DNA from: Lentilactobacillus kosonis
GTDB taxonomy: Bacteria > Bacillota > Bacilli > Lactobacillales > Lactobacillaceae
Reading direction: 5' to 3'
DNA: 64,000 nt
NCBI RefSeq assembly: GCF_003864335.1
Contig: NZ_BEXA01000001.1
Span: 248,001 to 312,000 of the forward strand
Shown: positions 1 to 64,000 of the stretch, in pieces
How positions within the stretch are numbered: the first letter of the stretch is position 1
Layout: every line of letters begins with the position of its first letter
Program-made: the position numbers and the translations under genes
Notes under the pieces: model-generated
What the model was told of the DNA's origin: nothing
Database searches by the model: none
The model's input: the letters and a program-made list of their open reading frames with translations, nothing else

Positions 1-370
1 ACTATGGAATTAAGCAGATGGCCGAAGGTAAATTTTGGTTTAGTATTATCCTTGTTGAAGGTGAAGTTGCTGGCATGATTGATATTCATTCAATCGATAC
101 AGAGTACCATCGCGGCGAAGTTGGGTATTGGCTAAGCACTCGCTATCAGGGAAACGGCGCCGTAACGACCGCGCTAGCCGCAATTGAAGATATTGCCTTT
201 AATGAGTTAGGTATTCATCGACTAGAGTTGCTAGCCGTCACTACGAACACCAAAAGTCGAGCAGTGGCTGAGCGCCGTTTTTCCATCAAGATGCTGTTCT
301 AAACGATTACTTAATTAATAAAGGACAGTATGTAGATGCAGTTCTTTATTCTAAAATTGCAACCGTCTAA
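1..370 (+). CDS. GNAT family N-acetyltransferase (RimJ/RimL type), C-terminal part, frameshifted
   Basis: The gene enters from upstream of the window: the frame is open from the first bases. It reads EVAGMIDIHSID, then EVGYWLS and the acetyl-CoA loop RYQGNGAVTTALAAI, then LGIHRLELLAVTTNTKSRAVAER, all typical of RimJ/RimL-like acetyltransferases that acetylate protein N-termini or small amines. After AVAER the frame slips at the GTTTTTCC run near 274-283. The expected end (HQDAVLNDYLINKGQYVDA) continues in another frame to a stop at 368-370. I read the slip as a one-base sequencing error. The substrate cannot be predicted. Confidence 0.8.
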
Positions 371-406
371 TTAATTCCGGTCAGAATTAGCTTTCTGGCC
401 GGTTTT

Positions 407-1056
407 TTAACGACCAAATATTAACGTAATCAATAAAACTCCCGCTGAAATCAAAATTGTTTTCGCACCCAAATATGGCAAGAAAAATCCACTGAGAAAA
501 GCTCCAATTACAAATGATAAAAGAATAATCCCCATCTTACCGGCGGTTGACCGAGCCTTTTGATCTCCCGTAGTTAAGAAATCAAAACCTGACTCAGCAA
601 ACGTTCTGATATTTCCCGTCATCATTAATGAAGTAAATGGTTTCCCCTTCAACACCCGAAACTCTTGTAACTGAGCAGCGGCAGCAATTGATAGTAATCC
701 GGATGTTAATAATTTAGGTGTTACCGGTGCTAAAAATGCCACAGTTACAAAAACAACAATTTCATAAATCAAGGTTAATTCCTGGCGTTTCAACGCGATC
801 TCATTCGGATAATGCTGCTGGATGACTCGCATAATAAAGACCCCAATCATAAACATTAAAGCCGAAAATAATTCTAACCCCGCTTGACCAAATTCACGAC
901 TACCAATATGTATTCCCATTAAAATCAAGTTACCTGTTTGCAAGCCTGCAAAATCCCGCCGTCATAAAGATATGAATATGCATCAAGCGATCCTGCGGTT
1001 ACCGCTAGCATCATTCCGGCAAACATTTTTTGATAAAACTCTTCATCTTTTTCCAT
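407..1056 (-). CDS. YoaK/DUF1275 family membrane protein, frameshifted
   Basis: This is a polytopic membrane protein of the DUF1275 (YoaK) family. It has the family hallmarks AGSLDAYSYL near the start, LQTGNLILMGI, and MMTGNIRTFAESGFDFL in the middle, followed by C-terminal hydrophobic helices. The ATG at 1056 follows a GGGGGAA ribosome binding site. The first 35 codons and the rest lie in different frames: one T is missing, on the coding strand, in the T run at 950-953, and restoring it gives GGIFAGLQTGNL. The corrected protein is about 216 residues, normal for the family. Its function is unknown. Confidence 0.85.
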
Positions 1057-1168
1057 TGTTTTAATTCCCCCATTCTTTAATGCGCCACTATTATACCGAT
1101 ATTTGTTGCGTGCGCCAATTAATATCCATTCTCATTTATATGTTAAGCTTCATTTATTATTTGAATGA

Positions 1169-1174
1169 TATAAT
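1169..1174 (+). promoter_or_regulatory. Probable -10 box of the two-component operon
   Basis: A perfect TATAAT lies 65 bases upstream of the response regulator start. No good -35 box is visible at the usual distance, so this is tentative. Confidence 0.35.
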
Positions 1175-1238
1175 TAATGCTAAATATTACTTACAACTAA
1201 CTAAAACAAACTAATTCAACGACCGCGGAGGTTTTACC

Positions 1239-1925
1239 TTGAACGATTTAAAAATTCTTGTAATTGAAGATGATGAGGATCTTGCCCAAAGCCTAAAACT
1301 ATTCTTAGAAGATTTAGGCAACATAACTATTAGTAATGATGGCTTTGAAGGCCAAATGCTTGGAGAAGATGGTATCTATGATTTGGTTGTTTTGGATTTA
1401 ATGCTTCCAGAAATCAGTGGCTTTGAGATCTTAAAGAAATGGCGAACAAGTGACAAATTAGACATGCCTGTACTAATTTTAACGGCTAAAGATACGCTTA
1501 ACGACAAAGTACACGGTTTTCAGTTAGGTGCCGATGACTACTTAACTAAGCCATTTCACCGAGAAGAGTTACTATTACGGGTAAAAGCCTTACTACGCCG
1601 CTCTGGTCGGATTGGTGACGAAAACCAACTTTCAGTTGGCAATTTCACTGCTAACCTTAAAAATCGAACGGTAATGTTAGGCGATACTGAGCTTGATTTA
1701 AATGGTAAGGAGTATGACTTATTGATTTACTTTTTACAAAATCCCGAAACCATCATTACCAAAGAGCAAATTTTCGATCGCCTATGGGGATTTGACTCAG
1801 ATACCGCCCTATCAGTAATTGAAGTATATATGAGCAACTTACGAAAAAAAATTAAGCAAGTATCAGATATTCAACCGATTAAAACCATTAGAAACGTCGG
1901 CTACATTTTGGAAACGGAGGCCTAA
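1239..1925 (+). CDS. OmpR-family response regulator
   Basis: This is a 228-residue transcription regulator of a two-component system. The receiver domain (about 1-120) has the acidic pocket IEDDED, the phospho-acceptor Asp53 in VVLDLMLPEISG and the switch Lys in ILTAKD. The winged-helix domain follows from about residue 125 (LNGKEYDLLIYFLQNPETIITKEQIFDRLWG). The TTG start at 1239 is chosen because GGAGG lies 7 bases upstream. The sensor kinase starts 2 bases after the stop, so the two are co-translated. The partner looks CiaH-like, but the signal and targets are unknown. Confidence 0.93.
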   Translation: MNDLKILVIEDDEDLAQSLKLFLEDLGNITISNDGFEGQMLGEDGIYDLVVLDLMLPEISGFEILKKWRTSDKLDMPVLILTAKDTLNDKVHGFQLGADDYLTKPFHREELLLRVKALLRRSGRIGDENQLSVGNFTANLKNRTVMLGDTELDLNGKEYDLLIYFLQNPETIITKEQIFDRLWGFDSDTALSVIEVYMSNLRKKIKQVSDIQPIKTIRNVGYILETEA

Positions 1926-1927
1926 AT

Positions 1928-3260
1928 TTGGCAAACAAGGATCCGCAAACTAAGCAGCAACGCTCCTTCTTCATCAAGGAGCTTTTTTGCTTTCGCCTTA
2001 CTATTCATCCTGTTAGGATTCACGGTCTACAGTATTTTTCAAAATTCAGTGTTCCAAAATATTAATCAGGGACTAGTAAATCAGCGAACTCAAATTCTAA
2101 ATAATGAATCTCAGCCTACTATTAAAATTAATCCTAATAAGGGAACCGCTAATATTTCACCATCTATCGGTGGTCCATTCAGATCAACAACGATCGTCTT
2201 CAATGCTAAAGGAACCATTATCAACAAACCTATGCTAGGGAACCATTTTTACTCGCTGATTAAAAACATTCAATTAGATAAGACCCAAACTGATCGCGTA
2301 TATGACATGACTATTGGTTCCCAAAATTTTACCAGCCATTTCCGAACGCTATTAGTTAAAGTGCCTAAATCTAATTCAAATCCATTATATGCCGGAAATT
2401 ATGCAATGATTGTTGAAAATATTGACGCAGACTTATTAGCTCTCAAGAGTTTTGAGCGAGCCATTCTAATTACTATTATTTTCTTCTGGATTCTCGCTAT
2501 TTCAATTGCGTACTTCTTGTCAAAATCAAGTATGAAACCTATCTTGTCATCATGGAAAAAACAACGTGAATTTAGCGCAAATGCGGCTCATGAATTACGA
2601 ACTCCTTTAACGGTCATCCAAAATCAACTAGAATTCATGCTTACTAAGCCTAATGACAAGATTCTTGATCAGGCAGAAAAAATTTCAACATCTTTAAATA
2701 GTGTTAATCAATTACAAAACTTAACTGGTCATTTGCTAACTCTATCGCGAGCTGACGCTGACGTAAGTCAAGTTAGCATCCAATCACAACCCCTTAAACC
2801 ATTCTTCACTGAAGTAATCTCACCTTATCAAGATGTTGCTGACAGTCAAAGTAAGTCTCTAACCGTTACCATTGATACACCTGGAGCAGGAGCTTTTGAC
2901 AGTGGCTTAATCAGACAGTTATTAGTCATTTTAATTGATAATGGTCTAAAATACAGTCCCACTGGCGGTAACGTTGGGGTTGCCATCACACGTATCAAAG
3001 ACACTTTAAACATTAAAGTTAGTGATAATGGACCAGGAATTCCAGACACGGACAAGAAACGGATATTTGATCGTTTCTATCGAACGGACAAATCTCGAAA
3101 CAGTAAGACCGGAGGCAATGGATTAGGACTAGCTATTGCTTCCACCATCGTTAGCCAGCATCATGGTAAGATTTCCGTTCATGATAACCAACCGGTTGGA
3201 TCAATTTTCGAAGTTAATATCCCGTTAAAAAGTCACAGTAATCACCTATCTAAAAAATAA
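1928..3260 (+). CDS. Sensor histidine kinase (CiaH-like), frameshifted
   Basis: This membrane sensor kinase is paired with the regulator just upstream. TTG at 1928 with GGAGG at 1916-1920 is the likely start. One extra T in the T run at 1983-1988 breaks the frame; removing it gives an N-terminal transmembrane helix (FAFALLFILLGFTVY). An extracellular segment of about 130 residues, a second helix (ILITIIFFWILAISIAYFL), the H-box AHELRTPL (His near 221), the N-box LIDNGLKYSP and the G-boxes DNGPGIP and GGNGLGLAI follow. The corrected length is about 443 residues. The sensed signal is unknown. Confidence 0.9.
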
Positions 3261-3299
3261 AAAACGCTCCTCCACTTTAATCGCGGAGGAGCGTTTTTT
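3261..3299. terminator. Bidirectional terminator
   Basis: A 13-bp stem (AAAACGCTCCTCC with GGAGGAGCGTTTT) is flanked by A and T runs. It sits between the kinase gene and the convergent gene at 3312. Confidence 0.9.
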
Positions 3300-3311
3300 G
3301 GTTTTAATCAT

Positions 3312-4013
3312 CTATTTTTCAGACATTAATTGAAGCCACTTCTTAGTTGGTATATCGAGATTAGCTGGAATTTCAAACCCCATCGGCTCAAAAATATCGC
3401 TAACCTTATCCCAATTAATTGCCTCATCTTGACTAAAACTTGCCAACACATCTTCAAGCTGGTCTTGCGTAACCTTTTGCAATAGTTCTTGGTTACCCCC
3501 CATAGTGGCAATAAACGTATTGGCAGCTAATTGGCCAGCAATAATTTCATTAACATCGCTATCAGATAGCTCATCAACTAAACTTTTGCGGTTCTTTAAA
3601 GGGACCGCTTTTAATTCACGCTGTAAAAATGCTTGAAATTCAGAAAAGTTATCAGCAATTTGGCGATAAAATTGCCAAGGCAATGTCACATTAAGTTGTT
3701 TAATTACTTGTGGTAGCATTGATTCCACTGACCAAACCTGTTGATCTTGGCCCACTAAAATCCACTGTTGTAAGAAGCGTTGAACTGATTCTCTAACTTC
3801 CAAACTTAACTTTTTCTTCAACGTCAATCCATAGCGCACCAATAAAAATTTTTCAAAGTCAGAATCATTAATAATTCGACCTTGTGGCTTACGTTTAGCC
3901 TTTAAAATTTGTTTGATTTGTTTTTGTTTTGCTAGATTTTGCGAATTTTCCTTGTTTTGCCAATGTGATTCTCCTTTATCTTGTACAATCATTTTATCAT
4001 GGAATTCAACCAA
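3312..4013 (-). CDS. Hypothetical cytosolic protein
   Basis: I do not recognise this 233-residue protein. It is hydrophilic, without signal peptide or membrane segment, and has a very basic, Gln/Lys-rich N-terminal stretch (about residues 20-50: KQKQIKQILKAKRKPQGR). A helical, acidic C-terminal half follows (ELSDSDVNEIIAGQL, TQDQLEDVLASF). The start is uncertain. The longest frame begins at a TTG, but an AAGGAG site points to another TTG near 3964 in a different frame, so the N-terminus may contain a sequencing slip. The gene stands alone between terminators. Confidence 0.6.
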   Translation of the reverse strand: MVEFHDKMIVQDKGESHWQNKENSQNLAKQKQIKQILKAKRKPQGRIINDSDFEKFLLVRYGLTLKKKLSLEVRESVQRFLQQWILVGQDQQVWSVESMLPQVIKQLNVTLPWQFYRQIADNFSEFQAFLQRELKAVPLKNRKSLVDELSDSDVNEIIAGQLAANTFIATMGGNQELLQKVTQDQLEDVLASFSQDEAINWDKVSDIFEPMGFEIPANLDIPTKKWLQLMSEK

Positions 4014-4128
4014 ATCTCATGAAATTTAGACGCCGTTTTTTTGCTAATTCGTAAATAAATTTAATAATTGAATTCTTGCACTAAACTTTTTTTCTGGTAG
4101 ATACAACATTAAAAATCAAAAATCAAGA

Positions 4129-4157
4129 TTGAATATCCAAACCTCTGTTCGTATAAT
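4129..4157 (+). promoter_or_regulatory. Sigma-A promoter of the small gene at 4184
   Basis: TTGAAT at 4129-4134 and a perfect TATAAT at 4152-4157 are separated by exactly 17 bases, 27 bases before the start codon. Confidence 0.8.
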
Positions 4158-4183
4158 TAAAGAATCGAACGGAGGTTGATTAC

Positions 4184-4408
4184 ATGGAACAAATTTTACC
4201 AATCAGCGCCCTCGCAGAGGATGCTATGCGCAACGGAGCAATCGTAGAAATCAAGCTTTTCAACAGCACCAAAAAGATCCATCGCCAAGATTTAATTGGC
4301 AACATCACAGGTGTTAAGGATCACTTAATTACTGTAACAAGCCTCTTTAACCGCTCCCATAAAATTGAAGAAAGTAATGTAGACGATATTGTGTATATTA
4401 CCAAATAA
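4184..4408 (+). CDS. Small hypothetical protein
   Basis: This 74-residue protein is well supported as a gene: a consensus promoter, CGGAGG 8 bases before the ATG, and a terminator right after it. It is soluble. The pattern IVEIKLFNSTKKIHRQDLIGNITGVKDHLITVTS suggests a small beta-rich fold, possibly Sm- or SH3-like. That is only an impression from alternating hydrophobic residues, and I do not recognise the family. Confidence 0.7.
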   Translation: MEQILPISALAEDAMRNGAIVEIKLFNSTKKIHRQDLIGNITGVKDHLITVTSLFNRSHKIEESNVDDIVYITK

Positions 4409-4427
4409 TAATTGCCATTAAGGTGAC

Positions 4428-4462
4428 AAAAAGGATCTGAATTTAATTCAGATCCTTTTTTT
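4428..4462. terminator. Bidirectional terminator
   Basis: A near-perfect palindrome, AAGGATCTGAATT with AATTCAGATCCTT, is flanked by A and T runs between two convergent genes. Confidence 0.9.
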
Positions 4463-5672
4463 AATTAATTTCAACATGCGTGAAATTATCTTTAATTCGG
4501 TAAGTTAATAGGTATGAAGCAAACAAGAATACGATTACTACCAAATATGGATAGTGATAATTTAAGTCTAGCAGAGATCCTGACACAAGGGGACCGATAA
4601 TATTACCCACACTTGTTAAAGACATATTGACCCCGTTAACAAACCCTTGATTAGTCGTGCTAGCCTTCGTTAGCAAGGTGGTAATCGCAGGTCGTAATAA
4701 ATCATACATTGTAAATACAATTAGTGTGGCAATGATAACTTCAATTTTTGAATGAGCTAAAATAATCCAAATCGTTCCCGCAAACGCAAGAAAAAAACAA
4801 TATCTAATTAATCGTTTTTCAGTTAACCACGTAACCATCCGGTTAAACAACACAACTTGGAAAAACAATGAAATAACCCCATTTAAAGTCAATACCAAAG
4901 CGATATTTTCGAGAGTAAAGTGATGAACCTCATTAACATACAAACTATAGATACTCTCAAAGCCAACTAACCCAAATGAAGATATCAGAATCATTAAGAA
5001 TAGTAGTCCCATTGGCCCGAATAAGAGGGCCTTGGTTTGAGCCCAGCTAGCTTTACCAGTAGTGGCCCGCGGATCGGCAATCGCGCCACCAGTTTTCGCA
5101 GCCATAGATTTAATTTCTTCATCGTTAGGTAGCATAATTATAAATGATAACATTGAAAGCAGTCCCAATGCCGCAGCACACCAGAACGGTGTCTTATAGT
5201 CAATCTTAGCTAGAATCCCACCAAGGCCTGGTCCTAAAATCAGGCCACCACTAAATGCTGCTGATAGCAAACCAATGACACGAGCCCGTTGTTTAGGAGT
5301 CGTAATATCGGCTGCTAACGCATTAGTTGTTGGTACAACCATTGCTGCTGACAAACCACCAATTATCCGAGAAATATCGAACATCCAAAGATAATTAGTA
5401 GCCGCAAACATTACCTCAGATACAGCGTACAATGCTAATCCGGCAACTAAAATCTTTTTTCGTCCCATCCGGTCGGAAATCTGACCAACAATTGGAGAAG
5501 CGATTAACTGTGCCAACGCAAACAATGAATTCATAATTCCCATATCCGTGGCGGATAAGTGTAATTCATTTTTAATAAATGGCATTACCGGAAAAATTAA
5601 GCTCATCCCTATACAGACTAGGAAGTTACCAAAAATAAGAGCAATAATCGCATTTCTAACCTTTTTTGACAT
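4461..5672 (-). CDS. MFS transporter, drug-efflux type
   Basis: This is a 403-residue 12-helix major facilitator protein. It has motif A (GQISDRMGRKKILVAG) after helix 2 and the efflux motif C region GLILGPGLGG in helix 5, which places it with proton-driven exporters such as TetA- or Bmr-like pumps. I chose the ATG at 5672 (MSKKVRNAI), not the upstream GTG, because the GTGGGG-like ribosome site is well spaced for it. The gene is monocistronic, with a terminator shared with the convergent small gene. The substrate is unknown. Confidence 0.85.
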   Translation of the reverse strand: MSKKVRNAIIALIFGNFLVCIGMSLIFPVMPFIKNELHLSATDMGIMNSLFALAQLIASPIVGQISDRMGRKKILVAGLALYAVSEVMFAATNYLWMFDISRIIGGLSAAMVVPTTNALAADITTPKQRARVIGLLSAAFSGGLILGPGLGGILAKIDYKTPFWCAAALGLLSMLSFIIMLPNDEEIKSMAAKTGGAIADPRATTGKASWAQTKALLFGPMGLLFLMILISSFGLVGFESIYSLYVNEVHHFTLENIALVLTLNGVISLFFQVVLFNRMVTWLTEKRLIRYCFFLAFAGTIWIILAHSKIEVIIATLIVFTMYDLLRPAITTLLTKASTTNQGFVNGVNMSLTSVGNIIGPLVSGSLLDLNYHYPYLVVIVFLFASYLLTYRIKDNFTHVEIN

Positions 5673-5775
5673 AGTCAACCCCACTTTCGAATTAAGTCCA
5701 ATGCGATTGATTATACGTTAGTTTTTGTGACCTAGTCAACTAAACAGAGCACTAACTTTTAGTCATATGTTTACA

Positions 5776-5812
5776 ATCAAAAACGGCCATGAGAATAATT
5801 TCCCACAGCCGT
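5776..5812 (-). terminator. Terminator downstream of the GlsB-like gene
   Basis: Read on the minus strand, an 11-bp stem (ACGGCTGTGGG with CTCATGGCCGT, three G-T pairs) is followed by TTTTT. Confidence 0.7.
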
Positions 5813-5828
5813 CGGTTACATAAACTTA

Positions 5829-6077
5829 TTATGATTCTTTACTTCGCATTCCGAAAAAGGCACTAACAATCAATACCAAGACACAGGCACCAATAATTGA
5901 AGGAATCAAAGCCATTCCTGCTAAATGAGGTCCCCAAGAACCGAGCAAACTTTCACCCAGCCAAGAACCAATCAATCCGGCGATGATGTTAGCAATCCAA
6001 CCGGCAGGCCGTTTAGTAATTCCACCAGCAATTGCACCAATAACTGCACCAATAATTAACGTCCAAATTAATGACAT
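5829..6077 (-). CDS. GlsB/YeaQ/YmgE family stress membrane protein
   Basis: This is an 82-residue, glycine-rich protein with three hydrophobic helices: LIWTLIIGAVIGAIAGGI, then WIANIIAGLIGSWLGESLLG, then a C-terminal helix ending VSAFFGMRSKES. It is typical of the family once named transglycosylase-associated protein, which is often induced by general or cell-envelope stress in Firmicutes. The AGGAGG-type ribosome site precedes the ATG. The gene stands alone, and the molecular role is not known. Confidence 0.85.
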   Translation of the reverse strand: MSLIWTLIIGAVIGAIAGGITKRPAGWIANIIAGLIGSWLGESLLGSWGPHLAGMALIPSIIGACVLVLIVSAFFGMRSKES

Positions 6078-6261
6078 AATTAATACCTCCTATTAGATTG
6101 TGTTATCAAATTATTCTACCTTACAACCATAATTATAAATAATTGCTAACAATTATTCACTTTTAAACTCTTCAAGTTAAACAAAGATTGCCACTCACCC
6201 CTTATAATATTCACATAATTTGGTATTATTAATTCAAATACAGTATTAAGAGGAGTCTCAT

Positions 6262-6741
6262 ATGGATCAAGCATCGCATTTACCCAATAAAATTAAAACC
6301 GTTTGGAAAGTATCTGCCTTCCTTACTTTTATCGTAACTGCTGGAATATTTATTGCAGCATTTTTCATCGGTTCATATAGCAATTGGAATTGGCTGATTT
6401 ACGCTTCCTATGCTGTCCTAGCCTTAGGGGTTGTCATGTTAATTGTAAGACTAGCCCTAATTCCTTATCGGTACACCTTTTTCAAATATTTGTTAACCGA
6501 TGATGCCGTGCAAATTCAAAGTGGCTTTATCTTTCGAAAATTAATTTCCGTCCCTATCGCTAGGGTCCAAGACGTTAAAATTTCTCAAGGCCCTGTCTTG
6601 AGATCCCAAAAATTACAATCTGTTAACATTACCACTGCCTCTACCGATCATGATATTGACGGATTGGAGCCAGATACAGCTGAACAACTACGAATCCAAA
6701 TCATGCAACGTGCCATGAAGGAGGTTGAAAATGACCTCTAA
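6262..6741 (+). CDS. PH domain-containing membrane protein, YdbS-like
   Basis: This 159-residue protein has two N-terminal membrane helices (about 18-38 and 46-66), then a bacterial PH domain of the YdbS/DUF304 type (LTDDAVQIQSGFIFRKLISVPIARVQDVKISQGPVLRSQKL). AGAGGAG precedes the ATG. Its stop overlaps the next gene by 11 bases, so the two are translationally coupled. YdbS and YdbT proteins occur as pairs in Firmicutes; in Bacillus they have been linked to resistance to some bacteriocins. A role in envelope protection here is inference only. Confidence 0.85.
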   Translation: MDQASHLPNKIKTVWKVSAFLTFIVTAGIFIAAFFIGSYSNWNWLIYASYAVLALGVVMLIVRLALIPYRYTFFKYLLTDDAVQIQSGFIFRKLISVPIARVQDVKISQGPVLRSQKLQSVNITTASTDHDIDGLEPDTAEQLRIQIMQRAMKEVENDL

Positions 6742-8150
6742 GAAGCACCTAAATCCAGTTGCCCTAATTTATTTTATCTATAAGATCTTGGCAGAATGGC
6801 TTTGGATAATCTTTATTGTATTCGCCTCAGCATTTAGTGTTTTCAAAAATCTTCATCTCAGTCTGCCAATGGTCGTGACCATCTTCGTAATTTTAATTGT
6901 TATTGTTTCAATTATTCGCTACACAGTGTTCACCTATGAGATTGGCCCCGAAATGATTACAATTAATAGTGGGATATTAGTTAAAAAGCACCTTCATATT
7001 CCCTATCAGCGTATTCAAACCATCACTCAAGACCAAATGTTTTTCTAATTCCATTTCATTTAGAGACGCTCAACATCGAAACTGCCGGCCAAGAAAGCGA
7101 TAAGGCTGAGGCCATTCTTCCCATGGTCCCCGAATCTGTTAGGATCGCAATTGAGGAGCGAAGACACCCCAGTAAGCCAGCTGATGATCTCATTAATGAT
7201 GACGAGTTGACCAACCACATTTATCACATTGATCGCCATAATCTAAATTTATTTGCACTGACTTCCCTTGGAATCTTGCCAATTTTAGCTGTATTGGGAG
7301 CAGTATATGGTCGAGTTCAAGAAGCAATCCCCGATCGATATCTTAATAAATTTTTGGCAGCAATCTCTCATGAATCAGCACTGATCATCGCTGTCGCTGT
7401 AGTTATCCTATTAATATTAGGGATGGTCATATCATACTTCATGACGATTTTAAATACTATCACTTCACATTATCTGAAGATAATGGCCAGTTACAAACCA
7501 CTCAAGGATTAATTACCAAACGCTCATTCAGTGTTAAACAACAACGGGTTCAAGCAGTGGTATTTAAGCAAAGTATCATTCGACAATTATTTAAGTTAAC
7601 GACTGTACAAACTATCGTGGCTTCTAACGCTGGCAAGCAAGAAGATGAGGACGATATTACCCTAGTACCAGTAATCAAAAATGACCAGGCGAATTTAATG
7701 ACCCATCGATTTATTGATTGGATTCCAAAGGATATCCCCTTATTAACTCGGTTACCACATTCTCATTACTGGTACTATATACGCAATGCCAGCATCATTA
7801 GTTTAATCATCATCGCTGGCTGTACGGGTTTATTTAAACTATGGGGATTAATAAGTTTAATACTTTTGCCCCTAGCAATCTGGCTTGGTTGGTACGCTGC
7901 TAAAAATAATGGTTATTATATTGGTGACCAACAGTTAATTATCTCAAACGGTCATTTACTAACCAGATCAGTCTCAATCATCGAAACTAAAAATATTCAA
8001 TCATTTGAAATTAACCAATCCATTTGGATGACTAGATCTGGACTAGCCCACTTTGTAATTCACATTCGGTCTAAAAATGGTGATAAAGAACTTAGCTTGA
8101 GATACCTCACCAAAACTGAAGCCGATAATCTCTTTAATTGGCTATCATAA
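6731..8150 (+). CDS. PH domain-containing membrane protein, YdbT-like, two frameshifts
   Basis: This is the large partner of the preceding YdbS-like protein, about 473 residues when corrected. ATG at 6731 follows GGAGG at 6720-6724. It carries paired helices followed by bPH2 domains, repeated three times (GPEMITINSGILVKKHLHIPYQRIQTI; then TLSEDNGQLQTTQGLITKRSFSVKQQRVQAV; then IGDQQLIISNGHLLTRSVSIIETKNIQS). One T is missing near 7038-7045, and one base is missing near 7447-7452 in the TTTTAAA run. After both corrections the reading is continuous. I consider it a working gene in the organism. Confidence 0.85.
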
Positions 8151-8176
8151 TTTAATTATCTCGGGAGGAACTTATA

Positions 8177-9026
8177 ATGAAAACAATCATGGTTGGTAAT
8201 CAAACTGTACCAGCAATTGGCATTGGCACTTGGCACATGGGTGATAAGACTGCGAATCAGCGCAATGAAATTGCGGCCATCCAAACAAAGTATAAAAGCT
8301 GGTGCTCGAGTCATCGATACCGCTGAAATGTATGGTAATGGCAATAGCGAACAATTAGTGGGGCAAGCCATCCAAAATCTTGACCGTAAAGAACTATTTA
8401 TTATTGATAAAGTCCTCCCCAATAATGCATCCAGCGATCAATTACCTAAAAGTTTAGATGCCAGCTTAGCCAGAGTTGGCACTGATTATTTTGATTTATA
8501 TCTTTACCATTGGCGAGGCGGAATACCACTACCTGAAACCGTTAAGGCCCTCCAAGATGCTCAAAATGCCGGCAAAATCAGGCACTGGGGTGTTTCTAAT
8601 TTCGATTTAGCTGACATGAAAGAACTATTATCATTACCTGGTGGTTCAGAAGTTGCGGCCAACGAAGACCTATATAATCTCGGTAGTCGGGGCACGGAAT
8701 TCGACTTACAATCGTGGCAGGTTAACCAAAAGATTCCTTTTATCGCCTACACTCCAATTGCTCAAGGCGATCGTTTTGGCCAGCAATTAACTACCAATCG
8801 CACCATCCAAGCCATCGCGGAAGAGCATCAAGCCACTCCTTATCAAATATTGCTTGCTTGGACCATCCGTAGTGGCAATGTGCTAGCAATTCCCCAAACT
8901 AGTGACCCTATTCATGCCGCCGAAAACGTTAAGGCTGGTGACATCGAGTTCACTGAAGAAGAACTTGAATTGATCGATAATAGCTTCCCAAAACCAACTA
9001 ATAAGCAGCCATTAGATATCTTATAA
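8177..9026 (+). CDS. Aldo/keto reductase, frameshifted
   Basis: This NADPH-dependent reductase has the TIM-barrel AKR fold. It begins MKTIMVGNQTVPAIGIGTWHMGDK and has the active site IDTAEMYGNG (Asp, Tyr), a Lys in FIIDKVLP and a His in DLYLYHWRGG. The cofactor region near the end includes AIPQTSDPIHAAENV. The ATG at 8177 has GGGAGG 9 bases upstream. One extra A near 8287-8291 breaks the frame; without it the text reads AIQTSIKAGARVIDTAEMYG. The corrected protein has about 282 residues. It follows ydbT by 26 bases and may be co-transcribed. The substrate is unknown. Confidence 0.87.
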
Positions 9027-9083
9027 TTCATATGCAGGTTAAAATGTCAACTAAAAAGTCTTTTTATCTTTTGAATGTCATGC

Positions 9084-9089
9084 TATAAT
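9084..9089 (+). promoter_or_regulatory. Probable -10 box of the metalloprotease gene
   Basis: A perfect TATAAT lies 55 bases before the start codon, with a weak TTTTTA 17 bases upstream. Confidence 0.45.
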
Positions 9090-9144
9090 CCATTAGTTGC
9101 CCTAACTCAGAGCTTAAATCATTCAAGATTGAAAGGCTTTTATT

Positions 9145-9731
9145 ATGCTTAAAGATAATCGTGTCACTAAAACCATCCTATTAGGATTCATAGCTTTGCT
9201 AACCAGCATCAGCTTTGGAGAAACCGTTCGCGCTGCCTCAACTAATATCCACTGGAGCTCTCCAGTAATTTATGTACAATCGCTAACTAAATCAAAAGAA
9301 TATAATCAATTACTAAACACCGCCATTCAACAATATAATGCCACTGAGATCATCACCCTAGTCAGAGTAAAAAGTGGTGGTCAAATTACTTTTAAATTAA
9401 AACGTAATTTACCAAGTAGCCCTAGCCCAAGTGACAACAATAAAATGATTGGTAATATTATCTTAGGTAACACACACTGGACGAGTGATGGCAACTATTT
9501 GACCAATTGCCAGGTTCAAATTGACAATCAGATTTGCAACAATGTGGCTACACCAAACGAGCCAAACTTCACGTCATCGAACACGAATTGGGACATGCAC
9601 TTGGATTATCCCATAACGGTAAAGACAAAAATTCGATTATGTATCCCACGACTAGTTGGAATTGCAAAGCTAAGGTTGATAAAAACGATATTAATTTGTT
9701 ACGACAACTATACTTAAAACCTTGTAATTAA
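9145..9731 (+). CDS. Secreted zinc metalloprotease, matrixin/metzincin type, frameshifted
   Basis: The N-terminus is a signal peptide (charged start, hydrophobic ILLGFIALLTSISFG, likely cut after ETVRA). The mature part ends with the zinc site HELGHALGLSH and a following SIMYP Met-turn, the arrangement of M10/metzincin proteases. The two halves are in different frames, with one base missing near 9540-9556. The corrected protein is about 195 residues, so it is a minimal catalytic domain without a clear propeptide. It has its own promoter and terminator. It probably acts on extracellular protein; the target is unknown. Confidence 0.8.
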
Positions 9732-9746
9732 TATATTTATTTAAAC

Positions 9747-9793
9747 TACACACCACAATTGCCTAATCACTTGCAATCATGGTGTGTTTTTTA
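9747..9793 (+). terminator. Terminator of the metalloprotease gene
   Basis: The stem ACACACCA with TGGTGTGT, plus an inner ATTGC/GCAAT pair, is followed by TTTTTT. Confidence 0.85.
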
Positions 9794-9823
9794 TTAGTTT
9801 GAGTGATTTAATTTGTTAATAAA

Positions 9824-9841
9824 TGCAAGTAAGTACTTGCA
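9824..9841. promoter_or_regulatory. Inverted-repeat operator, likely bound by the TetR regulator at 11270
   Basis: TGCAAGTA and its exact complement TACTTGCA are separated by two bases. The 18-bp site runs into the -35 box of the YhgE-type gene, as expected for repression by a TetR dimer. The link to the downstream TetR gene is inferred from position. Confidence 0.7.
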
Positions 9842-9865
9842 CAGTTTTTTAAACGGTGATATTAT
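9837..9865 (+). promoter_or_regulatory. Promoter of the YhgE/TetR operon
   Basis: TTGCAC (9837-9842) and TATTAT (9860-9865) are spaced by 17 bases, 32 bases before the ATG. Confidence 0.75.
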
Positions 9866-9896
9866 CCAGACATCAACTTTTTAAGGAGCATTCGAC

Positions 9897-11226
9897 ATGA
9901 AACAACTCAAGAAATTTTTAACTAGTAAGGAAGTTTTAGTTACTCTGTTTCTCTTAATTATCTATGGCTGCCTAATCTTTACAATTTACTTTAACGGTTA
10001 TAGTGGCGTGCCTAAGAAGGTTGAGGACATGCCAGTCACCATTGTTAATCAGGACAGTAATAGTAAACATTTGGCTAACCAACTGAATGACAGCCTACCA
10101 TTTAATCATATTCATCATTCAAATAATTTAAATTCTACTAAACAAAAACTAAACGATCGTAAAACATTTTTGATTATCGCGATTCCTAAAAACTTTTCGA
10201 AAGATATTAACCAAAATAAATCCGTTAATCTTAACTTTTACATCAATCAATCTAATCAATCAGCCGTAACAAGTGGCATGAATACCGTTGCTAGTAGCGT
10301 TGGCAGTACCATTAATCAACAAGTAATTTTGAAAAAAGGTCAAGCTATGCTCGCTGAAGGTCAAATGAGTGTCCTCAAAAAGACATTAGCCACTCAACAA
10401 AAGAAGATGGCCGCTCAAGTGAATACACAAAACAAGCCATTGCAGTTGCACCAACTGCTGCCCAACCTGAACTTGAAGCCCGACTTAAGCAACAGACTGC
10501 CGCAGGTAGTAAAAAACTTAATCAAACTGCCAAAATGCAGGAAGCTAAAATCAAGCAAGGAGTAGCAAAAGCTTACGCTCCAGTTGGTCACTCAGTCACC
10601 ACCAAGATTCATAAAGTTAATCCTGTTCGCACTGGGTTAAATTATAGCCTCGCTCCATTTATCGTTAACTTAGCTATCTATATTGGTTCAATGATTGGGA
10701 CAGTTGTCTTATTTACTGCATATTCAAAAGCTACAATGAACGTTGGTCGTCTAAAGGCCTTTGGAATGCTTGAGATTGCTATGATCTTGATTGCCATCAT
10801 TTCAAGTGGTGTTACCATTGCCATCATTTCACCATCGATGCATCTAGGGAGTAACGTCTTTACTCAGCTTTGGTTTAACCACGCCCTTGAGACTTTGCAT
10901 CCTTCAATTTAAACAGTATTATGTTGATGCTGTTTGGAATTCTTGGTACTTCAGTCAACGTCTTTATTACCATGCTCCAAGTCGTTGCTTCGGGCGGAAT
11001 GATTCCCGTAATTGCCATGAATGGTTTCTATCGGGCCATTCACAGTATCGCTCCTATGTACTACAGCGTGACTGCCGACTTTAACATAATGTATGGTGGT
11101 TCTGGGACTACAACCCTCTGGACTAAATTAATCTTAATTATTATCGCTTTGATCGTTATTAATCTAGTTATTGTGAGCCTTAAACGAAACAAACCATTTG
11201 CAACTAACTTTCAAGCAGCCAAATAA
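9897..11226 (+). CDS. YhgE/Pip-family ABC-2-like membrane protein, two frameshifts
   Basis: This membrane protein of about 443 residues has an N-terminal helix (VLVTLFLLIIYGCLIFTIYF), a large extracellular, helical, Gln/Lys-rich region (about 45-235) and five C-terminal helices. This is the layout of YhgE/Pip and SNG1-type DUF3533 proteins, related to ABC-2 exporters. One base is missing near 10425-10432 and one T near 10892-10894; correction joins NTQNKQAIAVAPTAAQPELEAR and ETFASFNLNSIMLML. AAGGAG precedes the ATG. It lies with a TetR regulator, so it is probably induced by a toxic compound and takes part in its export. Confidence 0.82.
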
Positions 11227-11269
11227 TCTAGTATAGTTATAGATAAATACATTACATGAGGATAGCTGC

Positions 11270-11841
11270 ATGCCAACCAAACGAGATACTGACACATTAA
11301 TATTAAATGCTTTCGCCGATTTAGTTACCAAGTATGGTTATAAAGCCACGACCACCAAAAAAATCGCAACGGCCGCCGGAGTGAACGAGATTACCATTTT
11401 TCGGCACTTTAAAGACAAAGCCCACTTATTAGATTCCCTTATTTCTCAATATATGGAAACTGTTGATGAGCTAGAAGGCCAATTCAAAATTTCTGGTGAT
11501 ATCGCAACCGATCTTACATGGATTGCTAAAACCTACGAGGAATTCGTGGCTAATCATCGCGCCCTCTTTACGATTTAATGGAACGAAATGTCGGGGTTTC
11601 AGATGATATTAATAATCCCGTAAAAAAGTTGCCCATCAAGTATCAAGGGGCCTTAATTAGAGCTTTAACCAAGATGAAAGAGATCGGAGAAATTAATTCC
11701 TCCGTTAACGTGGAAGTTGAAGCGACGAATTTTATGTTGATTAACTTTGGTCGCATATCAGTTAGACTTTCTAAGTCCTTAGCCTTAGATGATGAACAGT
11801 TCAATCAAAACGTAATCGTCTTTGCTAACCATCTCAAATAA
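11270..11841 (+). CDS. TetR/AcrR family regulator, frameshifted
   Basis: The N-terminal helix-turn-helix is clear (DTLILNAFADLVTKYGYKATTTKKIATAAGVNEITIFRHFKDKAHLLDSLI). The C-terminal ligand domain is in a second frame because one T is missing near 11574-11577; corrected, it reads HRALFTILMERNVGVSDD. The total is about 190 residues. It sits 43 bases after the YhgE-type gene and probably represses that operon through the palindrome at 9824-9841. The ligand is unknown. Confidence 0.88.
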
Positions 11842-11884
11842 AAAACGCCTTAATCCTCCTAACCGAGATTAAAGCGTTTTTTTA
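11841..11884. terminator. Bidirectional terminator
   Basis: The stem AAAACGCCTTAATC with GATTAAAGCGTTTT has A and T runs on either side. It serves the TetR gene and the convergent lacM. Confidence 0.9.
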
Positions 11885-11888
11885 TTGA

Positions 11889-12854
11889 CTAATTAATTTG
11901 CGGATCAATTACAAAGGAAAATGTATGATCAGCTTCAGCAGAAATATGATATGGAGCTTCAATATCGGCTTCCCAGCTATCAATGCCACCGACGCCACGA
12001 ACTGCTCCCATAATGGTTAAAACCGTTCTACGTACCAGTGGTAATTCTTCAATGTGCGTCGCGCTCTCCAACTCTTCAGCCGTATATGGCAAGCAACTAA
12101 ATGCAAAATTGTCATCAACTTTAGTAAATGTTAATTGAAATGGCTCTTCATCTGGATCAGCGTTATTTTGAGTGGTTTCTCTCATCACCTGAACTTCTGA
12201 AGTATCCATATGAACGCCACAATCTTGGGGAACCATATATGGCGTTACCGGCATCCCCTTAACGGTATATGTTCCAGTAAGACCCCCAGTCATGCGATCA
12301 GGATAGGTTTCACCAGACAATCCCGTATATGTGAATTGGGTTGCTGCTGTTGGCATAATCATTCTAAATCCAAATACTGGCAATTCCGGTAATCCTGATC
12401 TTCCTTTAAATGATGTCTGAATGCTAATCCTACCATCAACGTTCACCGTATACCGCACTGTAACGGTCGTTGCCGGCACCGTTGGGGTAGGATAAGTGAA
12501 CGTAACTGTCAATGTCTGAACTTGCTCATCAGAACTATATCGGTTATTTGCTGGAGCAATTGGCAATTCAATCGGCTGACCATTGACGGCAACGTCAAAT
12601 TGGGGGTGCTTTAAAAACAGGTCAGCCCCTAACCACATCGCCGACGTTTCACTAAACTGATTGCTGCGATCATTATCAGTCGTTGCCCGCCAGAAAGTTG
12701 GCTTCGGTACCCGATACAGCCATTCTTTATTTTTAATTACTAGAGATTCTAGGCCACCTTTTTCATAGCTAAAGATGTAGTGGAAATCAGTTCCAGCAAC
12801 TCCCAGGGTACCATCACCGAAAATTAATTTAATGCTATTCTCTGTATTTTCCAT
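11889..12854 (-). CDS. lacM: Beta-galactosidase small subunit LacM
   Basis: This is the 321-residue C-terminal (small) subunit of the heterodimeric GH2 beta-galactosidase of lactobacilli, which hydrolyses lactose to glucose and galactose. It corresponds to domain 5 of LacZ ([39 protein letters not shown] and FGFRMIMP). I take ATG at 12854 ([15 protein letters not shown]) as the start. It overlaps the 3' end of lacL by 20 bases, the usual lacLM arrangement, with AGGAGG about 12 bases upstream inside lacL. The gene itself is intact. Confidence 0.9.
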
Positions 12855-14728
12855 AGTAGTACTTAACCTCCTGCATTGCTGGTTTTCGGTGCGGTCTGCA
12901 AACATAATCCCGTCACCAGAGAATTCATAGTCTGAATGACGCTCATCAAAGTCACCACCATATCGAAGGATTCGTTGATCAGTTACGGTATCAGTAACAA
13001 ATAATGCTTGATCAATAAAGTCCCAGATAAATCCACCTGAATATCCTTGGTGCTTGTCGTATAGTTTCATATATGAGTCTAAACCACCTAAGGAATTGCC
13101 CATATCATGCATAAATTCACAGCTTAAGAATGGCTTTTTAGGATTATTTGATAGGTATTCGTCAACATCTGTTGGTGGGAAATACATCATGCTTTCCACA
13201 TCCGAGATGCGGTCTTCATATTGGCGATTTCGACAAACTCCTTCGTAGTGAACTAATCGATTTGGATCCTGATCTTTATAATATTGATTCATTGCTGCGA
13301 TGTCATCGCCAGCATACGATTCATTCCAAGGGACCAAAATAAAATACTAGTATGATTTTTGAAGGTTTCATAGTTATTTTGGGCCCGATTAAGCACGGCG
13401 TGCAACCAATGAGGTGAAGAACCTGGAACATTATACGATGGCTCCACTGCCCCCATTTTCTGCCATGATCCGTGGGATTCTAGGTTGTTTTCAGCCATCA
13501 TATAAATCCCATTTTGATCACACATGTAGTACCAAGGAATCTGATCCATATAGTGACAGGTCCGCACAGCATTAATATTATTCTGCTTGATGGTTGTCAT
13601 ATCGGCTTGCATTTCTGCCATTGAAATCACACGACCAGACTCGGCACTCCATTCGTGTCGGTTGACGCCATTAAGCTTAAGCCGCTCACCGTTCAACAAG
13701 ATTACTTTATCCTTAATTTCAATTTTTCGAAACCCAAAATCGTATGGAACAACTTCAACCAAATTGCCAGCGTGATCGCGAATTTCAATCGTCAACGAAT
13801 ACAGATAAGGATCAAGGTTATCCCACAAATGCACATTGGCTAAAGCTGGCGAATCAAACTCAATCTGCTCACTAGCGGGTTGTTGATGTTCAAAGATGGT
13901 GTTACCATCACCATCCACCGCTACCAGTTTAACGATTGCCCCCGCAATCTCGCTACCAGTTAATTTAGTAACTACTTCGAGTTGACCAGTTTTGAAATCA
14001 TCGGCTAATGTTGGCCTGATTGTTAGATCTTCCACGTGAATTTTAGGCCGCGCTACTAAATTAACATCGCGGAATATGCCAGAAAATCTAAACATATCTT
14101 GGTCTTCAATAAATGAAGCCGTACTGTGTTTAAATACCTCAACCGCAATTGTGTTTATCCCCGCTTCATCAAGATAGGGGGTCAGATCATACTCCGATGG
14201 TGCAAAACTATCTTCACAGTAACCCAAGAAATGGCCATTGATCCAAAGATACATGGCTCGCTCAACACCACCAAATTCAACACTAATTCGGTGGTCTTTA
14301 AAGTTATCAGGTATCTTAAACTCTTTAACGTAAGCACCAACTGTATTATCCAAGCCCTCACTAAACATCCCCATTTGCGGATCACTTTCATCCGGTACAT
14401 ATGCTGGTCGCCTAAAGAACTTGCCTTCCCAAGGATAAAGTGTGTTGATATATTGAATTTGACCGTATCCATTCAGTTCAATGTGCGATGGCACCTTAAT
14501 GTCATCAAAATCAGTCGTATCATACCCAACCTGGTAAAATTCTTGGGGTCGCTCCATTGGCGTGTCAGCAAAGCTAAATTTCCAAGTGCCATTCAAACTA
14601 CTTATTAGGCTGGAATCACCCCGCTTCATTTCAGAGTAATTAGGATAAAATTGATGATCACTATGAACTGGAATTTGCCCTAGCCGAAAAACCTCTGGAT
14701 CATCCAACCACGTTATTTCTGCTTTCAT
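12835..14728 (-). CDS. lacL: Beta-galactosidase large subunit LacL, two frameshifts
   Basis: This is the catalytic large subunit of the LacLM GH2 enzyme. It has the sugar-binding and jelly-roll domains ([19 protein letters not shown]), the acid/base Glu in AENNLESHG and the nucleophile Glu in [16 protein letters not shown] at 14728 follows GGGAGG. One base is missing near 13328 (should read [11 protein letters not shown]) and one A near 12888 (should read [15 protein letters not shown]), giving a stop at 12835-12837. The corrected length is about 630 residues, normal for LacL. It is divergent from an AraC regulator that probably controls it. Confidence 0.9.
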
Positions 14729-14881
14729 GAACTGCCTCCCTAATAAACCTATCATTTAAAAGTCACTATCATCATAAATATCAGATTCAGGTCCTAACTA
14801 ACCCCACTGGTAACATCTAGCTAACTAAAGTAAAATCAAATCAAATTAGTAATTTATTTACCTATTTTCTCTTATTCTACA

Positions 14882-14898
14882 TTGTAAGGGTTTACATT
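14882..14898. promoter_or_regulatory. Cre-like site between lacL and the AraC gene
   Basis: TTGTAAGGGTTTACATT contains the inverted halves TGTAA and TTACA. It differs from the cre consensus at one core position, so CcpA control of lacLM is plausible but not certain. Confidence 0.45.
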
Positions 14899-14962
14899 TA
14901 TATCTAATTTTAATGCTAAAGTATCATATTTTGAACTTATTTTATTTTTAGGAGGAACTAAG

Positions 14963-15769
14963 ATGCGTATTGTCTTCAATAAACCGGTTAACAATCCGCC
15001 ACTTTACTGCGAGAGCATTGGCTATAACTGGAAAGAAAGATCAGTTAATCGGCCTACGGGTTATGCAACTTACCATTGGTTACAAACTGAATCCGGTAGT
15101 GGAACCGTCGTTATTAACAACCAATCAATGGTCCTTCAGCCGAACCAAGGTATTTTACTGAAGGATCACTTACCCCACCAGTACCATCCTAATCCTGGCG
15201 ATTCTTGGACGACTTCCTTCTTAACCTTTGATGGTCCTTTAATGGATATCATGACAAACCTATTTGAAGTTAAAAATTATGTCATAATCAAACAGCTTGC
15301 ACCAGCGTTGACCACATTTATCTCTAAATACTTTGATACTTTCGTTGGTAAAGATTTAGTATCATTAAACGAGCAATCTATAAACCTCTATCGCTTTTTA
15401 ACATTAGTCCATGATAATGAACTCTATGCACATCAAGCCAACTTACACAATCAAAAAATTGGCACGCAAATTATTCAATTTATTAACCGACATTATTCAG
15501 AGCCGATTACTAATAAGTCAATTTCCAACGCAACGCGATATTCGGTTGCTTATCAGAATCGTGTATTTACTAAAATCTATAATCAAACACCCCTTGAATA
15601 CCTAGATAATTATCGAATGCAAAAAGCTAAAGAGTTTTTATTAACCCAAGCAAATTGGGATGTTAATAAGGTTGCTGAAGAAACTGGTTTTGGTAGCTCA
15701 TCGCAATTCATTTTTCATTTTCGTAAATATTTTGGAGTCACGCCAAACCAATTTCGTCATAACTCATAA
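14963..15769 (+). CDS. AraC family transcriptional regulator
   Basis: This 268-residue regulator has an N-terminal cupin-type sugar-sensing domain (SGTVVINNQSMVLQPNQGILLKDHLPHQYHP) and a C-terminal double helix-turn-helix (about 165-268: ISNATRYSVAYQNRVFTKIYNQTPLEYL, then VAEETGFGSSSQFIFHFRKYFGVTPNQFR). AGGAGG precedes the ATG. It faces lacLM across a 234-base intergenic region, so activation of lacLM by lactose or another galactoside is the likely job. A terminator follows. Confidence 0.9.
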   Translation: MRIVFNKPVNNPPLYCESIGYNWKERSVNRPTGYATYHWLQTESGSGTVVINNQSMVLQPNQGILLKDHLPHQYHPNPGDSWTTSFLTFDGPLMDIMTNLFEVKNYVIIKQLAPALTTFISKYFDTFVGKDLVSLNEQSINLYRFLTLVHDNELYAHQANLHNQKIGTQIIQFINRHYSEPITNKSISNATRYSVAYQNRVFTKIYNQTPLEYLDNYRMQKAKEFLLTQANWDVNKVAEETGFGSSSQFIFHFRKYFGVTPNQFRHNS

Positions 15770-15804
15770 AAAAGCCCCAGGAATTTAATCCTGGGGAGCT
15801 TTTC
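15767..15804 (+). terminator. Terminator of the AraC gene
   Basis: AAAAGCCCCAGGA pairs with TCCTGGGGAGCTTTT (one bulge), followed by T-rich sequence. Confidence 0.85.
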
Positions 15805-15930
15805 CGTCATTTAGCTTTTATTCATTGCATTGCTGGGTATTTGGTTTTTATTACATTGGGGGAATGAATAAGGTCGGTTTAGCAATCCGAATTAGGCTTA
15901 ATGACTAAATTATTAATCTAACATCCATAA

Positions 15931-15983
15931 ATAGTTAAGAATGGGGTATTTATTCTGAACACACCTGAGGGGGTCTTAACTAT
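15931..15983. repeat. 10-bp perfect inverted repeat in a gene-free gap
   Basis: ATAGTTAAGA (15931-15940) and TCTTAACTAT (15974-15983) are exact complements 33 bases apart. No T run follows on either strand, so it is not a standard terminator. The gap 15804-16077 holds no gene that I can support. Confidence 0.55.
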
Positions 15984-16077
15984 CTAAAGCTGACATAAGT
16001 TATTGATTTATCCTTCCTTCTTTTAGGATGACTACATCATAAAAGATAGACCTTAAAATAACTTTAAATGAACTAAA

Positions 16078-16799
16078 TTAATTAAAATTAACTTTGCTAA
16101 TTATCTTTTTATCCGGTCCAACGATATCACCATTGTGTCTTTGACCATCATTCATAATATCAACAATCAATTTGCCAGCCTCTGAAGTAGTCTTCATGTA
16201 TGAACCCTGGCAAAAGCCATTAATATCCGTTGAGACACCCCCAGGAAAGATACCAAAAATTTCTACGGCTCGTTTTTCATTAAAAAATTGGATAGCGATT
16301 GATTGCATCAGTGCATTTAAGGCGACTTTTGAAACTCGATAGGCTGTTGGGTTATACCAAACAGCCGGTTCGTTTCCGGAACCAAGGTTAGCAATTTTAC
16401 CATTGTTTTTTCAATTACTGGCAACATTGCCTTAATTACTTGAAACGTACCATAAACGTTAACTTCAATCGTTGCTTTTAGCTCTTCAACTGAAGTATCT
16501 AATGGGGCTTTTTCCATGTCACCAGCTATACCGGCGTTATTGATCAAATTAGTAAGATCCGCATGATTTTTAGCAATATATTTGCCAGCATCTTCAATTG
16601 AGATGCTGTCGTTTAAATTAATCACAACGCCGTCGAGTTTGCTTGCATCGGCACCGTCATTTTTTAATGAATCCAACGCATCGGCTAATGAATTTTCTGT
16701 TCTAGCAGAAATAATTACTTCATTTCCTGCAAGGGATAGTTGCAATGCGGTTTGATAACCAATTCCACGATTGGCTCCAGTAACTAACGTTTTAACCAT
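16078..16799 (-). CDS. Short-chain dehydrogenase/reductase, frameshifted
   Basis: This is a classical SDR of about 240 residues. It has the cofactor site VTGANRGIGYQTA, the NNAG motif in NLINNAGIAGD and the catalytic Tyr/Lys in AYRVSK. One A is missing in the A run near 16408, so the catalytic YxxxK lies in another frame; corrected, it reads EKNNGKIANLGSGNEPAVWYNPTAYRVSKVALNAL. The start is an ATG at 16799, one base after the stop of the upstream gene. It is the last gene of the MarR-DUF2316-SDR operon. The substrate is unknown. Confidence 0.87.
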
Positions 16800-16800
16800 A

Positions 16801-17112
16801 TTAATAGTTCTCCTTAACCAATTTGTTTTGCTTAATAAATCCTTGATCCAAGAACCAATATTCTGCTGGTGAACCTTTTAACTTAGAGTAGGCTAATGGT
16901 TTATCACCATTTTGTTCAATTACGTCATCCAAATAGCGCGAGAGGACCCATGGTTCTTCAATCCGATCTGGATCCAAATCCAACACTTGTTGAACGTGTT
17001 CTGGAGTGGTATCTAGGTCTTTAGCAATTCGATTTAACGAAACATTAGCTAATCGAAAATTAGCTGCCAATTCATTTCTGGTTTCAACTTCTTCATCTGG
17101 TGTAAGTGACAA
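16801..17112 (-). CDS. DUF2316 family protein
   Basis: This 103-residue soluble protein matches the DUF2316 pattern: a helical N-terminus (TPDEEVETRNELAANFRLANVSL), a helix-turn-helix-like NRIAKDLDTTPEHVQQVLDL, and RIEEPWVLSRYLDDVIEQNG. The likely start is TTG at 17112, with GGGAGAA upstream inside the end of the MarR gene, so the two are translationally coupled. Such proteins often sit in MarR/SDR operons; the HTH-like part suggests a DNA-binding accessory role, which is inference. Confidence 0.82.
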   Translation of the reverse strand: MSLTPDEEVETRNELAANFRLANVSLNRIAKDLDTTPEHVQQVLDLDPDRIEEPWVLSRYLDDVIEQNGDKPLAYSKLKGSPAEYWFLDQGFIKQNKLVKENY

Positions 17113-17114
17113 TA

Positions 17115-17533
17115 TTATTCTCCCTTTAATCCGTTAATAATTTTATTCAACTGATTAAACAATGCCGTTGGTTGTTCAATTTGCTGATCAATTAGCCGGT
17201 TAAGTTCTGCAAAAGCTAACTGAATTTTATCTACGACGTCGGTTCCAGCAGCAGTTAGTTGCAGTCGCTTTCACGATCACTATCCTGGCTGATTCGCCGT
17301 TCAATTAATTCTTTTTTCTCTAATCCTTTAAGTAAATTTGAGGTACTAGCCGCACTACGTCCAAGATATTTAGCAACTTCAGTTTGATTAATAGATGGCG
17401 TATTATTAATCAAGTTGAGCGTTCGCCCTTGATCTTGACTAACACCGATTTGTTTTAATTTAGTCCCAAGAATCGTATGCTGTAATACCGAAATTCTGTA
17501 TAACAATGTCGAAATTGAATTATCCTTTTCCAC
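17115..17533 (-). CDS. MarR family transcriptional regulator, frameshifted
   Basis: This winged-helix regulator of about 139 residues reads SISTLLYRISVLQHTILGTKLKQIGVSQDQGRTL, then the DNA-binding part INQTEVAKYLGRSAASTSNLLKGLEKKELIERR. The beta-wing DSDRES is followed by a one-base slip near 17268, after which RLQLTAAGTDVVDKIQLAFAEL continues to a stop at 17115. GTG at 17533 has GGAGGTG upstream. It is the first gene of the operon and probably autoregulates it. A TTGTAA-16-TATACT promoter lies just upstream on the minus strand. Confidence 0.88.
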
Positions 17534-17610
17534 TACTTCACCTCCATATGAATGTTAGTATATACCGAACACTTAAAATTACAACTGTTTTATTTTTAAT
17601 GTATTCATAT

Positions 17611-17643
17611 AAAAAGCCGGCCCTCACCAAAGGCCGGCTTTTT
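17611..17643. terminator. Orphan bidirectional terminator
   Basis: AAAAAGCCGGCC pairs perfectly with GGCCGGCTTTTT over a 9-base loop. No gene ends nearby on either strand. Confidence 0.85.
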
Positions 17644-17926
17644 ATTTTTATTGGAGGAAATGAAGACTTTAAAAATTTGAGGAATTACGCTCTTAACTAA
17701 TTTCCTCTAGGCCCTAGAGGAATTAAAATAAACTGGTAAATCGAACTTACAGGCATTACTTTTTTTATTTTCATATCAAGCTTCCCTTCATCGATTGAAT
17801 TCAGTTAATTCTGAGTTTATCTATGAACTAAGTCGATTCACCCCTTTCGTTTATTGAATGTTTGTAGAATAACAAGCTTACCTTAAAGTAAAGTTTAAAA
17901 CTGAAAATTAAAATGATAACTTTTGC

Positions 17927-17972
17927 AAAAAAATAGTGGTGATAGAATATAAATTCTATCACCACTATTTTT
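17927..17972. terminator. Orphan bidirectional terminator with 18-bp perfect stem
   Basis: AAATAGTGGTGATAGAAT pairs perfectly with its complement over a 4-base loop, with A and T runs at the sides. The nearest minus-strand stop is 283 bases away. Confidence 0.85.
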
Positions 17973-18254
17973 GTCACTTTTATTAAATGACATCAACTAG
18001 GTCAATTTTCAGTAATTTTTATACACTCTGGGGAGATGAACAATCATGAAAATCAATTGACTAGTCGGTTATTAAGTAATCATATACTTGATATTAAATA
18101 CTAATCAAAGTCCCCAATCTAATATCACTTACGCTTAACACACTTGGGAGAAATGAAGCCAGAAATACTTTAGGTAACTGAAAGAACTTTGACTAATATT
18201 TAACTGTGATTAATATACGATAACTAGCTTAAATTAACCTTAAAAGAAGCCGGT

Positions 18255-18896
18255 TTATTTTAAAGTTGCCAAATATTCTCTTAGCTTAGTTGAATCTTCA
18301 TCAACCACTGACTTCATGGCCTTAAATCGCTTGGAATATGATGGATGATAAAGTGGAAAAATATCGTATTTCGTCTCAGTCCACTCAAACCTGTCAGTAA
18401 CTTCGTTATATTTCTGAACTGATTCATGCATAATCCGTCCATGTAAATCGCCTACCTTAGCGGTTTTACCAAGCAATCTCTGCAGACTGGCGTTGCCCAT
18501 CGTAACCAATAATTTATTCTTAAATTGAGACAATTCATAATCAAACATTGGTGCAAATGCCTTGACTTCAGCATTATTGGGCCGACGATCGCTTTTTAAA
18601 CCAGATTTGCCAACTCGAAATGGTCGAGCACTAACCACCCCAAATATATACACATCTTCTCGAGTTAAAGAAAGCGAATCCAACCAACGATCAAGTTCTT
18701 TACCAGAAGGTCCTTGAAATGGATGGCCTAACTCAATTTCTTTAGCCCCAGGAGCCTCTCCTAAAAGCAGAATTTTGGGATTGCTACCACCCTCACCAGC
18801 CACAAATCCTTCAAGATTAGTGAACTTTTCAGTCTGTTGTTTCGCCCATTCAATCCATTCAGAAGTTAATATCGTTTGAGTTGCCAAATTAACCAC
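18255..18896 (-). CDS. Uracil-DNA glycosylase superfamily protein
   Basis: This 213-residue enzyme excises uracil from DNA. Signature motifs are the family 4/5-like active site LLLGEAPGAKEIELGHPFQGPSGKELD and the C-terminal HPS motif in FPLYHPSYSKRF. There are no Cys ligands typical of Fe-S family 4 enzymes, so it belongs to the iron-free uracil-DNA glycosylase-like group found in lactobacilli. The ATG has GAGGTGG upstream. It lies 5 bases downstream of the MerR gene and is probably co-transcribed with it. Confidence 0.85.
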   Translation of the reverse strand: MVNLATQTILTSEWIEWAKQQTEKFTNLEGFVAGEGGSNPKILLLGEAPGAKEIELGHPFQGPSGKELDRWLDSLSLTREDVYIFGVVSARPFRVGKSGLKSDRRPNNAEVKAFAPMFDYELSQFKNKLLVTMGNASLQRLLGKTAKVGDLHGRIMHESVQKYNEVTDRFEWTETKYDIFPLYHPSYSKRFKAMKSVVDEDSTKLREYLATLK

Positions 18897-18901
18897 CTCG
18901 C

Positions 18902-19345
18902 TTAATTCAATACCGGATATGGATTATCTAAACGATTAACTTGTTTTTCATTTATTGCAAATGCCAGCTCTTTAGCCACCTTATCCGCCGCATCGGGGGC
19001 TTCATAGAGATCTAGCTTATAGTCAATCTCTGCTAAATTTTGCTTAACTCGTTCTAACTCATTCAATACTTTTCGCTTATGTTCGATAAGTAATTCTACC
19101 CGATGATCAATTGAGTTGGTGCCTTGCATAACATCATCAATGTATTCACGTATCTTATCAATTGTCATACCAGTATCTTTTAAGCAACAAATTGTATGAA
19201 TCAAATTTAGGTCACCCTCGGTAAATTCTCGGTATCCCGACTCATTACGCGAAACAAATGGTAGTAACCCCTTCTTGTCATAAAATCTCAGAGTATAAAT
19301 AGATAGACCTGTAATTTCAGAAACTTCCTTAATAGTATATGTCAA
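18902..19345 (-). CDS. MerR family transcriptional regulator
   Basis: This 147-residue regulator has the MerR N-terminal winged helix (YTIKEVSEITGLSIYTLRFYDKKGLLPFVSRNESGYREFTEGDL), a helical hinge and a coiled-coil dimer region (about 85-125: VELLIEHKRKVLNELERVKQNLAEIDYKLDLYE). There is no Cys-rich metal-binding tail, so it resembles AdhR-type or multidrug-responsive members. It is divergent from the reductase gene at 19462, whose promoter has the 19-bp spacer and inverted repeat typical of MerR targets. Confidence 0.92.
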   Translation of the reverse strand: MTYTIKEVSEITGLSIYTLRFYDKKGLLPFVSRNESGYREFTEGDLNLIHTICCLKDTGMTIDKIREYIDDVMQGTNSIDHRVELLIEHKRKVLNELERVKQNLAEIDYKLDLYEAPDAADKVAKELAFAINEKQVNRLDNPYPVLN

Positions 19346-19375
19346 AATTTACCTCACCTTTTTTGGCCAATTAAT

Positions 19376-19406
19376 TTGCCCTAGAGTTATATCTAGGGTT
19401 TAGAGT
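19376..19406 (+). promoter_or_regulatory. MerR-type promoter with 19-bp spacer and operator
   Basis: TTGCCC (19376-19381) and TAGAGT (19401-19406) are 19 bases apart, not 17. The spacer carries the 7-bp inverted repeat CCCTAGA/TCTAGGG (19379-19398). This is the textbook layout in which MerR proteins twist DNA to activate transcription. Confidence 0.85.
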
Positions 19407-19461
19407 AACCTCATAAATAAAATAACTCAAGCAATTAAAAGTATGTTAGGAGCAACACCTT

Positions 19462-20490
19462 ATGACTGAAAACATTCTCGTAACTGGTGCCAATGGCTTT
19501 TTAAGCAGCCATGTCATCGCTGAATTACTAGCTAAGGGATACAATGTGCGAGCAACACTTAGAAACTTAGCTAAATCAAATGAAGTAATTACTACTATGG
19601 AAAATAATCAAGTGCCCCACATTGACCGACTAAACTTCGTTAAAGCCGATCTATCTGCGGATATTGGCTGGGCGGAAGCAATGACTGGAATTGACCGAGT
19701 AATTAGTATTGCATCCCCAGTATTTATGACCATCCCGGATAATCCTGACGAAATGGGCAGAGCAGCAACTGATGGGATTATAAAAATTCTTAAAGCTGCT
19801 ATCGCTGCCAATGTGAAGCAAGTTGTAATGACAGCCAACTTCGGTGCCATTGGCTTTAGTAATCTGGATAAAAATTCCGTCACCACTGAAGCAGATTGGA
19901 CTAATCCTGATCAGCCCGGCCTATCACTTTATGAAAAATCAAAGTTGATTGCTGAACGGGCCGCTTGGGACTTCATTAATAGTCAAAATACCGCCATGCA
20001 ATTTACAACAATTAATCCAGTTGCTATTTTAGGACCTTCCATGAATAACCATACTTCAGGTAGCTTTGGCATTATCAAAACCATCATGGATGGATCATCT
20101 AAATTTATTCCAAAGATCAATTTGAATGTAATTGATGTTCGGGATGTAGCATCAATTCATGTGGCTACGCTAGGTAACAAAAAAGCATATGGCCAACGTT
20201 TCATTGCCTCATCGACCGGCTCAATCTCAATGCCAGAAATTGCAACTTTAACTAGGAGAAAACGCCCTGAACTAGCTCCTCAAATCGCTAACAAGACTAT
20301 CCCCAATTGGATTATTAAGTCCCTTGCACCATTTAGTTCATATGCTAAAGAAGGCAAGTTAATGCTTGGTATGAATAGAAACATTAGCGTTGAAAAAGCC
20401 AAAAAGTTATTAAATTGGCAAGCCAAATATTCAAAAGAAGCAGCCGTGTTAGCTGCGGTAGACACATTAGTTAAGACCAAGCAAATTTAG
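19462..20490 (+). CDS. NAD(P)-dependent epimerase/dehydratase, dihydroflavonol-reductase-like
   Basis: This 342-residue extended SDR begins with the nucleotide site ILVTGANGFLSSHVIAELLAKGYNVRATLRN. It has the DFR/cinnamoyl-CoA-reductase-like pattern VISIASPVFM and the catalytic Tyr-Lys in LSLYEKSKLIAERAAW. Related bacterial enzymes reduce aldehydes or ketones with NADPH. AGGAG precedes the ATG. It is driven by the MerR-type promoter just upstream, so a role against reactive carbonyls or similar stress is plausible. The substrate cannot be told from sequence. Confidence 0.88.
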   Translation: MTENILVTGANGFLSSHVIAELLAKGYNVRATLRNLAKSNEVITTMENNQVPHIDRLNFVKADLSADIGWAEAMTGIDRVISIASPVFMTIPDNPDEMGRAATDGIIKILKAAIAANVKQVVMTANFGAIGFSNLDKNSVTTEADWTNPDQPGLSLYEKSKLIAERAAWDFINSQNTAMQFTTINPVAILGPSMNNHTSGSFGIIKTIMDGSSKFIPKINLNVIDVRDVASIHVATLGNKKAYGQRFIASSTGSISMPEIATLTRRKRPELAPQIANKTIPNWIIKSLAPFSSYAKEGKLMLGMNRNISVEKAKKLLNWQAKYSKEAAVLAAVDTLVKTKQI

Positions 20491-20508
20491 CAACTCATAT
20501 TTAAATCT

Positions 20509-20549
20509 AAAAATCCCTTGAAGATCAATTAATCTCCAAGGGATTTTTA
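20509..20549. terminator. Bidirectional terminator
   Basis: AAATCCCTTG-AAGAT pairs with ATCTCCAAGGGATTT, with A and T runs, between convergent genes. Confidence 0.87.
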
Positions 20550-20565
20550 CTTTGATAACTTCTGC

Positions 20566-21554
20566 TTATTCAAATCTTGCTGGAACTATCAACTTCATAT
20601 TAACATTCTGATTATCGCCGGAAATCAAGTTGATCATCATTTCAGCCGAATCGGCACCCATTAAGAATGGTTTTGAGAAATCAATTTAAATTTTGGTTCT
20701 AACATCTGGGTGATATCTGTATCCGCAAAACCTGTTGCGGTAACTTTTTTATTATCGATAATTCCCTTAAATATTAAGTTGGGAATAAATTCGAGCATCC
20801 ATCTTTCCTTTAAGCAAAATATCAAAGTATTAGTAGGGCTAGTTTGCAAAGATGCTTCTAATTTTTCGCTGATAGCTGCATGATTCAACGATTTCTCTGG
20901 AACACTGATCAGTTCAATTGATTCAGTAGCTGATTCAATTCCACGGTATCTTTCCATTCTCGTTTTAGCATTGTTGACGTCTGATGTTAGAACGATAACC
21001 CGTTCAAACCCCTGATTCATAAAATATTTTGTTGCTCGTTGCGAAACTTCATAATTATCAGTGACAACTTGAGGCCAAGGACTACCATCAAGTTCCCTAT
21101 CAACGATGATGATTGGCATCGTTCTGACGAGCGATTTTTGGATATCGCTTGGATTGTTTATCGGCTGAATTATCAATCCATCAAACATTTGACTACCAAT
21201 TGACCTTAAGACCGATTTTTCTCGTTCAGGATCAGAATCGGAATCAAATAAAACTCCGATGTAACCCTTACTTTCAAGCATCGAACTGATTCCTTTAAAT
21301 AATTCCGTTGAAAAGAAATCATCAATGTTAGAAACAATCACTGCTATCATTTTACTAGTTTTGGTCTTCATCTGTCTGGCAGTTGAGTTAGGAATGTAAT
21401 GAAGTTTCTCAATTGCTTCTTTAATTGTGTCCGCAGTACTTGCGGACATCCTACCAAAATTGCCATTTAAATATCTAGATACCGTGGCAACGGAAACTTT
21501 TGCAAGGGCTGCAACATCTTTAATATTTGCTGATTTTGATTTTTTAGCTGCCAT
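20566..21554 (-). CDS. LacI family transcriptional regulator of the sugar-acid operon, frameshifted
   Basis: This regulator of about 329 residues has the LacI helix-turn-helix (NIKDVAALAKVSVATVSRYLNGNFGRMS) followed by a periplasmic-binding-like effector domain (IAVIVSNIDDFFSTELFKGISSML; PIIIVDRELDG). One A is missing near 20676, so the last 38 residues (FLMGADSAEMMINLISGD...) lie in another frame, ending at 20566. GGAG lies upstream of the ATG. A terminator separates it from hxlB, so it probably has its own promoter. It most likely controls the operon at 21655-25846. Confidence 0.88.
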
Positions 21555-21579
21555 TCCACTACTCCATCCTAATCTGATT

Positions 21580-21626
21580 AAAAAACGATACTACATCAAT
21601 GATATCAAATGTAGTATCGTTTTTAT
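21580..21626 (-). terminator. Terminator of the hxlB operon
   Basis: A perfect 15-bp stem AAAACGATACTACAT with ATGTAGTATCGTTTT is followed by T's on the minus strand. It lies between hxlB and the LacI gene. Confidence 0.88.
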
Positions 21627-21654
21627 ATTCTTATTCTCAATTCATAATTAGGAA

Positions 21655-22197
21655 TTATTCCATGTTACTGTGAGTGTTAGCGGCTGACTCATTAGAAACA
21701 TTATCTCTACGACTAAGTTTTAATGCCAAAATATCTAAAGTAATGTGAACACTCTGGTCAAACAAGGTACTTAACAGTTGAATTGATTTGACGCCATCAC
21801 CAGTCTTGGTTGCTCCTGGGACAATCAATGTTTGGTCAGCAAGCTGTGCAAGTGGCGAATTATTAGAACTTGTTACCCCGATAACAGTCACACCGTTGTT
21901 CTTTGCCTTTTCAGATAATTCAACAATACTGGAAGTTTTCCCTGATCCTGAAACAGAGATCAAAACATCACCAGATTGCACTGATGGCGTGATTGTCTCA
22001 CCAATAACAAAAACGGTATATCCAATGTGCATTAATCGCATTGCAAACCCTTTAGCCATCAACCCCGATCTTCCAGAGCCTAACACAAAAATTCGCTTAT
22101 CCTTTTGGACCAACTTCTCAACATCATCGATTTGCGATTCATCGACTAGCCTCATTACTTCATTGATTTCTGATAATACCTCATCAACTAATGCCAT
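21655..22197 (-). CDS. hxlB: 6-phospho-3-hexuloisomerase-like SIS-domain protein
   Basis: This 180-residue single SIS-domain protein of the HxlB/PHI family, in the ribulose monophosphate pathway, interconverts D-arabino-3-hexulose 6-phosphate and fructose 6-phosphate. Visible family motifs are FVLGSGRSGLMAKGFAMRLMHIGYTVFVIGE, the phosphosugar loop ISVSGSGKTSSIVEL and SPLAQLADQTLIVPGATK. The start overlaps the stop of hxlA (TAATG). In this operon it may act on another keto-sugar phosphate. Confidence 0.85.
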   Translation of the reverse strand: MALVDEVLSEINEVMRLVDESQIDDVEKLVQKDKRIFVLGSGRSGLMAKGFAMRLMHIGYTVFVIGETITPSVQSGDVLISVSGSGKTSSIVELSEKAKNNGVTVIGVTSSNNSPLAQLADQTLIVPGATKTGDGVKSIQLLSTLFDQSVHITLDILALKLSRRDNVSNESAANTHSNME

Positions 22198-22820
22198 TAT
22201 TTAATTTCCTCCATAAATTGTTTAGCAGATGCTATTGGATCGTCTGCACCCGATATTTTGCCACCAACAATGATAATATCAGCAATTCCTTGGTCAGCAA
22301 GTTTCTTAGCCTGGTCCAAGTCAATTCCGCCTGCAACAGCAATGTTCGATATTTCAGGGAACTGTTTGTAAAATTCAGCAACTGATTCAACTGCATCAAA
22401 AGCATTCTCGTTATCCTTCGAATGATGCAAACCATAAATCGCATTTTCAAAATTAGCAATTTGCTTGATTTTACTATCTTCAACTTCCAATAAATCAATA
22501 AACATTTTTTTATTTTCGCTTAGTTGCTACTTCATAAGTTTTATTAAGAGTATCTACTGATGAGCCGGCCATAACAGTCAATATGTCAGCATTAGCATCG
22601 AATCCCTTTTCAAATTCATAAGCACCTTCATCAATAGTTTGCCATCAAGAAGCAAGGTAGAATGTTGTAAACCAACAAAATCTGTCTTCAACTTCTCAAA
22701 TCCATAGTCCTTAACTAAAGACGTTCCCAATTCGACAATATCAACGATACCATCCAAACCTTTAGCGATTTCATTTGCTCGGTCAAGACTAACTCGGTCA
22801 ATAGCTGCTTGTAATTTCAT
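22197..22820 (-). CDS. hxlA: 3-hexulose-6-phosphate synthase-like / keto-gulonate-phosphate decarboxylase family protein, two frameshifts
   Basis: This is a TIM-barrel enzyme of the orotidine-phosphate decarboxylase superfamily. It begins MKLQAAIDRVSLDRANEIAKGLDGIVDIVELGTSLV and carries the D-x-K-x-x-D metal/catalytic motif as LLDGKTIDEG (Asp59, Lys61, Asp64). The phosphate loops near the end are AVAGGIDLDQ and IIIVGGKISGADD. Missing A's near 22640 and near 22507-22515 split it into three frames; corrected, it has about 208 residues. HPS enzymes fix formaldehyde onto ribulose 5-phosphate, while the sister family decarboxylates 3-keto-L-gulonate 6-phosphate. Sequence alone does not decide which applies. 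Confidence 0.8.
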
Positions 22821-23783
22821 TATTTTTCTGTAACTCCTTCCGCAAGATAAAAATCAGTTAGTTTAGCCTGATCAGGATAACCATCGTTATCGCCAGGCGT
22901 TTGCACTTGCATAGCACCAACGGCATTGCCACGCATAACTGCTGATTTCATCGATTTTCCATCAAGTAGTGCAGTGATTACTCCAAGAGCAAAACCATCA
23001 CCAGCGCCAACTGTATCAACCACATTATTAACTTTAAATCCATTAACTTCATATTTATCGCCATCTGCGGTTTTAACAAATGCACCTTTAGACCCAATTT
23101 TAACAATAACTGTATGAGTTTTTTCACCCTGAAGGTAAAAATCTGCAATTTCTTCTGGATTTGAGGAACCCATGAGGATTTTACCTTCCTCAACTCCGGG
23201 TAGCACAATGTCAGCATTTCTAGCTAGTTCATTAATTGTGCTAATCATTTTTTTATCGTCACCCCACAAAGATGGTCTTAGATTTGGATCAAAAGTGGTT
23301 GGAATTCCGGCAGCATTTATCCTGGCATATAATTTTCTAAACGTCTCCCTTGCAGTATCTGAAAATTGCTGGAAAAATGCCAGACATATGTGCAAACTTG
23401 ACTCCAGTTAAATCAACCTTATCAATTGTGTCACTAGTCAAATGCGCGGCTGCAGACCCTGTTCGATAGTTAAACGTCTTCGGATCGCCTTTAGTAACTA
23501 ACTCTTTAAGCTGATGTCCCGTCCAATTCTTTGAATCTTCTGAAATATATTGTGTTCCCACGTTGTGTGATTTAATTGTATTTATTGCATACTCGCCAAA
23601 TGGATCAGTACCAACTTGAGAAATATAATCAACTGAATGACCTAATCGACTGATTCCGATGGCAACATTTAATTCGGCTCCACCTAGAATTTTTTTCCAG
23701 TTAAGTGAATCGGCCATGCTAACATCTGGCTCAGTTGATGCAAATGTAACTACTGGTTCACCAATTGTAATAACTTCACTCAT
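22820..23783 (-). CDS. PfkB-family sugar kinase, 2-keto-3-deoxygluconate-kinase-like, frameshifted
   Basis: This ribokinase-fold kinase has about 321 residues. Features are the N-terminal GGAELNVAIGISRLG, a KDG-kinase-like substrate segment (TGHQLKELVTKGDPKTFNYRTGSAAAHL) and the ATP/anion-hole motif DTVGAGDGFALG with the catalytic Asp. One extra T near 23365 breaks the frame; corrected, it reads FPAISDTARETFRKLY. I place the start at the ATG of MSEVITIGEP, well spaced from GGAGAG. KDG-kinase resemblance points to a keto sugar acid as substrate. It overlaps hxlA by the TAATG pattern. Confidence 0.83.
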
Positions 23784-23800
23784 ATCATTCACTCTCCAAT

Positions 23801-25096
23801 TTATCTACCAAAGAAATAGTATACTAACACTTCATTAACTATCGAAACTACCCACATTATTGGAACACCTAATTTTAAGAATTCCTTAGATTCAATTTTC
23901 ATATAATCCAAGCCCCAAACGTTCCATGATTGAGTAATGTCAGTTGAAACAGCTAAAATACTTGGAACATATAGTAGTGGTAATAAAAATGCATCATTGA
24001 ACAATCCAGTCCCCGAAAGCACCGCAGCCGTTGCTGCTCCAGCACCCCAAACGTGAAGAGGACCTCTAAATAATGCCAATGGTGCTAAAATTCCTAAAGC
24101 AACTGCCAAAATCAAATTATTGTGTGGCAAAATCATTTCAAACAACGGTTTAAACCGAACTGCATCCAATTGAGCCGCACCACTAAACATAATTAAGGCC
24201 ATCAAAAACATTATTAAACCTGCAATATCACTAATCGCGGTTGAAATTGTACTGTTTAGGAATTTAACAAAGTCCTTGTAGTGATTAGCCTTTCCAGTTA
24301 TCACAATTGCGATTAATGTCGCTAACGTCAAGGCAGGAATGGCATCCCACTTAAATATCATGTTCATCAAAACTGGGATAATTGGGACAATAAACGCAAT
24401 CTTAGGAACTGAACTAACTTCAGCTAAATTGCTATTCTCAGCACCGATTATTCTCAGATTTTCATCTGCTTTAGAAGGATCAATTTTTTACGATTCATAA
24501 TTAGGAAGAGCAACACTGCAATTAATTGAACGGCCATTGCTAATGCTCCAAACACTAAATACTTACCACCATAAATAGAGTGAGGAAAGAAAGCCTTAAT
24601 TTGATTATAAAGAACGACGTTCAGGTACATTGGCGCACCAATTGCTAAAGAGAATGCAGATAATGCAATTTCTCTAGGAACCCCAACGGATAACATAATT
24701 GGCAGTAAGATAACCCCAATTGCAATAACAGAACCAACGCCATATGCACTAATAAAAATAAGCGCTGTAACTAATACAACTAAAATTGCCGCCAATAGCG
24801 GACGTTTTTTACCAACTCGATTAGTTGCTAAAGAAATTGCTGGGGCAATCCCACTATCAACTAAGACGCGACCAAACCAAGAACCAAAGACAATATATAT
24901 GATTGTAGGGCCATAGTTAAGAGCTGGTTCCGCAAACACTTTTTGAATAACCTGATCAACGGGAACCATTCCAATAATTGACCATAAAATAGCCATTACG
25001 AAGAATCCAATCATCAAGTTCCCACCCTTGATGATGTAATAAATAAAAACCAATAAAGGTAACTAATAGCAGAATTGAACTAATTGTGGATAGCAT
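23801..25096 (-). CDS. GntP/CitM-like permease, two frameshifts
   Basis: This hydrophobic carrier of about 432 residues has roughly 11-12 helices (LSTISSILLLVTFIGFF; LMIGFFVMAILWSIIGMVPV; LLAAILVVLVTALIFISAYGVGSVIAIGVILLPIML; LIAIVITGKANHY). The arrangement and the SAYGVGSVIAIG and FRGPLHVWGAGAA segments resemble GntP-type gluconate or CitM-type carriers of the ion transporter superfamily. A T is missing near 25045 and an A near 24488. The ATG follows the isomerase stop codon directly. It probably imports the operon's sugar acid with protons. Confidence 0.72.
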
Positions 25097-25846
25097 CTAA
25101 TCACCGGCTTTCATTTTAAATAACTTTATCTGTTGAGCAATTTGTTCGTCACTTTCCATAGGGTACTCTAAGGCATATTGCACATTTTTAGGTAATCGAT
25201 TAACTATATCTAACCAATTAAATACTCCTTCTTCCAAATCATCGGATGTTACTAGTTCACCGTTATTATCTATGGTGTTTTTTAAATGGATGTAGTGAGT
25301 GTATTTAGATAATCTAGTTGCTGCTTCATTTACATCACCGTGAGTAAATGCCCAGTTACCTAAATCATATACATAGCCCAATTGTTTAAGTCCAAGCTTG
25401 TAAGCAGCCCCTAAGAACTTATCAATAGCATCAATGGTTCCAGAAACTTTTGTTTGATCGTTTTCAACATTCATCTCAATTTCATTTATTGGAAGACTAC
25501 TGAGTTCGCTTACTAAGTCCCCACTAAATTTATCAAAGTTGCCGGTATTAAACTTGATCTTACTAATGCCCATAGCTTTGCCTTCTTCAAAATACTGGTT
25601 CAACTTGGGATTCAGACTACCATCTCCAAGAAACACAACATCAGGAACACTATAATTAACAACCAAATTATGCCCCCTTGCCTTTTTACCAATGGTTAAC
25701 GCTTCGGAATCAATATCTTTGAAATACTCTCTTCGCACCTCAATTCCATCCGCACCAAGATCAGCAACCCGATCAAGTAAATCTGACTGTAATACACCAT
25801 CTTTAACATCTTTTTCAAAGATCCAAGTATTTAAAATTAATGTCAT
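25097..25846 (-). CDS. Sugar phosphate isomerase/epimerase, TIM-barrel (AP endonuclease family 2)
   Basis: This 249-residue protein of the xylose-isomerase-like TIM-barrel superfamily has typical strands: ADGIEVRREYF, NEIEMNVENDQT, LGYVYDLGNWAFTHGD and YIHLKN, with metal-binding Glu, Asp and His residues as in hydroxypyruvate isomerases or ketose 3-epimerases. AGGGGAA precedes the ATG. It is the first gene of the operon that continues with permease, kinase, hxlA and hxlB. It probably isomerises the imported substrate or an intermediate; the exact reaction is unknown. Confidence 0.82.
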   Translation of the reverse strand: MTLILNTWIFEKDVKDGVLQSDLLDRVADLGADGIEVRREYFKDIDSEALTIGKKARGHNLVVNYSVPDVVFLGDGSLNPKLNQYFEEGKAMGISKIKFNTGNFDKFSGDLVSELSSLPINEIEMNVENDQTKVSGTIDAIDKFLGAAYKLGLKQLGYVYDLGNWAFTHGDVNEAATRLSKYTHYIHLKNTIDNNGELVTSDDLEEGVFNWLDIVNRLPKNVQYALEYPMESDEQIAQQIKLFKMKAGD

Positions 25847-25879
25847 AACTATTCCCCTATTCTCATTAAATCGGTCAAA

Positions 25880-25893
25880 TGCTAGCGCTTACA
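25880..25893. promoter_or_regulatory. Cre-like or LacI operator site upstream of the sugar-acid operon
   Basis: TGCTAGCGCTTACA matches the cre consensus at all but one position and is centred on AGCGCT. It lies 34 bases before the first gene. It could bind CcpA or the operon's own LacI protein. Confidence 0.6.
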
Positions 25894-25968
25894 AAAAAGT
25901 TAAATTTAAATTCACTAATATTCTTTTTAAGTGCTGATAAGTAAGGAGTTTTCGGAAAGGTGTTTTGT

Positions 25969-25984
25969 GGGTAATGCATTACCC
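25969..25984. repeat. 16-bp perfect palindrome within a longer stem
   Basis: GGGTAATGCATTACCC is a complete palindrome. It is flanked by GTTTTG (25963-25968 region) and CAAAAC (25991-25997 region), and further out by GAAAGGT and GACCTTC, so the DNA or RNA can form an extended imperfect hairpin. The function is unknown. Confidence 0.6.
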
Positions 25985-26031
25985 GAAATAGCAAAACGAC
26001 CTTCTTTAAAAATCGAGAACCATTCAAAAAA

Positions 26032-26070
26032 ATAAACGGAAACCTATTGGTAGGTTTCGTTTTATTTTCT
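26032..26070 (-). terminator. Terminator-like hairpin downstream of the XRE gene
   Basis: On the minus strand, ACGAAACCTA pairs with TAGGTTTCCGT (one bulge) and is followed by a T-rich run. Confidence 0.6.
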
Positions 26071-26088
26071 CTAGTATTGCTACTAAAA

Positions 26089-26120
26089 CACAAAAACACC
26101 ATCCAAAAAACGGATAGTGC
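26089..26120 (-). terminator. Terminator of the XRE gene
   Basis: On the minus strand, CACTATCC pairs with GGATGGTG (one G-T pair), followed by TTTTTGTGTTTT. Confidence 0.65.
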
Positions 26121-26196
26121 TTTCTTCAGTATATTATCATCTCTTAAAATATTTCAATTAACATTCTCGTAATTAAGTAGATAACCACTATTGTCA

Positions 26197-26478
26197 TTAT
26201 CCAGCCAGTGGATCGCATAACCCCCAGGCATTAGTGGTCTTAGATTGATGTTTGCCAATAGCGATTTTGCTTTTTAAATCGCTATCGTCCTTAATCAAAG
26301 TATCTAAACTAAGTTCAAACAAGTTACTTATTTGGATCAGCTGATCAATATTGGGATATCCATTACTAGCTTCCCATTTACTAAGCTCTTGGGTCGAAAT
26401 ATTCAGCGTTTCGGCAAGGCGTTCTTGAGTCCATGATTTTTGATTACGATCTTCTTGCAATCTCTGACCTAATTTCAT
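26197..26478 (-). CDS. XRE family helix-turn-helix regulator
   Basis: This 93-residue protein is mainly the HTH_3 domain MKLGQRLQEDRNQKSWTQERLAETLNISTQELSKWEASNGYPNIDQLIQISNLFELSLDTLI. AAGGGGGA is well placed before the ATG at 26478, so I reject the longer upstream start. After DSDLKSKIAIGKHQSKTTNAWG the protein stops at 26197. A reading through another frame would add about 20 residues, so the C-terminus may also be affected by a base error at the GGGG run near 26215-26222. The target is unknown. Confidence 0.78.
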   Translation of the reverse strand: MKLGQRLQEDRNQKSWTQERLAETLNISTQELSKWEASNGYPNIDQLIQISNLFELSLDTLIKDDSDLKSKIAIGKHQSKTTNAWGLCDPLAG

Positions 26479-26570
26479 TATTAATCCCCCTTTATCGTTC
26501 ACAACTATCATAAAATTCGTTCCTTTATGAAGCGAATTATAAATATGAACGTTCAAGGAATGATTATGAA

Positions 26571-27170
26571 TTATCCGGCATTGTTAACTTCTGCGCGGTG
26601 ACTTCCCCATGGTAAGTACACAACTCCGGCCATCTTACTCTTAGGGACAAATCCCCAGTAACGACTATCATAAGAAATTGCGCGGTTATCTCCCATAACA
26701 AAATAGTCGCCTTTGGGAACAGTAACAATCTGTTGGTTGCGATATCTTGGCCATCGTTTAGCAATTGAATTTAAAGTAAAACCCTTATTGCTGAGATTAG
26801 TTAATGTACCTGCGTCTTGCTGATTTTTGCTAATAAATGATTGGTTAACGTATTTACCATTAATGTATAGTTTACCAGTCTTGGTGTACACTAGCTTATC
26901 CCCTGGTACCGCAATCACTCGTTTGACATAATAAGTTTTTGGCTTAGCCCCTGGTGCGACATTGTGAGCATCAAAAACCACTACTGATAATCGTTTGATT
27001 GATTTATGTTTCAACAATATTAATCGTTCTTTGTCTTGCAAATTAGGATACATTGATGAGCCATCAACCTTCGCAAACGATAAAACGTAGGTTTTTAAGA
27101 ACAATGCAATCACAACTCCAATCACAATTGGAATCACCCAGCCTAAAACTACCTTTATAATTCGTAACAC
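26571..27170 (-). CDS. lepB: Signal peptidase I
   Basis: This 199-residue membrane-anchored protease removes signal peptides from exported proteins. One N-terminal helix (VVLGWVIPIVIGVVIALFLKTYVL) is followed by the catalytic Ser39 in VDGSSMYPNL, Lys83 in YYVKRVIAVPGD, and box E GDNRAISYDSRYWGFV. An extra segment between the boxes (about 115-150) is usual for Gram-positive SipS-type enzymes. It is monocistronic by position. Secreted substrates in this window could include the metzincin and the SGNH hydrolase. Confidence 0.93.
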   Translation of the reverse strand: MLRIIKVVLGWVIPIVIGVVIALFLKTYVLSFAKVDGSSMYPNLQDKERLILLKHKSIKRLSVVVFDAHNVAPGAKPKTYYVKRVIAVPGDKLVYTKTGKLYINGKYVNQSFISKNQQDAGTLTNLSNKGFTLNSIAKRWPRYRNQQIVTVPKGDYFVMGDNRAISYDSRYWGFVPKSKMAGVVYLPWGSHRAEVNNAG

Positions 27171-27274
27171 TTACACGTCCTCCAATGTTCATCATTCAAT
27201 AATTACTATGATACATGGCTTATCCTAGTAATTCAAAATAACTTTAATCAAAGTTATCATTCGATAACCAAAAA

Positions 27275-27306
27275 TTGACCAGGATAGTAAATATATCCTG
27301 GTCAAT
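27275..27306 (-). terminator. Terminator of the TMEM175-like gene
   Basis: GACCAGGATA pairs with TATCCTGGTC; the minus strand continues with CAATTTTTGG. Confidence 0.7.
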
Positions 27307-27334
27307 TAAATCAATCCTTACCTCAATGGCCACA

Positions 27335-27928
27335 TCATGCTACTTGATCGCTATCATCAGTGGTGTAATATGCCATAAATAACAATTCAATGAGCGTGAT
27401 AATAATTCCCATCGGCGGGTAAAAATAAATCGCAATGGCAACTACTACATATATTAAATATCCCCAAATGCTGCGTAAGAAACGATAAATCGGCATCGCT
27501 GAAATACGGTTAGAAACTTCATTTTCACCCATTTCACTAGCAGTTTTAATAATACCGCTAGTTAGCCACATATAAGTAATGCTCCAAATGAAGAAAATAA
27601 TAAGATAAAAATACTCTGGAGCTCTTTCAGAAATAAATTCACCAACCCACGCTGTTGATACTGGAACTAGCGACATCGAAAACAACCATGAGTTATTAAT
27701 CCAAAAAATCCGTTTTGTAATTCTTGGGGCCAACGCAAACATGTAATGATGGTTATACCAAGCCACGGAAATGTATATAAAACTAACTGCATAAGCAAAT
27801 AAGTAAGGCCCTTCTTCCAAAATCCCCTCCCAGTTAAACGTCTCTGGGGTCTTAAACTCTAAGACCATGATTGTCAATATGATTGCTACTACCGCATCAG
27901 TAAATGCAGCTACTCTTGATTTATCCAT
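27335..27928 (-). CDS. TMEM175/DUF1211 family membrane protein, putative potassium channel
   Basis: This 197-residue protein with six helices belongs to the DUF1211/TMEM175 family, whose bacterial members form tetrameric potassium-conducting channels. The hallmark at the start of helix 1 is RVAAFTDAVVAIILTIMVLEF. The conserved SVAWYNHHYMF and the following INNSWLFSMSLVPVSTAWVGEF also fit. ATG at 27928 has GGGGGAA upstream, so I do not use the earlier start. The gene is alone. The physiological role is unknown, possibly potassium leak or membrane potential. Confidence 0.88.
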   Translation of the reverse strand: MDKSRVAAFTDAVVAIILTIMVLEFKTPETFNWEGILEEGPYLFAYAVSFIYISVAWYNHHYMFALAPRITKRIFWINNSWLFSMSLVPVSTAWVGEFISERAPEYFYLIIFFIWSITYMWLTSGIIKTASEMGENEVSNRISAMPIYRFLRSIWGYLIYVVVAIAIYFYPPMGIIITLIELLFMAYYTTDDSDQVA

Positions 27929-28074
27929 ATAAATTCCCCCAAACAATTAACTTTGATATTCACATTATACCTCTTAAATTTACAGTCTTTACTAATCAAT
28001 ATCACCAACTGAATGGGTCAACCATTAGCATTCTGTTATCAGTTTGAAAACGCTTAATCTAAAAGGGCATTTAG

Positions 28075-28103
28075 TTTACATTGTGAAATTCTCACTTTAT
28101 ACT
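28075..28103 (+). promoter_or_regulatory. Promoter of the acetoin reductase gene, with a TTGTGAA half-site
   Basis: TTTACA (28075-28080) and TATACT (28098-28103) are 17 bases apart. The spacer begins TTGTGAAATTCTCAC. It contains a perfect Rex half-site and the short inverted repeat GTGA/TCAC, so NADH-responsive control is possible but not proven. Confidence 0.7.
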
Positions 28104-28147
28104 AAAAGTGTTTTAAGGATTCAATATTAACTAAGGGGGCTAATTTA

Positions 28148-28908
28148 ATGGCAAAAGTTGCAATTGTTACCGGTGGTGGCCAAGGGATTGGTGAAGGAAT
28201 TGTTCGCCAATTAGCAAAGGATGGTTTCACTGTCGGAGTTGCTGATTTAAATGAAGATAACGCTAAGAAAGTTGCTGAAAGTGTTGGTAACGGTTCAAAA
28301 GGTTACTTCGTTGATGTCTCAAAGAAGCAAAATTTAATCGATCTCGTATCTCAAGTTACAAGTGATCTAGGTGACTTAGACGTTATGATTAATAACGCTG
28401 GAATCGCCAAAATCGGTCAAATCACTGAAACCAGCGAAGCTGATTTATCCCAAATCTTAGATGTTAATATCAAAGGTGCTTTCTTCGGAATCCAAGCTGC
28501 TGCTGACCAAATGAAGAAGCAAGGTCATGGTGGTAAGATTGTTAATGCTTGTTCAATCGCTGGTCATGAAGGCTTTGAACTACTTGGCGCCTACTCTGCC
28601 ACAAAATTTGCTGTTCGTGGATTAACCCAAGTTGCTGCCAAAGAACTTGCTAAAGACAAGATTACGGTTAACGCTTATTGTCCAGGGATCGTGTTAACTC
28701 CAATGTGGGATCAAATCGATGCCGAAATGGCCAAGATTTACGATGTTCCTGTTGGAGCTAGCCTGCAAAGAACATTGATTCAATTGCTCTAGGTCGTGGT
28801 GAAACACCTGCCGATGTAGCCAACCTAGTTTCATTTCTAGCTGATGAAAAGTCTAGCTATATTACTGGACAATCAATCATTGTTGACGGTGGTATTAGCT
28901 ACTCATAA
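28148..28908 (+). CDS. butA: Diacetyl/acetoin reductase (butanediol dehydrogenase type SDR), frameshifted
   Basis: This is a classical SDR of about 253 residues very similar to acetoin (diacetyl) reductases, which use NADH to reduce diacetyl to acetoin and acetoin to 2,3-butanediol. It shows [23 protein letters not shown], the catalytic Tyr/Lys in [13 protein letters not shown] and [17 protein letters not shown]. One A is missing near 28765; after correction it reads [46 protein letters not shown] precedes the ATG. It re-oxidises NADH during pyruvate overflow. Confidence 0.88.
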
Positions 28909-28965
28909 TTAATTTTTACAATTTAAACTTTGTGTGCTGACTAACAACATTTATATACCTCTCTT

Positions 28966-29003
28966 ATCCTCAAACCGCTGACTTAGTGGTTTGAGGATTT
29001 TTT
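28966..29003 (+). terminator. Terminator of the acetoin reductase gene
   Basis: ATCCTCAAACC pairs with GGTTTGAGGAT and is followed by TTTTTT. Confidence 0.9.
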
Positions 29004-29009
29004 AGACGC

Positions 29010-29045
29010 AAAAAACGACTAAGAAATTACGCTTAGTCGTTTTTG
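29010..29045 (-). terminator. Terminator of the fumarate reductase operon
   Basis: AAAAACGACTAAG pairs perfectly with CTTAGTCGTTTTT, five bases beyond the last gene of the minus-strand operon. Confidence 0.88.
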
Positions 29046-29049
29046 TAAA

Positions 29050-30519
29050 TTAACTTTGTGAGGCACCCGTTGAAGCATCAGGAAGCGGCGTATTCTTTTT
29101 TAATGGCTCCGAAACTGGTTGAGCTTCTTGCTTAGGAGTGGCCGTTACTTCTTTTGGTTGAACTCCTTCAGTGGCAACATTACTACCAGAATTTAATAAA
29201 GCACCAATTTCAATTCCGCCTTCGTCATCAACTGAGGTGTTAGTAGTTGCTGGTTGGGATGCAGATGATTCAGCATCCTCCGAAGCACCGGTTGAGGCAT
29301 CAGCTTTTGGTGCAGATTTTGTATCAGCATTTCCGTGTGCTGAAGCTCCGGTTGAAGCATCCAAATCTAAACCAAAGATTGGAGGAACTGGCTTTTTTCC
29401 CTCATCAGCAACTAATTTTTGCCCAGTTGTTTCAAGATAGTACTTGATGATTGGCATGATATCTAGAACCCATTCGTTAATTCCGCGATATCTGCCATTT
29501 TCATCATGCATTGCTTTGTAGTAATGCATGATATGTTTGTCTGGGCCATTACCAGGAACTGGCATCCCAACTAAGTCGGATTCTCCAGTTCTTAAAGCAT
29601 GAATTACTTGTTTAACATGCTCAACCGCCCGGGCTGGGTGAACAGATGATAGTGGATCACCAACTTGTTCAGGCCGACGTGGAGCCAACATTTTGCTAGT
29701 TGGTAAGCTCTGGTTGTAATAGATAAATTGATTATTATCATCGGCAAAGGTCAGCTCAGCTGGCATGGTTTTTAAGAAATAGTTTAATTGATCAACTGTT
29801 AGGATTCCACGGTCCAATTTTACGTAGGTACTGCCATCAACTGCATGGACCTTAGCAGCAGCCTTTTCAACCCATTCATCATCATTCATATCAACACCAT
29901 CAATTGTAGTGTTAACTTTACCGGTAGAATCAAGGTCTTCGTCCTCAACAGTCATTGGATCAGGAGCATCAAACAAATCAATCACCTTAACGTATTTTAA
30001 GAATTTATGAACTAATTTATCTAAGAAACCAATTGTTCGGGCATCTTTTAAATTACCCTCGTCATCGAATGCTTCTTTAGCATTTGACAACAAGAATTCA
30101 TCACCTGGCATTACTAATGCATCCACCCCTGGTGATTCCAAAATTTGCTTCAAGTGTAGTTGAGCTCTTGAAGAACCTTGGTTATGATACGAAGCTCCCA
30201 CAATCCAAATTGGCTTACCTTCGAATGGGTGTAAATTAAATGACATCCATTCAACTAAGTTCTTTAAAGCTGCTGGAACTGTATGGTTGTGTTCAGGAGT
30301 AGCCAAAATAATTCCTTGGGCACCTTTAAGTTTTTGATAGACCCGTTGAACCTCTTCACTATCACTAAGGTCGTGATCAGGATTAAAAACAGGTAAGTCA
30401 TCGATACTAACTAACTCAATATCTACCAAATTACTGTAATGTTTTGATATGAATTCCAATAAGTCACGGTTATATGATTGTTCACCAATTGAACCGGCAA
30501 TCGCTGCTAATTTAATCAT
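29050..30519 (-). CDS. NAD(P)H-dependent FMN reductase with PAS-like domain and three flavinylation motifs
   Basis: This 489-residue cytosolic protein has no signal peptide. Residues 1-185 are a flavodoxin-like NADPH-dependent FMN reductase (AAIAGSIGEQSYNRDLL, ILATPEHNHTVPAALKNLVEW). Residues about 230-370 resemble a PAS_10-type domain (TFADDNNQFIYYNQSL, GRYRGINEWVLDIMPIIKYYLETTGQ). The last 110 residues are low-complexity and hold DASTGAS three times, at 387-393, 407-413 and 481-487. DxxTGAS fits the Dxx[S/T]GA[S/T] consensus to which ApbE transfers FMN. It is the last gene of the operon and probably passes electrons from NAD(P)H to the fumarate reductase. I found no apbE in the window. Confidence 0.82.
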   Translation of the reverse strand: MIKLAAIAGSIGEQSYNRDLLEFISKHYSNLVDIELVSIDDLPVFNPDHDLSDSEEVQRVYQKLKGAQGIILATPEHNHTVPAALKNLVEWMSFNLHPFEGKPIWIVGASYHNQGSSRAQLHLKQILESPGVDALVMPGDEFLLSNAKEAFDDEGNLKDARTIGFLDKLVHKFLKYVKVIDLFDAPDPMTVEDEDLDSTGKVNTTIDGVDMNDDEWVEKAAAKVHAVDGSTYVKLDRGILTVDQLNYFLKTMPAELTFADDNNQFIYYNQSLPTSKMLAPRRPEQVGDPLSSVHPARAVEHVKQVIHALRTGESDLVGMPVPGNGPDKHIMHYYKAMHDENGRYRGINEWVLDIMPIIKYYLETTGQKLVADEGKKPVPPIFGLDLDASTGASAHGNADTKSAPKADASTGASEDAESSASQPATTNTSVDDEGGIEIGALLNSGSNVATEGVQPKEVTATPKQEAQPVSEPLKKNTPLPDASTGASQS

Positions 30520-30530
30520 AATTTATCCAC

Positions 30531-31157
30531 CTACTTTCCACTATCATTAGTGCCATAGTCAACGCTAATCTCATTCCGGTGTCGTAAGTCATCGGCATAA
30601 GTATGATTAAGTTTACCTTCAGCATCAATAAAGATTAGGAAATCATTGAAGATTGCATCAAGCCGTTGGCTTTGGCTTTCATCCAATAGTTTACCATCTT
30701 CATTGAATGCATTCAGTGAATGATCCAATAAGAATTCTGAACTAGGCATAATCCGGGCTTGAAGCTCTGGTGAATCCAAAAGTTGACGAAGTTGTGCCTG
30801 GGCTCTTGAAGTCCCCAGGGTTCCAAACGATGCGCCGGTAATCATCACTGGCTTATCCATTAATGGATGAATTCCATATGATAACCAAGCTAATGCACTT
30901 GAAAGAATCGCTGGAATACTATGATCCCATTCAGGAGTTGCAACAATCACGCCATCAGCTTCTTCAATTTGCTTAGCCATGTCCTTAGCTTGATCTGGAA
31001 TTTCCATATTCCGAGTCTTTTCAAAGATTGGAAGGCCTTTAACTTCCATCAACTCGATTTGGGCTTGGTCAGCATAACGATCTTTAATATATTTTAAAAG
31101 TTGACGATTTGTTGACCGGTCAGCATTAGATCCAACAATTGCAACAATTTTTTTCAT
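30531..31157 (-). CDS. NADPH-dependent FMN reductase
   Basis: This 208-residue flavodoxin-like oxidoreductase of the FMN_red family (KKIVAIVGSNADRSTNRQLLKYI; GVIVATPEWDHSIPAILSSALAWL; GTLGTSRAQAQLRQLL) is paralogous to the N-terminal domain of the next gene but has no PAS part or tail. I prefer the ATG of MKKIV because the AGAGGAA site is correctly spaced for it. Proteins like this supply electrons from NAD(P)H to partner flavoproteins, such as the fumarate or cinnamate reductases of lactobacilli. It lies 11 bases before the 489-residue gene, in the same operon. Confidence 0.87.
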   Translation of the reverse strand: MKKIVAIVGSNADRSTNRQLLKYIKDRYADQAQIELMEVKGLPIFEKTRNMEIPDQAKDMAKQIEEADGVIVATPEWDHSIPAILSSALAWLSYGIHPLMDKPVMITGASFGTLGTSRAQAQLRQLLDSPELQARIMPSSEFLLDHSLNAFNEDGKLLDESQSQRLDAIFNDFLIFIDAEGKLNHTYADDLRHRNEISVDYGTNDSGK

Positions 31158-31199
31158 TAACATTTTCCTCTTTCTAACTTGACTCGTTTAAGTAATCGA

Positions 31200-32618
31200 T
31201 TACCACATACCGATTAATTTCATCCAAAGTGAACCTACTCCAAGCCAAACTACTAAGTAGAATATTCCCATAATTGCGTTCATTGACCACCACTTGCTTT
31301 GACTAACGTATCCTGATCCAAATAGGATGGGAGCTGGTCCACTACCATAATGAGTAGTAGAAGCAAATAAGTTACCAAAGAAACCAAGCATCAATGCAGC
31401 AAGCATTGGTGGTACCCCGGCTGATAACGCAACTGCAAGTAAGGCACTATACATTGCACTAACATGCGCCGTGGCACTGGCAAATAAATAATGACTGTAG
31501 AAGTAAGCCACAATAATAACAATCAAAGCGATAATCCAGTTAACGCCTTTCATATCATCAGCAATTGTCTTACTCAACCAAGGAATAAAGCCAAGCGTAT
31601 TTAATTGGGTTGCCATCATAACTAGTACTGAGAACCAAGTTAAGGTATTCCAAGCACCAGTTTCATGAGTGACATCGCTCCATGAAAGAACACCGAGTAA
31701 TAGTAACAATGACAAGGCAATAAATGCAGTAACTGTGGCATCAACATGAATAAAACTACCCAAAACCCATAAGAGCAATGCGACAACAAACACTGCAGTC
31801 ATTGACTTTTCAGGTTTGCTCATTGGTCCCATTTCGCTCAGCTGGCTTTCAGCCCATTGACGAGCATTAGGTGTTTCCTTAATTTCAGGTGGATAAATCT
31901 TGTAGATAATAAATGGAACTAAAATCAATGAAATTATTCCTGGAACTAAGGCTGCTAAGAACCAGCCCATCCAAGTAATGTGGACACCCAATGATTTAGC
32001 TAATGATTGAGCTAATGGGTTTCCGGCCATCGCGGTCATAAACATTGCTGCAGTGATAATATCCCCCTGGAACTCAGCGTATAACAGGAAAGAACCAATT
32101 TTACGTTGCGTACCGTCCTTAGGACTTGAACCAAATGATTCCGACAATGAATTAATAATTGGGTACATAATTCCACCGGCTCTAGCGGTGTTACTTGGAG
32201 TTGCGGGAGCTAAAATCAAATCAACCCCAATAAGTGAGTAAGCTAATCCCAAAGTCTTACGACCAAACATCTTAACGAAATGAAAGGCGATTCTTCTTCC
32301 TAAACCAGTTTTAATAAATCCGCGAGAAATAAAGAATGCCATAACAATTAACCAGATGCTTGCATTACCAAATCCAGTAATGGCGGTATCAATTGGTACG
32401 ACACCTGTTAATACGGTAATTGTGAAGCCAATAATTGCTACCCCACCAATTGGGAGGGGTTGAGTGATACATCCAATAATAGTTGCAACGAAAATGGCAA
32501 ACATATGCCAACCGGCCATAGAAACACTTGCTGGCTTAATTGGTGAAGCAAACCAAATGATTAGCCCTACCAAAAGTGGTGCAATAAATTTTTTATAATC
32601 GATCTTTTCTAAGCTCAT
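31200..32618 (-). CDS. DASS (SLC13-type) dicarboxylate/anion transporter
   Basis: This 472-residue carrier of the divalent anion:sodium symporter family, CitT/YflS branch, has about 12 helices. It has the duplicated substrate/ion motif around APATPSNTARAGG and ASTTHYGSGPAP, the pattern of 2-oxoglutarate/malate or citrate/succinate exchangers. Within a fumarase-fumarate reductase operon the likely role is malate or fumarate uptake in exchange for succinate. The exact substrates are inferred from context. An AGGA-type ribosome site precedes the ATG. Confidence 0.9.
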   Translation of the reverse strand: MSLEKIDYKKFIAPLLVGLIIWFASPIKPASVSMAGWHMFAIFVATIIGCITQPLPIGGVAIIGFTITVLTGVVPIDTAITGFGNASIWLIVMAFFISRGFIKTGLGRRIAFHFVKMFGRKTLGLAYSLIGVDLILAPATPSNTARAGGIMYPIINSLSESFGSSPKDGTQRKIGSFLLYAEFQGDIITAAMFMTAMAGNPLAQSLAKSLGVHITWMGWFLAALVPGIISLILVPFIIYKIYPPEIKETPNARQWAESQLSEMGPMSKPEKSMTAVFVVALLLWVLGSFIHVDATVTAFIALSLLLLLGVLSWSDVTHETGAWNTLTWFSVLVMMATQLNTLGFIPWLSKTIADDMKGVNWIIALIVIIVAYFYSHYLFASATAHVSAMYSALLAVALSAGVPPMLAALMLGFFGNLFASTTHYGSGPAPILFGSGYVSQSKWWSMNAIMGIFYLVVWLGVGSLWMKLIGMW

Positions 32619-32646
32619 CAGCTATCCTCTTTTAAATTAATCTCTA

Positions 32647-34038
32647 TTACTTCAAGTAGTTGAATACTTGTTGCCCTGCTTGACGTCCGAAGATAACCGT
32701 CTCAGCAATTGAGTTACCACCAATTCGGTTATTACCATGTAGACCACCAACGATTTCACCACAGGCATATAAACCTGGGATGACCTGGTTATCATCAGTC
32801 AATACTTCAGTTTCTTTGTTAATACCAACACCACCCATTGTGTAATGAACCGCGGGTGCAATATGAATGGTTGAGAATGGTCCTTCTTCCATTTGACGGT
32901 CCATCCCAGTCGTCCGACCAAACTCATTATCATTTTGATCAGCAACCGCTTGGTTCCAAGTAGCAACGGTTTCAACTAATTGATCCGCATTTAAGCCAGT
33001 GGTTTCAGCAACTGCTTTGACGGTATCGGCACTCTTCACTAAGCCAATTGAATCGTAAAAATCAATGGCCTTAGCCCGGTCACGAACTTCTTGACCAAAT
33101 ACCAAGTAAGCTCCGCCTTCATTAAGGTCATCAATGGCGTTAGAAACTACCTTTCGTGTACTCAACTCATTAACAAATCGCTTACCAGCTTTGTTAACGA
33201 GAATGGCCCCTTCACCACGAACGGCCTCCCCAATTAGGTAAGTATGATCGAAATCTTGTTGAACGGTTGGATGAACTTGAATTTGATCCATATCAACCAC
33301 TTTAGCGCCAAGGGCTTCGGCCAATCGGATTCCATCCCCCGTTGCACCGTCTTGGTTAGTGGTCTTGTAACCTTTAAGGTCAGGACGATACTTAGCCAAC
33401 ATTTCTTGGTTAGCGCCAAAACCGCCGGCAGCCAATACAATTGCTTTAGTAGCAATATGTTTTGGTCCACCATTAGCCATAACTTTCATGCCAGAAATTT
33501 TGCCATCGGCATCTTTTTCTAGCTCAGTCACTTTAGTCCCCGCAAACAATGGAATGCCTAACTTTTGCACTTGCTTCAATAATTCTGTCACCAAGAAGGC
33601 CCCGATTGGAGCTAATGATGCAGGACGATGGGTTCTCATCTTGCTCATCCCCCCGGTGATAGTAATATCATCCAAATGAATATCGTGATCAGCTAGCCAA
33701 TCAATTGATAGTGCTGCGTGATCAGCAAAGTATCTTAGCAACTCGGTGTTGTTCATCTTGCCGCCACCGACATATGTTTCATCATAAAATTCTTGGAAGC
33801 TATCAACCACATGGTGTTTAAGTTGAACCAGAGTTTCAGCAGCGTTCATTCCTGAAGATGCTCGAGTAGAGTTACCACCCAACTTGTCCATCTTTTCTAA
33901 GATAATTGGGTTTAGTCCCAATTCCTTTGCTTGAATAGCAGTAGTCATTCCAGCAGCACCAGAACCAATCACTACTAAGTCGTAGTTTGCTTGTAATTCG
34001 CTAACATCGGTTAGCTTAAATCTAAATTTTTCTGCCAT
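32647..34038 (-). CDS. Soluble flavoprotein fumarate reductase (flavocytochrome c family)
   Basis: This 463-residue FAD_binding_2 enzyme reduces fumarate to succinate. The FAD site YDLVVIGSGAAGMTTAIQA is at 19-37. Active-site segments are THRP, the catalytic Arg region GEAVRGEGAILVNKAGKRFVNEL, HYTMGGVGI, and the C-terminal RIGGNSIAETVIFGRQAG. There is no signal peptide, heme domain, iron-sulfur subunit or FMN_bind domain, so it needs an external electron donor. The two FMN reductases downstream are the natural candidates. It could also act on other enoates such as urocanate or cinnamates. Confidence 0.9.
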   Translation of the reverse strand: MAEKFRFKLTDVSELQANYDLVVIGSGAAGMTTAIQAKELGLNPIILEKMDKLGGNSTRASSGMNAAETLVQLKHHVVDSFQEFYDETYVGGGKMNNTELLRYFADHAALSIDWLADHDIHLDDITITGGMSKMRTHRPASLAPIGAFLVTELLKQVQKLGIPLFAGTKVTELEKDADGKISGMKVMANGGPKHIATKAIVLAAGGFGANQEMLAKYRPDLKGYKTTNQDGATGDGIRLAEALGAKVVDMDQIQVHPTVQQDFDHTYLIGEAVRGEGAILVNKAGKRFVNELSTRKVVSNAIDDLNEGGAYLVFGQEVRDRAKAIDFYDSIGLVKSADTVKAVAETTGLNADQLVETVATWNQAVADQNDNEFGRTTGMDRQMEEGPFSTIHIAPAVHYTMGGVGINKETEVLTDDNQVIPGLYACGEIVGGLHGNNRIGGNSIAETVIFGRQAGQQVFNYLK

Positions 34039-34071
34039 TTTCGTTATCTCCTAATCGATAAACCTAAAGGA

Positions 34072-35454
34072 TTACTTGTCGTAATTGGTCATGTTGATTG
34101 GCACAACCCATTCGTCGAATTGTTCTTCAGTAAGCTTACCTGACTTCAACGCAGCTTCTTTCAACGTAGTACCATCTTTTTGAGCTTGTTGAGCAATCAC
34201 GGCACTTTCGTGGTAACCAATATGTGGTGACAATGCAGTAACTGTCATCAATGAGTTATCAACTAATTCAGCCATTCGATCAGCGTTAACCGTCATTCCA
34301 GCAATCATGCGGTCAGCAAAGCCCATTTCAGTACCAGCTAACAATTCAGCTGATTCTAAGAAAGCACTGATTAACACTGGTTTGTAAACATTCATCTCAA
34401 AGTTACCTTGGCTTGATGCAATATCAACTGTCACATCGTTACCCATTACTCGAGCAGCAGCCATCGTAATAGCTTCAGCTTGAGTCGGGTTAACCTTACC
34501 TGGCATGATTGATGAACCTGGTTCATTAGCAGGTAAGTTCAATTCACCATATCCAGCACGAGGACCACTACCCAAGAAACGAACATCGTTAGCAATCTTC
34601 ATCAAATCACTAGCCAATGTTTTGAAAGCCCCGTGAACTACGTTTAATCCTGAATGATGTGACAGACCGTAAAACTTGTTTGAATCTGAAGTGAATTCAA
34701 TGCCATAAATGGCACTCATCTTTTCAGCAATAATCTTTGAGAAGTGAGGAGCAGCATTTAGGCCGGTACCAACAGCAGTTCCACCCATCGCAAGTTCACG
34801 AAGAGTTGGTGCTAATTGATTTAAGTATTCTAAGTCATGTTCCAACGCACTCTTCCAGCCACTTACTTCTTGACCAAATGTCAATGGCACAGCGTCTTGA
34901 AGGTGGGTTCGGCCGATTTTAACAACGTCCCAGTATGCTTTTTGTTTTTTATCTAATTCATCGATTAAATGTTGAGTTGCTGATTTCAAGTTTTCAACTG
35001 CCACAGCAGCAGTAATGTTCATGGCTGTTGGGAAGATATCGTTAGAGCTTTGACCATGGTTAACATCATCGTTAGGCAAGATTTCAATATCAGGATTGAT
35101 TTTAGCAGCCATGTGAGCAACCACTTCGTTAGTGTTCATATTAGTTTGAGTTCCTGAACCAGTTTGGTAAATTACCAATGGAAAATCTTTACGAATATCT
35201 TCGTCATCAAGAGCAAGTAACTCATCGATAGCTTGAATAATTAAGTCAGCTTTTTCAGGAGCAATTGCATTTTCTTCCTTGTTAGCTTGCGCAGCAGCTT
35301 TCTTAATTTGGAGTAATGCTTTGATCATTTCAAGCGGCATCTTTGAGCCCGCTTGGAAGTTGTTCCGACTACGTTCAGTTTGAGCACCCCAAAGTGCATC
35401 AACGGGGATTTGTACGGGACCTAATGTGTCTTCTTCAGTACGATATTCTGTCAT
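34072..35454 (-). CDS. fumC: Class II fumarate hydratase
   Basis: This 460-residue iron-independent fumarase interconverts malate and fumarate. It starts MTEYRTEEDTLGPVQIP and contains DDVNHGQSSNDIFPTAM, the family signature GSSIMPGKVNPTQAE and SQGNFEMNVYKP. TAGGAGG precedes the ATG at 35454, so I reject an upstream start 22 codons earlier. It is the first gene of the operon fumC-frd-transporter-FMN reductases. Together these form a malate-to-succinate route that consumes NADH. Confidence 0.94.
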   Translation of the reverse strand: MTEYRTEEDTLGPVQIPVDALWGAQTERSRNNFQAGSKMPLEMIKALLQIKKAAAQANKEENAIAPEKADLIIQAIDELLALDDEDIRKDFPLVIYQTGSGTQTNMNTNEVVAHMAAKINPDIEILPNDDVNHGQSSNDIFPTAMNITAAVAVENLKSATQHLIDELDKKQKAYWDVVKIGRTHLQDAVPLTFGQEVSGWKSALEHDLEYLNQLAPTLRELAMGGTAVGTGLNAAPHFSKIIAEKMSAIYGIEFTSDSNKFYGLSHHSGLNVVHGAFKTLASDLMKIANDVRFLGSGPRAGYGELNLPANEPGSSIMPGKVNPTQAEAITMAAARVMGNDVTVDIASSQGNFEMNVYKPVLISAFLESAELLAGTEMGFADRMIAGMTVNADRMAELVDNSLMTVTALSPHIGYHESAVIAQQAQKDGTTLKEAALKSGKLTEEQFDEWVVPINMTNYDK

Positions 35455-35504
35455 AATGATTCCTCCTAAATTTAGGAAAATTAGTCTAGTTTTATTTACT
35501 TGCC

Positions 35505-35536
35505 AAATGATATATTTCACAAGCCGGTATAGTCAA
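35505..35536 (-). promoter_or_regulatory. fumC promoter with Rex-like site
   Basis: On the minus strand, TTGACT (complement of 35531-35536) and TATATC (complement of 35509-35514) are 16 bases apart. Overlapping the -10 box is TTGTGAAATATATCATTT (35505-35522), which has a perfect left half and a weak right half of the Rex consensus. NADH-dependent control would suit this operon, but this is inference. Confidence 0.55.
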
Positions 35537-35730
35537 ATTTATGTCATTTAATAAATTTTATTTATACCGCTTTTAATGCTTTGGCAGCAATATATTGGCA
35601 CGATTTTATTATCAAGCATCATTTATTTAAAAATATTTATGGTTAATTTTTATTCGCTTAATTGATCACGTTTTCACAGCTTTTATACATATCAAACTAA
35701 AAAGTTATTAGTTAATCGCACACGTCACCA

Positions 35731-35771
35731 CAAAAATAACTCTAAATCATTTATTGATTTAGAGTTATTAA
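35731..35771 (-). terminator. Terminator of the ClC channel gene
   Basis: A perfect 15-bp stem AATAACTCTAAATCA with TGATTTAGAGTTATT is followed on the minus strand by TTTG. Confidence 0.8.
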
Positions 35772-35788
35772 TTCATTTACATAATAGA

Positions 35789-37033
35789 TTATTTTTTCAA
35801 AACTAATTTTGAAGAATATACGGCCAAACATGCCCCTAATGCTAACGGTAGTATGGCAGAGTAATTCAAATGGCACACTTCAAAAATCATAAATGTGGCC
35901 ATTAATGGTGCTTGCTGAGAAGCAGCTAGCAATGACGCTGCCCCTAACAAACCGATTTCCCAGATTGGCACTCCAGGAGCTAAATAATTAATTAATAGTC
36001 CAAATGTCACCCCAACAACCGCTCCAATTGCGATCGATGGCGTTAGCGTTCCGCCAGATGCGCCTGCCCGTAATGATAGAACTGTCATTACGGCCTTGAT
36101 AACCGCACCAATCAACAAAACTTGGATGATAAACTTAGGATCAGTAGCTGAAAATGCGGTTTGGGCTAATGGTCGTCCGTTTCCCATGACTTCAGGGAAC
36201 GCAATGGCGACGAGTCCCGTCAGCAATCCTACTAATGGTAATTGCCACAGAATTCGATTGTCACGAGCTTGATGAGCATTAGCATATTGAAATAGCTTTC
36301 TGAATAACGCACCAAGAATTCCACAAATTGGTCCAATTACCAGTACTGCCAAGGTACTAATAAGTGAAAAGTTACTATGACCAACGCCATAGTACGGATG
36401 GAATCCTTTAATGGTCGATCCCACCAGCATGGCTTCGATTGACATCGTCAAACTCACGATAATTGCTCGCTGATCAATTCTTTTTAGTAATAACTCTAAG
36501 CTAAACATCATTCCCGTAATCGGAGCAATATACACCCCAGCAAATCCAGCCCCTGCAGCTGCCGCAATCAGCAATCGTCGGTCATCATTAGACAATTCAA
36601 TTTTACTAATTCTGCCAAATAATCTCTGCCAGATTTGCGAAACCACCGCTCCCAATTCTCTAGGGGCTAATTCACGGCCAACTGATCCACCAGTTGCCAC
36701 AAAGAAAATTTGAGTAAAGACATGCACAACCGTTGTTGCTAATGGCATCTGTTCACCATCAATTACTTTGCCGATTGAAACTGTCGGCTTCATTTTAGTT
36801 CTAATAATCCACCAGACAATCGCCGCTATAATCCCGCCAACGATTAGGGAAGTCGCTCTGGTGACTGGACCTGCCGGCCATGCAACGGGGTGCCATGTTG
36901 ATTCATGAAAGTGTAAAAACACGCCTTCAATCAATTCATAAAATAGGCCTAACAGTACTGATCCTAAACCAACTAGCCCGCCCAACACGACTGTCGAGAT
37001 TGCCAGCGCTATATTTTCCTTACTCTTAATCAT
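35789..37033 (-). CDS. ClC family chloride channel/transporter
   Basis: This 414-residue polytopic ClC protein has the anion-pathway segments ATGGSVGRELAPRELGAVVSQ (replacing the usual GREGP, with the gating Glu kept), GAGFAGVYIAPITGMMFSLELL and GASGGTLTPSIAIGAVVG. The family comprises chloride channels and Cl-/H+ antiporters, some used in acid resistance. There is no CBS domain. It is monocistronic with its own terminator and is not obviously tied to the fumarate genes. Confidence 0.9.
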   Translation of the reverse strand: MIKSKENIALAISTVVLGGLVGLGSVLLGLFYELIEGVFLHFHESTWHPVAWPAGPVTRATSLIVGGIIAAIVWWIIRTKMKPTVSIGKVIDGEQMPLATTVVHVFTQIFFVATGGSVGRELAPRELGAVVSQIWQRLFGRISKIELSNDDRRLLIAAAAGAGFAGVYIAPITGMMFSLELLLKRIDQRAIIVSLTMSIEAMLVGSTIKGFHPYYGVGHSNFSLISTLAVLVIGPICGILGALFRKLFQYANAHQARDNRILWQLPLVGLLTGLVAIAFPEVMGNGRPLAQTAFSATDPKFIIQVLLIGAVIKAVMTVLSLRAGASGGTLTPSIAIGAVVGVTFGLLINYLAPGVPIWEIGLLGAASLLAASQQAPLMATFMIFEVCHLNYSAILPLALGACLAVYSSKLVLKK

Positions 37034-37185
37034 ATTTAATATTCCTCAATATTTATTGCTCATGCTAGCCAATAATCCTTTTTATTGATTACCAACTATT
37101 TTTTAACTGACCTTCCATTTTAGTCCATTCCCATAATACATAACGATTAACTATTCCGCAATTCATGTTTAAAAGGCCAAAAGAA

Positions 37186-37216
37186 AACCCGGTTATCTTT
37201 AAGCAGATAACCGAGC
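37186..37216 (-). terminator. Terminator of aroD
   Basis: CGGTTATCT pairs with AGATAACCG over a 6-base loop; on the minus strand GGGTTTTC follows. Confidence 0.75.
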
Positions 37217-37228
37217 GATTTTTACTAA

Positions 37229-37990
37229 CTAGTCTAATCGTAAATCATTCAAAGATTTTCTTACCTCATCAATCGACATTTGTCCCGGAGCAGAAGCTTC
37301 TCCAACCGTTGTAAAACTTAAGGCTGAACCAAACAATTCACCACTAATTCTAGAAATCTTGCCCAAGTCCCCCATTGCCATCGTGACAATTGGTTGATTA
37401 AGGGCAGCCTGAGCGTGATCAGTTGCTGCAAGCAATGTCAGCACGTCGTCAACATTGGTGGGCATGACAGCGATTTTCAAAACATCTGCGCCTAGCTTTT
37501 GCATTGTGGCTAACCGAGAAATAATTTCTGCTTCGACTGGAGTTTGTTCAAAATCATGATTGCTCATCACAACAATTTTATCATGCTGATGGATTTCAGT
37601 GACTACAGCCATCACGGCTTGCGGATCATGAAACATTTCGACATCAACAGCGTCAGCGAACTTGCTCTTAGCCAATTCGAGGCAAATATCAAAATACCGT
37701 TCATCGGTGAGCGGTAACTCACCACCTTCAGTTCGCGTTCTGAAGGTCACTAATAATGCGATACCATTTAAAATGCGTACTAGCTTCTCCCCAACTGATT
37801 GCAGGCGTTTTACGTCGGTAACCTCCTTAAAGAAATCAATTCGCCACTCAACTATATCTGGATGTTTAGCCACAATGGTTTGCGATTGTTCAAGAATGTC
37901 AGTTTCTGTTTTACCCGTAATTGGCACAGCTACTTTGGGTCGTCCTTCACCTAGTGTGATGTTTTTAATTTTAATTGGGTTGGTTGTCAT
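37229..37990 (-). CDS. aroD: Type I 3-dehydroquinate dehydratase
   Basis: This 253-residue Schiff-base enzyme converts 3-dehydroquinate to 3-dehydroshikimate. It has the substrate-binding VEWRIDFF, the catalytic His in MSNHDFEQTP and the lysine in ADVLKIAVMP, plus the C-terminal SFTTVGEASAPGQM. I use the ATG of MTTNPIKIK because GGAG is ideally spaced, 4 codons after another ATG. No other shikimate gene is adjacent, so it may serve quinate or shikimate use instead of aromatic biosynthesis. Confidence 0.92.
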   Translation of the reverse strand: MTTNPIKIKNITLGEGRPKVAVPITGKTETDILEQSQTIVAKHPDIVEWRIDFFKEVTDVKRLQSVGEKLVRILNGIALLVTFRTRTEGGELPLTDERYFDICLELAKSKFADAVDVEMFHDPQAVMAVVTEIHQHDKIVVMSNHDFEQTPVEAEIISRLATMQKLGADVLKIAVMPTNVDDVLTLLAATDHAQAALNQPIVTMAMGDLGKISRISGELFGSALSFTTVGEASAPGQMSIDEVRKSLNDLRLD

Positions 37991-38125
37991 GTTAGGCTCC
38001 ATTCAAGGTTTTAAGTTTTTTATCTTAAAGATTTCAACACTAATATTACCATGCTAATAAATATAAAATTAGAGTTAATTAAAAACTACACTTATTGTAT
38101 TATAAGTGTACGCCATTAGTGAACT

Positions 38126-38910
38126 TTATCTTTGATTCTTTCGATAATCCCTAAATTGATATAGCAACAATTCCATAATCACAATCATCGATACGTGGGA
38201 GGTGATCTCAACATTTCGATCACTGATTTCATCAGAAAATACGTATAAATTATAATCGCTGAGATTCTGGATGCTATTATTATTAGCTCCTGTGACAGAC
38301 ACCAGTGAAGCATATTCGCATTGACTTTTAATTACCTGAATAAGACTAATTAATTCTTGATCATTTCCTGAGTAGTTAAATACAAATACAATATCATCCT
38401 TAGCAATGTTTCGGTAAGCAAGTTTTCGTTGCTCAAAATTCTTGGGAAAACCACTAAAAATCCCTCTAACGTATACAAATATTCTACATATTCAGCTGCA
38501 TACTTGCTAAATCCCTTCGCATATATAAATATTTTAGGTTTATTTAGCATTAATTCACACAGTGAATCCAACTTATGATCATCTAGTACCCTAACTGTTT
38601 CGTCAATGTTCTTAAGATATTCTGAACGGTAATCCGATTGTTGCATATCAAAAGTTGCTGTCGCAGCTGGCTTTGATTGATCATTAAGGACGGTATATTT
38701 TATGACCGTGGTAAATTCACTGTAACCTGAAAAACCAACTTTACGGACAAAACGTAAAAATGTCGTCGTCGAAACAAAACAAGCCGCGGCAACTTCACGA
38801 ATATTTTGATTATGAATTTCATTCATATGCTTGATAACATAATCTAAGATTTCATACTCATTTTTGGTTAATTTTTCAATATTTGGATTAATAATTTCGA
38901 AAAAGTTCAT
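38126..38910 (-). CDS. RpiR family regulator of the agmatine locus, frameshifted
   Basis: This regulator of about 261 residues has an RpiR N-terminal helix-turn-helix (LTKNEYEILDYVIKHMNEIHNQNIREVAAACFVSTTTFLRFVRKVGFSGYSEF) and a SIS sugar-phosphate-binding domain (PKIFIYAKGFSKYAAEYVEYL). One T is missing near 38450; corrected, it reads LVVFPKNFEQRKLAYRNIAKDDIVFVFNYSGNDQELISLI and ends at 38126. It follows aguA2 by 10 bases, so they are co-transcribed. It probably controls the agmatine genes, although its SIS domain would suggest a phosphosugar ligand. Confidence 0.87.
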
Positions 38911-38920
38911 ACTACTCCCC

Positions 38921-40008
38921 TTATTTTGGAATGCTGGCTACAATCGAATGAATATTACCTCCACCAAGCAATAATTCACGACAATAAATCGGAATAATTT
39001 TACGATCTGGAAATAGTTTACTAAATTTATGAATCGCCACATCATCTTGATCATCATGAAAGATTGGTAAGATAACTGCCCCGTTAACCAAATAAAAATT
39101 AACGTACGATGCAACTAAGCGGTCCCCAGCATATCTAGGTAACAACCCATTAACTGGATCAACGCCATTGCTTTCTTCATCCGTTGCAAACATTGGGGCT
39201 GGAATTTGAATTTTATGAATTATAAATCTTTTACCATTAGCATCCGTCTCTCGTTCTAGAATCTCTAAAGCTTGATGAGATATTCGATATTGAGGATCAT
39301 TCTGGTCATCCGTCCAGGTTAGTACAACTTCCCCAGGTTTAATAAATCTAACCATATTATCAATATCACCATTAGTTTCATCCATGTAGTAACCTTGTTC
39401 AATCCAAATGATTTTTCTTACACTCAAATAATCCATTAACAATGCTTCAACCGCTGTCTTATCAACAATGCCATTTCTTCCTTCGGATAATGCAGATTCT
39501 TCAGTTAGAATTAATGTTCCTTGACCATCAGTAATGTAACCACAGCCTTCCAGTACAAAGTCAGTATGGTAATAATCGATACGGTTAAGTTCGCACACCT
39601 TGCGAGAAACTAAGTTATCTTGGTCCCATGGAAAATATAGACCATCAAATAGACCGCCCCAAGCATTAAATTCCCAATCAACAGCCCTGACATCATCACC
39701 ATTCTTTAAAAAAGTCGGGCTAATATCTCTAAAAAAAGCATCATTATAACTCATTTCTAATACTCTAACGCTAGTATCTGCAAAGACACTTGCGGTATGT
39801 AAATACTGCTCTTGGTTAACCAACATGGTAACTGGTTCAAACTGACTAATTTTTTAGCGATTTCTGCATAAGTCTTTTGAGCCGGCTTACCACCTTCACG
39901 CCAATTGTCAGGTCTCGTGGGCCACAACATATATGACTCTTCATGTTTGGACCATTCTGGCAATAATTTGTAGTCATCTTGCTTTGGTACTACCCCTTCA
40001 ATCTTCAT
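38921..40008 (-). CDS. aguA2: Agmatine deiminase paralogue AguA2, active-site residues lost, frameshifted
   Basis: This is a peptidylarginine-deiminase-fold protein of about 363 residues, homologous to AguA along its whole length. One A is missing near 39852; corrected, it reads IAKKISQFEPVTMLVNQEQ. Against AguA1 in this operon, the catalytic Cys of GGGNIHC is Ser (GGGNIHS), the catalytic His of NGHVDN is Asp (NGDIDN), EGGSIH is EGCGYI and WIRDCGP is FFRDISP. The fold is kept ([21 protein letters not shown]). It therefore looks catalytically dead and may have a regulatory or structural role. GGGGTG lies before the ATG at 40008. Confidence 0.87.
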
Positions 40009-40072
40009 CTGAATCACCCCGTTGTTATATTTATAATACCATCAACAATGCAAAATAAACGTATAATTATGC

Positions 40073-40114
40073 AAAAAGAAGAATCAGATTTAAAGAAATC
40101 CGATTTCTTCTTAT
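40073..40114 (-). terminator. Terminator between carbamate kinase and aguA2
   Basis: AAGAAGAATCAGATTT pairs with AAATCCGATTTCTTCTT (two mismatches). On the minus strand it follows the kinase stop, so aguA2-rpiR may be a separate transcript. Confidence 0.65.
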
Positions 40115-40135
40115 AATACTCTTGCTTGAGTTTTA

Positions 40136-41073
40136 TTAATTTGCTCGAATTACCGTGCCTTCAGTTCCCTTAATAATATTTTTAACATCTTTAAGGTCAC
40201 CGATTACCGCTGGATTTCCAGTTGCATTTACAAAATTAACCGCGGCCTGAACCTTTGGTAGCATACTCCCCTTTGCAAATTCATCATCAGCAATATGCTT
40301 TTCGAGTTCACCAGCTGTAACATCATGAAGTTCAACTTCATCTGGCTTGCCAAAGTTATAAAAGATACCTCCGCCTGATGTTAGAATGATCAACTTGTCA
40401 GCATCAACCAGCTGAGCAATTTTGCGGCACTGAAATCTTTATCAATTACGGCTTCCTGACCAACTAACTTACCATCTTGGCGTACAACTGGGATACCACC
40501 GCCACCCGAAACAATAGGGACGATTCCCGCATCAACGACTGTTTTGATTGCGGAGTATTCATTGATTTCAACTGGTTTGGGTGAAGGAACAACTCGGCGA
40601 TAACCACGACCAGCATCCTCCATCAAGTTCCAATCTGGATGTTCAGCTTTAATATCGGCAACTTGAACTTCATCATAGAATGGACCAATTGGTTTAGAAG
40701 GATTAGCAAATGCTGGATCATCGGCATCAACGATGGTTTGGGTAATAACGGTCATTACATCCTTATTAATACCTCGTTTAGTTAATTCTTCCTTCATGGC
40801 GTTTTGGAACCAGTATCCAATACTTCCTTGAGTCATTGCACCGCATGTATCCAAAGGCATTGCCGGATTAGCAGGCGTATCGACGGCAATTTGTTGCAAC
40901 AACAGGTTACCAACTTGAGGACCATTACCGTGGGTAATAATCAGTTGATCGCCATTTTCAATAAAGTTAACTAACTGTTCAACGGTTGATCCGACCGCTT
41001 TTCTTTGGGCTTCGGCAGAGGCATCCTTTGAAAGGATTGCATTTCCGCCTAAAGCAACAACGACTTTTGCCAT
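40136..41073 (-). CDS. arcC: Carbamate kinase, frameshifted
   Basis: This enzyme of about 312 residues transfers phosphate from carbamoyl phosphate to ADP, giving the ATP yield of the agmatine deiminase pathway. It reads [12 protein letters not shown] at the start, [16 protein letters not shown], and [12 protein letters not shown]. One A is missing near 40425; corrected, it reads [24 protein letters not shown], followed by [25 protein letters not shown] precedes the ATG. It lies 13 bases after aguA1 in the operon. It is often called aguC in this context. Confidence 0.92.
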
Positions 41074-41086
41074 ATCTAATACACTC

Positions 41087-42182
41087 CTATTTACCTAGTG
41101 GAACTTGTTGGGTAATGCAGTGAATATTTCCACCACCGAGTAAGATTTCTCTGGCATAAACTCCAACAATTTCACGGTCTGGGTATAATCTTTGCAATGT
41201 TTCCTTAGCTTTTTCATCCATTGGATCATTAAACATTGGGAAAATAATTGCGCCATTAGCGGTGTAATAGTTAACGTAACTTGCAGCTAGCCGATCGCCT
41301 TCTTGACGTGGCAAAGTACCATCGACAGCGTCACGCCTTCGCTTTCTTCTTTAGTGATTAGAACAGGCTTTGGAACATAGATTTTTCAACTTGAATCTTA
41401 CGACCCTTAGCATCAGTTGCATTTGATAAGATGTCATAATTTTCTTTTGAAATAGCATATTGAGGATCGTTCTCATCGTCTGTCCATGCAAGGGCAACAA
41501 CACCTGGGCGAACGAAGTTAGCAATGTTATCAACGTGCCCGTTGGTTTCATCATGGTAAATTCCATTCTTCAGCCAGATAACCTTATCAAGGTTCAAGTA
41601 TTCTTTAAGAACACTTTCGATTTGGTCTTTAGAAAGTTGTGAGTTACGGCCTTCTGATAAGAGACATTCTTCAGTGGTGATCAAAGTTCCTTCACCATCA
41701 ACGTGAATCGAACCACCTTCAAGGATGAAGTCATCCAAGCGATAACGATCAGCATGTTCTAATTCAGTAACCTTTTGAGCAACGCGGTCATCCTTATCCC
41801 ATGGGAAGTATAGTCCATCAACTAATCCACCCCAGGCGTTGAATGTCCAGTCAACCCCACGAATATCGCCAGCATCGTTAACAACAAACGATGGACCACA
41901 GTCACGAATCCATGAATCATCATTTGAAATTTCAACGACTTCAACTTCATCAGGTAATAAGTGACGAGCATTTTCATACTGGTCATCCGAAACCCCAACC
42001 GTAACATGTTCAAATTTTGAAATAGCCTTAGCAACATTTACAAAGGTATGTTGAGCAGGTTTGCCGCCGTTACGCCAGTTATCTGGTCGTTCTGGCCAAA
42101 GGATGTAAACACCCTTATGTGGTTCGAACTCGCCAGGCATTCTAAAGCCATCTTTTTTAGGAGATGATTGTAATGATTTCAT
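41087..42182 (-). CDS. aguA: Agmatine deiminase AguA1, two frameshifts
   Basis: This enzyme of about 365 residues hydrolyses agmatine to N-carbamoylputrescine and ammonia. All catalytic elements are present: [15 protein letters not shown] (Asp), [13 protein letters not shown] (Glu), [13 protein letters not shown] (His, Asp) and the nucleophilic Cys in [14 protein letters not shown]. An A is missing near 41380 and a base near 41331; corrected, it reads [34 protein letters not shown] precedes the ATG. It is the active deiminase of the locus, in contrast to the altered AguA2. Confidence 0.93.
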
Positions 42183-42209
42183 ATTCAGACACTCCTTTAA
42201 TTTTTAAAA

Positions 42210-43598
42210 TTAGTATTTAGTATTCTTTTTTTCTTCATCCGTTCTAGTATCATGCCGTTCTGCATAATGAATACAAATCTCGCCAATGATCATAGTAACC
42301 ACCGTTCCAATCAGAATTGGCATCTTACCATTAACTTCTGAGGCTGAGCCATTCAATGGAATTGCGGTAAAGATCAAGGCAATTACCAATAGAGCAACTG
42401 GAATCCAAGTCATACAATTGATCAAGAACTTGTTACCAGGAACTTTAAATGGTCGTTCAGTCTTAGCATCATCTTTTCTAAGCTTCCAAAATGCTGGGAA
42501 CATTAGAATATAAGAACACAGAAGTGCAACCACGTTCAATGAGAAGAATGCCCAGAATAAATCTTGGTTAGGAAGTAATGGTGCAACTACAACCAATACT
42601 GCTGCAATAATTCCGTTAATAACCGTTGCCCCGGTAGGCATGCCAGTCTTCTTATTTTCTCTACCAAACACTGCTGGTAGATCATGGTTCTTAGCAGCGT
42701 ATGAAGCAACATAGTTAACTCCGGCTGACCAAGAAATTAGGTTGGCAGCTAAAGTATACATGAACAATATTGCAATCACGATGACGAACCAGTTATGTTG
42801 ACCAATAAGAAGTAAGATTGAATCCATTAATCCAGCTGATGCTGATAACTTGTCTGCTGGAATGGCAACTCCCATACCAAACGCTCCAAAGATATAGAAG
42901 AAGGCAATCAGAATTCCACCAAAGATAATGGCTTGGGGAATTTGTTTCTTAGGGTTAGGCATATCACTAGCCATCGTGGTAACCACTTCAAATCCGAGGA
43001 AGTTAAACAAGATAACTGAGATATAGCTTAAACTCTTTAAATTGAAACTAGGTAGCATTGTTTTAACTGTAAATTCACTTGCGACCCCTTTAGTAACAGC
43101 CACGTAAATTCCTAGAATCCCTAAACTCATGATAATGATGATCTTAGCAATCGCTGCTAAGTTCAAAATCCACTTACTATCAGCGACTGGGTAACAACAA
43201 ATCACTGAAATTACCCCAATGAATATTAATTGAATGATGACGCTAGTCCAGGTTCCCAGATGAACTTGGAACGCTTGATCAATCACTCCTGTGAACAATA
43301 CAGCCAAACTGGCCATCCAGATTGGGAAGTTAACCCAGTAAAGCCAGGCAGCACGGCCGCCCCACTTTTTACCAAAAGCTTTTCTTACCCAATCATATAT
43401 TCCGCCATCACCATCATACGTGGTACCTAACTCCGCAGAGATAAGTCCGTATGGCAAGAAGAATAGCAACAATAGTAATATCCACCAGAAGAATTGCGAT
43501 GGCCCAATCGCTGCTGCAGGGGCGACCGATTCAACAACCAGTACGACTACGACAGCCATTAAGACCGCGTCAAACAGTCTAAATTTTTTCTTTTCCAT
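42210..43598 (-). CDS. aguD: Agmatine/putrescine antiporter (APC superfamily)
   Basis: This 462-residue amino acid-polyamine-organocation carrier has 12 helices. It shows FFLPYGLISAELGTTYDGDGGIYDWVRKAFG near helix 2-3, FNFLGFEVVTTMASDMPNPKKQIPQ in helix 6 and a Glu/Asp-rich charged tail. Carriers at this place in agmatine deiminase loci exchange external agmatine for internal putrescine. The position between the transcarbamylase and the deiminase supports that. The gene is intact. Confidence 0.9.
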   Translation of the reverse strand: MEKKKFRLFDAVLMAVVVVLVVESVAPAAAIGPSQFFWWILLLLLFFLPYGLISAELGTTYDGDGGIYDWVRKAFGKKWGGRAAWLYWVNFPIWMASLAVLFTGVIDQAFQVHLGTWTSVIIQLIFIGVISVICCYPVADSKWILNLAAIAKIIIIMSLGILGIYVAVTKGVASEFTVKTMLPSFNLKSLSYISVILFNFLGFEVVTTMASDMPNPKKQIPQAIIFGGILIAFFYIFGAFGMGVAIPADKLSASAGLMDSILLLIGQHNWFVIVIAILFMYTLAANLISWSAGVNYVASYAAKNHDLPAVFGRENKKTGMPTGATVINGIIAAVLVVVAPLLPNQDLFWAFFSLNVVALLCSYILMFPAFWKLRKDDAKTERPFKVPGNKFLINCMTWIPVALLVIALIFTAIPLNGSASEVNGKMPILIGTVVTMIIGEICIHYAERHDTRTDEEKKNTKY

Positions 43599-43637
43599 TA
43601 TTTTCCACCCCTAGTTGAGAAATCGAATCGCCTCACA

Positions 43638-44672
43638 TTAGAATGTGGAGTTATCTACTCTATCCAAAATCATTTGTTTCAATGTTGGATCGTTGAAGCC
43701 GTCTAATTGAGCTTCAGTGTAATTCATGCTAGGAATCATCAAGTAAACTAAGAGAGCTCTGATTGAAGTCAAACGGTTTTCAGCTTGGTCCCAAGCAATT
43801 GAAGCTGGTGAATCAATAACACTATCGGTAACTTCTTCACCACGGTTAGCTGGTAGACAGTGCATGAACATTGCGTGAGGAGCAGCCTTAGCCATTAATT
43901 CATCGTTAACTTGGTATTTAGGGAAGAAGATCTTCATCCGTTCGTCGTATGAAAGTGGTGATTCGTATAGTCCGTACCATACGTCGGTGTAAACAAAATC
44001 AGCACCCTTCATAGCTTCGTCAGCGTCTTCAGTGATAAGAATCTTTGAACCTGATTTTTCAGCGTTCTTCTTAGCGATAGCTAATTGAGCTTCTGGCACT
44101 TGGTAACCCTTAGGTCCAAATTGAACGAAGTCCATTCCCATCTTAGTAGCCATGAACATCATTGATACACAAACCTGAGTTGCGTCACCAACGAAGACAA
44201 CTTTACAATCACTTAGACGTTTACCTGAAGGTAAGTGTTCTGCCATTGTGGTAATATCACCCATTTCTTGAGTTGGGTGATTGTAGTCACTCATACCATT
44301 AAGAACTGGAACCGTTGATGTTTGAGCAAGCTTTTCAACAGTTGAATGTTTAGCAACTCGAGCCATTAAAATATCAGTTAAGCGTGAAAGAACGATTGCT
44401 GTGTCACCTAATGATTCACTTTCAGCACTACCTAAGTGAATTTGGCCTGGGGCTAAGTATTGAGCATGGCCACCTAATTGAGTCATTGCAGTCTCGAATG
44501 ATACCCGAGTTCTAGTTGATGATTCTTCGAAGATCATTCCCAAAGTTCTGTGTGAAAGCAAGTCTGGGTAGTTACCATCTTTGATATCTTTTTTGATTTG
44601 GATACCTAATTTGATGATGTATTGGATTTCTTCTTTAGTATATTCGTTAGTATCAATGTAATCGCGTTTCAT
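43638..44672 (-). CDS. ptcA: Putrescine carbamoyltransferase
   Basis: This 344-residue enzyme of the ornithine carbamoyltransferase fold phosphorolyses carbamoylputrescine to putrescine and carbamoyl phosphate. The carbamoyl-phosphate site is [12 protein letters not shown], with HPTQ-type NHPTQEMGD and the catalytic [11 protein letters not shown]. The putrescine-specific loop [14 protein letters not shown] and the extra C-terminal helix distinguish it from ornithine enzymes. It is the first gene of the agmatine operon, with a near-cre site and inverted repeats upstream. Confidence 0.92.
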
Positions 44673-44749
44673 AATTGCACTCTCCTGTGATTTTTATTTT
44701 GTCTCATCAGAAATTCTCGAGTATTTCTTTATGGCTTAAATATAAATCA

Positions 44750-44764
44750 TGTAAGCGCTAAACA
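44750..44764. promoter_or_regulatory. Near-cre site upstream of ptcA
   Basis: TGTAAGCGCTAAACA matches the cre left half and core exactly, but has one extra base in the right half. Carbon catabolite control of agmatine loci is known in related bacteria, so the site is plausible. Confidence 0.5.
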
Positions 44765-44811
44765 CCAGTTATATCAACGCTTTTGACGCTTTATTGAGGC
44801 ACTCGTACTTT

Positions 44812-44835
44812 GTTCCATTTGCCGGAACATGTTCC
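44812..44835. promoter_or_regulatory. Inverted-repeat cluster upstream of ptcA
   Basis: Three half-sites GTTCC, GGAAC and GTTCC occur in 24 bases; the last two form the palindrome GGAACATGTTCC. The cluster is a candidate operator for the agmatine regulator. Confidence 0.45.
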
Positions 44836-45045
44836 ACTTTCCTACTACACTACCGGATAAACTACCAGATAATGAAAAAAGCCCGACCATTTTGAGATGG
44901 GCTTGGAGTGAGGCTTGTGAGTTTTGTTACATGGAAAATGTCGTGGCAAACGATGCGTACGTTAAGATAATTTCCACCATTATTGTTCGCGTTTATTATA
45001 AAAATACGATATAATTACGTTAATAAAAGAACTGGAGGTATCATT

Positions 45046-45978
45046 TTGCAAACTATCTACTTTAATCACGACGGTAACGTTGACGACCTAGTTTCATTAC
45101 TACTCCTACTTCAATTCCCAGACACTAACATCATTGGGGTCAGTGCAGTTGGCGCAGACTCCTATGTTGAGCCTTCCGTGTCAGCATCTCGTAAGATCAT
45201 TGATTTGTTCGGTCACCAGAGCAATCTCGAAGTGGCAATGTCTAACTCCCGACCTGTTAATCAATTTCCAAAAGAGTGGCGGTTAAGCACCTTTTCCTTC
45301 GATGATTTTCCAATCCTTAATGAATCTGGCAAAGTCACTACTCCACAAGCTGATAAGCCAGCGCATTTAGATATGCTGGAGAAGATTAAAGCCAGTGATG
45401 AAAAGGTCACAGTCGTGATGACCGGTCCCCTAACTGACTTAGCCCGGGCAATCGAGGTTGACCCAACCATTACTGATAACATTGCCGAACTTTACTGGAT
45501 GGGTGGCTCAATGACCACGGATGGGAACGTTGCTGAACCTGGGCATGATGGTTCAGCTGAATGGAACGCCTTTTGGGATCCAGAAGCTGTCAAAACTGTC
45601 TGGGATTCTGATATCAAAATTACCGTGGTTAGTCTAGATAGCACCAATCAGGTACCACTAACTCCAGAACTACGAAGCCGATGGGCTAAACAACGCCAAT
45701 ATCCCGCCATTGATTTGATTGGCATGGGGTATTCACTGGTTCATTCATTTGAGGCGAACTCAACTTACTATCTATGGGATGTCTTAACCACCCTAGTTAG
45801 CAAATACCCAGAATTAGTTGAATCTAAGCAAATCATTACTGACGTCATTGTCGATGGCCCTTCCGCCGGGAAAACTTACATCACCGAAAATGGTCGCGAA
45901 GTGACCTTTGTCACAAGCGTTCATGCGGATGAATTCTTTGATAAAATTGATGAATTGGCGAAGAGGGCGACGGAATAA
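45046..45978 (+). CDS. Nucleoside hydrolase (inosine/uridine-preferring family)
   Basis: This 310-residue enzyme cleaves ribonucleosides to base and ribose. The N-terminal metal site reads FNHDGNVDDLVSLLLLLQ, a variant of the usual DxDxGxDD. VMTGPLTDLARAIEVDP and the MGGS segment (LYWMGGSMTTDGNVAEPG, followed by AEWNAFWDPEAVKTV) are also typical. I use the TTG at 45046 because GGAGGT is correctly spaced; an upstream reading of 21 codons has no ribosome site. The altered metal motif could shift metal or substrate preference. Confidence 0.85.
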   Translation: MQTIYFNHDGNVDDLVSLLLLLQFPDTNIIGVSAVGADSYVEPSVSASRKIIDLFGHQSNLEVAMSNSRPVNQFPKEWRLSTFSFDDFPILNESGKVTTPQADKPAHLDMLEKIKASDEKVTVVMTGPLTDLARAIEVDPTITDNIAELYWMGGSMTTDGNVAEPGHDGSAEWNAFWDPEAVKTVWDSDIKITVVSLDSTNQVPLTPELRSRWAKQRQYPAIDLIGMGYSLVHSFEANSTYYLWDVLTTLVSKYPELVESKQIITDVIVDGPSAGKTYITENGREVTFVTSVHADEFFDKIDELAKRATE

Positions 45979-45981
45979 AAT

Positions 45982-46030
45982 CACATATAAAAATGGCCTC
46001 AACTTAAATGTTGAGGTCATTTTATATGTG
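45982..46030. terminator. Bidirectional terminator
   Basis: A stem of more than 20 bp (CACATATAAAAATGGCCTCAAC with GTTGAGGTCATTTTATATGTG, one bulge/mismatch) lies between convergent genes. Confidence 0.88.
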
Positions 46031-46035
46031 CATAG

Positions 46036-47774
46036 TCATTTAGCAGCATTTTCCAATGCTTCTCTCAACTGATTATCCACAGCATAAATATAAAGCCCGT
46101 TAACTCCACGAGTCATTAGAACGTTTAGTTCGTTAGGTAATAACTTATCGTAAACCGTTATCTTCTTGCCATCATCCATAGTTCTATTACGAGTCGCATG
46201 CTCATTATAACTTTCACCCGGATCAAAGATTATTTGACCATTTCGATACTTAACTGAAGGACCGATAATTAAACCACAGTAATTTAAATCAAAACCTTGA
46301 ATAGTATAAGTGGAACCAATTTCATTAATAGTTTGAGGCTGCTCTGCCCATGGCAGCTCTGTAACCTTTCTACCAGGCAGCTTCACCACTGGGAGTTGCA
46401 AATTCCATGGTAATGAAATATCACCAGCATCAACCATCCAATAACTACCTTCCTCAGGAGATCTATTTCCTTTAAATTCCCAATCAAAGGTAGCAACCAT
46501 TCTAGACAATCCGTCACTACCATCTCTTGATTTAATTTTAATTTGATCATACATTTCCTTAGCATCGTCAAATATCTTTAAATCATATTTCGCATCCTCA
46601 GGAACCTTATTAATCATTCGATTATCAACTATATTTCTAATCCATTGAATTGTATCCTCATTGGCATTCATTCTCATTTGATTGGTTAATTGAATTAGAT
46701 TCCCTTGATTTTTGGCTTTTCTTCTCAATCGCTGAATCGATTTTGAATCCATATATCCTTCAGTTTTAAGAATTTGCTTAGGATCAAAAACCGCAATCAC
46801 AATTTTGGCTCTATCCATTACATCTTCAAGTTGGTTTTTACCTCGATACGCTTGTTTTCCTTGTGTCCACAAAAGATGGGCCTCATCAATCAATACCACG
46901 TCAGCTTTGTTATCGACACTATGTTTATTGATGAAGCGCGTTGGTTTTAAAACAGTTTGCTTATTGTTCTTCATCATACCAAGCTTCTTGGCAATATCTT
47001 CGTAGACCTTAAGCTGTTCATCGTGATTAACGATTAGATAGTTGTTTAAATTATCTATTTCAGGGCTAACAACATTAGATTTCAATTGGCTTAATTGATA
47101 AAAGAGTGTACTAAGCAACACGGTCTTTCCGGAACCCGCTTCACCCTCTACCAAAATCAATTGTCCAACCTTATTTTCATTTAAGGCATCAATAACATGA
47201 TCTATTATATCTTCTCGGGCCGACTCTTGCTGACTGGTTAACTGATGAAACGGTGATGCTTTGAATATCGCTGAATCTTCAATAATCGATTGTACTGGAA
47301 ATAAATCTTCATCATACTTTTGCAGGTTAAGCCATGCCTTAGAGAAAATACCATCCATTTCATCAGCAGTATAATATTCATCCTGTTGATTTTCCCGACG
47401 ATTATTTATTTTTTTAACTTGTGGCACACTTGTCATGTAAAGCATCATCTTATTTTCAATATCAAGAGTTAATGACTTATTAAAGTGATCATGACCTATA
47501 ACAAACATCTCAGCGTTATTTACATTTGACAACTCCTGCCAATCATCCCTAGACTCATGAAGATGTTGGAGTGTTCGACGTTCAATATTATTGGTTTCCC
47601 CAACATATACTTCATAACCACCCGAGTTAATTTTGAGAATACGATATAAACCGTAGGAAATTTGACTAGTAGCTTAAACTCTCTCTCATCGCCAGCTATG
47701 CTTTCAGTGAGTTCTTTGAATGCCTTGCTAGTATAATCAACTTTTTTAATTACCGGAGATATATTATTCTTCAA
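46036..47774 (-). CDS. GIY-YIG nuclease-DUF2075 helicase fusion, frameshifted
   Basis: This protein of about 579 residues has two parts. The N-terminus (about 35-115) is a GIY-YIG nuclease: YGLYRILK, GGYEVYVGETNNIERRTLQHLHESRDDW. The rest is a DUF2075 P-loop ATPase/helicase with Walker A GEAGSGKT near 211, Walker B VVLIDEAHLLW, and later NQMRMNANEDT, STYTIQGFDLNYCGLIIGP and LNVLMTRGVNGLYIYA. A T is missing near 47668, breaking the nuclease part. TTG with AAGGGG upstream is the likely start. Such fusions are suspected phage-defence nucleases. It follows a small secreted-protein gene by 34 bases. Confidence 0.85.
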
Positions 47775-47808
47775 AAATAAAACCCCTTATTAGAATTTCA
47801 GCTTACAA

Positions 47809-48060
47809 TTATTTTTCAAATCCACAAAGTCTATAATGATGAGCTCTTGCCCAATGGATTGTTACATGTCTTTCATATCCTGCATTATTTAATCCACGGC
47901 AATTTCTGCTAAAATGATACTTTTTTCCATAATGTGGAGCAATCCAGACATATGTTGTTCTAGCATGACTATCTACTGGTGGCACTAAAATTGCACTACC
48001 TGCTGTCTGTATTGTAAAGACCATCCCTATTAATATTACTGCCCTCTTCAATTTATTCAT
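47809..48060 (-). CDS. Small secreted protein with His/Cys motif
   Basis: This 83-residue protein has an N-terminal signal peptide (MNKLKRAVILIGMVFTIQTAG) and a short mature part. The mature part carries VWIAPHYGKKYHFSRNCRGLNNAGY and a second Cys in YRLCGFEK. This Y-H-x4-C-x-x-L plus distal Cys pattern occurs in many small secreted proteins of Firmicutes and may bind a metal. No function is known to me. AGGAGG-type sequence precedes the ATG. It is probably in one operon with the nuclease-helicase gene. Confidence 0.75.
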   Translation of the reverse strand: MNKLKRAVILIGMVFTIQTAGSAILVPPVDSHARTTYVWIAPHYGKKYHFSRNCRGLNNAGYERHVTIHWARAHHYRLCGFEK

Positions 48061-48298
48061 TTCAATTTCCTCCCAAAATTATATATTCATTAGAAATGAG
48101 TAATTTATGTATCAACTCATTATACATGAATTGGTAAACAGAAAAAGATATTCTTAATAATTTGCGTACATTCTTTAATAAAATCAGTTTGTATAAAATT
48201 AGTAAATTTCAGGCTCTATCATTAAAAAATACGCCAGGAAATCTGCGCCTTAACGCATCCTTCACTAGCATATTTTTGTTATCACTAATCGAATATAT

Positions 48299-48820
48299 TC
48301 AGTTACTTGTCACATACTTCACCAACGGCTCTATCGATTCCTGATCCGTATAATCAATATTATTACCACTAATATCTTTAATGACCTTTTCAACTGCATT
48401 TAACTCACTGGTTGATTTCTTAGCCACACTCTTCCGTAGTATCTTAAGCAGATTTCGATGAATGAAACCAAGTTCATCCGCTTTCAATCCACCTCTGAAA
48501 TGAAAAACTGCTTGGGGGCGACTAGGCGAGTTAGCAAAGGCTCTATCAATGATTGGCGAATCGTCCATCGTGGTTGAATCAGTTAGACCAACGGTGAAAA
48601 CCACTAGTCGTTTACAAGGATTCTTAGCAACCAAATCAATTCCATTAATCATGCTTGCATAGATACTTCCGCCGTAAATGATTGTTTCATACTGATTCAA
48701 CGTCGCTGCTTTGGCAGTTTTTTGCTCAATCAAATCTGCACGAAGCTTCGCAGCAATCCACTCTGCGTATTGTTTTGTATGACCATACGTTGATTTATAA
48801 ATAACCGCAATCTTATTCAT
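48299..48820 (-). CDS. Flavodoxin domain protein
   Basis: This 173-residue flavodoxin-fold protein begins MNKIAVIYKSTYGHTKQYAEWIAAKL, with the FMN phosphate loop STYGHT, then YETIIYGGSIYASMINGIDL. It resembles the flavodoxin_5/HemG-like group (about 175 residues) that carries electrons or reduces quinones or porphyrinogen. I use ATG at 48820 since AGGAGG is upstream; a longer reading of 28 codons is unlikely. The gene is alone. The redox partner is unknown. Confidence 0.85.
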   Translation of the reverse strand: MNKIAVIYKSTYGHTKQYAEWIAAKLRADLIEQKTAKAATLNQYETIIYGGSIYASMINGIDLVAKNPCKRLVVFTVGLTDSTTMDDSPIIDRAFANSPSRPQAVFHFRGGLKADELGFIHRNLLKILRKSVAKKSTSELNAVEKVIKDISGNNIDYTDQESIEPLVKYVTSN

Positions 48821-48944
48821 CGTTCGTCCTCCTATTCTCATCAGAATACCAAAACCGAATAATTTTAGCCAAAATAAAAACCAATGACATCCATAAGAAC
48901 TCACTTTGAAAAGTAAACAGCTAAAAATTATTTTTCATTTTATA

Positions 48945-48958
48945 TGAAAACGTTTACA
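48945..48958. promoter_or_regulatory. Perfect cre box
   Basis: TGAAAACGTTTACA matches the cre consensus TGWNANCGNTNWCA at every position, 40 bases before the transporter start. CcpA repression is likely. Confidence 0.85.
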
Positions 48959-48998
48959 ATAAAACCGTGCCAAATATATTTCTGGGGAGGAATGAGCC

Positions 48999-50367
48999 AT
49001 GTTTAATTTTTTAAAGGCGTCACCAGACGCTAAAGAACGGGTACCAGCAGATCAAGTTCCAAAAGTATATAAACGAAAGCAACTCGGCGTAATCTTTGCC
49101 ACCAGTCTGACTTACATTAGCTATTATATTATTCGTTTGATCTTCACGACTGAACAGGCACCGATTATGAAGGAATATGGCTTCACCATTGGACAAATTG
49201 GGTTGATTTTATCAACATTTGGGATTGGTTACGGAATTTCTAAGCTATTTATGGGGGCATTATCCGATAAATCCAACACCAAGATTTTCTTGGCAACTGG
49301 TTTATATCTTTCAAGTATTTTAAATGCGATTCTTGGATTCACCCGCGACTTTGGGTAATTCTTGGATTGATGCTATTGATTTCAGTCACCCAAGCTGCTG
49401 GAGCTCCTGCCTGTCAGCGGGAAATCAACTTATGGTTCTCTAAGAAACACCGTGGAACAATGTACGCCATTTGGTCATCAGCCCATAATGCCGGCGCTTT
49501 TGTCTGTGTGGCTTGCGTCCAACTCGCAACCTTCTTATTCTCAGGTTCGCTAACCGCAGTCTTCTTAACTGCTTCAGTTATTTCAGCAATTATTGCGACA
49601 TTAATGTTATTGATCAATTCAGAACGACCTGAAACTGAAGGCTTGCCAAACATGGCGGAATACTCTGGTGAAGTTGAACTAACTGAATCAGGGAAATCAA
49701 CCGCCAAGGATGTCACCACTGAATCGACTTGGAACATTTTTGTTCATGATATCTTGATGAACAAGTCGTCTGGGCGGTTACATTAACTTCAATGTCACTT
49801 TACCTAGTTCGATATGGGGTTATGAGCTGGATTCCTGGCTACTTGCCTACCAAAGGATTTTCTGAGGATTGGGCAAAATGGTTAGTCGGAATCTTTGAAC
49901 TAGCTGCTGTTCCTGGCGTAATTATCATGGGTGCCATTTCTGATGCATTGAAAGGTCGCCGAGCATTAGTTTGTTTCATCTGTTTATTAGGAATGATTGC
50001 TTGTCTGGTCACTTACTTCACCAGTACTAGTCAAGCAGTAATTGTAACTGTCCTATTCATCTTAGGATCATTAATCTACGCACCATTAACCTTAGTTGGT
50101 CTAATGGTTAACGAAGCGGTCCCTAACTACGCGGTTGGCTTTTCAACCGGATTTATGGGCTTCTTCCAATACGTATTTGGTGAAACTGCTGCTACTGCTT
50201 TAATCGGTAACTTAGTTGCCAAGTACGGCTGGGTCGCATCATCATCAACGATTTATGTTGCGGCGGGAATTGCCTTTGTTCTCTTAGTTTACTTACTATT
50301 CAAGGAACGTAAAATTATCGCAATGGAAGAAAAGGCAACTGCAGAAAAATCAGGAACAACTGATTAA
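48999..50367 (+). CDS. Organophosphate:phosphate antiporter family transporter (UhpT/GlpT type), two frameshifts
   Basis: This MFS carrier of the OPA family has about 456 residues and 12 helices. Segments typical of hexose-phosphate or glycerol-3-phosphate importers are YISYYIIRLIFTTEQAPIMKEYGFT, GISKLFMGALSDKSN, QAAGAPACQREINLWFSKKHRGTMYAIWSSAHNAG and RYGVMSWIPGYLPTKGF. T is missing near 49352 (FTRDFWVILGLMLL) and a base near 49770 (LMNKVVWAVTLTSM). GGGGAGGA precedes the ATG. It imports phosphorylated sugars or glycerol 3-phosphate in exchange for phosphate, under CcpA control. Confidence 0.87.
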
Positions 50368-50376
50368 GCTAATGCC

Positions 50377-50418
50377 AAAAAGAGGTCCAAATCATAAATG
50401 ATTTGGGACCTCTTTTTT
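50377..50418 (+). terminator. Terminator of the OPA transporter gene
   Basis: AAAGAGGTCC-AAATCAT pairs with ATGATTTGGGACCTCTTT and is followed by T's. Confidence 0.88.
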
Positions 50419-50484
50419 ATGTCAGGCGGACATATATTTTTAAAACATGGTTCACAGTTCCATAAAATAAATATTCAATTCTGA

Positions 50485-52061
50485 TTAGTCCCCAGCATTT
50501 TGAGCTGCAACTTCAAGATCGAATTTTTTATTGCTCTTGTGCAAATCGTAAACAGTCCATGCCAACAAAGCAAGAATCAAAGCGATTAACACATAGGCAA
50601 TTACATTAGCCAAATCAATTTCTGCAGCGGTTGGATTAGCGCCAAAGAACGCTTGAATGGCATCTGGCAAGCCCTTCATGTTCAACGCAGTTAATGCAAT
50701 CACCGAGACCCACCCCAAACATTGATGATTCTTGAGTTCTTAAAGCGTTCTCCCATCTCCTGAGCCGAGTTGGTCATCATTAACAATGGCAACATTGAGA
50801 ATGGTAACGCAAACGCTAAGAAGACCTGCGAATTATTCATCAGATTATTGATGGCTTCGTGTTGTTGAATCGGTGATCGACCACCGGTCATCATTACACA
50901 AATCAACACTGGAATCACTGAAATTAACCGGGTAATTAGTCTTCGTAACCATAGTGGCATCTTCATATGAATAAAACCTTCCATGATAACTTGTCCAGTT
51001 AAGGTTCCAGTAATGGTTGAATTTTGTCCTGACGCCAACAAAGCCACTGCAAATAATACTGATAAAATTCCCGATTTAGCAACTTGAATTAAAATTCCGT
51101 TGCTTAAAACTGAAGTATCTGATAAAGCTTCAAACAAGCCAAAGAATGAGGGGTCTTTAACCGCCCCACTCTTAAAGACAGCCACTCCCATAATTAGAAG
51201 TAGTGAATTAACAACAAACGCAAATGATAACTGAATGTTAGAATCCCAAGTTGTAAAACGAACGGTTCTAGCAACGTCCTCTTCATCAGAATGGTCAACT
51301 TTTCTAGTTTGCGAAATCGCCGAGTGTAAATAGAGATTATGAGGCATCACCGTGGCCCCGATAATTCCTAGGGCCCCGCTTAGCGGATTCATTCCACCGA
51401 TTTCAGGACTACCAGCAAATGTTTTGCCAGTAGGAGCCAAACCGGTGAACACTCCTAACCAATCAGGATTTGAAAGGGCTACTTGGTATACAAACACAAA
51501 CAAAATCACTAAAATCAAGCAAACAACAATTGCTTCAATCTTTCTAAATCCAATCTTAGTCAATAATAGCAATAATAATACATCAAGGACGGTAATAAAA
51601 ACCGCATATACTAATGGGATATGGAATAAAAGATATAACGCAATCGCTGCCCCGATAACTTCAGCGATATCGGTTGCCATGATTGCTAATTCGGTCAAGA
51701 TCCATAAAACAATTCCCAAGGCCTTACTTGTTCTAGCACGAATTGCTTGTGCTAAATCCATTTGAGTCACAATGCCCAGTTTAGCCGCCATGTATTGTAA
51801 CAGCATTGCAATTAAACTCGACATTAAGATCACAGACATTAGTAAGTATTGGAAATTTTGTCCCCCTGTAATTGATGTTGACCAATTACCTGGATCCATA
51901 TATCCAACAGCGACTAATGCACCCGGCCCAGAATACATAAATAATGTTTTCCAGAATCCTTTTCCCTTTGGTACCTCAACTGTACCGTTAATTTCTTCCA
52001 AAGAGCGACCATTTGCGTATTCAATTAAATGATGTTTCTTCGGAGTTTTTTGGTTATCCAT
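50485..52061 (-). CDS. mntH: Nramp family Mn2+/Fe2+ transporter, frameshifted
   Basis: This proton-coupled divalent metal importer of about 525 residues has 11 helices. It has the metal-binding helix 1 [16 protein letters not shown], helix 6 [15 protein letters not shown] and the [21 protein letters not shown] motif. One G is missing near 50715; corrected, it reads [21 protein letters not shown] and continues for 70 residues. ATG at 52061 has AAGGAGG upstream, so I do not use the start 23 codons earlier. The C-terminal soluble tail is short. Metal-dependent repression is expected from the inverted repeat upstream. Confidence 0.92.
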
Positions 52062-52135
52062 AAATGGAGTCCTCCTTCGTTGGACGAGATGGTCCGCCTG
52101 AACATCCTTAACAAGGATATCATCATTCAAGTCGA

Positions 52136-52170
52136 ATTATAACCCCCCAAATGCCCACAAACGGGCATTT
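52136..52170 (-). promoter_or_regulatory. mntH promoter with inverted-repeat operator
   Basis: A perfect TATAAT on the minus strand (52136-52141) lies next to AAATGCCC/GGGCATTT (52149-52170), an 8-bp perfect inverted repeat with a 6-base spacer over the -35 region. A metal-responsive repressor such as MntR is a natural candidate. Confidence 0.6.
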
Positions 52171-52232
52171 TAAGATTGTTATGTGGCTATATTTATCTAT
52201 GTATAAGCAATGGAAACGATTGCCCGTTTCCA

Positions 52233-52276
52233 ATAAAAAAACAATCGCACTCTGAACTTTCGTTTCATGCGATTGC
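52233..52276 (-). terminator. Terminator of the alpha-glucosidase operon
   Basis: GCAATCGCA pairs with TGCGATTGT on the minus strand, followed by TTTTTTT. Confidence 0.82.
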
Positions 52277-52284
52277 AAAATTAA

Positions 52285-53955
52285 TTATTTAAATAAATAT
52301 GCTCTAGTTTCATATGGTCGGAAATTATCAGCCTGATCTGCATAATTACTAATAAGCAACTCATCAGCATTCGCTTGACCATAGTCCCGACTAACTTCCT
52401 TAGCGGTAAAGTTACTAATGACCAACAGTGTTTGACCGTTATAATGACGTTTATAAGCAAAGACTTCAATGTCATCAGAGTCCAGCAATTCATAAGTTCC
52501 ATACCGAATCAATTCACTATTATGGCGAAGTTTAATTAGTTTTTGATAATAATAGTAAACCGAGTCTTTATCTTCAAGTGCCCTTTTAACATTAATTTCA
52601 GGATAGTTTGGATTCAATTGATACCATGGGGTGGCATCCGTAAAGCCGGCATTTTTGCCGTCATCCCATTGCATTGGGGTTCTAGCATTATCCCGTGAGC
52701 GATCTGCTATCCATTTCATAAATTGATCAGGATCAACAATATGTTGAGTATCCACAACATCATGATACATATTTAGAACTTCCAAGTCTTCATATTCTGA
52801 CACCTTAGCAAAGTGATTGTTTGTCATTCCAATCTCTTCGCCTTCATAAACAAATGGAGTCCCTTGCATGAAATGCAAAGTAGTTCCAATCATCTTGGCA
52901 GCTCTGACTCGATACTCTGGATCATCAGTAGCAAATCTTGACACTGCTCTCGGTTGATCATGATTGTTCCAGTAAAGACTATTCCAGCCCTTACCATCTA
53001 GTTTTTCCTGCCAAACTGACAAGGCTTGCTTTAATTCAGGCAACTTAATCTTCTCATCACTAAATTTTCCAAAACGGGGATCTTTGTTAGGTGACAAATT
53101 AACATGCTGGAATTGGAAAACCATGTTCAATTCAGTACCTTCCAAATTCGTGTATTGCATAGCGTCCTCTGGCGTAGAACCAGGCATTTCACCGACCGTC
53201 ATCATGTCGTATTTTGATAGTACCTCTTGATTCATCTCTTGCAGAAATTCATTAAGTCGTGGTCCATCAGCAACTATTGGTTCAACATTCCCATATCTAC
53301 CACCTTCAGGAACTTTTGCATCAGGTAAACCGATTGGTTTAGAAATTAAGTTAATAACATCCATTCTGAAGCCATTGACCCCTTTATCAAGCCAGAACTT
53401 CATGAGTTTATAAATTTGTTGGCGGACCTCAGGATTTTCCCAATTCAAATCTGGTTGTTCCTTAGCAAATAAGTGTAAGTAGTACTGTCCGCGTTCTGGA
53501 ACGAATGTCCAAGCTGAACCGCTGAAGTATGAACCCCAGTTATTTGGTGCATGGCCATCGACCGGATCACGCCAAATATAATAATCAGAATATGGATTAT
53601 CCTTAGATTTCTTACTTTCTTGGAACCATTTATGTTGATCAGAAGTATGGTTGACCACCAGATCCATCAATAATTTCATTCCATGAGCATGAATATCAGC
53701 TAATAGATTATTGAAATCTTCCATCGTCCCATAATCAGGATTAATACTTTCATAGTCAGCAATATCATACCCATTATCAATATTTGGTGATTTATAAATT
53801 GGATTTAACCATAAAACGTCCACGCCCAAATCTTTTAGATATGGTAGTCGTTGGCGAATTCCATTTAAATCACCAATTCCATCATGATTACTATCCTGAA
53901 AACTCATTGGATAAATTTGATAAATTACCGAATCTTTAAACCAAGTTGATGTCAT
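52285..53955 (-). CDS. GH13 alpha-glucosidase (oligo-1,6-glucosidase / MalL type)
   Basis: This 556-residue cytosolic glycoside hydrolase has the GH13 regions MDLVVNHTSDQH, GFRMDVINLISK (nucleophile Asp), TVGEMPGST (acid Glu) and WNNHDQPRAVSR. The start WFKDSVIYQIYPMSFQDSNHDGIGDLNGI and the length fit subfamily 31 enzymes that cut isomaltose, sucrose or similar alpha-glucosides. It follows the transporter gene by one base. The operon is controlled by the divergent LacI protein. Confidence 0.92.
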   Translation of the reverse strand: MTSTWFKDSVIYQIYPMSFQDSNHDGIGDLNGIRQRLPYLKDLGVDVLWLNPIYKSPNIDNGYDIADYESINPDYGTMEDFNNLLADIHAHGMKLLMDLVVNHTSDQHKWFQESKKSKDNPYSDYYIWRDPVDGHAPNNWGSYFSGSAWTFVPERGQYYLHLFAKEQPDLNWENPEVRQQIYKLMKFWLDKGVNGFRMDVINLISKPIGLPDAKVPEGGRYGNVEPIVADGPRLNEFLQEMNQEVLSKYDMMTVGEMPGSTPEDAMQYTNLEGTELNMVFQFQHVNLSPNKDPRFGKFSDEKIKLPELKQALSVWQEKLDGKGWNSLYWNNHDQPRAVSRFATDDPEYRVRAAKMIGTTLHFMQGTPFVYEGEEIGMTNNHFAKVSEYEDLEVLNMYHDVVDTQHIVDPDQFMKWIADRSRDNARTPMQWDDGKNAGFTDATPWYQLNPNYPEINVKRALEDKDSVYYYYQKLIKLRHNSELIRYGTYELLDSDDIEVFAYKRHYNGQTLLVISNFTAKEVSRDYGQANADELLISNYADQADNFRPYETRAYLFK

Positions 53956-53956
53956 G

Positions 53957-55355
53957 TTATTTTGCCTCCATAGATTTTTTATCGAATGATGAATGAATTA
54001 GGTTAACTGATAGTGACGCAAATACTAGTGATATCCCAGCAACTAACAACATTGCAGGCATTGAATGGCCCACTAATGGGAAAATCGCAAAACTCGCAAG
54101 TGATGCCACAATTTGTGGCAAACAGATACTACAGTTAAACAATCCCAAGTAAGTTCCTTCATTCTTACCATCGAGTGACTCAGTTAATAGTGAGAACGGT
54201 TGGGTATTCATAGTTAAATTATTAACCCCAATCAAGATAAACGAAAGGATTAATAACCATTGGCTGTGAATAAAGAAGATTGAGATAAACCCAACGGCAC
54301 CAACAAGTGCGCCCACTTTATACCAAAGTTTTCGTTGTTCAGGACGCGATCTAGCTAACAAAACACCAAAGAATACAGATGCGACAGACTGAATACAAAA
54401 TAGTACTCCATACCAATTTCCAGCAGCTTGATAACCAGCTGATGAAGCATCTGAAGTGTTCCAGACATTCTGAGCAATGGCCCCGGTTGAGTACGTCCAA
54501 AGATACATCACCGCAAACCATTCGAAAAATTGGACCACTGCGATTTCCCAGAACGATTTAGGCGCCGTTTTTAATAATTCAATAAATCCAGGCGCTTTTG
54601 CTTGGTCTTCTGGATCAAGGCCGTGATATTCAGCGTATTTAATTGGGTCATATTCGTGAACTGAAAATACTGTATATAGTGATGATAATAATAGAATAAT
54701 TGCAGCAGCATAGTAAGAAATCTTAACTGTCAGAGGCACTTCACCTTTTGGTGCGGTATTAGCAACACCGAACATCGTTAGTAAGAATGGTGCAATTGTC
54801 GCAACCACACCACCAAGGTTGGAAAACGATTGTTGCCATGACCAAGCCATATCCTTTTGATCTTCGTTAACCATATCTCCAATAATCATCTTGTATGGCT
54901 GCATACATGCATTCGAAGTTAAATCCATGAATAACGTGGCGATTGCCCCAAACATTAAGGCCGCAATTGAACCATAGCCAAATCCAAATGACCCAGCATT
55001 AGGCAGTAAAATTAAGACAATTGCCCCAATCGGTCCAGAAATTAATAGGTACGGCATTCGTCGGCCGTACTTGGTCCAAGTCTTATCCGAATATTTACCG
55101 ATCAATGGTTGGATAATCATCCCTGCTAATGGTGGCATAATAAAAAACCAACCTAAGTTATTAGGATTAGCTCCGAGTGTTTGAAAATCCGTCCCATTTG
55201 CGATGATTGAAGTGAAAAGGCCATGTTAACTCCAAAAAATCCAAACGTTAATGCAAAATCGTCGATAAGTGCAGCTGAGGTAATTTATGCGTAATTGGTT
55301 CGCTTTGAACAACTTCGCTATCAATTGCTTCACCCGACACATTTTTGTTAATCAT
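53957..55355 (-). CDS. MFS alpha-glucoside (maltose/sucrose) transporter, SLC45/GPH-like, two frameshifts
   Basis: This sugar:proton symporter of about 466 residues and 12 helices has IGKYSDKTWTKYGRRMPYLLISGPIG after helix 2-3, typical of SLC45-like maltose/sucrose carriers and MalT-type proteins. The N-terminus MINKNVSGEAIDSEVV is followed by two slips, near 55275 and near 55191. With one T added at each, it reads LALTFGFFGVNMAFSLQSSQMGRIFQTLGANPNNLGWFFIMPP. The ATG at 55355 has a G-rich ribosome site. It is probably the importer feeding the adjacent glucosidase. Confidence 0.85.
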
Positions 55356-55412
55356 ATTTGTCCCCCCCCTAAAATAATTACATTGGTTTCATTACCATCA
55401 ATTTATCATCTT

Positions 55413-55428
55413 TTGTAAACGTTTACAA
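55413..55428. promoter_or_regulatory. LacI/CcpA-type operator, perfect palindrome
   Basis: TTGTAAACGTTTACAA is a 16-bp perfect palindrome upstream of the transporter gene. It overlaps a possible -35 box TTGTAA with TAAATT 17 bases further on. Confidence 0.82.
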
Positions 55429-55445
55429 TAGTTAATATTCAGCAA

Positions 55446-55461
55446 CACAAAACGTTTACAA
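55446..55461. promoter_or_regulatory. Second LacI/CcpA-type operator
   Basis: CACAAAACGTTTACAA repeats the right half of the first operator exactly and the left half imperfectly, 33 bases away. A weaker copy (CAAAGCGTTTTAA) follows at about 55467-55479. Confidence 0.7.
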
Positions 55462-55522
55462 TTTATCAAAGCGTTTTAAGTGTGATAAACTAAGGCTATC
55501 CAGAAATTACGAGGTCGTTATC

Positions 55523-56518
55523 ATGAAAGCAACAATTAAAGATATTGCCAAGCGAACAAACTTGTCCGTTGCCACTGTCTCTCGAATCCTTAATAACAAA
55601 ACTGGCTTTTACTCAGAAAAATCAGCCGTCAAAGTCCATCAGGCCGCTAAGGACCTTGGATACCAAAAGAATACTAACGCTGTTGAGCTCGTTACTCAAT
55701 CCAGCAAAGTTGTAGCAGTAATTATTTCTTCTGCCAAAACTAATTTTGCTGATCAAATTATTGATGGTATTCAAGAAGTAGCCCTTTCAAAGGGTTTAAA
55801 TGTCATCTTCTTATACGCTGGTGAAGACGATGCAGACATCCAATATAAAGCTTTAGTCACCGCAATTGAACGTTCAGTCATGGGAATTGTCATGGTGGCC
55901 GTTGAGCTAAACGGACATAATTTAGACTACTTACAACAGTCACAAATTCCTTATATCATGCTATCAACGCCCCACAGCCCTAAAGGATCAGTTTATATCA
56001 CTACCGATAACTACCAATTAGGATACCGCGCAACTGAATTTTTAATTGAAAAGGGTCATGAGAAAATTGCCTTGGTTGGCAACGATTTATCCGACATTGG
56101 AACTGATCGATTACGAGGATACAAAGATGCCTTAGAGCAGCATAATCTGTCGTTTAATCCAGATTTTATCGTAACTGGTAATTTTACTTACGAAGATGGA
56201 GTCCTTGCAGTAAACCAGCTATGCCAAGCCAAACCACAAGTCACTGCCTTAATCGGTGGTAGTGATATGACGGCCATTGGAATGATCAATCAAGCAAGAG
56301 ATTTGGGTTTAGCCGTTCCTGACAATCTATCGGTAATGAGTTTAGACGGCACTAAGCTCACTAAAATCTACCGGCCTAGTATTACCTCAACGGTTCAACC
56401 ATTTAATGAAATTGGCAAACGGGGAATGCAACAACTAATTAGCGAGAAATCTGGTCCCCACCAATCTCAACTAATGACATTTAATATCTACGAAGGTGAA
56501 AGTACCCGTAAAATATAA
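55523..56518 (+). CDS. LacI family regulator of the alpha-glucoside operon
   Basis: This 331-residue repressor is intact. The helix-turn-helix is ATIKDIAKRTNLSVATVSRILNNKTGFYSEKSAVKV, followed by the effector domain VVAVIISSAKTNFADQIIDGIQEVA and the dimer segment SVMSLDGTKLTKIYRPSITST. It is divergent from the transporter-glucosidase operon and separated from it by two or three AACGTTT-type operators. An alpha-glucoside such as isomaltose, maltose or sucrose is the likely inducer. Confidence 0.92.
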   Translation: MKATIKDIAKRTNLSVATVSRILNNKTGFYSEKSAVKVHQAAKDLGYQKNTNAVELVTQSSKVVAVIISSAKTNFADQIIDGIQEVALSKGLNVIFLYAGEDDADIQYKALVTAIERSVMGIVMVAVELNGHNLDYLQQSQIPYIMLSTPHSPKGSVYITTDNYQLGYRATEFLIEKGHEKIALVGNDLSDIGTDRLRGYKDALEQHNLSFNPDFIVTGNFTYEDGVLAVNQLCQAKPQVTALIGGSDMTAIGMINQARDLGLAVPDNLSVMSLDGTKLTKIYRPSITSTVQPFNEIGKRGMQQLISEKSGPHQSQLMTFNIYEGESTRKI

Positions 56519-56552
56519 AAAAGCTGGCCACTAAGGGTGGTCAGCTTTTTTA
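56517..56552. terminator. Bidirectional terminator
   Basis: AAAAAAGCTGGCCAC pairs with GGTGGTCAGCTTTTTT between convergent genes. Confidence 0.88.
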
Positions 56553-56564
56553 TAGATCTATTTA

Positions 56565-57206
56565 TTAATAAAAACTTGGTTTGTCACCATCAGTATTAGG
56601 CTGGTTAACACCAATTGAATGACGAACTTCCTGACTAGGATCTTGAATTAACTTCACAACGACGTCAGCAATACTCTTACGAGATACTTCGGTACCTTTG
56701 AATGGTTCACCTTTTTCAGTAAATTCATAACTGACAATGTCCTTATTTGATAACCATGCTGGTCGAATAATTGTGTAATCCAAATCTGAACCTTCAATTA
56801 CCTTAGCTGCTGCAGCATAGGTCTCCAAGTAGCCACCATCAAGCATTTGATGGTTCCACTTACCATAATTACCAGGAACTTCGTCATAGATTCCAAGAGT
56901 TGAAATCCAAACTAAACGTTTAACACTACTTGCGTCCATTGCGGCAACAACTGTCTTAGCTTGATCCTCAATATTAGAACCAGATAGATTAGCGTAAACC
57001 ACGTCTACCCCATTCATTGCGGCTTTGAGGGCTTCCTTATCGGTTGAATCCCCATCAATAATGTTTTGGCGGCTGCTATCAGTGGCAGTCATCCGACTAG
57101 CATTTCTTAGAAATAAGTTCATTGAGAAGTCGGTGTTAGCTAATAATTCTTCTTCAGCTAACCGAGCAATTTTACCATTGGCACCTAAAATTAATACTTT
57201 AGTCAT
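56565..57206 (-). CDS. NmrA-like atypical SDR, NAD(P)-binding protein
   Basis: This 213-residue Rossmann protein begins KVLILGANGKIARLAEEELLANTDFSMNLFLRN. It continues GDSTDKEALKAAMNGVDVVYANLSG, VKRLVWISTLGIYDEVPG and DYTIIRPAWLSN. It is a short atypical SDR (YwnB/YhfK-like) without a clear YxxxK catalytic pair. AAGGGGAA precedes the ATG. It faces a TetR regulator across 172 bases containing direct repeats, so it is probably its target. Confidence 0.85.
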   Translation of the reverse strand: MTKVLILGANGKIARLAEEELLANTDFSMNLFLRNASRMTATDSSRQNIIDGDSTDKEALKAAMNGVDVVYANLSGSNIEDQAKTVVAAMDASSVKRLVWISTLGIYDEVPGNYGKWNHQMLDGGYLETYAAAAKVIEGSDLDYTIIRPAWLSNKDIVSYEFTEKGEPFKGTEVSRKSIADVVVKLIQDPSQEVRHSIGVNQPNTDGDKPSFY

Positions 57207-57273
57207 AGATAATCATTCCCCTTTCTAATTTACAAGATAAGTATAGTGCTAATAAATTAAAAAAATAACGGAC

Positions 57274-57321
57274 AATCACCGACATCTGTCCTAAATAATT
57301 TAACGTCGGAATCATCGACAT
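57274..57321. repeat. Direct repeat in the divergent TetR/NmrA-like promoter region
   Basis: AATCACCGACAT (57274-57285) and AATCATCGACAT (57310-57321) differ at one base and start 36 bases apart. Each is within a partly palindromic context. They are candidate TetR binding sites. Confidence 0.5.
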
Positions 57322-57378
57322 TCCACCAGAATTTATTTAAAATGGTAGTAGACTAACTAAAGGGAAGTGACGTTAATT

Positions 57379-57942
57379 TTGACAAAGCAACGGATTGCCA
57401 ATGCAACTAAGCAATTGGTGCTAACTAAACCTTTCAATCAAATATCGGTAACTAACATAATGCAAACCGCACACCTGCGCCGTCAAACATTCTATGACTT
57501 CTTCCACGACAAGTACGACGTTCTTCAATGGGTATACCAAACCGAAGTTCAAGAGGCCGTTTCTAAGTGTACCGAATTTAAGACTTGGCCTGAAACGGTA
57601 GTTAAGATGCTAACATACTTCAATGATAATCGAGAATTTTATCAACGAGTAATTCAAATCGATGAACAAAATGCTCCTGAACAAATCATTCAAGCTCACA
57701 TTGAAGATATGATTAACGAAATTTTAGCTGATATGGCCAACCAAAAGCACATCGCCGTCAATACTGACTATTGTCAGTTTGTCCAAGAGATGTTGAGTGC
57801 ATCCCTAGTCGTTCGGTTAAAAAGCTTCTTAAATAACAATCACCATGACCTCGTTAATGAAGCCAATCAAATTCAATATTATCTTGAAGATGAAATCAAT
57901 GGCTTATTATTACGACTAGGTCAACCAGTTAAAGTAAACTAA
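57379..57942 (+). CDS. TetR family regulator, DhaS-like
   Basis: This protein of about 187 residues has a TetR helix-turn-helix (TKQRIANATKQLVLTKPFNQISVTNIMQTAHLRRQTFYDFFHDKYDVLQWVY), close in pattern to DhaS-type regulators with the RRQTFYYHF-like recognition helix. I prefer the TTG at 57379; the GTG four codons earlier is directly adjacent to the AAAGGGA site. It probably regulates the divergent NmrA-like gene and itself. A terminator follows. Confidence 0.82.
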   Translation: MTKQRIANATKQLVLTKPFNQISVTNIMQTAHLRRQTFYDFFHDKYDVLQWVYQTEVQEAVSKCTEFKTWPETVVKMLTYFNDNREFYQRVIQIDEQNAPEQIIQAHIEDMINEILADMANQKHIAVNTDYCQFVQEMLSASLVVRLKSFLNNNHHDLVNEANQIQYYLEDEINGLLLRLGQPVKVN

Positions 57943-57976
57943 AAACGCTAGGAAATTTATTCCTAGCGTTTTTTCT
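57939..57976. terminator. Bidirectional terminator
   Basis: AAAACGCTAGGAA pairs perfectly with TTCCTAGCGTTTT between the TetR gene and the convergent MFS gene. Confidence 0.88.
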
Positions 57977-59182
57977 ATGCTTTGCGATAATCTTTTTTAT
58001 ATGCCGAACTAACCATCATCAAATTAATGATAACTAAGAGTGTAGTCATTAAAAATACGTGACGGTAATCGAATACTCCGGCAACTCCCGCAGCCAACAT
58101 GGGCCAACCACACATCCAAACGCTTGGGCTGACTGGTAGTAGCTAAAGATGCGACTAACCGAATCAGTCGGCGACTCTAACGTAAGAACTGTTTGGACAA
58201 CTGGCAACAACGCTGCATCGGCAATCCCAATCAAGAATCTCAGAACCCCGAGCCAACCAACAGATGACACGAAGAACATCGGAAAGAATACGACCCCCGA
58301 GAACACTAATCCCCAAAGTAAGACTCGCTGAGGCCCGACTCGATCTCCCAGTGAACCCAATTTAGGGGCCGCAAATAGCGTAGCAATCCCTGGTAACGCC
58401 GCAATAATTCCACTAATCAAGGCTACATTGCCTTGATTATGCATTAATTGCTTTACAAACAAACTAATAATCGGATTAATTGAATTTGTCGCAGCCTGAA
58501 TCAGCAATGATGAAGCAAACATGGCCCACACTACTCGCTTATGAGCGATTCCCTTGAAAGCATCTTTAATCCCACTTTTAACCTTCTTAGCAACTGGCTT
58601 AAAGTCTTCTTTAACGAAAAATAATGTGATCATTGAGGCGCAAAACATCATAAATCCGAAGATAAAGAATGGAATCCGATAACCAAATACTCCGGCTAAG
58701 TATCCACCAATAATCGGACCGATTAATTGGCCCCCAACTGTCCCAGTGGTCATTTTACCCATGGCAACACCACTCTGTTGAGTTGGCACTTCACTCGCAA
58801 CTAATGCATAGGCATTATTAATGTATCCAGAGAACGTTCCTTGAATCCCTCGAATCAAAATTAAAACCCAGACATTCGGCGAAAATCCAGTTAGGGTAGC
58901 ACTAATTGTCATTCCAATTGATGCTCTTAGCAACATTGGTTTCCGACCAGTCCGATCGGCCAAGTTGCCCCAAAGTGGTGACACAATCGCCTGAGTTAAG
59001 AAGGTCACTGCAAAAGCTGCTCCAGCATACAAGGTCAATTCCCATTTTGGAAAATTCCCCATTTGAGAAATAAATAACGGCAAAAATGGTAACGACATAC
59101 TGGCACCGGCTCCAGTCGCAAAATTACCAAACCACAAAGCCCGCATGTTCTTCTGCCACTGTGGTGTACTAGCATTACTCAT
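57975..59182 (-). CDS. MFS multidrug transporter, frameshifted
   Basis: This 12-helix efflux pump has about 402 residues. It has motif A SPLWGNLADRTGRKPMLLRA, motif B LILIRGIQGTFSGYI and motif C GQLIGPIIGGYLAG, the pattern of the MDR pump group with BceB- or NorA-like members. One base is missing near 58108; corrected, it reads GCVVGPMLAAGVAGVFDYRHVFLMTTLLVIINLMM and stops at 57975. It is a single gene. The substrate is unknown. Confidence 0.87.
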
Positions 59183-59263
59183 AAGAAGTTAAACCTTTCT
59201 ATATAATTAAACAAAATTAAAAATACCAATTATTAAGTATACACACAATTTATATTGTAAATA

Positions 59264-59293
59264 AAGGGGCCCTATTAACTAATAGGGGCCCCT
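59264..59293 (-). terminator. Terminator of the SGNH hydrolase gene
   Basis: GGGGCCCCTATT pairs with AATAGGGCCCC (one bulge), followed on the minus strand by TTTATTT. Confidence 0.75.
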
Positions 59294-59296
59294 GGT

Positions 59297-60379
59297 TTAT
59301 CTTTTATTAAATTGTTGCTGTAACCACCGACTAATGTAGTATCCCAATTGTTGATAAGTCTGACTGGTTGGATGAACTCGATGATCATAATACTTTGTAT
59401 AGAAGTTATTATCATTGACAAATTCTGGATGAACCTTAGCCACATTGTAAGTTGAAATTCCCAAACTATGATAAGTGCTTGCAAGCCCCCATTGAAGTTC
59501 AGGAAAGGTGTAGCCTCCCATCCCTTGGGCAGTTACCATGTTAGTAAAATCAAATCTTGGCAACGGGATAATGCCATAGATTTTAATATTGGGATTTTCT
59601 TTTCGAATAATTTTAATGGCTTGCGTTAGTTTCGCCTCCACTTGAGGTAATGAAGCCGTACTATGCCGATAATCATTCGTTCCATACTCGATTACCAATT
59701 CATTAGCCGACTTAAAGTTAACGGTTGGCAAAATCGTAAATAGATCATTAAATGAATGACCTGTAATAGACGAACGAATATGACCTTCTTTATGAACCTT
59801 AGTTTGAAGATACTTGTGGACCCATAGCGGGAAACTGGCATTTTTATAAGTATAGCTGCCGTTATATCCTTTAGTAATCGAGTCTCCTAAGAACATAATG
59901 GTTTGATGCCGAAATTTACTTGTATTTGGCAAAGCAACATTATAATGACTGTTTGCAATACTACTAATTGCTTTTTGGGGAACAACCATACTTTTTTGTT
60001 GGTTAGCAGTTTGGATTTGGCTTAAAGTACCATCGTCAATTGATTCTCCAACTTTGTACCAGACAGCATTTGGGTATGATTTAGCAATCGCCTTATCTTT
60101 AACATATACCGGAATGGCATTGACTGGCCGAAATACCACCCCGTCTATCTTACGATTAATTTGGGTATGCTTATTTGTTAATTGTTGATTTTTTAAGTTA
60201 CGGGGCTGGGATATTTGAACTTTACTACTACGTTTCTGATTGATTGATTTATTACTTTGGGCTTCGGCATTATGAATTTGATTATTATATCCTTGGGAAT
60301 TGCCGACAATTGGATAAGTAACACACATTAGTAAGGCGCCTAAAAACAACCAGCCTTGACTAACCATCTTGCTTTTCAT
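59297..60379 (-). CDS. Secreted SGNH/GDSL hydrolase
   Basis: This 360-residue protein has a signal peptide (MKSKMVSQGWLFLGALLMCVTYPIVG), a Lys/Gln/Asn-rich linker (about 30-75) and a segment about 80-150 with the look of an SLAP or SH3-like wall-binding part (AVWYKVGESIDDGTLSQIQ). The SGNH esterase domain has FLGDSITKGYNG (Ser), IEYGTNDYRHS (Asn) and YYDHRVHPT (Asp, His). It probably deacylates an extracellular ester, for example on the cell wall. TAGGAG precedes the ATG. The gene is alone. Confidence 0.85.
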   Translation of the reverse strand: MKSKMVSQGWLFLGALLMCVTYPIVGNSQGYNNQIHNAEAQSNKSINQKRSSKVQISQPRNLKNQQLTNKHTQINRKIDGVVFRPVNAIPVYVKDKAIAKSYPNAVWYKVGESIDDGTLSQIQTANQQKSMVVPQKAISSIANSHYNVALPNTSKFRHQTIMFLGDSITKGYNGSYTYKNASFPLWVHKYLQTKVHKEGHIRSSITGHSFNDLFTILPTVNFKSANELVIEYGTNDYRHSTASLPQVEAKLTQAIKIIRKENPNIKIYGIIPLPRFDFTNMVTAQGMGGYTFPELQWGLASTYHSLGISTYNVAKVHPEFVNDNNFYTKYYDHRVHPTSQTYQQLGYYISRWLQQQFNKR

Positions 60380-60565
60380 AATTAATTACGTCTCCTAAAT
60401 ACTTTTTACTCACAAGAATATATATTAGCAAAATCAATCGCTAAAGTGAATAAATTCTGACAAATGAACGTTTAATTAATCAAACTGTAACCTTTAAAAA
60501 TTTCACAAACTATCATCTGCGATAAAGCCTATTAAAACGGCGTTTTTAAAAATTAACGTCTCCCC

Positions 60566-60594
60566 TTGTTAAAGCGCTTGCAACAGCATATACT
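60566..60594 (+). promoter_or_regulatory. Promoter of the amino-acid ABC genes with cre-like site
   Basis: TTGTTA (60566-60571) and TATACT (60589-60594) are 17 bases apart. TTAAAGCGCTTGCA (60569-60582) inside it resembles cre with two mismatches. Confidence 0.7.
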
Positions 60595-60623
60595 GAAACC
60601 AACTAATAAAGGGGGTTTCATTG

Positions 60624-61463
60624 ATGAAACGCAAACATACATTAGCATTTATAAGTTTATTCGGCGCATTAGCAATCTTACTAGTCCTGATAACTGGTTG
60701 TGGTAAATCTGCTTCCAATCAAGGACCAATTACAGTTGCCACATCCGGAACTTTATATCCCACTTCATTTCACGATGAAAAGAGCAATAAGCTAACTGGT
60801 TTTGATGTTGAAATTGTCAGAGCAGTTGCCAAAAAGCTCAATCGTAAAGTTGAATTTAAAGAAATGAGTGTTGCCGGTCAATTAACAGCAGTTAAAACCG
60901 GTAAAGTTGATATGGCTGCCAACGATTTCTCAGTATCTCCTGCTAGAAAGAAACAATTTATCCTGTCCACCCCATATAAACATTCATGGAACAGTATGGT
61001 CGTCCGTAAGAGCGACAATTCTGGAATCCATTCTTGGGCAGACATCAAAGGTAAACGAGCCGCTGGCGAAGCTGGAACTGGTTATCAAAAATTAGCCAAA
61101 CAGCTTGGCGCTAAAACTGTTAACTATAACAACGTGGCCAATTCAGTTTACTTAAAAGATGTTAAAAATGGGCGTACTGATCTTATTATGAATGACTATT
61201 ATCTCCAAAAATTAGCACTTTCAGCGGTTCCTAATAATGGCCTTAAAATCCTTACTAACATGTTCTTCACCACTAGTGATGATGGTGCCGGAACTGGAAT
61301 TCTAATGAAGAAGAGTGATACGAAATTAGCCAAACAGGTTGATAAAGCTCTTGCTGAATTAAAGAAAGACGGTACCCTTAAAAAAATCGCTATGAAGTAC
61401 TACAACGCTGACGTCACAAAGAAGCCAACTGCTAAAATTTCCAAGCATTTTGTAATTAAATAG
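60624..61463 (+). CDS. Amino-acid ABC transporter substrate-binding lipoprotein
   Basis: This 279-residue family 3 solute-binding protein is anchored by a lipobox (ALAILLVLITGCGK). The binding domain reads PITVATSGTLYPTSFHDEKSNKLTGFDVEIVRAVAKKL, then VDMAANDFSVSPARKKQFILSTPY and GTGYQKLAKQLGAKTVNY. It resembles cystine or polar amino-acid binders. I use the ATG at 60624 with GGGGG upstream. It lies 14 bases before its permease gene. The ligand is not certain. Confidence 0.9.
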   Translation: MKRKHTLAFISLFGALAILLVLITGCGKSASNQGPITVATSGTLYPTSFHDEKSNKLTGFDVEIVRAVAKKLNRKVEFKEMSVAGQLTAVKTGKVDMAANDFSVSPARKKQFILSTPYKHSWNSMVVRKSDNSGIHSWADIKGKRAAGEAGTGYQKLAKQLGAKTVNYNNVANSVYLKDVKNGRTDLIMNDYYLQKLALSAVPNNGLKILTNMFFTTSDDGAGTGILMKKSDTKLAKQVDKALAELKKDGTLKKIAMKYYNADVTKKPTAKISKHFVIK

Positions 61464-61477
61464 CTAGGTGATGCAGA

Positions 61478-62133
61478 ATGTTAAAATATTTCTCAATTCC
61501 GAATTTTTTTGACGCACCGCTTGCTTTTAACTCAATTCCAAAAATATTAGCTGGATTTCCAGTTTCCTTGGTCTTAACCATCATTAGCTTTGCCTTAGCT
61601 TTAATATTAGGATTAATGCTAACTTTGGCCCAGCTAAGTAAGCATAAACTTTGCATCAACTCGCCCGAGGATTCATTTCCTTTATGCGAGGTGTCCCTAT
61701 GATCGTTGTCTTATTTGTAATTTACTTTGGTTTCAATACAGCGGCTCTGCCAGCAGCAATTATTTCATTTAGTATCGTTAGTAGTGCCTTTGTGTCTGAA
61801 GTCTTTCGTTCATCATTTATTGCCATTGATCCAGGTCAGTGGGAAGCCGCTTATTCACTTGGCCTTCCCTATCGAGTGGTAATCGCTAAAATCATCTTTC
61901 CTCAAGCATTTAGAATTGCAATTCCTGCTTTGGGAAATATTTTACTCGATCTTTTTAAAGGTACTTCACTGGCAGCAATGATTACCGTTACTGAAATGTT
62001 TATGAACGCGCAAATCGTCGCCGGTGCGCATCAAGATTACATGACTATCTATCTCACAATTGCCGTCATCTACTGGTTCTTCTGTTGGCTATTAACTATC
62101 GGCCAGACTGCTTTAGAACGGCGGTTAGCGTAA
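61478..62133 (+). CDS. Amino-acid ABC transporter permease, frameshifted
   Basis: This His/Glu/Gln/Arg/opine-type inner membrane permease has about 218 residues and five helices. It includes ILAGFPVSLVLTIISFALALILGLMLTLAQL, RGFISFMRGVPMIVVLFVIYFG and the ATPase-contact EAA loop EAAYSLGLPYRVVIAKIIFPQAFRIAIPALGN. One base is missing near 61645; corrected, it reads SKHKTLHQLARGF. No ATP-binding subunit follows: the next gene is xylB on the other strand. The ATPase must be shared from elsewhere. Confidence 0.88.
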
Positions 62134-62170
62134 ATAAAAACCGCAAACTGTTATAGTTTGCGGTTTTTTC
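62134..62170. terminator. Bidirectional terminator
   Basis: AAAACCGCAAACT pairs perfectly with AGTTTGCGGTTTT between convergent genes. Confidence 0.9.
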
Positions 62171-62173
62171 GTT

Positions 62174-63682
62174 TTATAATTCTTCTTCACGATATTTAAT
62201 TAGGTCACTCGTAATTTGCTTAGTACTTGGATACATTTGTTTATAAATGTCATGCAATCTGCGATACTTTTTAACATTGTCAGGTTTTGGTAGGAAGACA
62301 TCCTTGAATGACACAAATACCTTAGTACATTCTTGAATACTATCGAACCACCCCAATCCAACGGCAGCTAGCATAGCAGCACCTAGTCCCGGTCCTTGTT
62401 CATTTTTCAACGACACCACTTTGACATTAAAGATATCAGCTTGAATTTGTTGCCAAAGGGCACTCTTGGCGCCACCCCCAATGGAAACGACCGTGTCAAA
62501 CTTAGCACCATTCTCCTCATAAATATCAAGAATATCTCTAAATGAGAAGCTGATCCCTTCAAGAACCGCGCGGACAAAGTCATGGCGTTGATGGATTCCA
62601 TCAATACCAATAAAGCTTCCTCGAATATCGGCATCAGCATATGGCGCTCGTTCACCAACAATATACGGCGCAAACAATAATCCATTAGCGCCGACAGTCG
62701 AGTCATTGGCACTATCAACCACGTCCTTAAAATCTTCGGCTTTAGCAAATGTTTTTTTAAACCAACTCAGTGAAAAGCCAGCTGCTAAAGTCACACCCAT
62801 TGAATAAAACGCATCTGGAAATCGCATGATCTTCGTACTGAAGCACTCCACGATAATTAGTTTCTTTTTGTGGTTCGTATTTTAAGATTACTCCTGAAGT
62901 TCCAATACTAGAAAGAACTTTGGTTGGTGAATCGATGCCTGCTCCAACAGCCCCACAGGCATTATCGGCTCCACCGCCAAAAGTCTTAGTGGCCATTGAT
63001 AATCCAGAATATTCAGCATATGCAGGCATAATGTTACCAGTCTCGTCAATTGAGCGAACTAGTGGCGGACAAAGGGATGCCGGAATTTCAAATGCATCAA
63101 GAATATCTTGGCTCCATTCCTGTGTATTGATATCCAACATCACCGTTCCAGTCGCATCAGAATAATCCATGGCTAAATTGCCAGTCATTCTGAACCGCAA
63201 GTAGTCTTTCGGCAGAAGCATTGTCTTAGCCTTAGCAAAATCTCTGGCTGGTTTTCTTTTACCCACAATAATTTAGGCAGAGTGAAACCCTCAAGTGGCT
63301 TATTATGAGTAATATCGATGAATCGTTCACCCATTTTAGACATAATCTCTTCACATTGCTTAGTTGATCGCGTGTCATTCCACAACATTGCTGGTCGGAG
63401 GACCTTGTTATTTTCATCAAGCAATACTAAACCATGCATTTGTCCTGAATAGCTAATTCCCGCAATATCTGATGCTTTAATCTGATCATTCAAAATTAAT
63501 TTAACAATCGAAACCGTTGTGGAACTTACCCAATCTTCTGGATCTTGCTCAGCATAACCTGGCTTAGGTTGGTTTAGCGGGAAGTCCATCCCTTCTTGAG
63601 CAATAATCGTCCCGTCTGCCGTTACAGCAGAAACCTTAACGGAACTGGTACCTAAATCAATTCCAAGCACGCACTTTGTCAT
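62174..63682 (-). CDS. xylB: Xylulokinase, two frameshifts
   Basis: This FGGY kinase of about 502 residues phosphorylates xylulose to xylulose 5-phosphate, which feeds the phosphoketolase pathway. It has [42 protein letters not shown], the catalytic Asp in [15 protein letters not shown] and the ATP site [16 protein letters not shown] is missing near 63255 ([13 protein letters not shown]) and one T is extra near 62830 ([19 protein letters not shown]). AGGAGG precedes the ATG. No xylose isomerase or transporter gene is next to it in the window. Confidence 0.9.
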
Positions 63683-63862
63683 TTAACTTGCCTCCTAAAT
63701 CATAGGTGTTTCTTAATTTTATGTATTTAACTAATATTATTTTAACCCTCATGCCATCGTAAATTTGACAAATATTCCTCATTTAACTAATTACATTAAA
63801 GCATTTTATAAAAAAATACGTTAATCTTAAGTTAGCAATTATTTTGAAAGAAGGAATCCATC

Positions 63863-64000
63863 TTGAATAAATTCAGACTACAGTCAATCGTTTTCGTCTT
63901 GGTTGCTTTCATGCTGGGATGTAACGAATTTATGGTGGTCGGAGTGTTGTCCGATTTAGCTAAAAGCTTCAACGTTTCAATTTCGCTAGTCGGGTACCTG
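63863..64000 (+). CDS. MFS transporter, N-terminal fragment cut by the window edge
   Basis: A TTG start at 63863 has AGAAGGAA upstream. The 46 codons present read NKFRLQSIVFVLVAFMLGCNEFMVVGVLSDLAKSFNVSISLVGYL. This is the first helix and loop of an AraJ/YdhP-type drug or sugar efflux MFS protein (the pattern AFxxGxxEFxxxGxLxxxAxxxxVS). The rest lies beyond the window. Confidence 0.75.
   Translation, partial: MNKFRLQSIVFVLVAFMLGCNEFMVVGVLSDLAKSFNVSISLVGYL

Follow-up and report, generated by a model that had tools for sequence, protein, structure and literature searches.

The window analyzed in this study, a stretch of 64,000 nucleotides from Lentilactobacillus kosonis, encodes a 489-residue protein in which an FMN reductase (FMN_red) domain and a PAS_10 domain are followed by a tail with three copies of the sequence DASTGAS, a motif of the type recognized by the flavin-attaching enzyme ApbE. 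In the interpretation that we put forward, and to which we give about even chances on the basis of the sequence data, this protein would be part of a cytosolic, NADH-oxidizing FMN_red heterodimer whose tail serines are flavinylated by a cytosolic ApbE enzyme, and the flavins tethered in this manner would reduce the FrdA protein encoded in the same operon. The motifs themselves, their conservation, the predicted disorder of the tail, the gene order and the co-occurrence are direct observations; each step of the mechanism that follows upon motif recognition is one that we infer.

The gene for the 489-residue protein belongs to a block on the minus strand (positions 35520-29050) that comprises, in this order, fumC, frdA, a DASS transporter gene, the gene for a 210-residue FMN_red protein and that for the FMN_red-PAS_10 protein, neighboring genes being 11 to 36 bases apart. 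The two FMN_red genes adjoin each other with 11 bases in between, the arrangement that characterizes a FRedA/B-type pair. As judged by consensus matches, there are no terminator-like sites in the gaps from fumC to the FMN_red-PAS gene, and the stem-loops that were found score on both strands at 35735-35769 and on the plus strand only at 28966-28998. No RNA families were detected at the gathering threshold within positions 26000-38000. The block contains the following features:

34072..35520, minus strand: class II fumarase FumC (Pfam Lyase_1 and FumaraseC_C)
32647..34038, minus strand: FrdA-like FAD_binding_2 protein without FMN_bind, CXXCH or strict motif (Pfam, pattern scan)
31200..32618, minus strand: DASS-family transporter, proposed dicarboxylate carrier (Pfam Na_sulph_symp, NCBIfam TIGR00785)
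30531..31163, minus strand: 210-residue FMN_red protein without motif, proposed heterodimer partner (Pfam)
29050..30519, minus strand: 489-residue protein with FMN_red, PAS_10 and disordered tail (ORF, Pfam, AlphaFold2)
30076..30513, minus strand: FMN_red domain, residues 3-148 (Pfam E 2.1e-34; closest solved folds 1rtt, 3svl, 3u7r)
29458..29787, minus strand: PAS_10 domain, residues 245-354 (Pfam E 3.4e-27; closest solved fold 2qkp, the SMU_1151c C-terminal domain)
29341..29361, minus strand: motif 1, DASTGAS, residues 387-393 (pattern scan)
29281..29301, minus strand: motif 2, DASTGAS, residues 407-413 (pattern scan)
29146..29217, minus strand: tail segment GIEIGALLNSGSNVATEGVQPKEV, residues 435-458, putative motif for docking to FrdA (present in 4 of the 397 genomes of the family)
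29059..29079, minus strand: motif 3, DASTGAS, residues 481-487 (pattern scan)

The preliminary description of this DNA had read the 489-residue protein as an FMN reductase joined to a PAS-like domain and a low-complexity tail with three DASTGAS copies. Pfam and the motif scan reproduce this composition exactly, and the position given for the motifs, 29059-29361, is precisely the span from the last to the first of them. In the AlphaFold2 model, the FMN_red and PAS parts are well modelled, the former resembling 1rtt, YieF/ChrR and FerB and the latter SMU_1151c and 2qkp; the pTM of 0.48 leaves the arrangement of the domains uncertain. Residues 386-489 have pLDDT values <50, and the tail is thus predicted to be disordered. 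All three motif copies thus occupy an accessible position, as would be expected for an ApbE substrate. Pfam detects no FMN_bind domain in the protein, which in this respect differs from those multi-flavinylated proteins that have two or more FMN_bind domains.

When the strict form of the motif, D..[ST]GA[ST], was searched for in all reading-frame stretches of at least 60 amino acids in the window (28,841 residues), it matched solely at residues 387, 407 and 481 of the 489-residue protein. Different codons are used in the three copies, and they are therefore not the product of a fresh DNA duplication. From the loci of relatives, we compiled 83 distinct FMN_red-PAS frames, seven of which had tails of fewer than 25 residues (through a frameshift or the edge of a locus) and were left out; in counts over loci, a gene may be represented by several overlapping copies (e.g., L087/L123 and L090/L120). 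The resulting 76 tails contain 172 strict motifs, compared with a mean of 0.41 and a maximum of 3 in 500 shuffles. At least one strict motif is present in 66 of the 76 tails, with the number per tail ranging from 0 to 6; in one protein (L069), strict motifs occur solely between the domains, and nine proteins have none. Both the shuffles and the unlike codons of the three copies rule out an origin of the motifs by chance or low complexity. Of the 180 strict motifs of the FMN_red-PAS family, 178 have Ser as acceptor; hence, Ser, initially regarded as the less usual acceptor, is the rule in this family. Stand-alone FMN_red proteins (195-245 residues), in contrast, carry the motif in none of 86 cases.

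Judged from pairwise alignments, the motif residues are fixed while the remaining tail drifts. All 15 key motif residues of the window tail are identical in both G018 and G001, two related genomes in which 42 of 72 and 34 of 75 of the other aligned tail residues, respectively, are the same; L005, with no more than two strict motifs in its tail, shares 8 of the 9 key residues that align and 20 of the 73 remaining ones. At the level of the genome, a DNA pattern for the motif yields 8 raw matches versus 6 for the reversed control pattern, a count that is not striking by itself. What deserves attention is that four of the eight are exact DASTGAS sequences, all of which reside in two proteins: the 489-residue FMN_red-PAS protein and a 203-residue PAS_10 protein, which are the sole carriers of exact DASTGAS in the genome according to the DNA pattern. 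The latter protein is encoded directly after apbE, outside the window (L001 2060-2671; contig about 314010-314621), and ends in DASTGAS. The remaining matches are DSSSGAS in a 93-residue frame, DDDSGAS in a 344-residue protein of seemingly secreted type (by eye), and two further sites (L136, L137) without a motif in any frame of at least 40 amino acids.

The genome contains one match to ApbE, at contig positions 313089-313912, 1.1 kb past the end of the window. About ten residues precede the ApbE domain, leaving no room for a signal peptide. The lack of any apbE homologue, which according to the preliminary description would have refuted its proposal, is therefore not what the genome shows, with the reservation that the gene is frameshifted in this assembly (it is intact in G018). 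In the window genome, apbE falls into two overlapping frames that separate at a stretch of six T, and there is no ATG, GTG or TTG in frame ahead of the domain. Two further genes, the MFS gene before apbE and the SDR gene at 28148-28792, whose C-terminal part continues in another frame, are frameshifted as well. In G018, whose FMN_red-PAS protein is 88% identical to that of the window, the apbE, SDR and MFS genes each form a single frame. Since all three genes are intact there, the split of apbE is probably, though not certainly, an indel error of the assembly. As a separate observation, two adjacent membrane-protein frames at 23801-25053 of the window resemble the halves of a single gene disrupted by a frameshift; by eye, the second of these frames corresponds to the beginning of a longer one from G018 (L139 12966-14000). 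Pairs of apbE and PAS genes like that of the window genome were also seen in L138, L143 and L124.

Across the 397 genomes of the family, FMN_red-PAS proteins were found in 103 (threshold E<=1e-90) and ApbE proteins in 226 (threshold E<=1e-15). ApbE is present in 102 of the 103 genomes with an FMN_red-PAS protein versus 124 of the 294 without one, with genomes counted irrespective of their relatedness; the single FMN_red-PAS genome without an ApbE match, G296, is 76% complete. The FMN_red-PAS threshold misses some family members, such as a 383-residue protein of G026 (L148) that stands outside the 103. Within the loci, 47 of the 83 FMN_red-PAS frames are preceded by an apbE gene on the same strand at a distance of less than 1 kb. 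A lipobox is found in 18 of the 93 distinct ApbE sequences in these loci and is lacking in 60 (fragments included), while the N-terminus is out of view in 15; none of the 18 lipobox-type sequences (L100-L117) has an FMN_red-PAS gene beside it within its own, short locus.

The nine tails devoid of a strict motif (L145, L016, L042, L045, L049, L050, L080, L081, L086) contain 28 copies of the relaxed form D-x-x-[A/S/T]-[S/G]-A-[S/T], compared with 0.40 in shuffles, and apbE adjoins six of the nine corresponding FMN_red-PAS genes. It is possible, judging by these sequences, that the drifted tails are served by ApbE enzymes with a changed target specificity, and such motifs could lead to ApbE enzymes that use different tags. 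Other architectures are present as well. Aerococcaceae forms of 882-901 residues (L056, L057, L069) have three PAS_10 domains (Pfam-shown for L056), their strict motifs being placed behind FMN_red and in the stretches that separate the PAS domains, and a 261-residue FMN_red protein without PAS (L157 6258-7040; G012) has three strict motifs in its tail and is encoded beside apbE. Single-chain fusions of FMN_red and FAD_binding_2 in relatives contain exactly one motif in 10 of 10 cases, and both of the two such fusions that were scanned contain FMN_bind; these FMN_red / FMN_bind / FAD_binding_2 fusions are presumably relatives of HcrB. Because such fusions occur, the succession of NADH, FMN_red, covalent FMN site and FAD_binding_2 exists elsewhere within one polypeptide. 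Reversed fusions, with FAD_binding_2 ahead of FMN_red, one DAVSGAT motif and an adjoining apbE gene, were observed in L144, L146 and L153 (FMN_bind shown for L144). An NADH:cinnamate reductase (Crd) of Vibrio has an FMN_red partner and one covalent FMN.

The FrdA protein of the window matches FAD_binding_2-type families only. Neither the heme motif CXXCH, nor FMN_bind (Pfam), nor the strict motif is found in it; lacking any of these as a built-in electron-input module, it needs a separate electron donor. The earlier statement that the fumarate reductase has no FMN_bind domain is hence confirmed for the protein of the same operon, and no FMN_bind match was obtained anywhere in the genome, which is estimated to be 83% complete. 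The tail segment at residues 435-458 provides a possible connection between the two proteins. Four tails carry its consensus GIEI[GS]xLLNSGxNxATEG[VI]QP, and a search with this consensus finds it in 4 of the 397 family genomes. These are exactly the four genomes with fumC-frdA ahead of the FMN_red pair: the window genome, G018, G001 and, as L005 (which coincides with G144 by its coordinates), Paucilactobacillus oligofermentans. All four share the gene order fumC-frdA-(DASS)-FMN_red-FMN_red-PAS. In G018, the DASS gene is not situated between frdA and the FMN_red pair, and in P. oligofermentans a LysR-like frame (by eye) lies in between and apbE follows directly after FMN_red-PAS. A second FMN_red-PAS copy of G001 has neither the segment nor frdA.

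Sixty other loci extend 3052 bases or more upstream; in none of them does a frdA gene occur on the same strand over a distance of 3.1 kb, and 15 contain a divergent FrdA of the Companilactobacillus type near the FMN_red pair, which has its own motif in 14 of the 15 (FMN_bind shown for L021). In a tree of 34 selected sequences, L005 groups with P. nenjiangensis (L006), which has neither the segment nor frdA, and segment plus frdA need two changes on this tree: two gains, or one gain plus two losses. There is consequently modest evidence, from four genomes of which three belong to one genus, that the segment may be a docking motif for FrdA, and for the many relatives that have no frdA, the pattern in these four genomes gives no hint of the acceptor. 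The link to FrdA made in the preliminary description thus gains support from the gene order in four genomes and a tail segment found solely there; the 60 other loci, and the published NADH oxidation with H2O2 formation by the unfused L. johnsonii relatives, speak against its generality.

Taken as a scheme, the two FMN_red proteins encoded side by side (210 and 489 residues) would, by analogy to the published FRedA/B proteins, form a heterodimer that oxidizes NADH via bound FMN. Given the motif, the genome content and the published FMN_red substrates, ApbE would place FMN on the last Ser of DASTGAS, with one to three flavins per chain. These tethered flavins could function as swinging arms that carry electrons from the FMN_red site to a separate acceptor, a picture that fits the modelled disorder of the tail better than the fixed wire proposed initially. 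In this lineage, the acceptor would be the FrdA protein of the same operon, with the segment GIEIGxLLNSGxNxATEGxQP helping in docking, and together with FumC and the transporter, the conversion of malate via fumarate to succinate could provide a sink for NADH.

Parts of this scheme have precedents. Flavinylated C-terminal extensions of FMN_red proteins (PMC11334425) and FMN_red-PAS fusions (PMC4500961) are already known. Two Lactococcus FMN_red proteins have been shown to be flavinylated; they possess one to two motifs, for which Ser or Thr is required, and share with the window protein the FMN_red domain, the location of the motif on an unstructured C-terminal extension and a cognate apbE gene (PMC11334425). 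By their description in the available parts of that report, which mention no PAS domain, they differ from the protein studied here in its PAS_10 domain, its three motifs, its FMN_red partner gene and frdA in the operon; the 261-residue FMN_red protein of L157, compared by description, looks like this simpler class. The FRedA/FRedB heterodimer of L. johnsonii, which is unfused, oxidizes NADH with formation of H2O2, and FMN_red-PAS fusions in other lactobacilli were noted in the same report in 2015 (PMC4500961). As in our case, two FMN_red proteins are encoded together and a PAS_10 protein, LjPAS, acts on them; unlike in the window protein, PAS is separate, the product is H2O2 and flavinylation is not considered in the available part of that work (PMC4500961). 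HcrA/HcrB of L. plantarum similarly combine an FMN_red-type partner with a flavoprotein reductase that is NADH-dependent and has a C=C bond as its target, with the catalytic reductase fused to the NADH domain, whereas FrdA is a separate protein here (PMC10295242). In Klebsiella pneumoniae, a signal-less ApbE also occurs and cytosolic flavinylation serves a soluble fumarate reductase; there, the fumarate reductase itself is flavinylated (PMC12052999), while in our scheme the modification would affect the donor, at as many as three sites. According to the same source, the seven-residue motif is a sufficient tag and Thr is preferred over Ser (PMC12052999). Extracytosolic ApbE substrates have been surveyed, with a two-site DUF3570 protein shown (PMC8238504), and a further report concerns, as far as its accessible part goes, an unrelated reductase (PMC13101492). 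Among the matches listed in the open-licence PMC literature, there was no report that describes an FMN_red-PAS protein as ApbE substrate, its tail with several motifs or a connection to FrdA.

The main rival explanation, a serious contender that nevertheless stays short of an even chance in our assessment, is that of flavin retention. The tethered FMNs would sit in the FMN_red pocket, and perhaps the PAS pocket, of their own protein and thereby secure a weakly bound cofactor; the enzyme would then work as NADH oxidase or as flavin reductase under regulation by PAS, and the neighborhood of frdA would reflect shared regulation only. Such a role has been proposed for the Lactococcus substrates, which have the motif on a C-terminal extension close to where the flavin binds (PMC11334425), and it would suit FRedA/B, which binds FMN only at about 2 µM and makes H2O2, with LjPAS slowing complex formation (PMC4500961); the absence of frdA beside most relatives points the same way. 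However, tails with up to six motifs offer more flavins than there are pockets available, the spacing of the motifs varies, and a tail segment that tracks frdA has no place in this explanation.

Keeping the shuttle function of a flavinylated tail, one could also envision a different acceptor (oxygen, a quinone or another reductase) and regard the frdA operon as a later association. We hold this to be rather improbable: the conservation of the frdA gene order in four genomes along with the tail segment argues against it, even though FMN_red-PAS proteins occur in 103 of 397 family genomes and the segment in just 4, and the divergent Companilactobacillus-type FrdA near the FMN_red pair has its own motif in 14 of 15 cases. 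Very improbable, in our view, is an absence of flavinylation altogether, in which case the strain's apbE would be a real pseudogene and the DASTGAS motifs mere leftovers. The two frames at the six-T run and the lack of an in-frame ATG, GTG or TTG before the domain would be in keeping with this notion, but the G018 apbE frame is likewise without an obvious ATG start, the motif residues are unchanged relative to G018 and G001, and the frameshifts in the SDR (28148-28792) and MFS genes, with all three genes intact in G018, are suggestive of assembly indel errors.

Returning to the flavinylated donor of FrdA, our sequence comparisons permit, at less than even confidence, the tentative generalization to a class of soluble donors in which one to six FMNs are attached to the disordered tail of an NADH:FMN_red dimer, which passes electrons to a separate reductase without an electron-input domain of its own, recruited by a short linear motif of the tail, with drifted tags in some lineages. 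Should these drifted tags prove true, they would point to ApbE enzymes with changed target specificity. An FMN_red-PAS protein made in a host without cytosolic ApbE would be predicted to fall short of part of its cofactor. If the proposed mechanism is true, it would explain how a FrdA protein without heme or FMN_bind is supplied with electrons and would assign a testable role to the FMN_red-PAS proteins, which have been known since 2015 but have had no clear function. ApbE-mediated flavinylation, mostly studied outside the cytosol, would then be central to cytosolic NADH disposal in lactobacilli.
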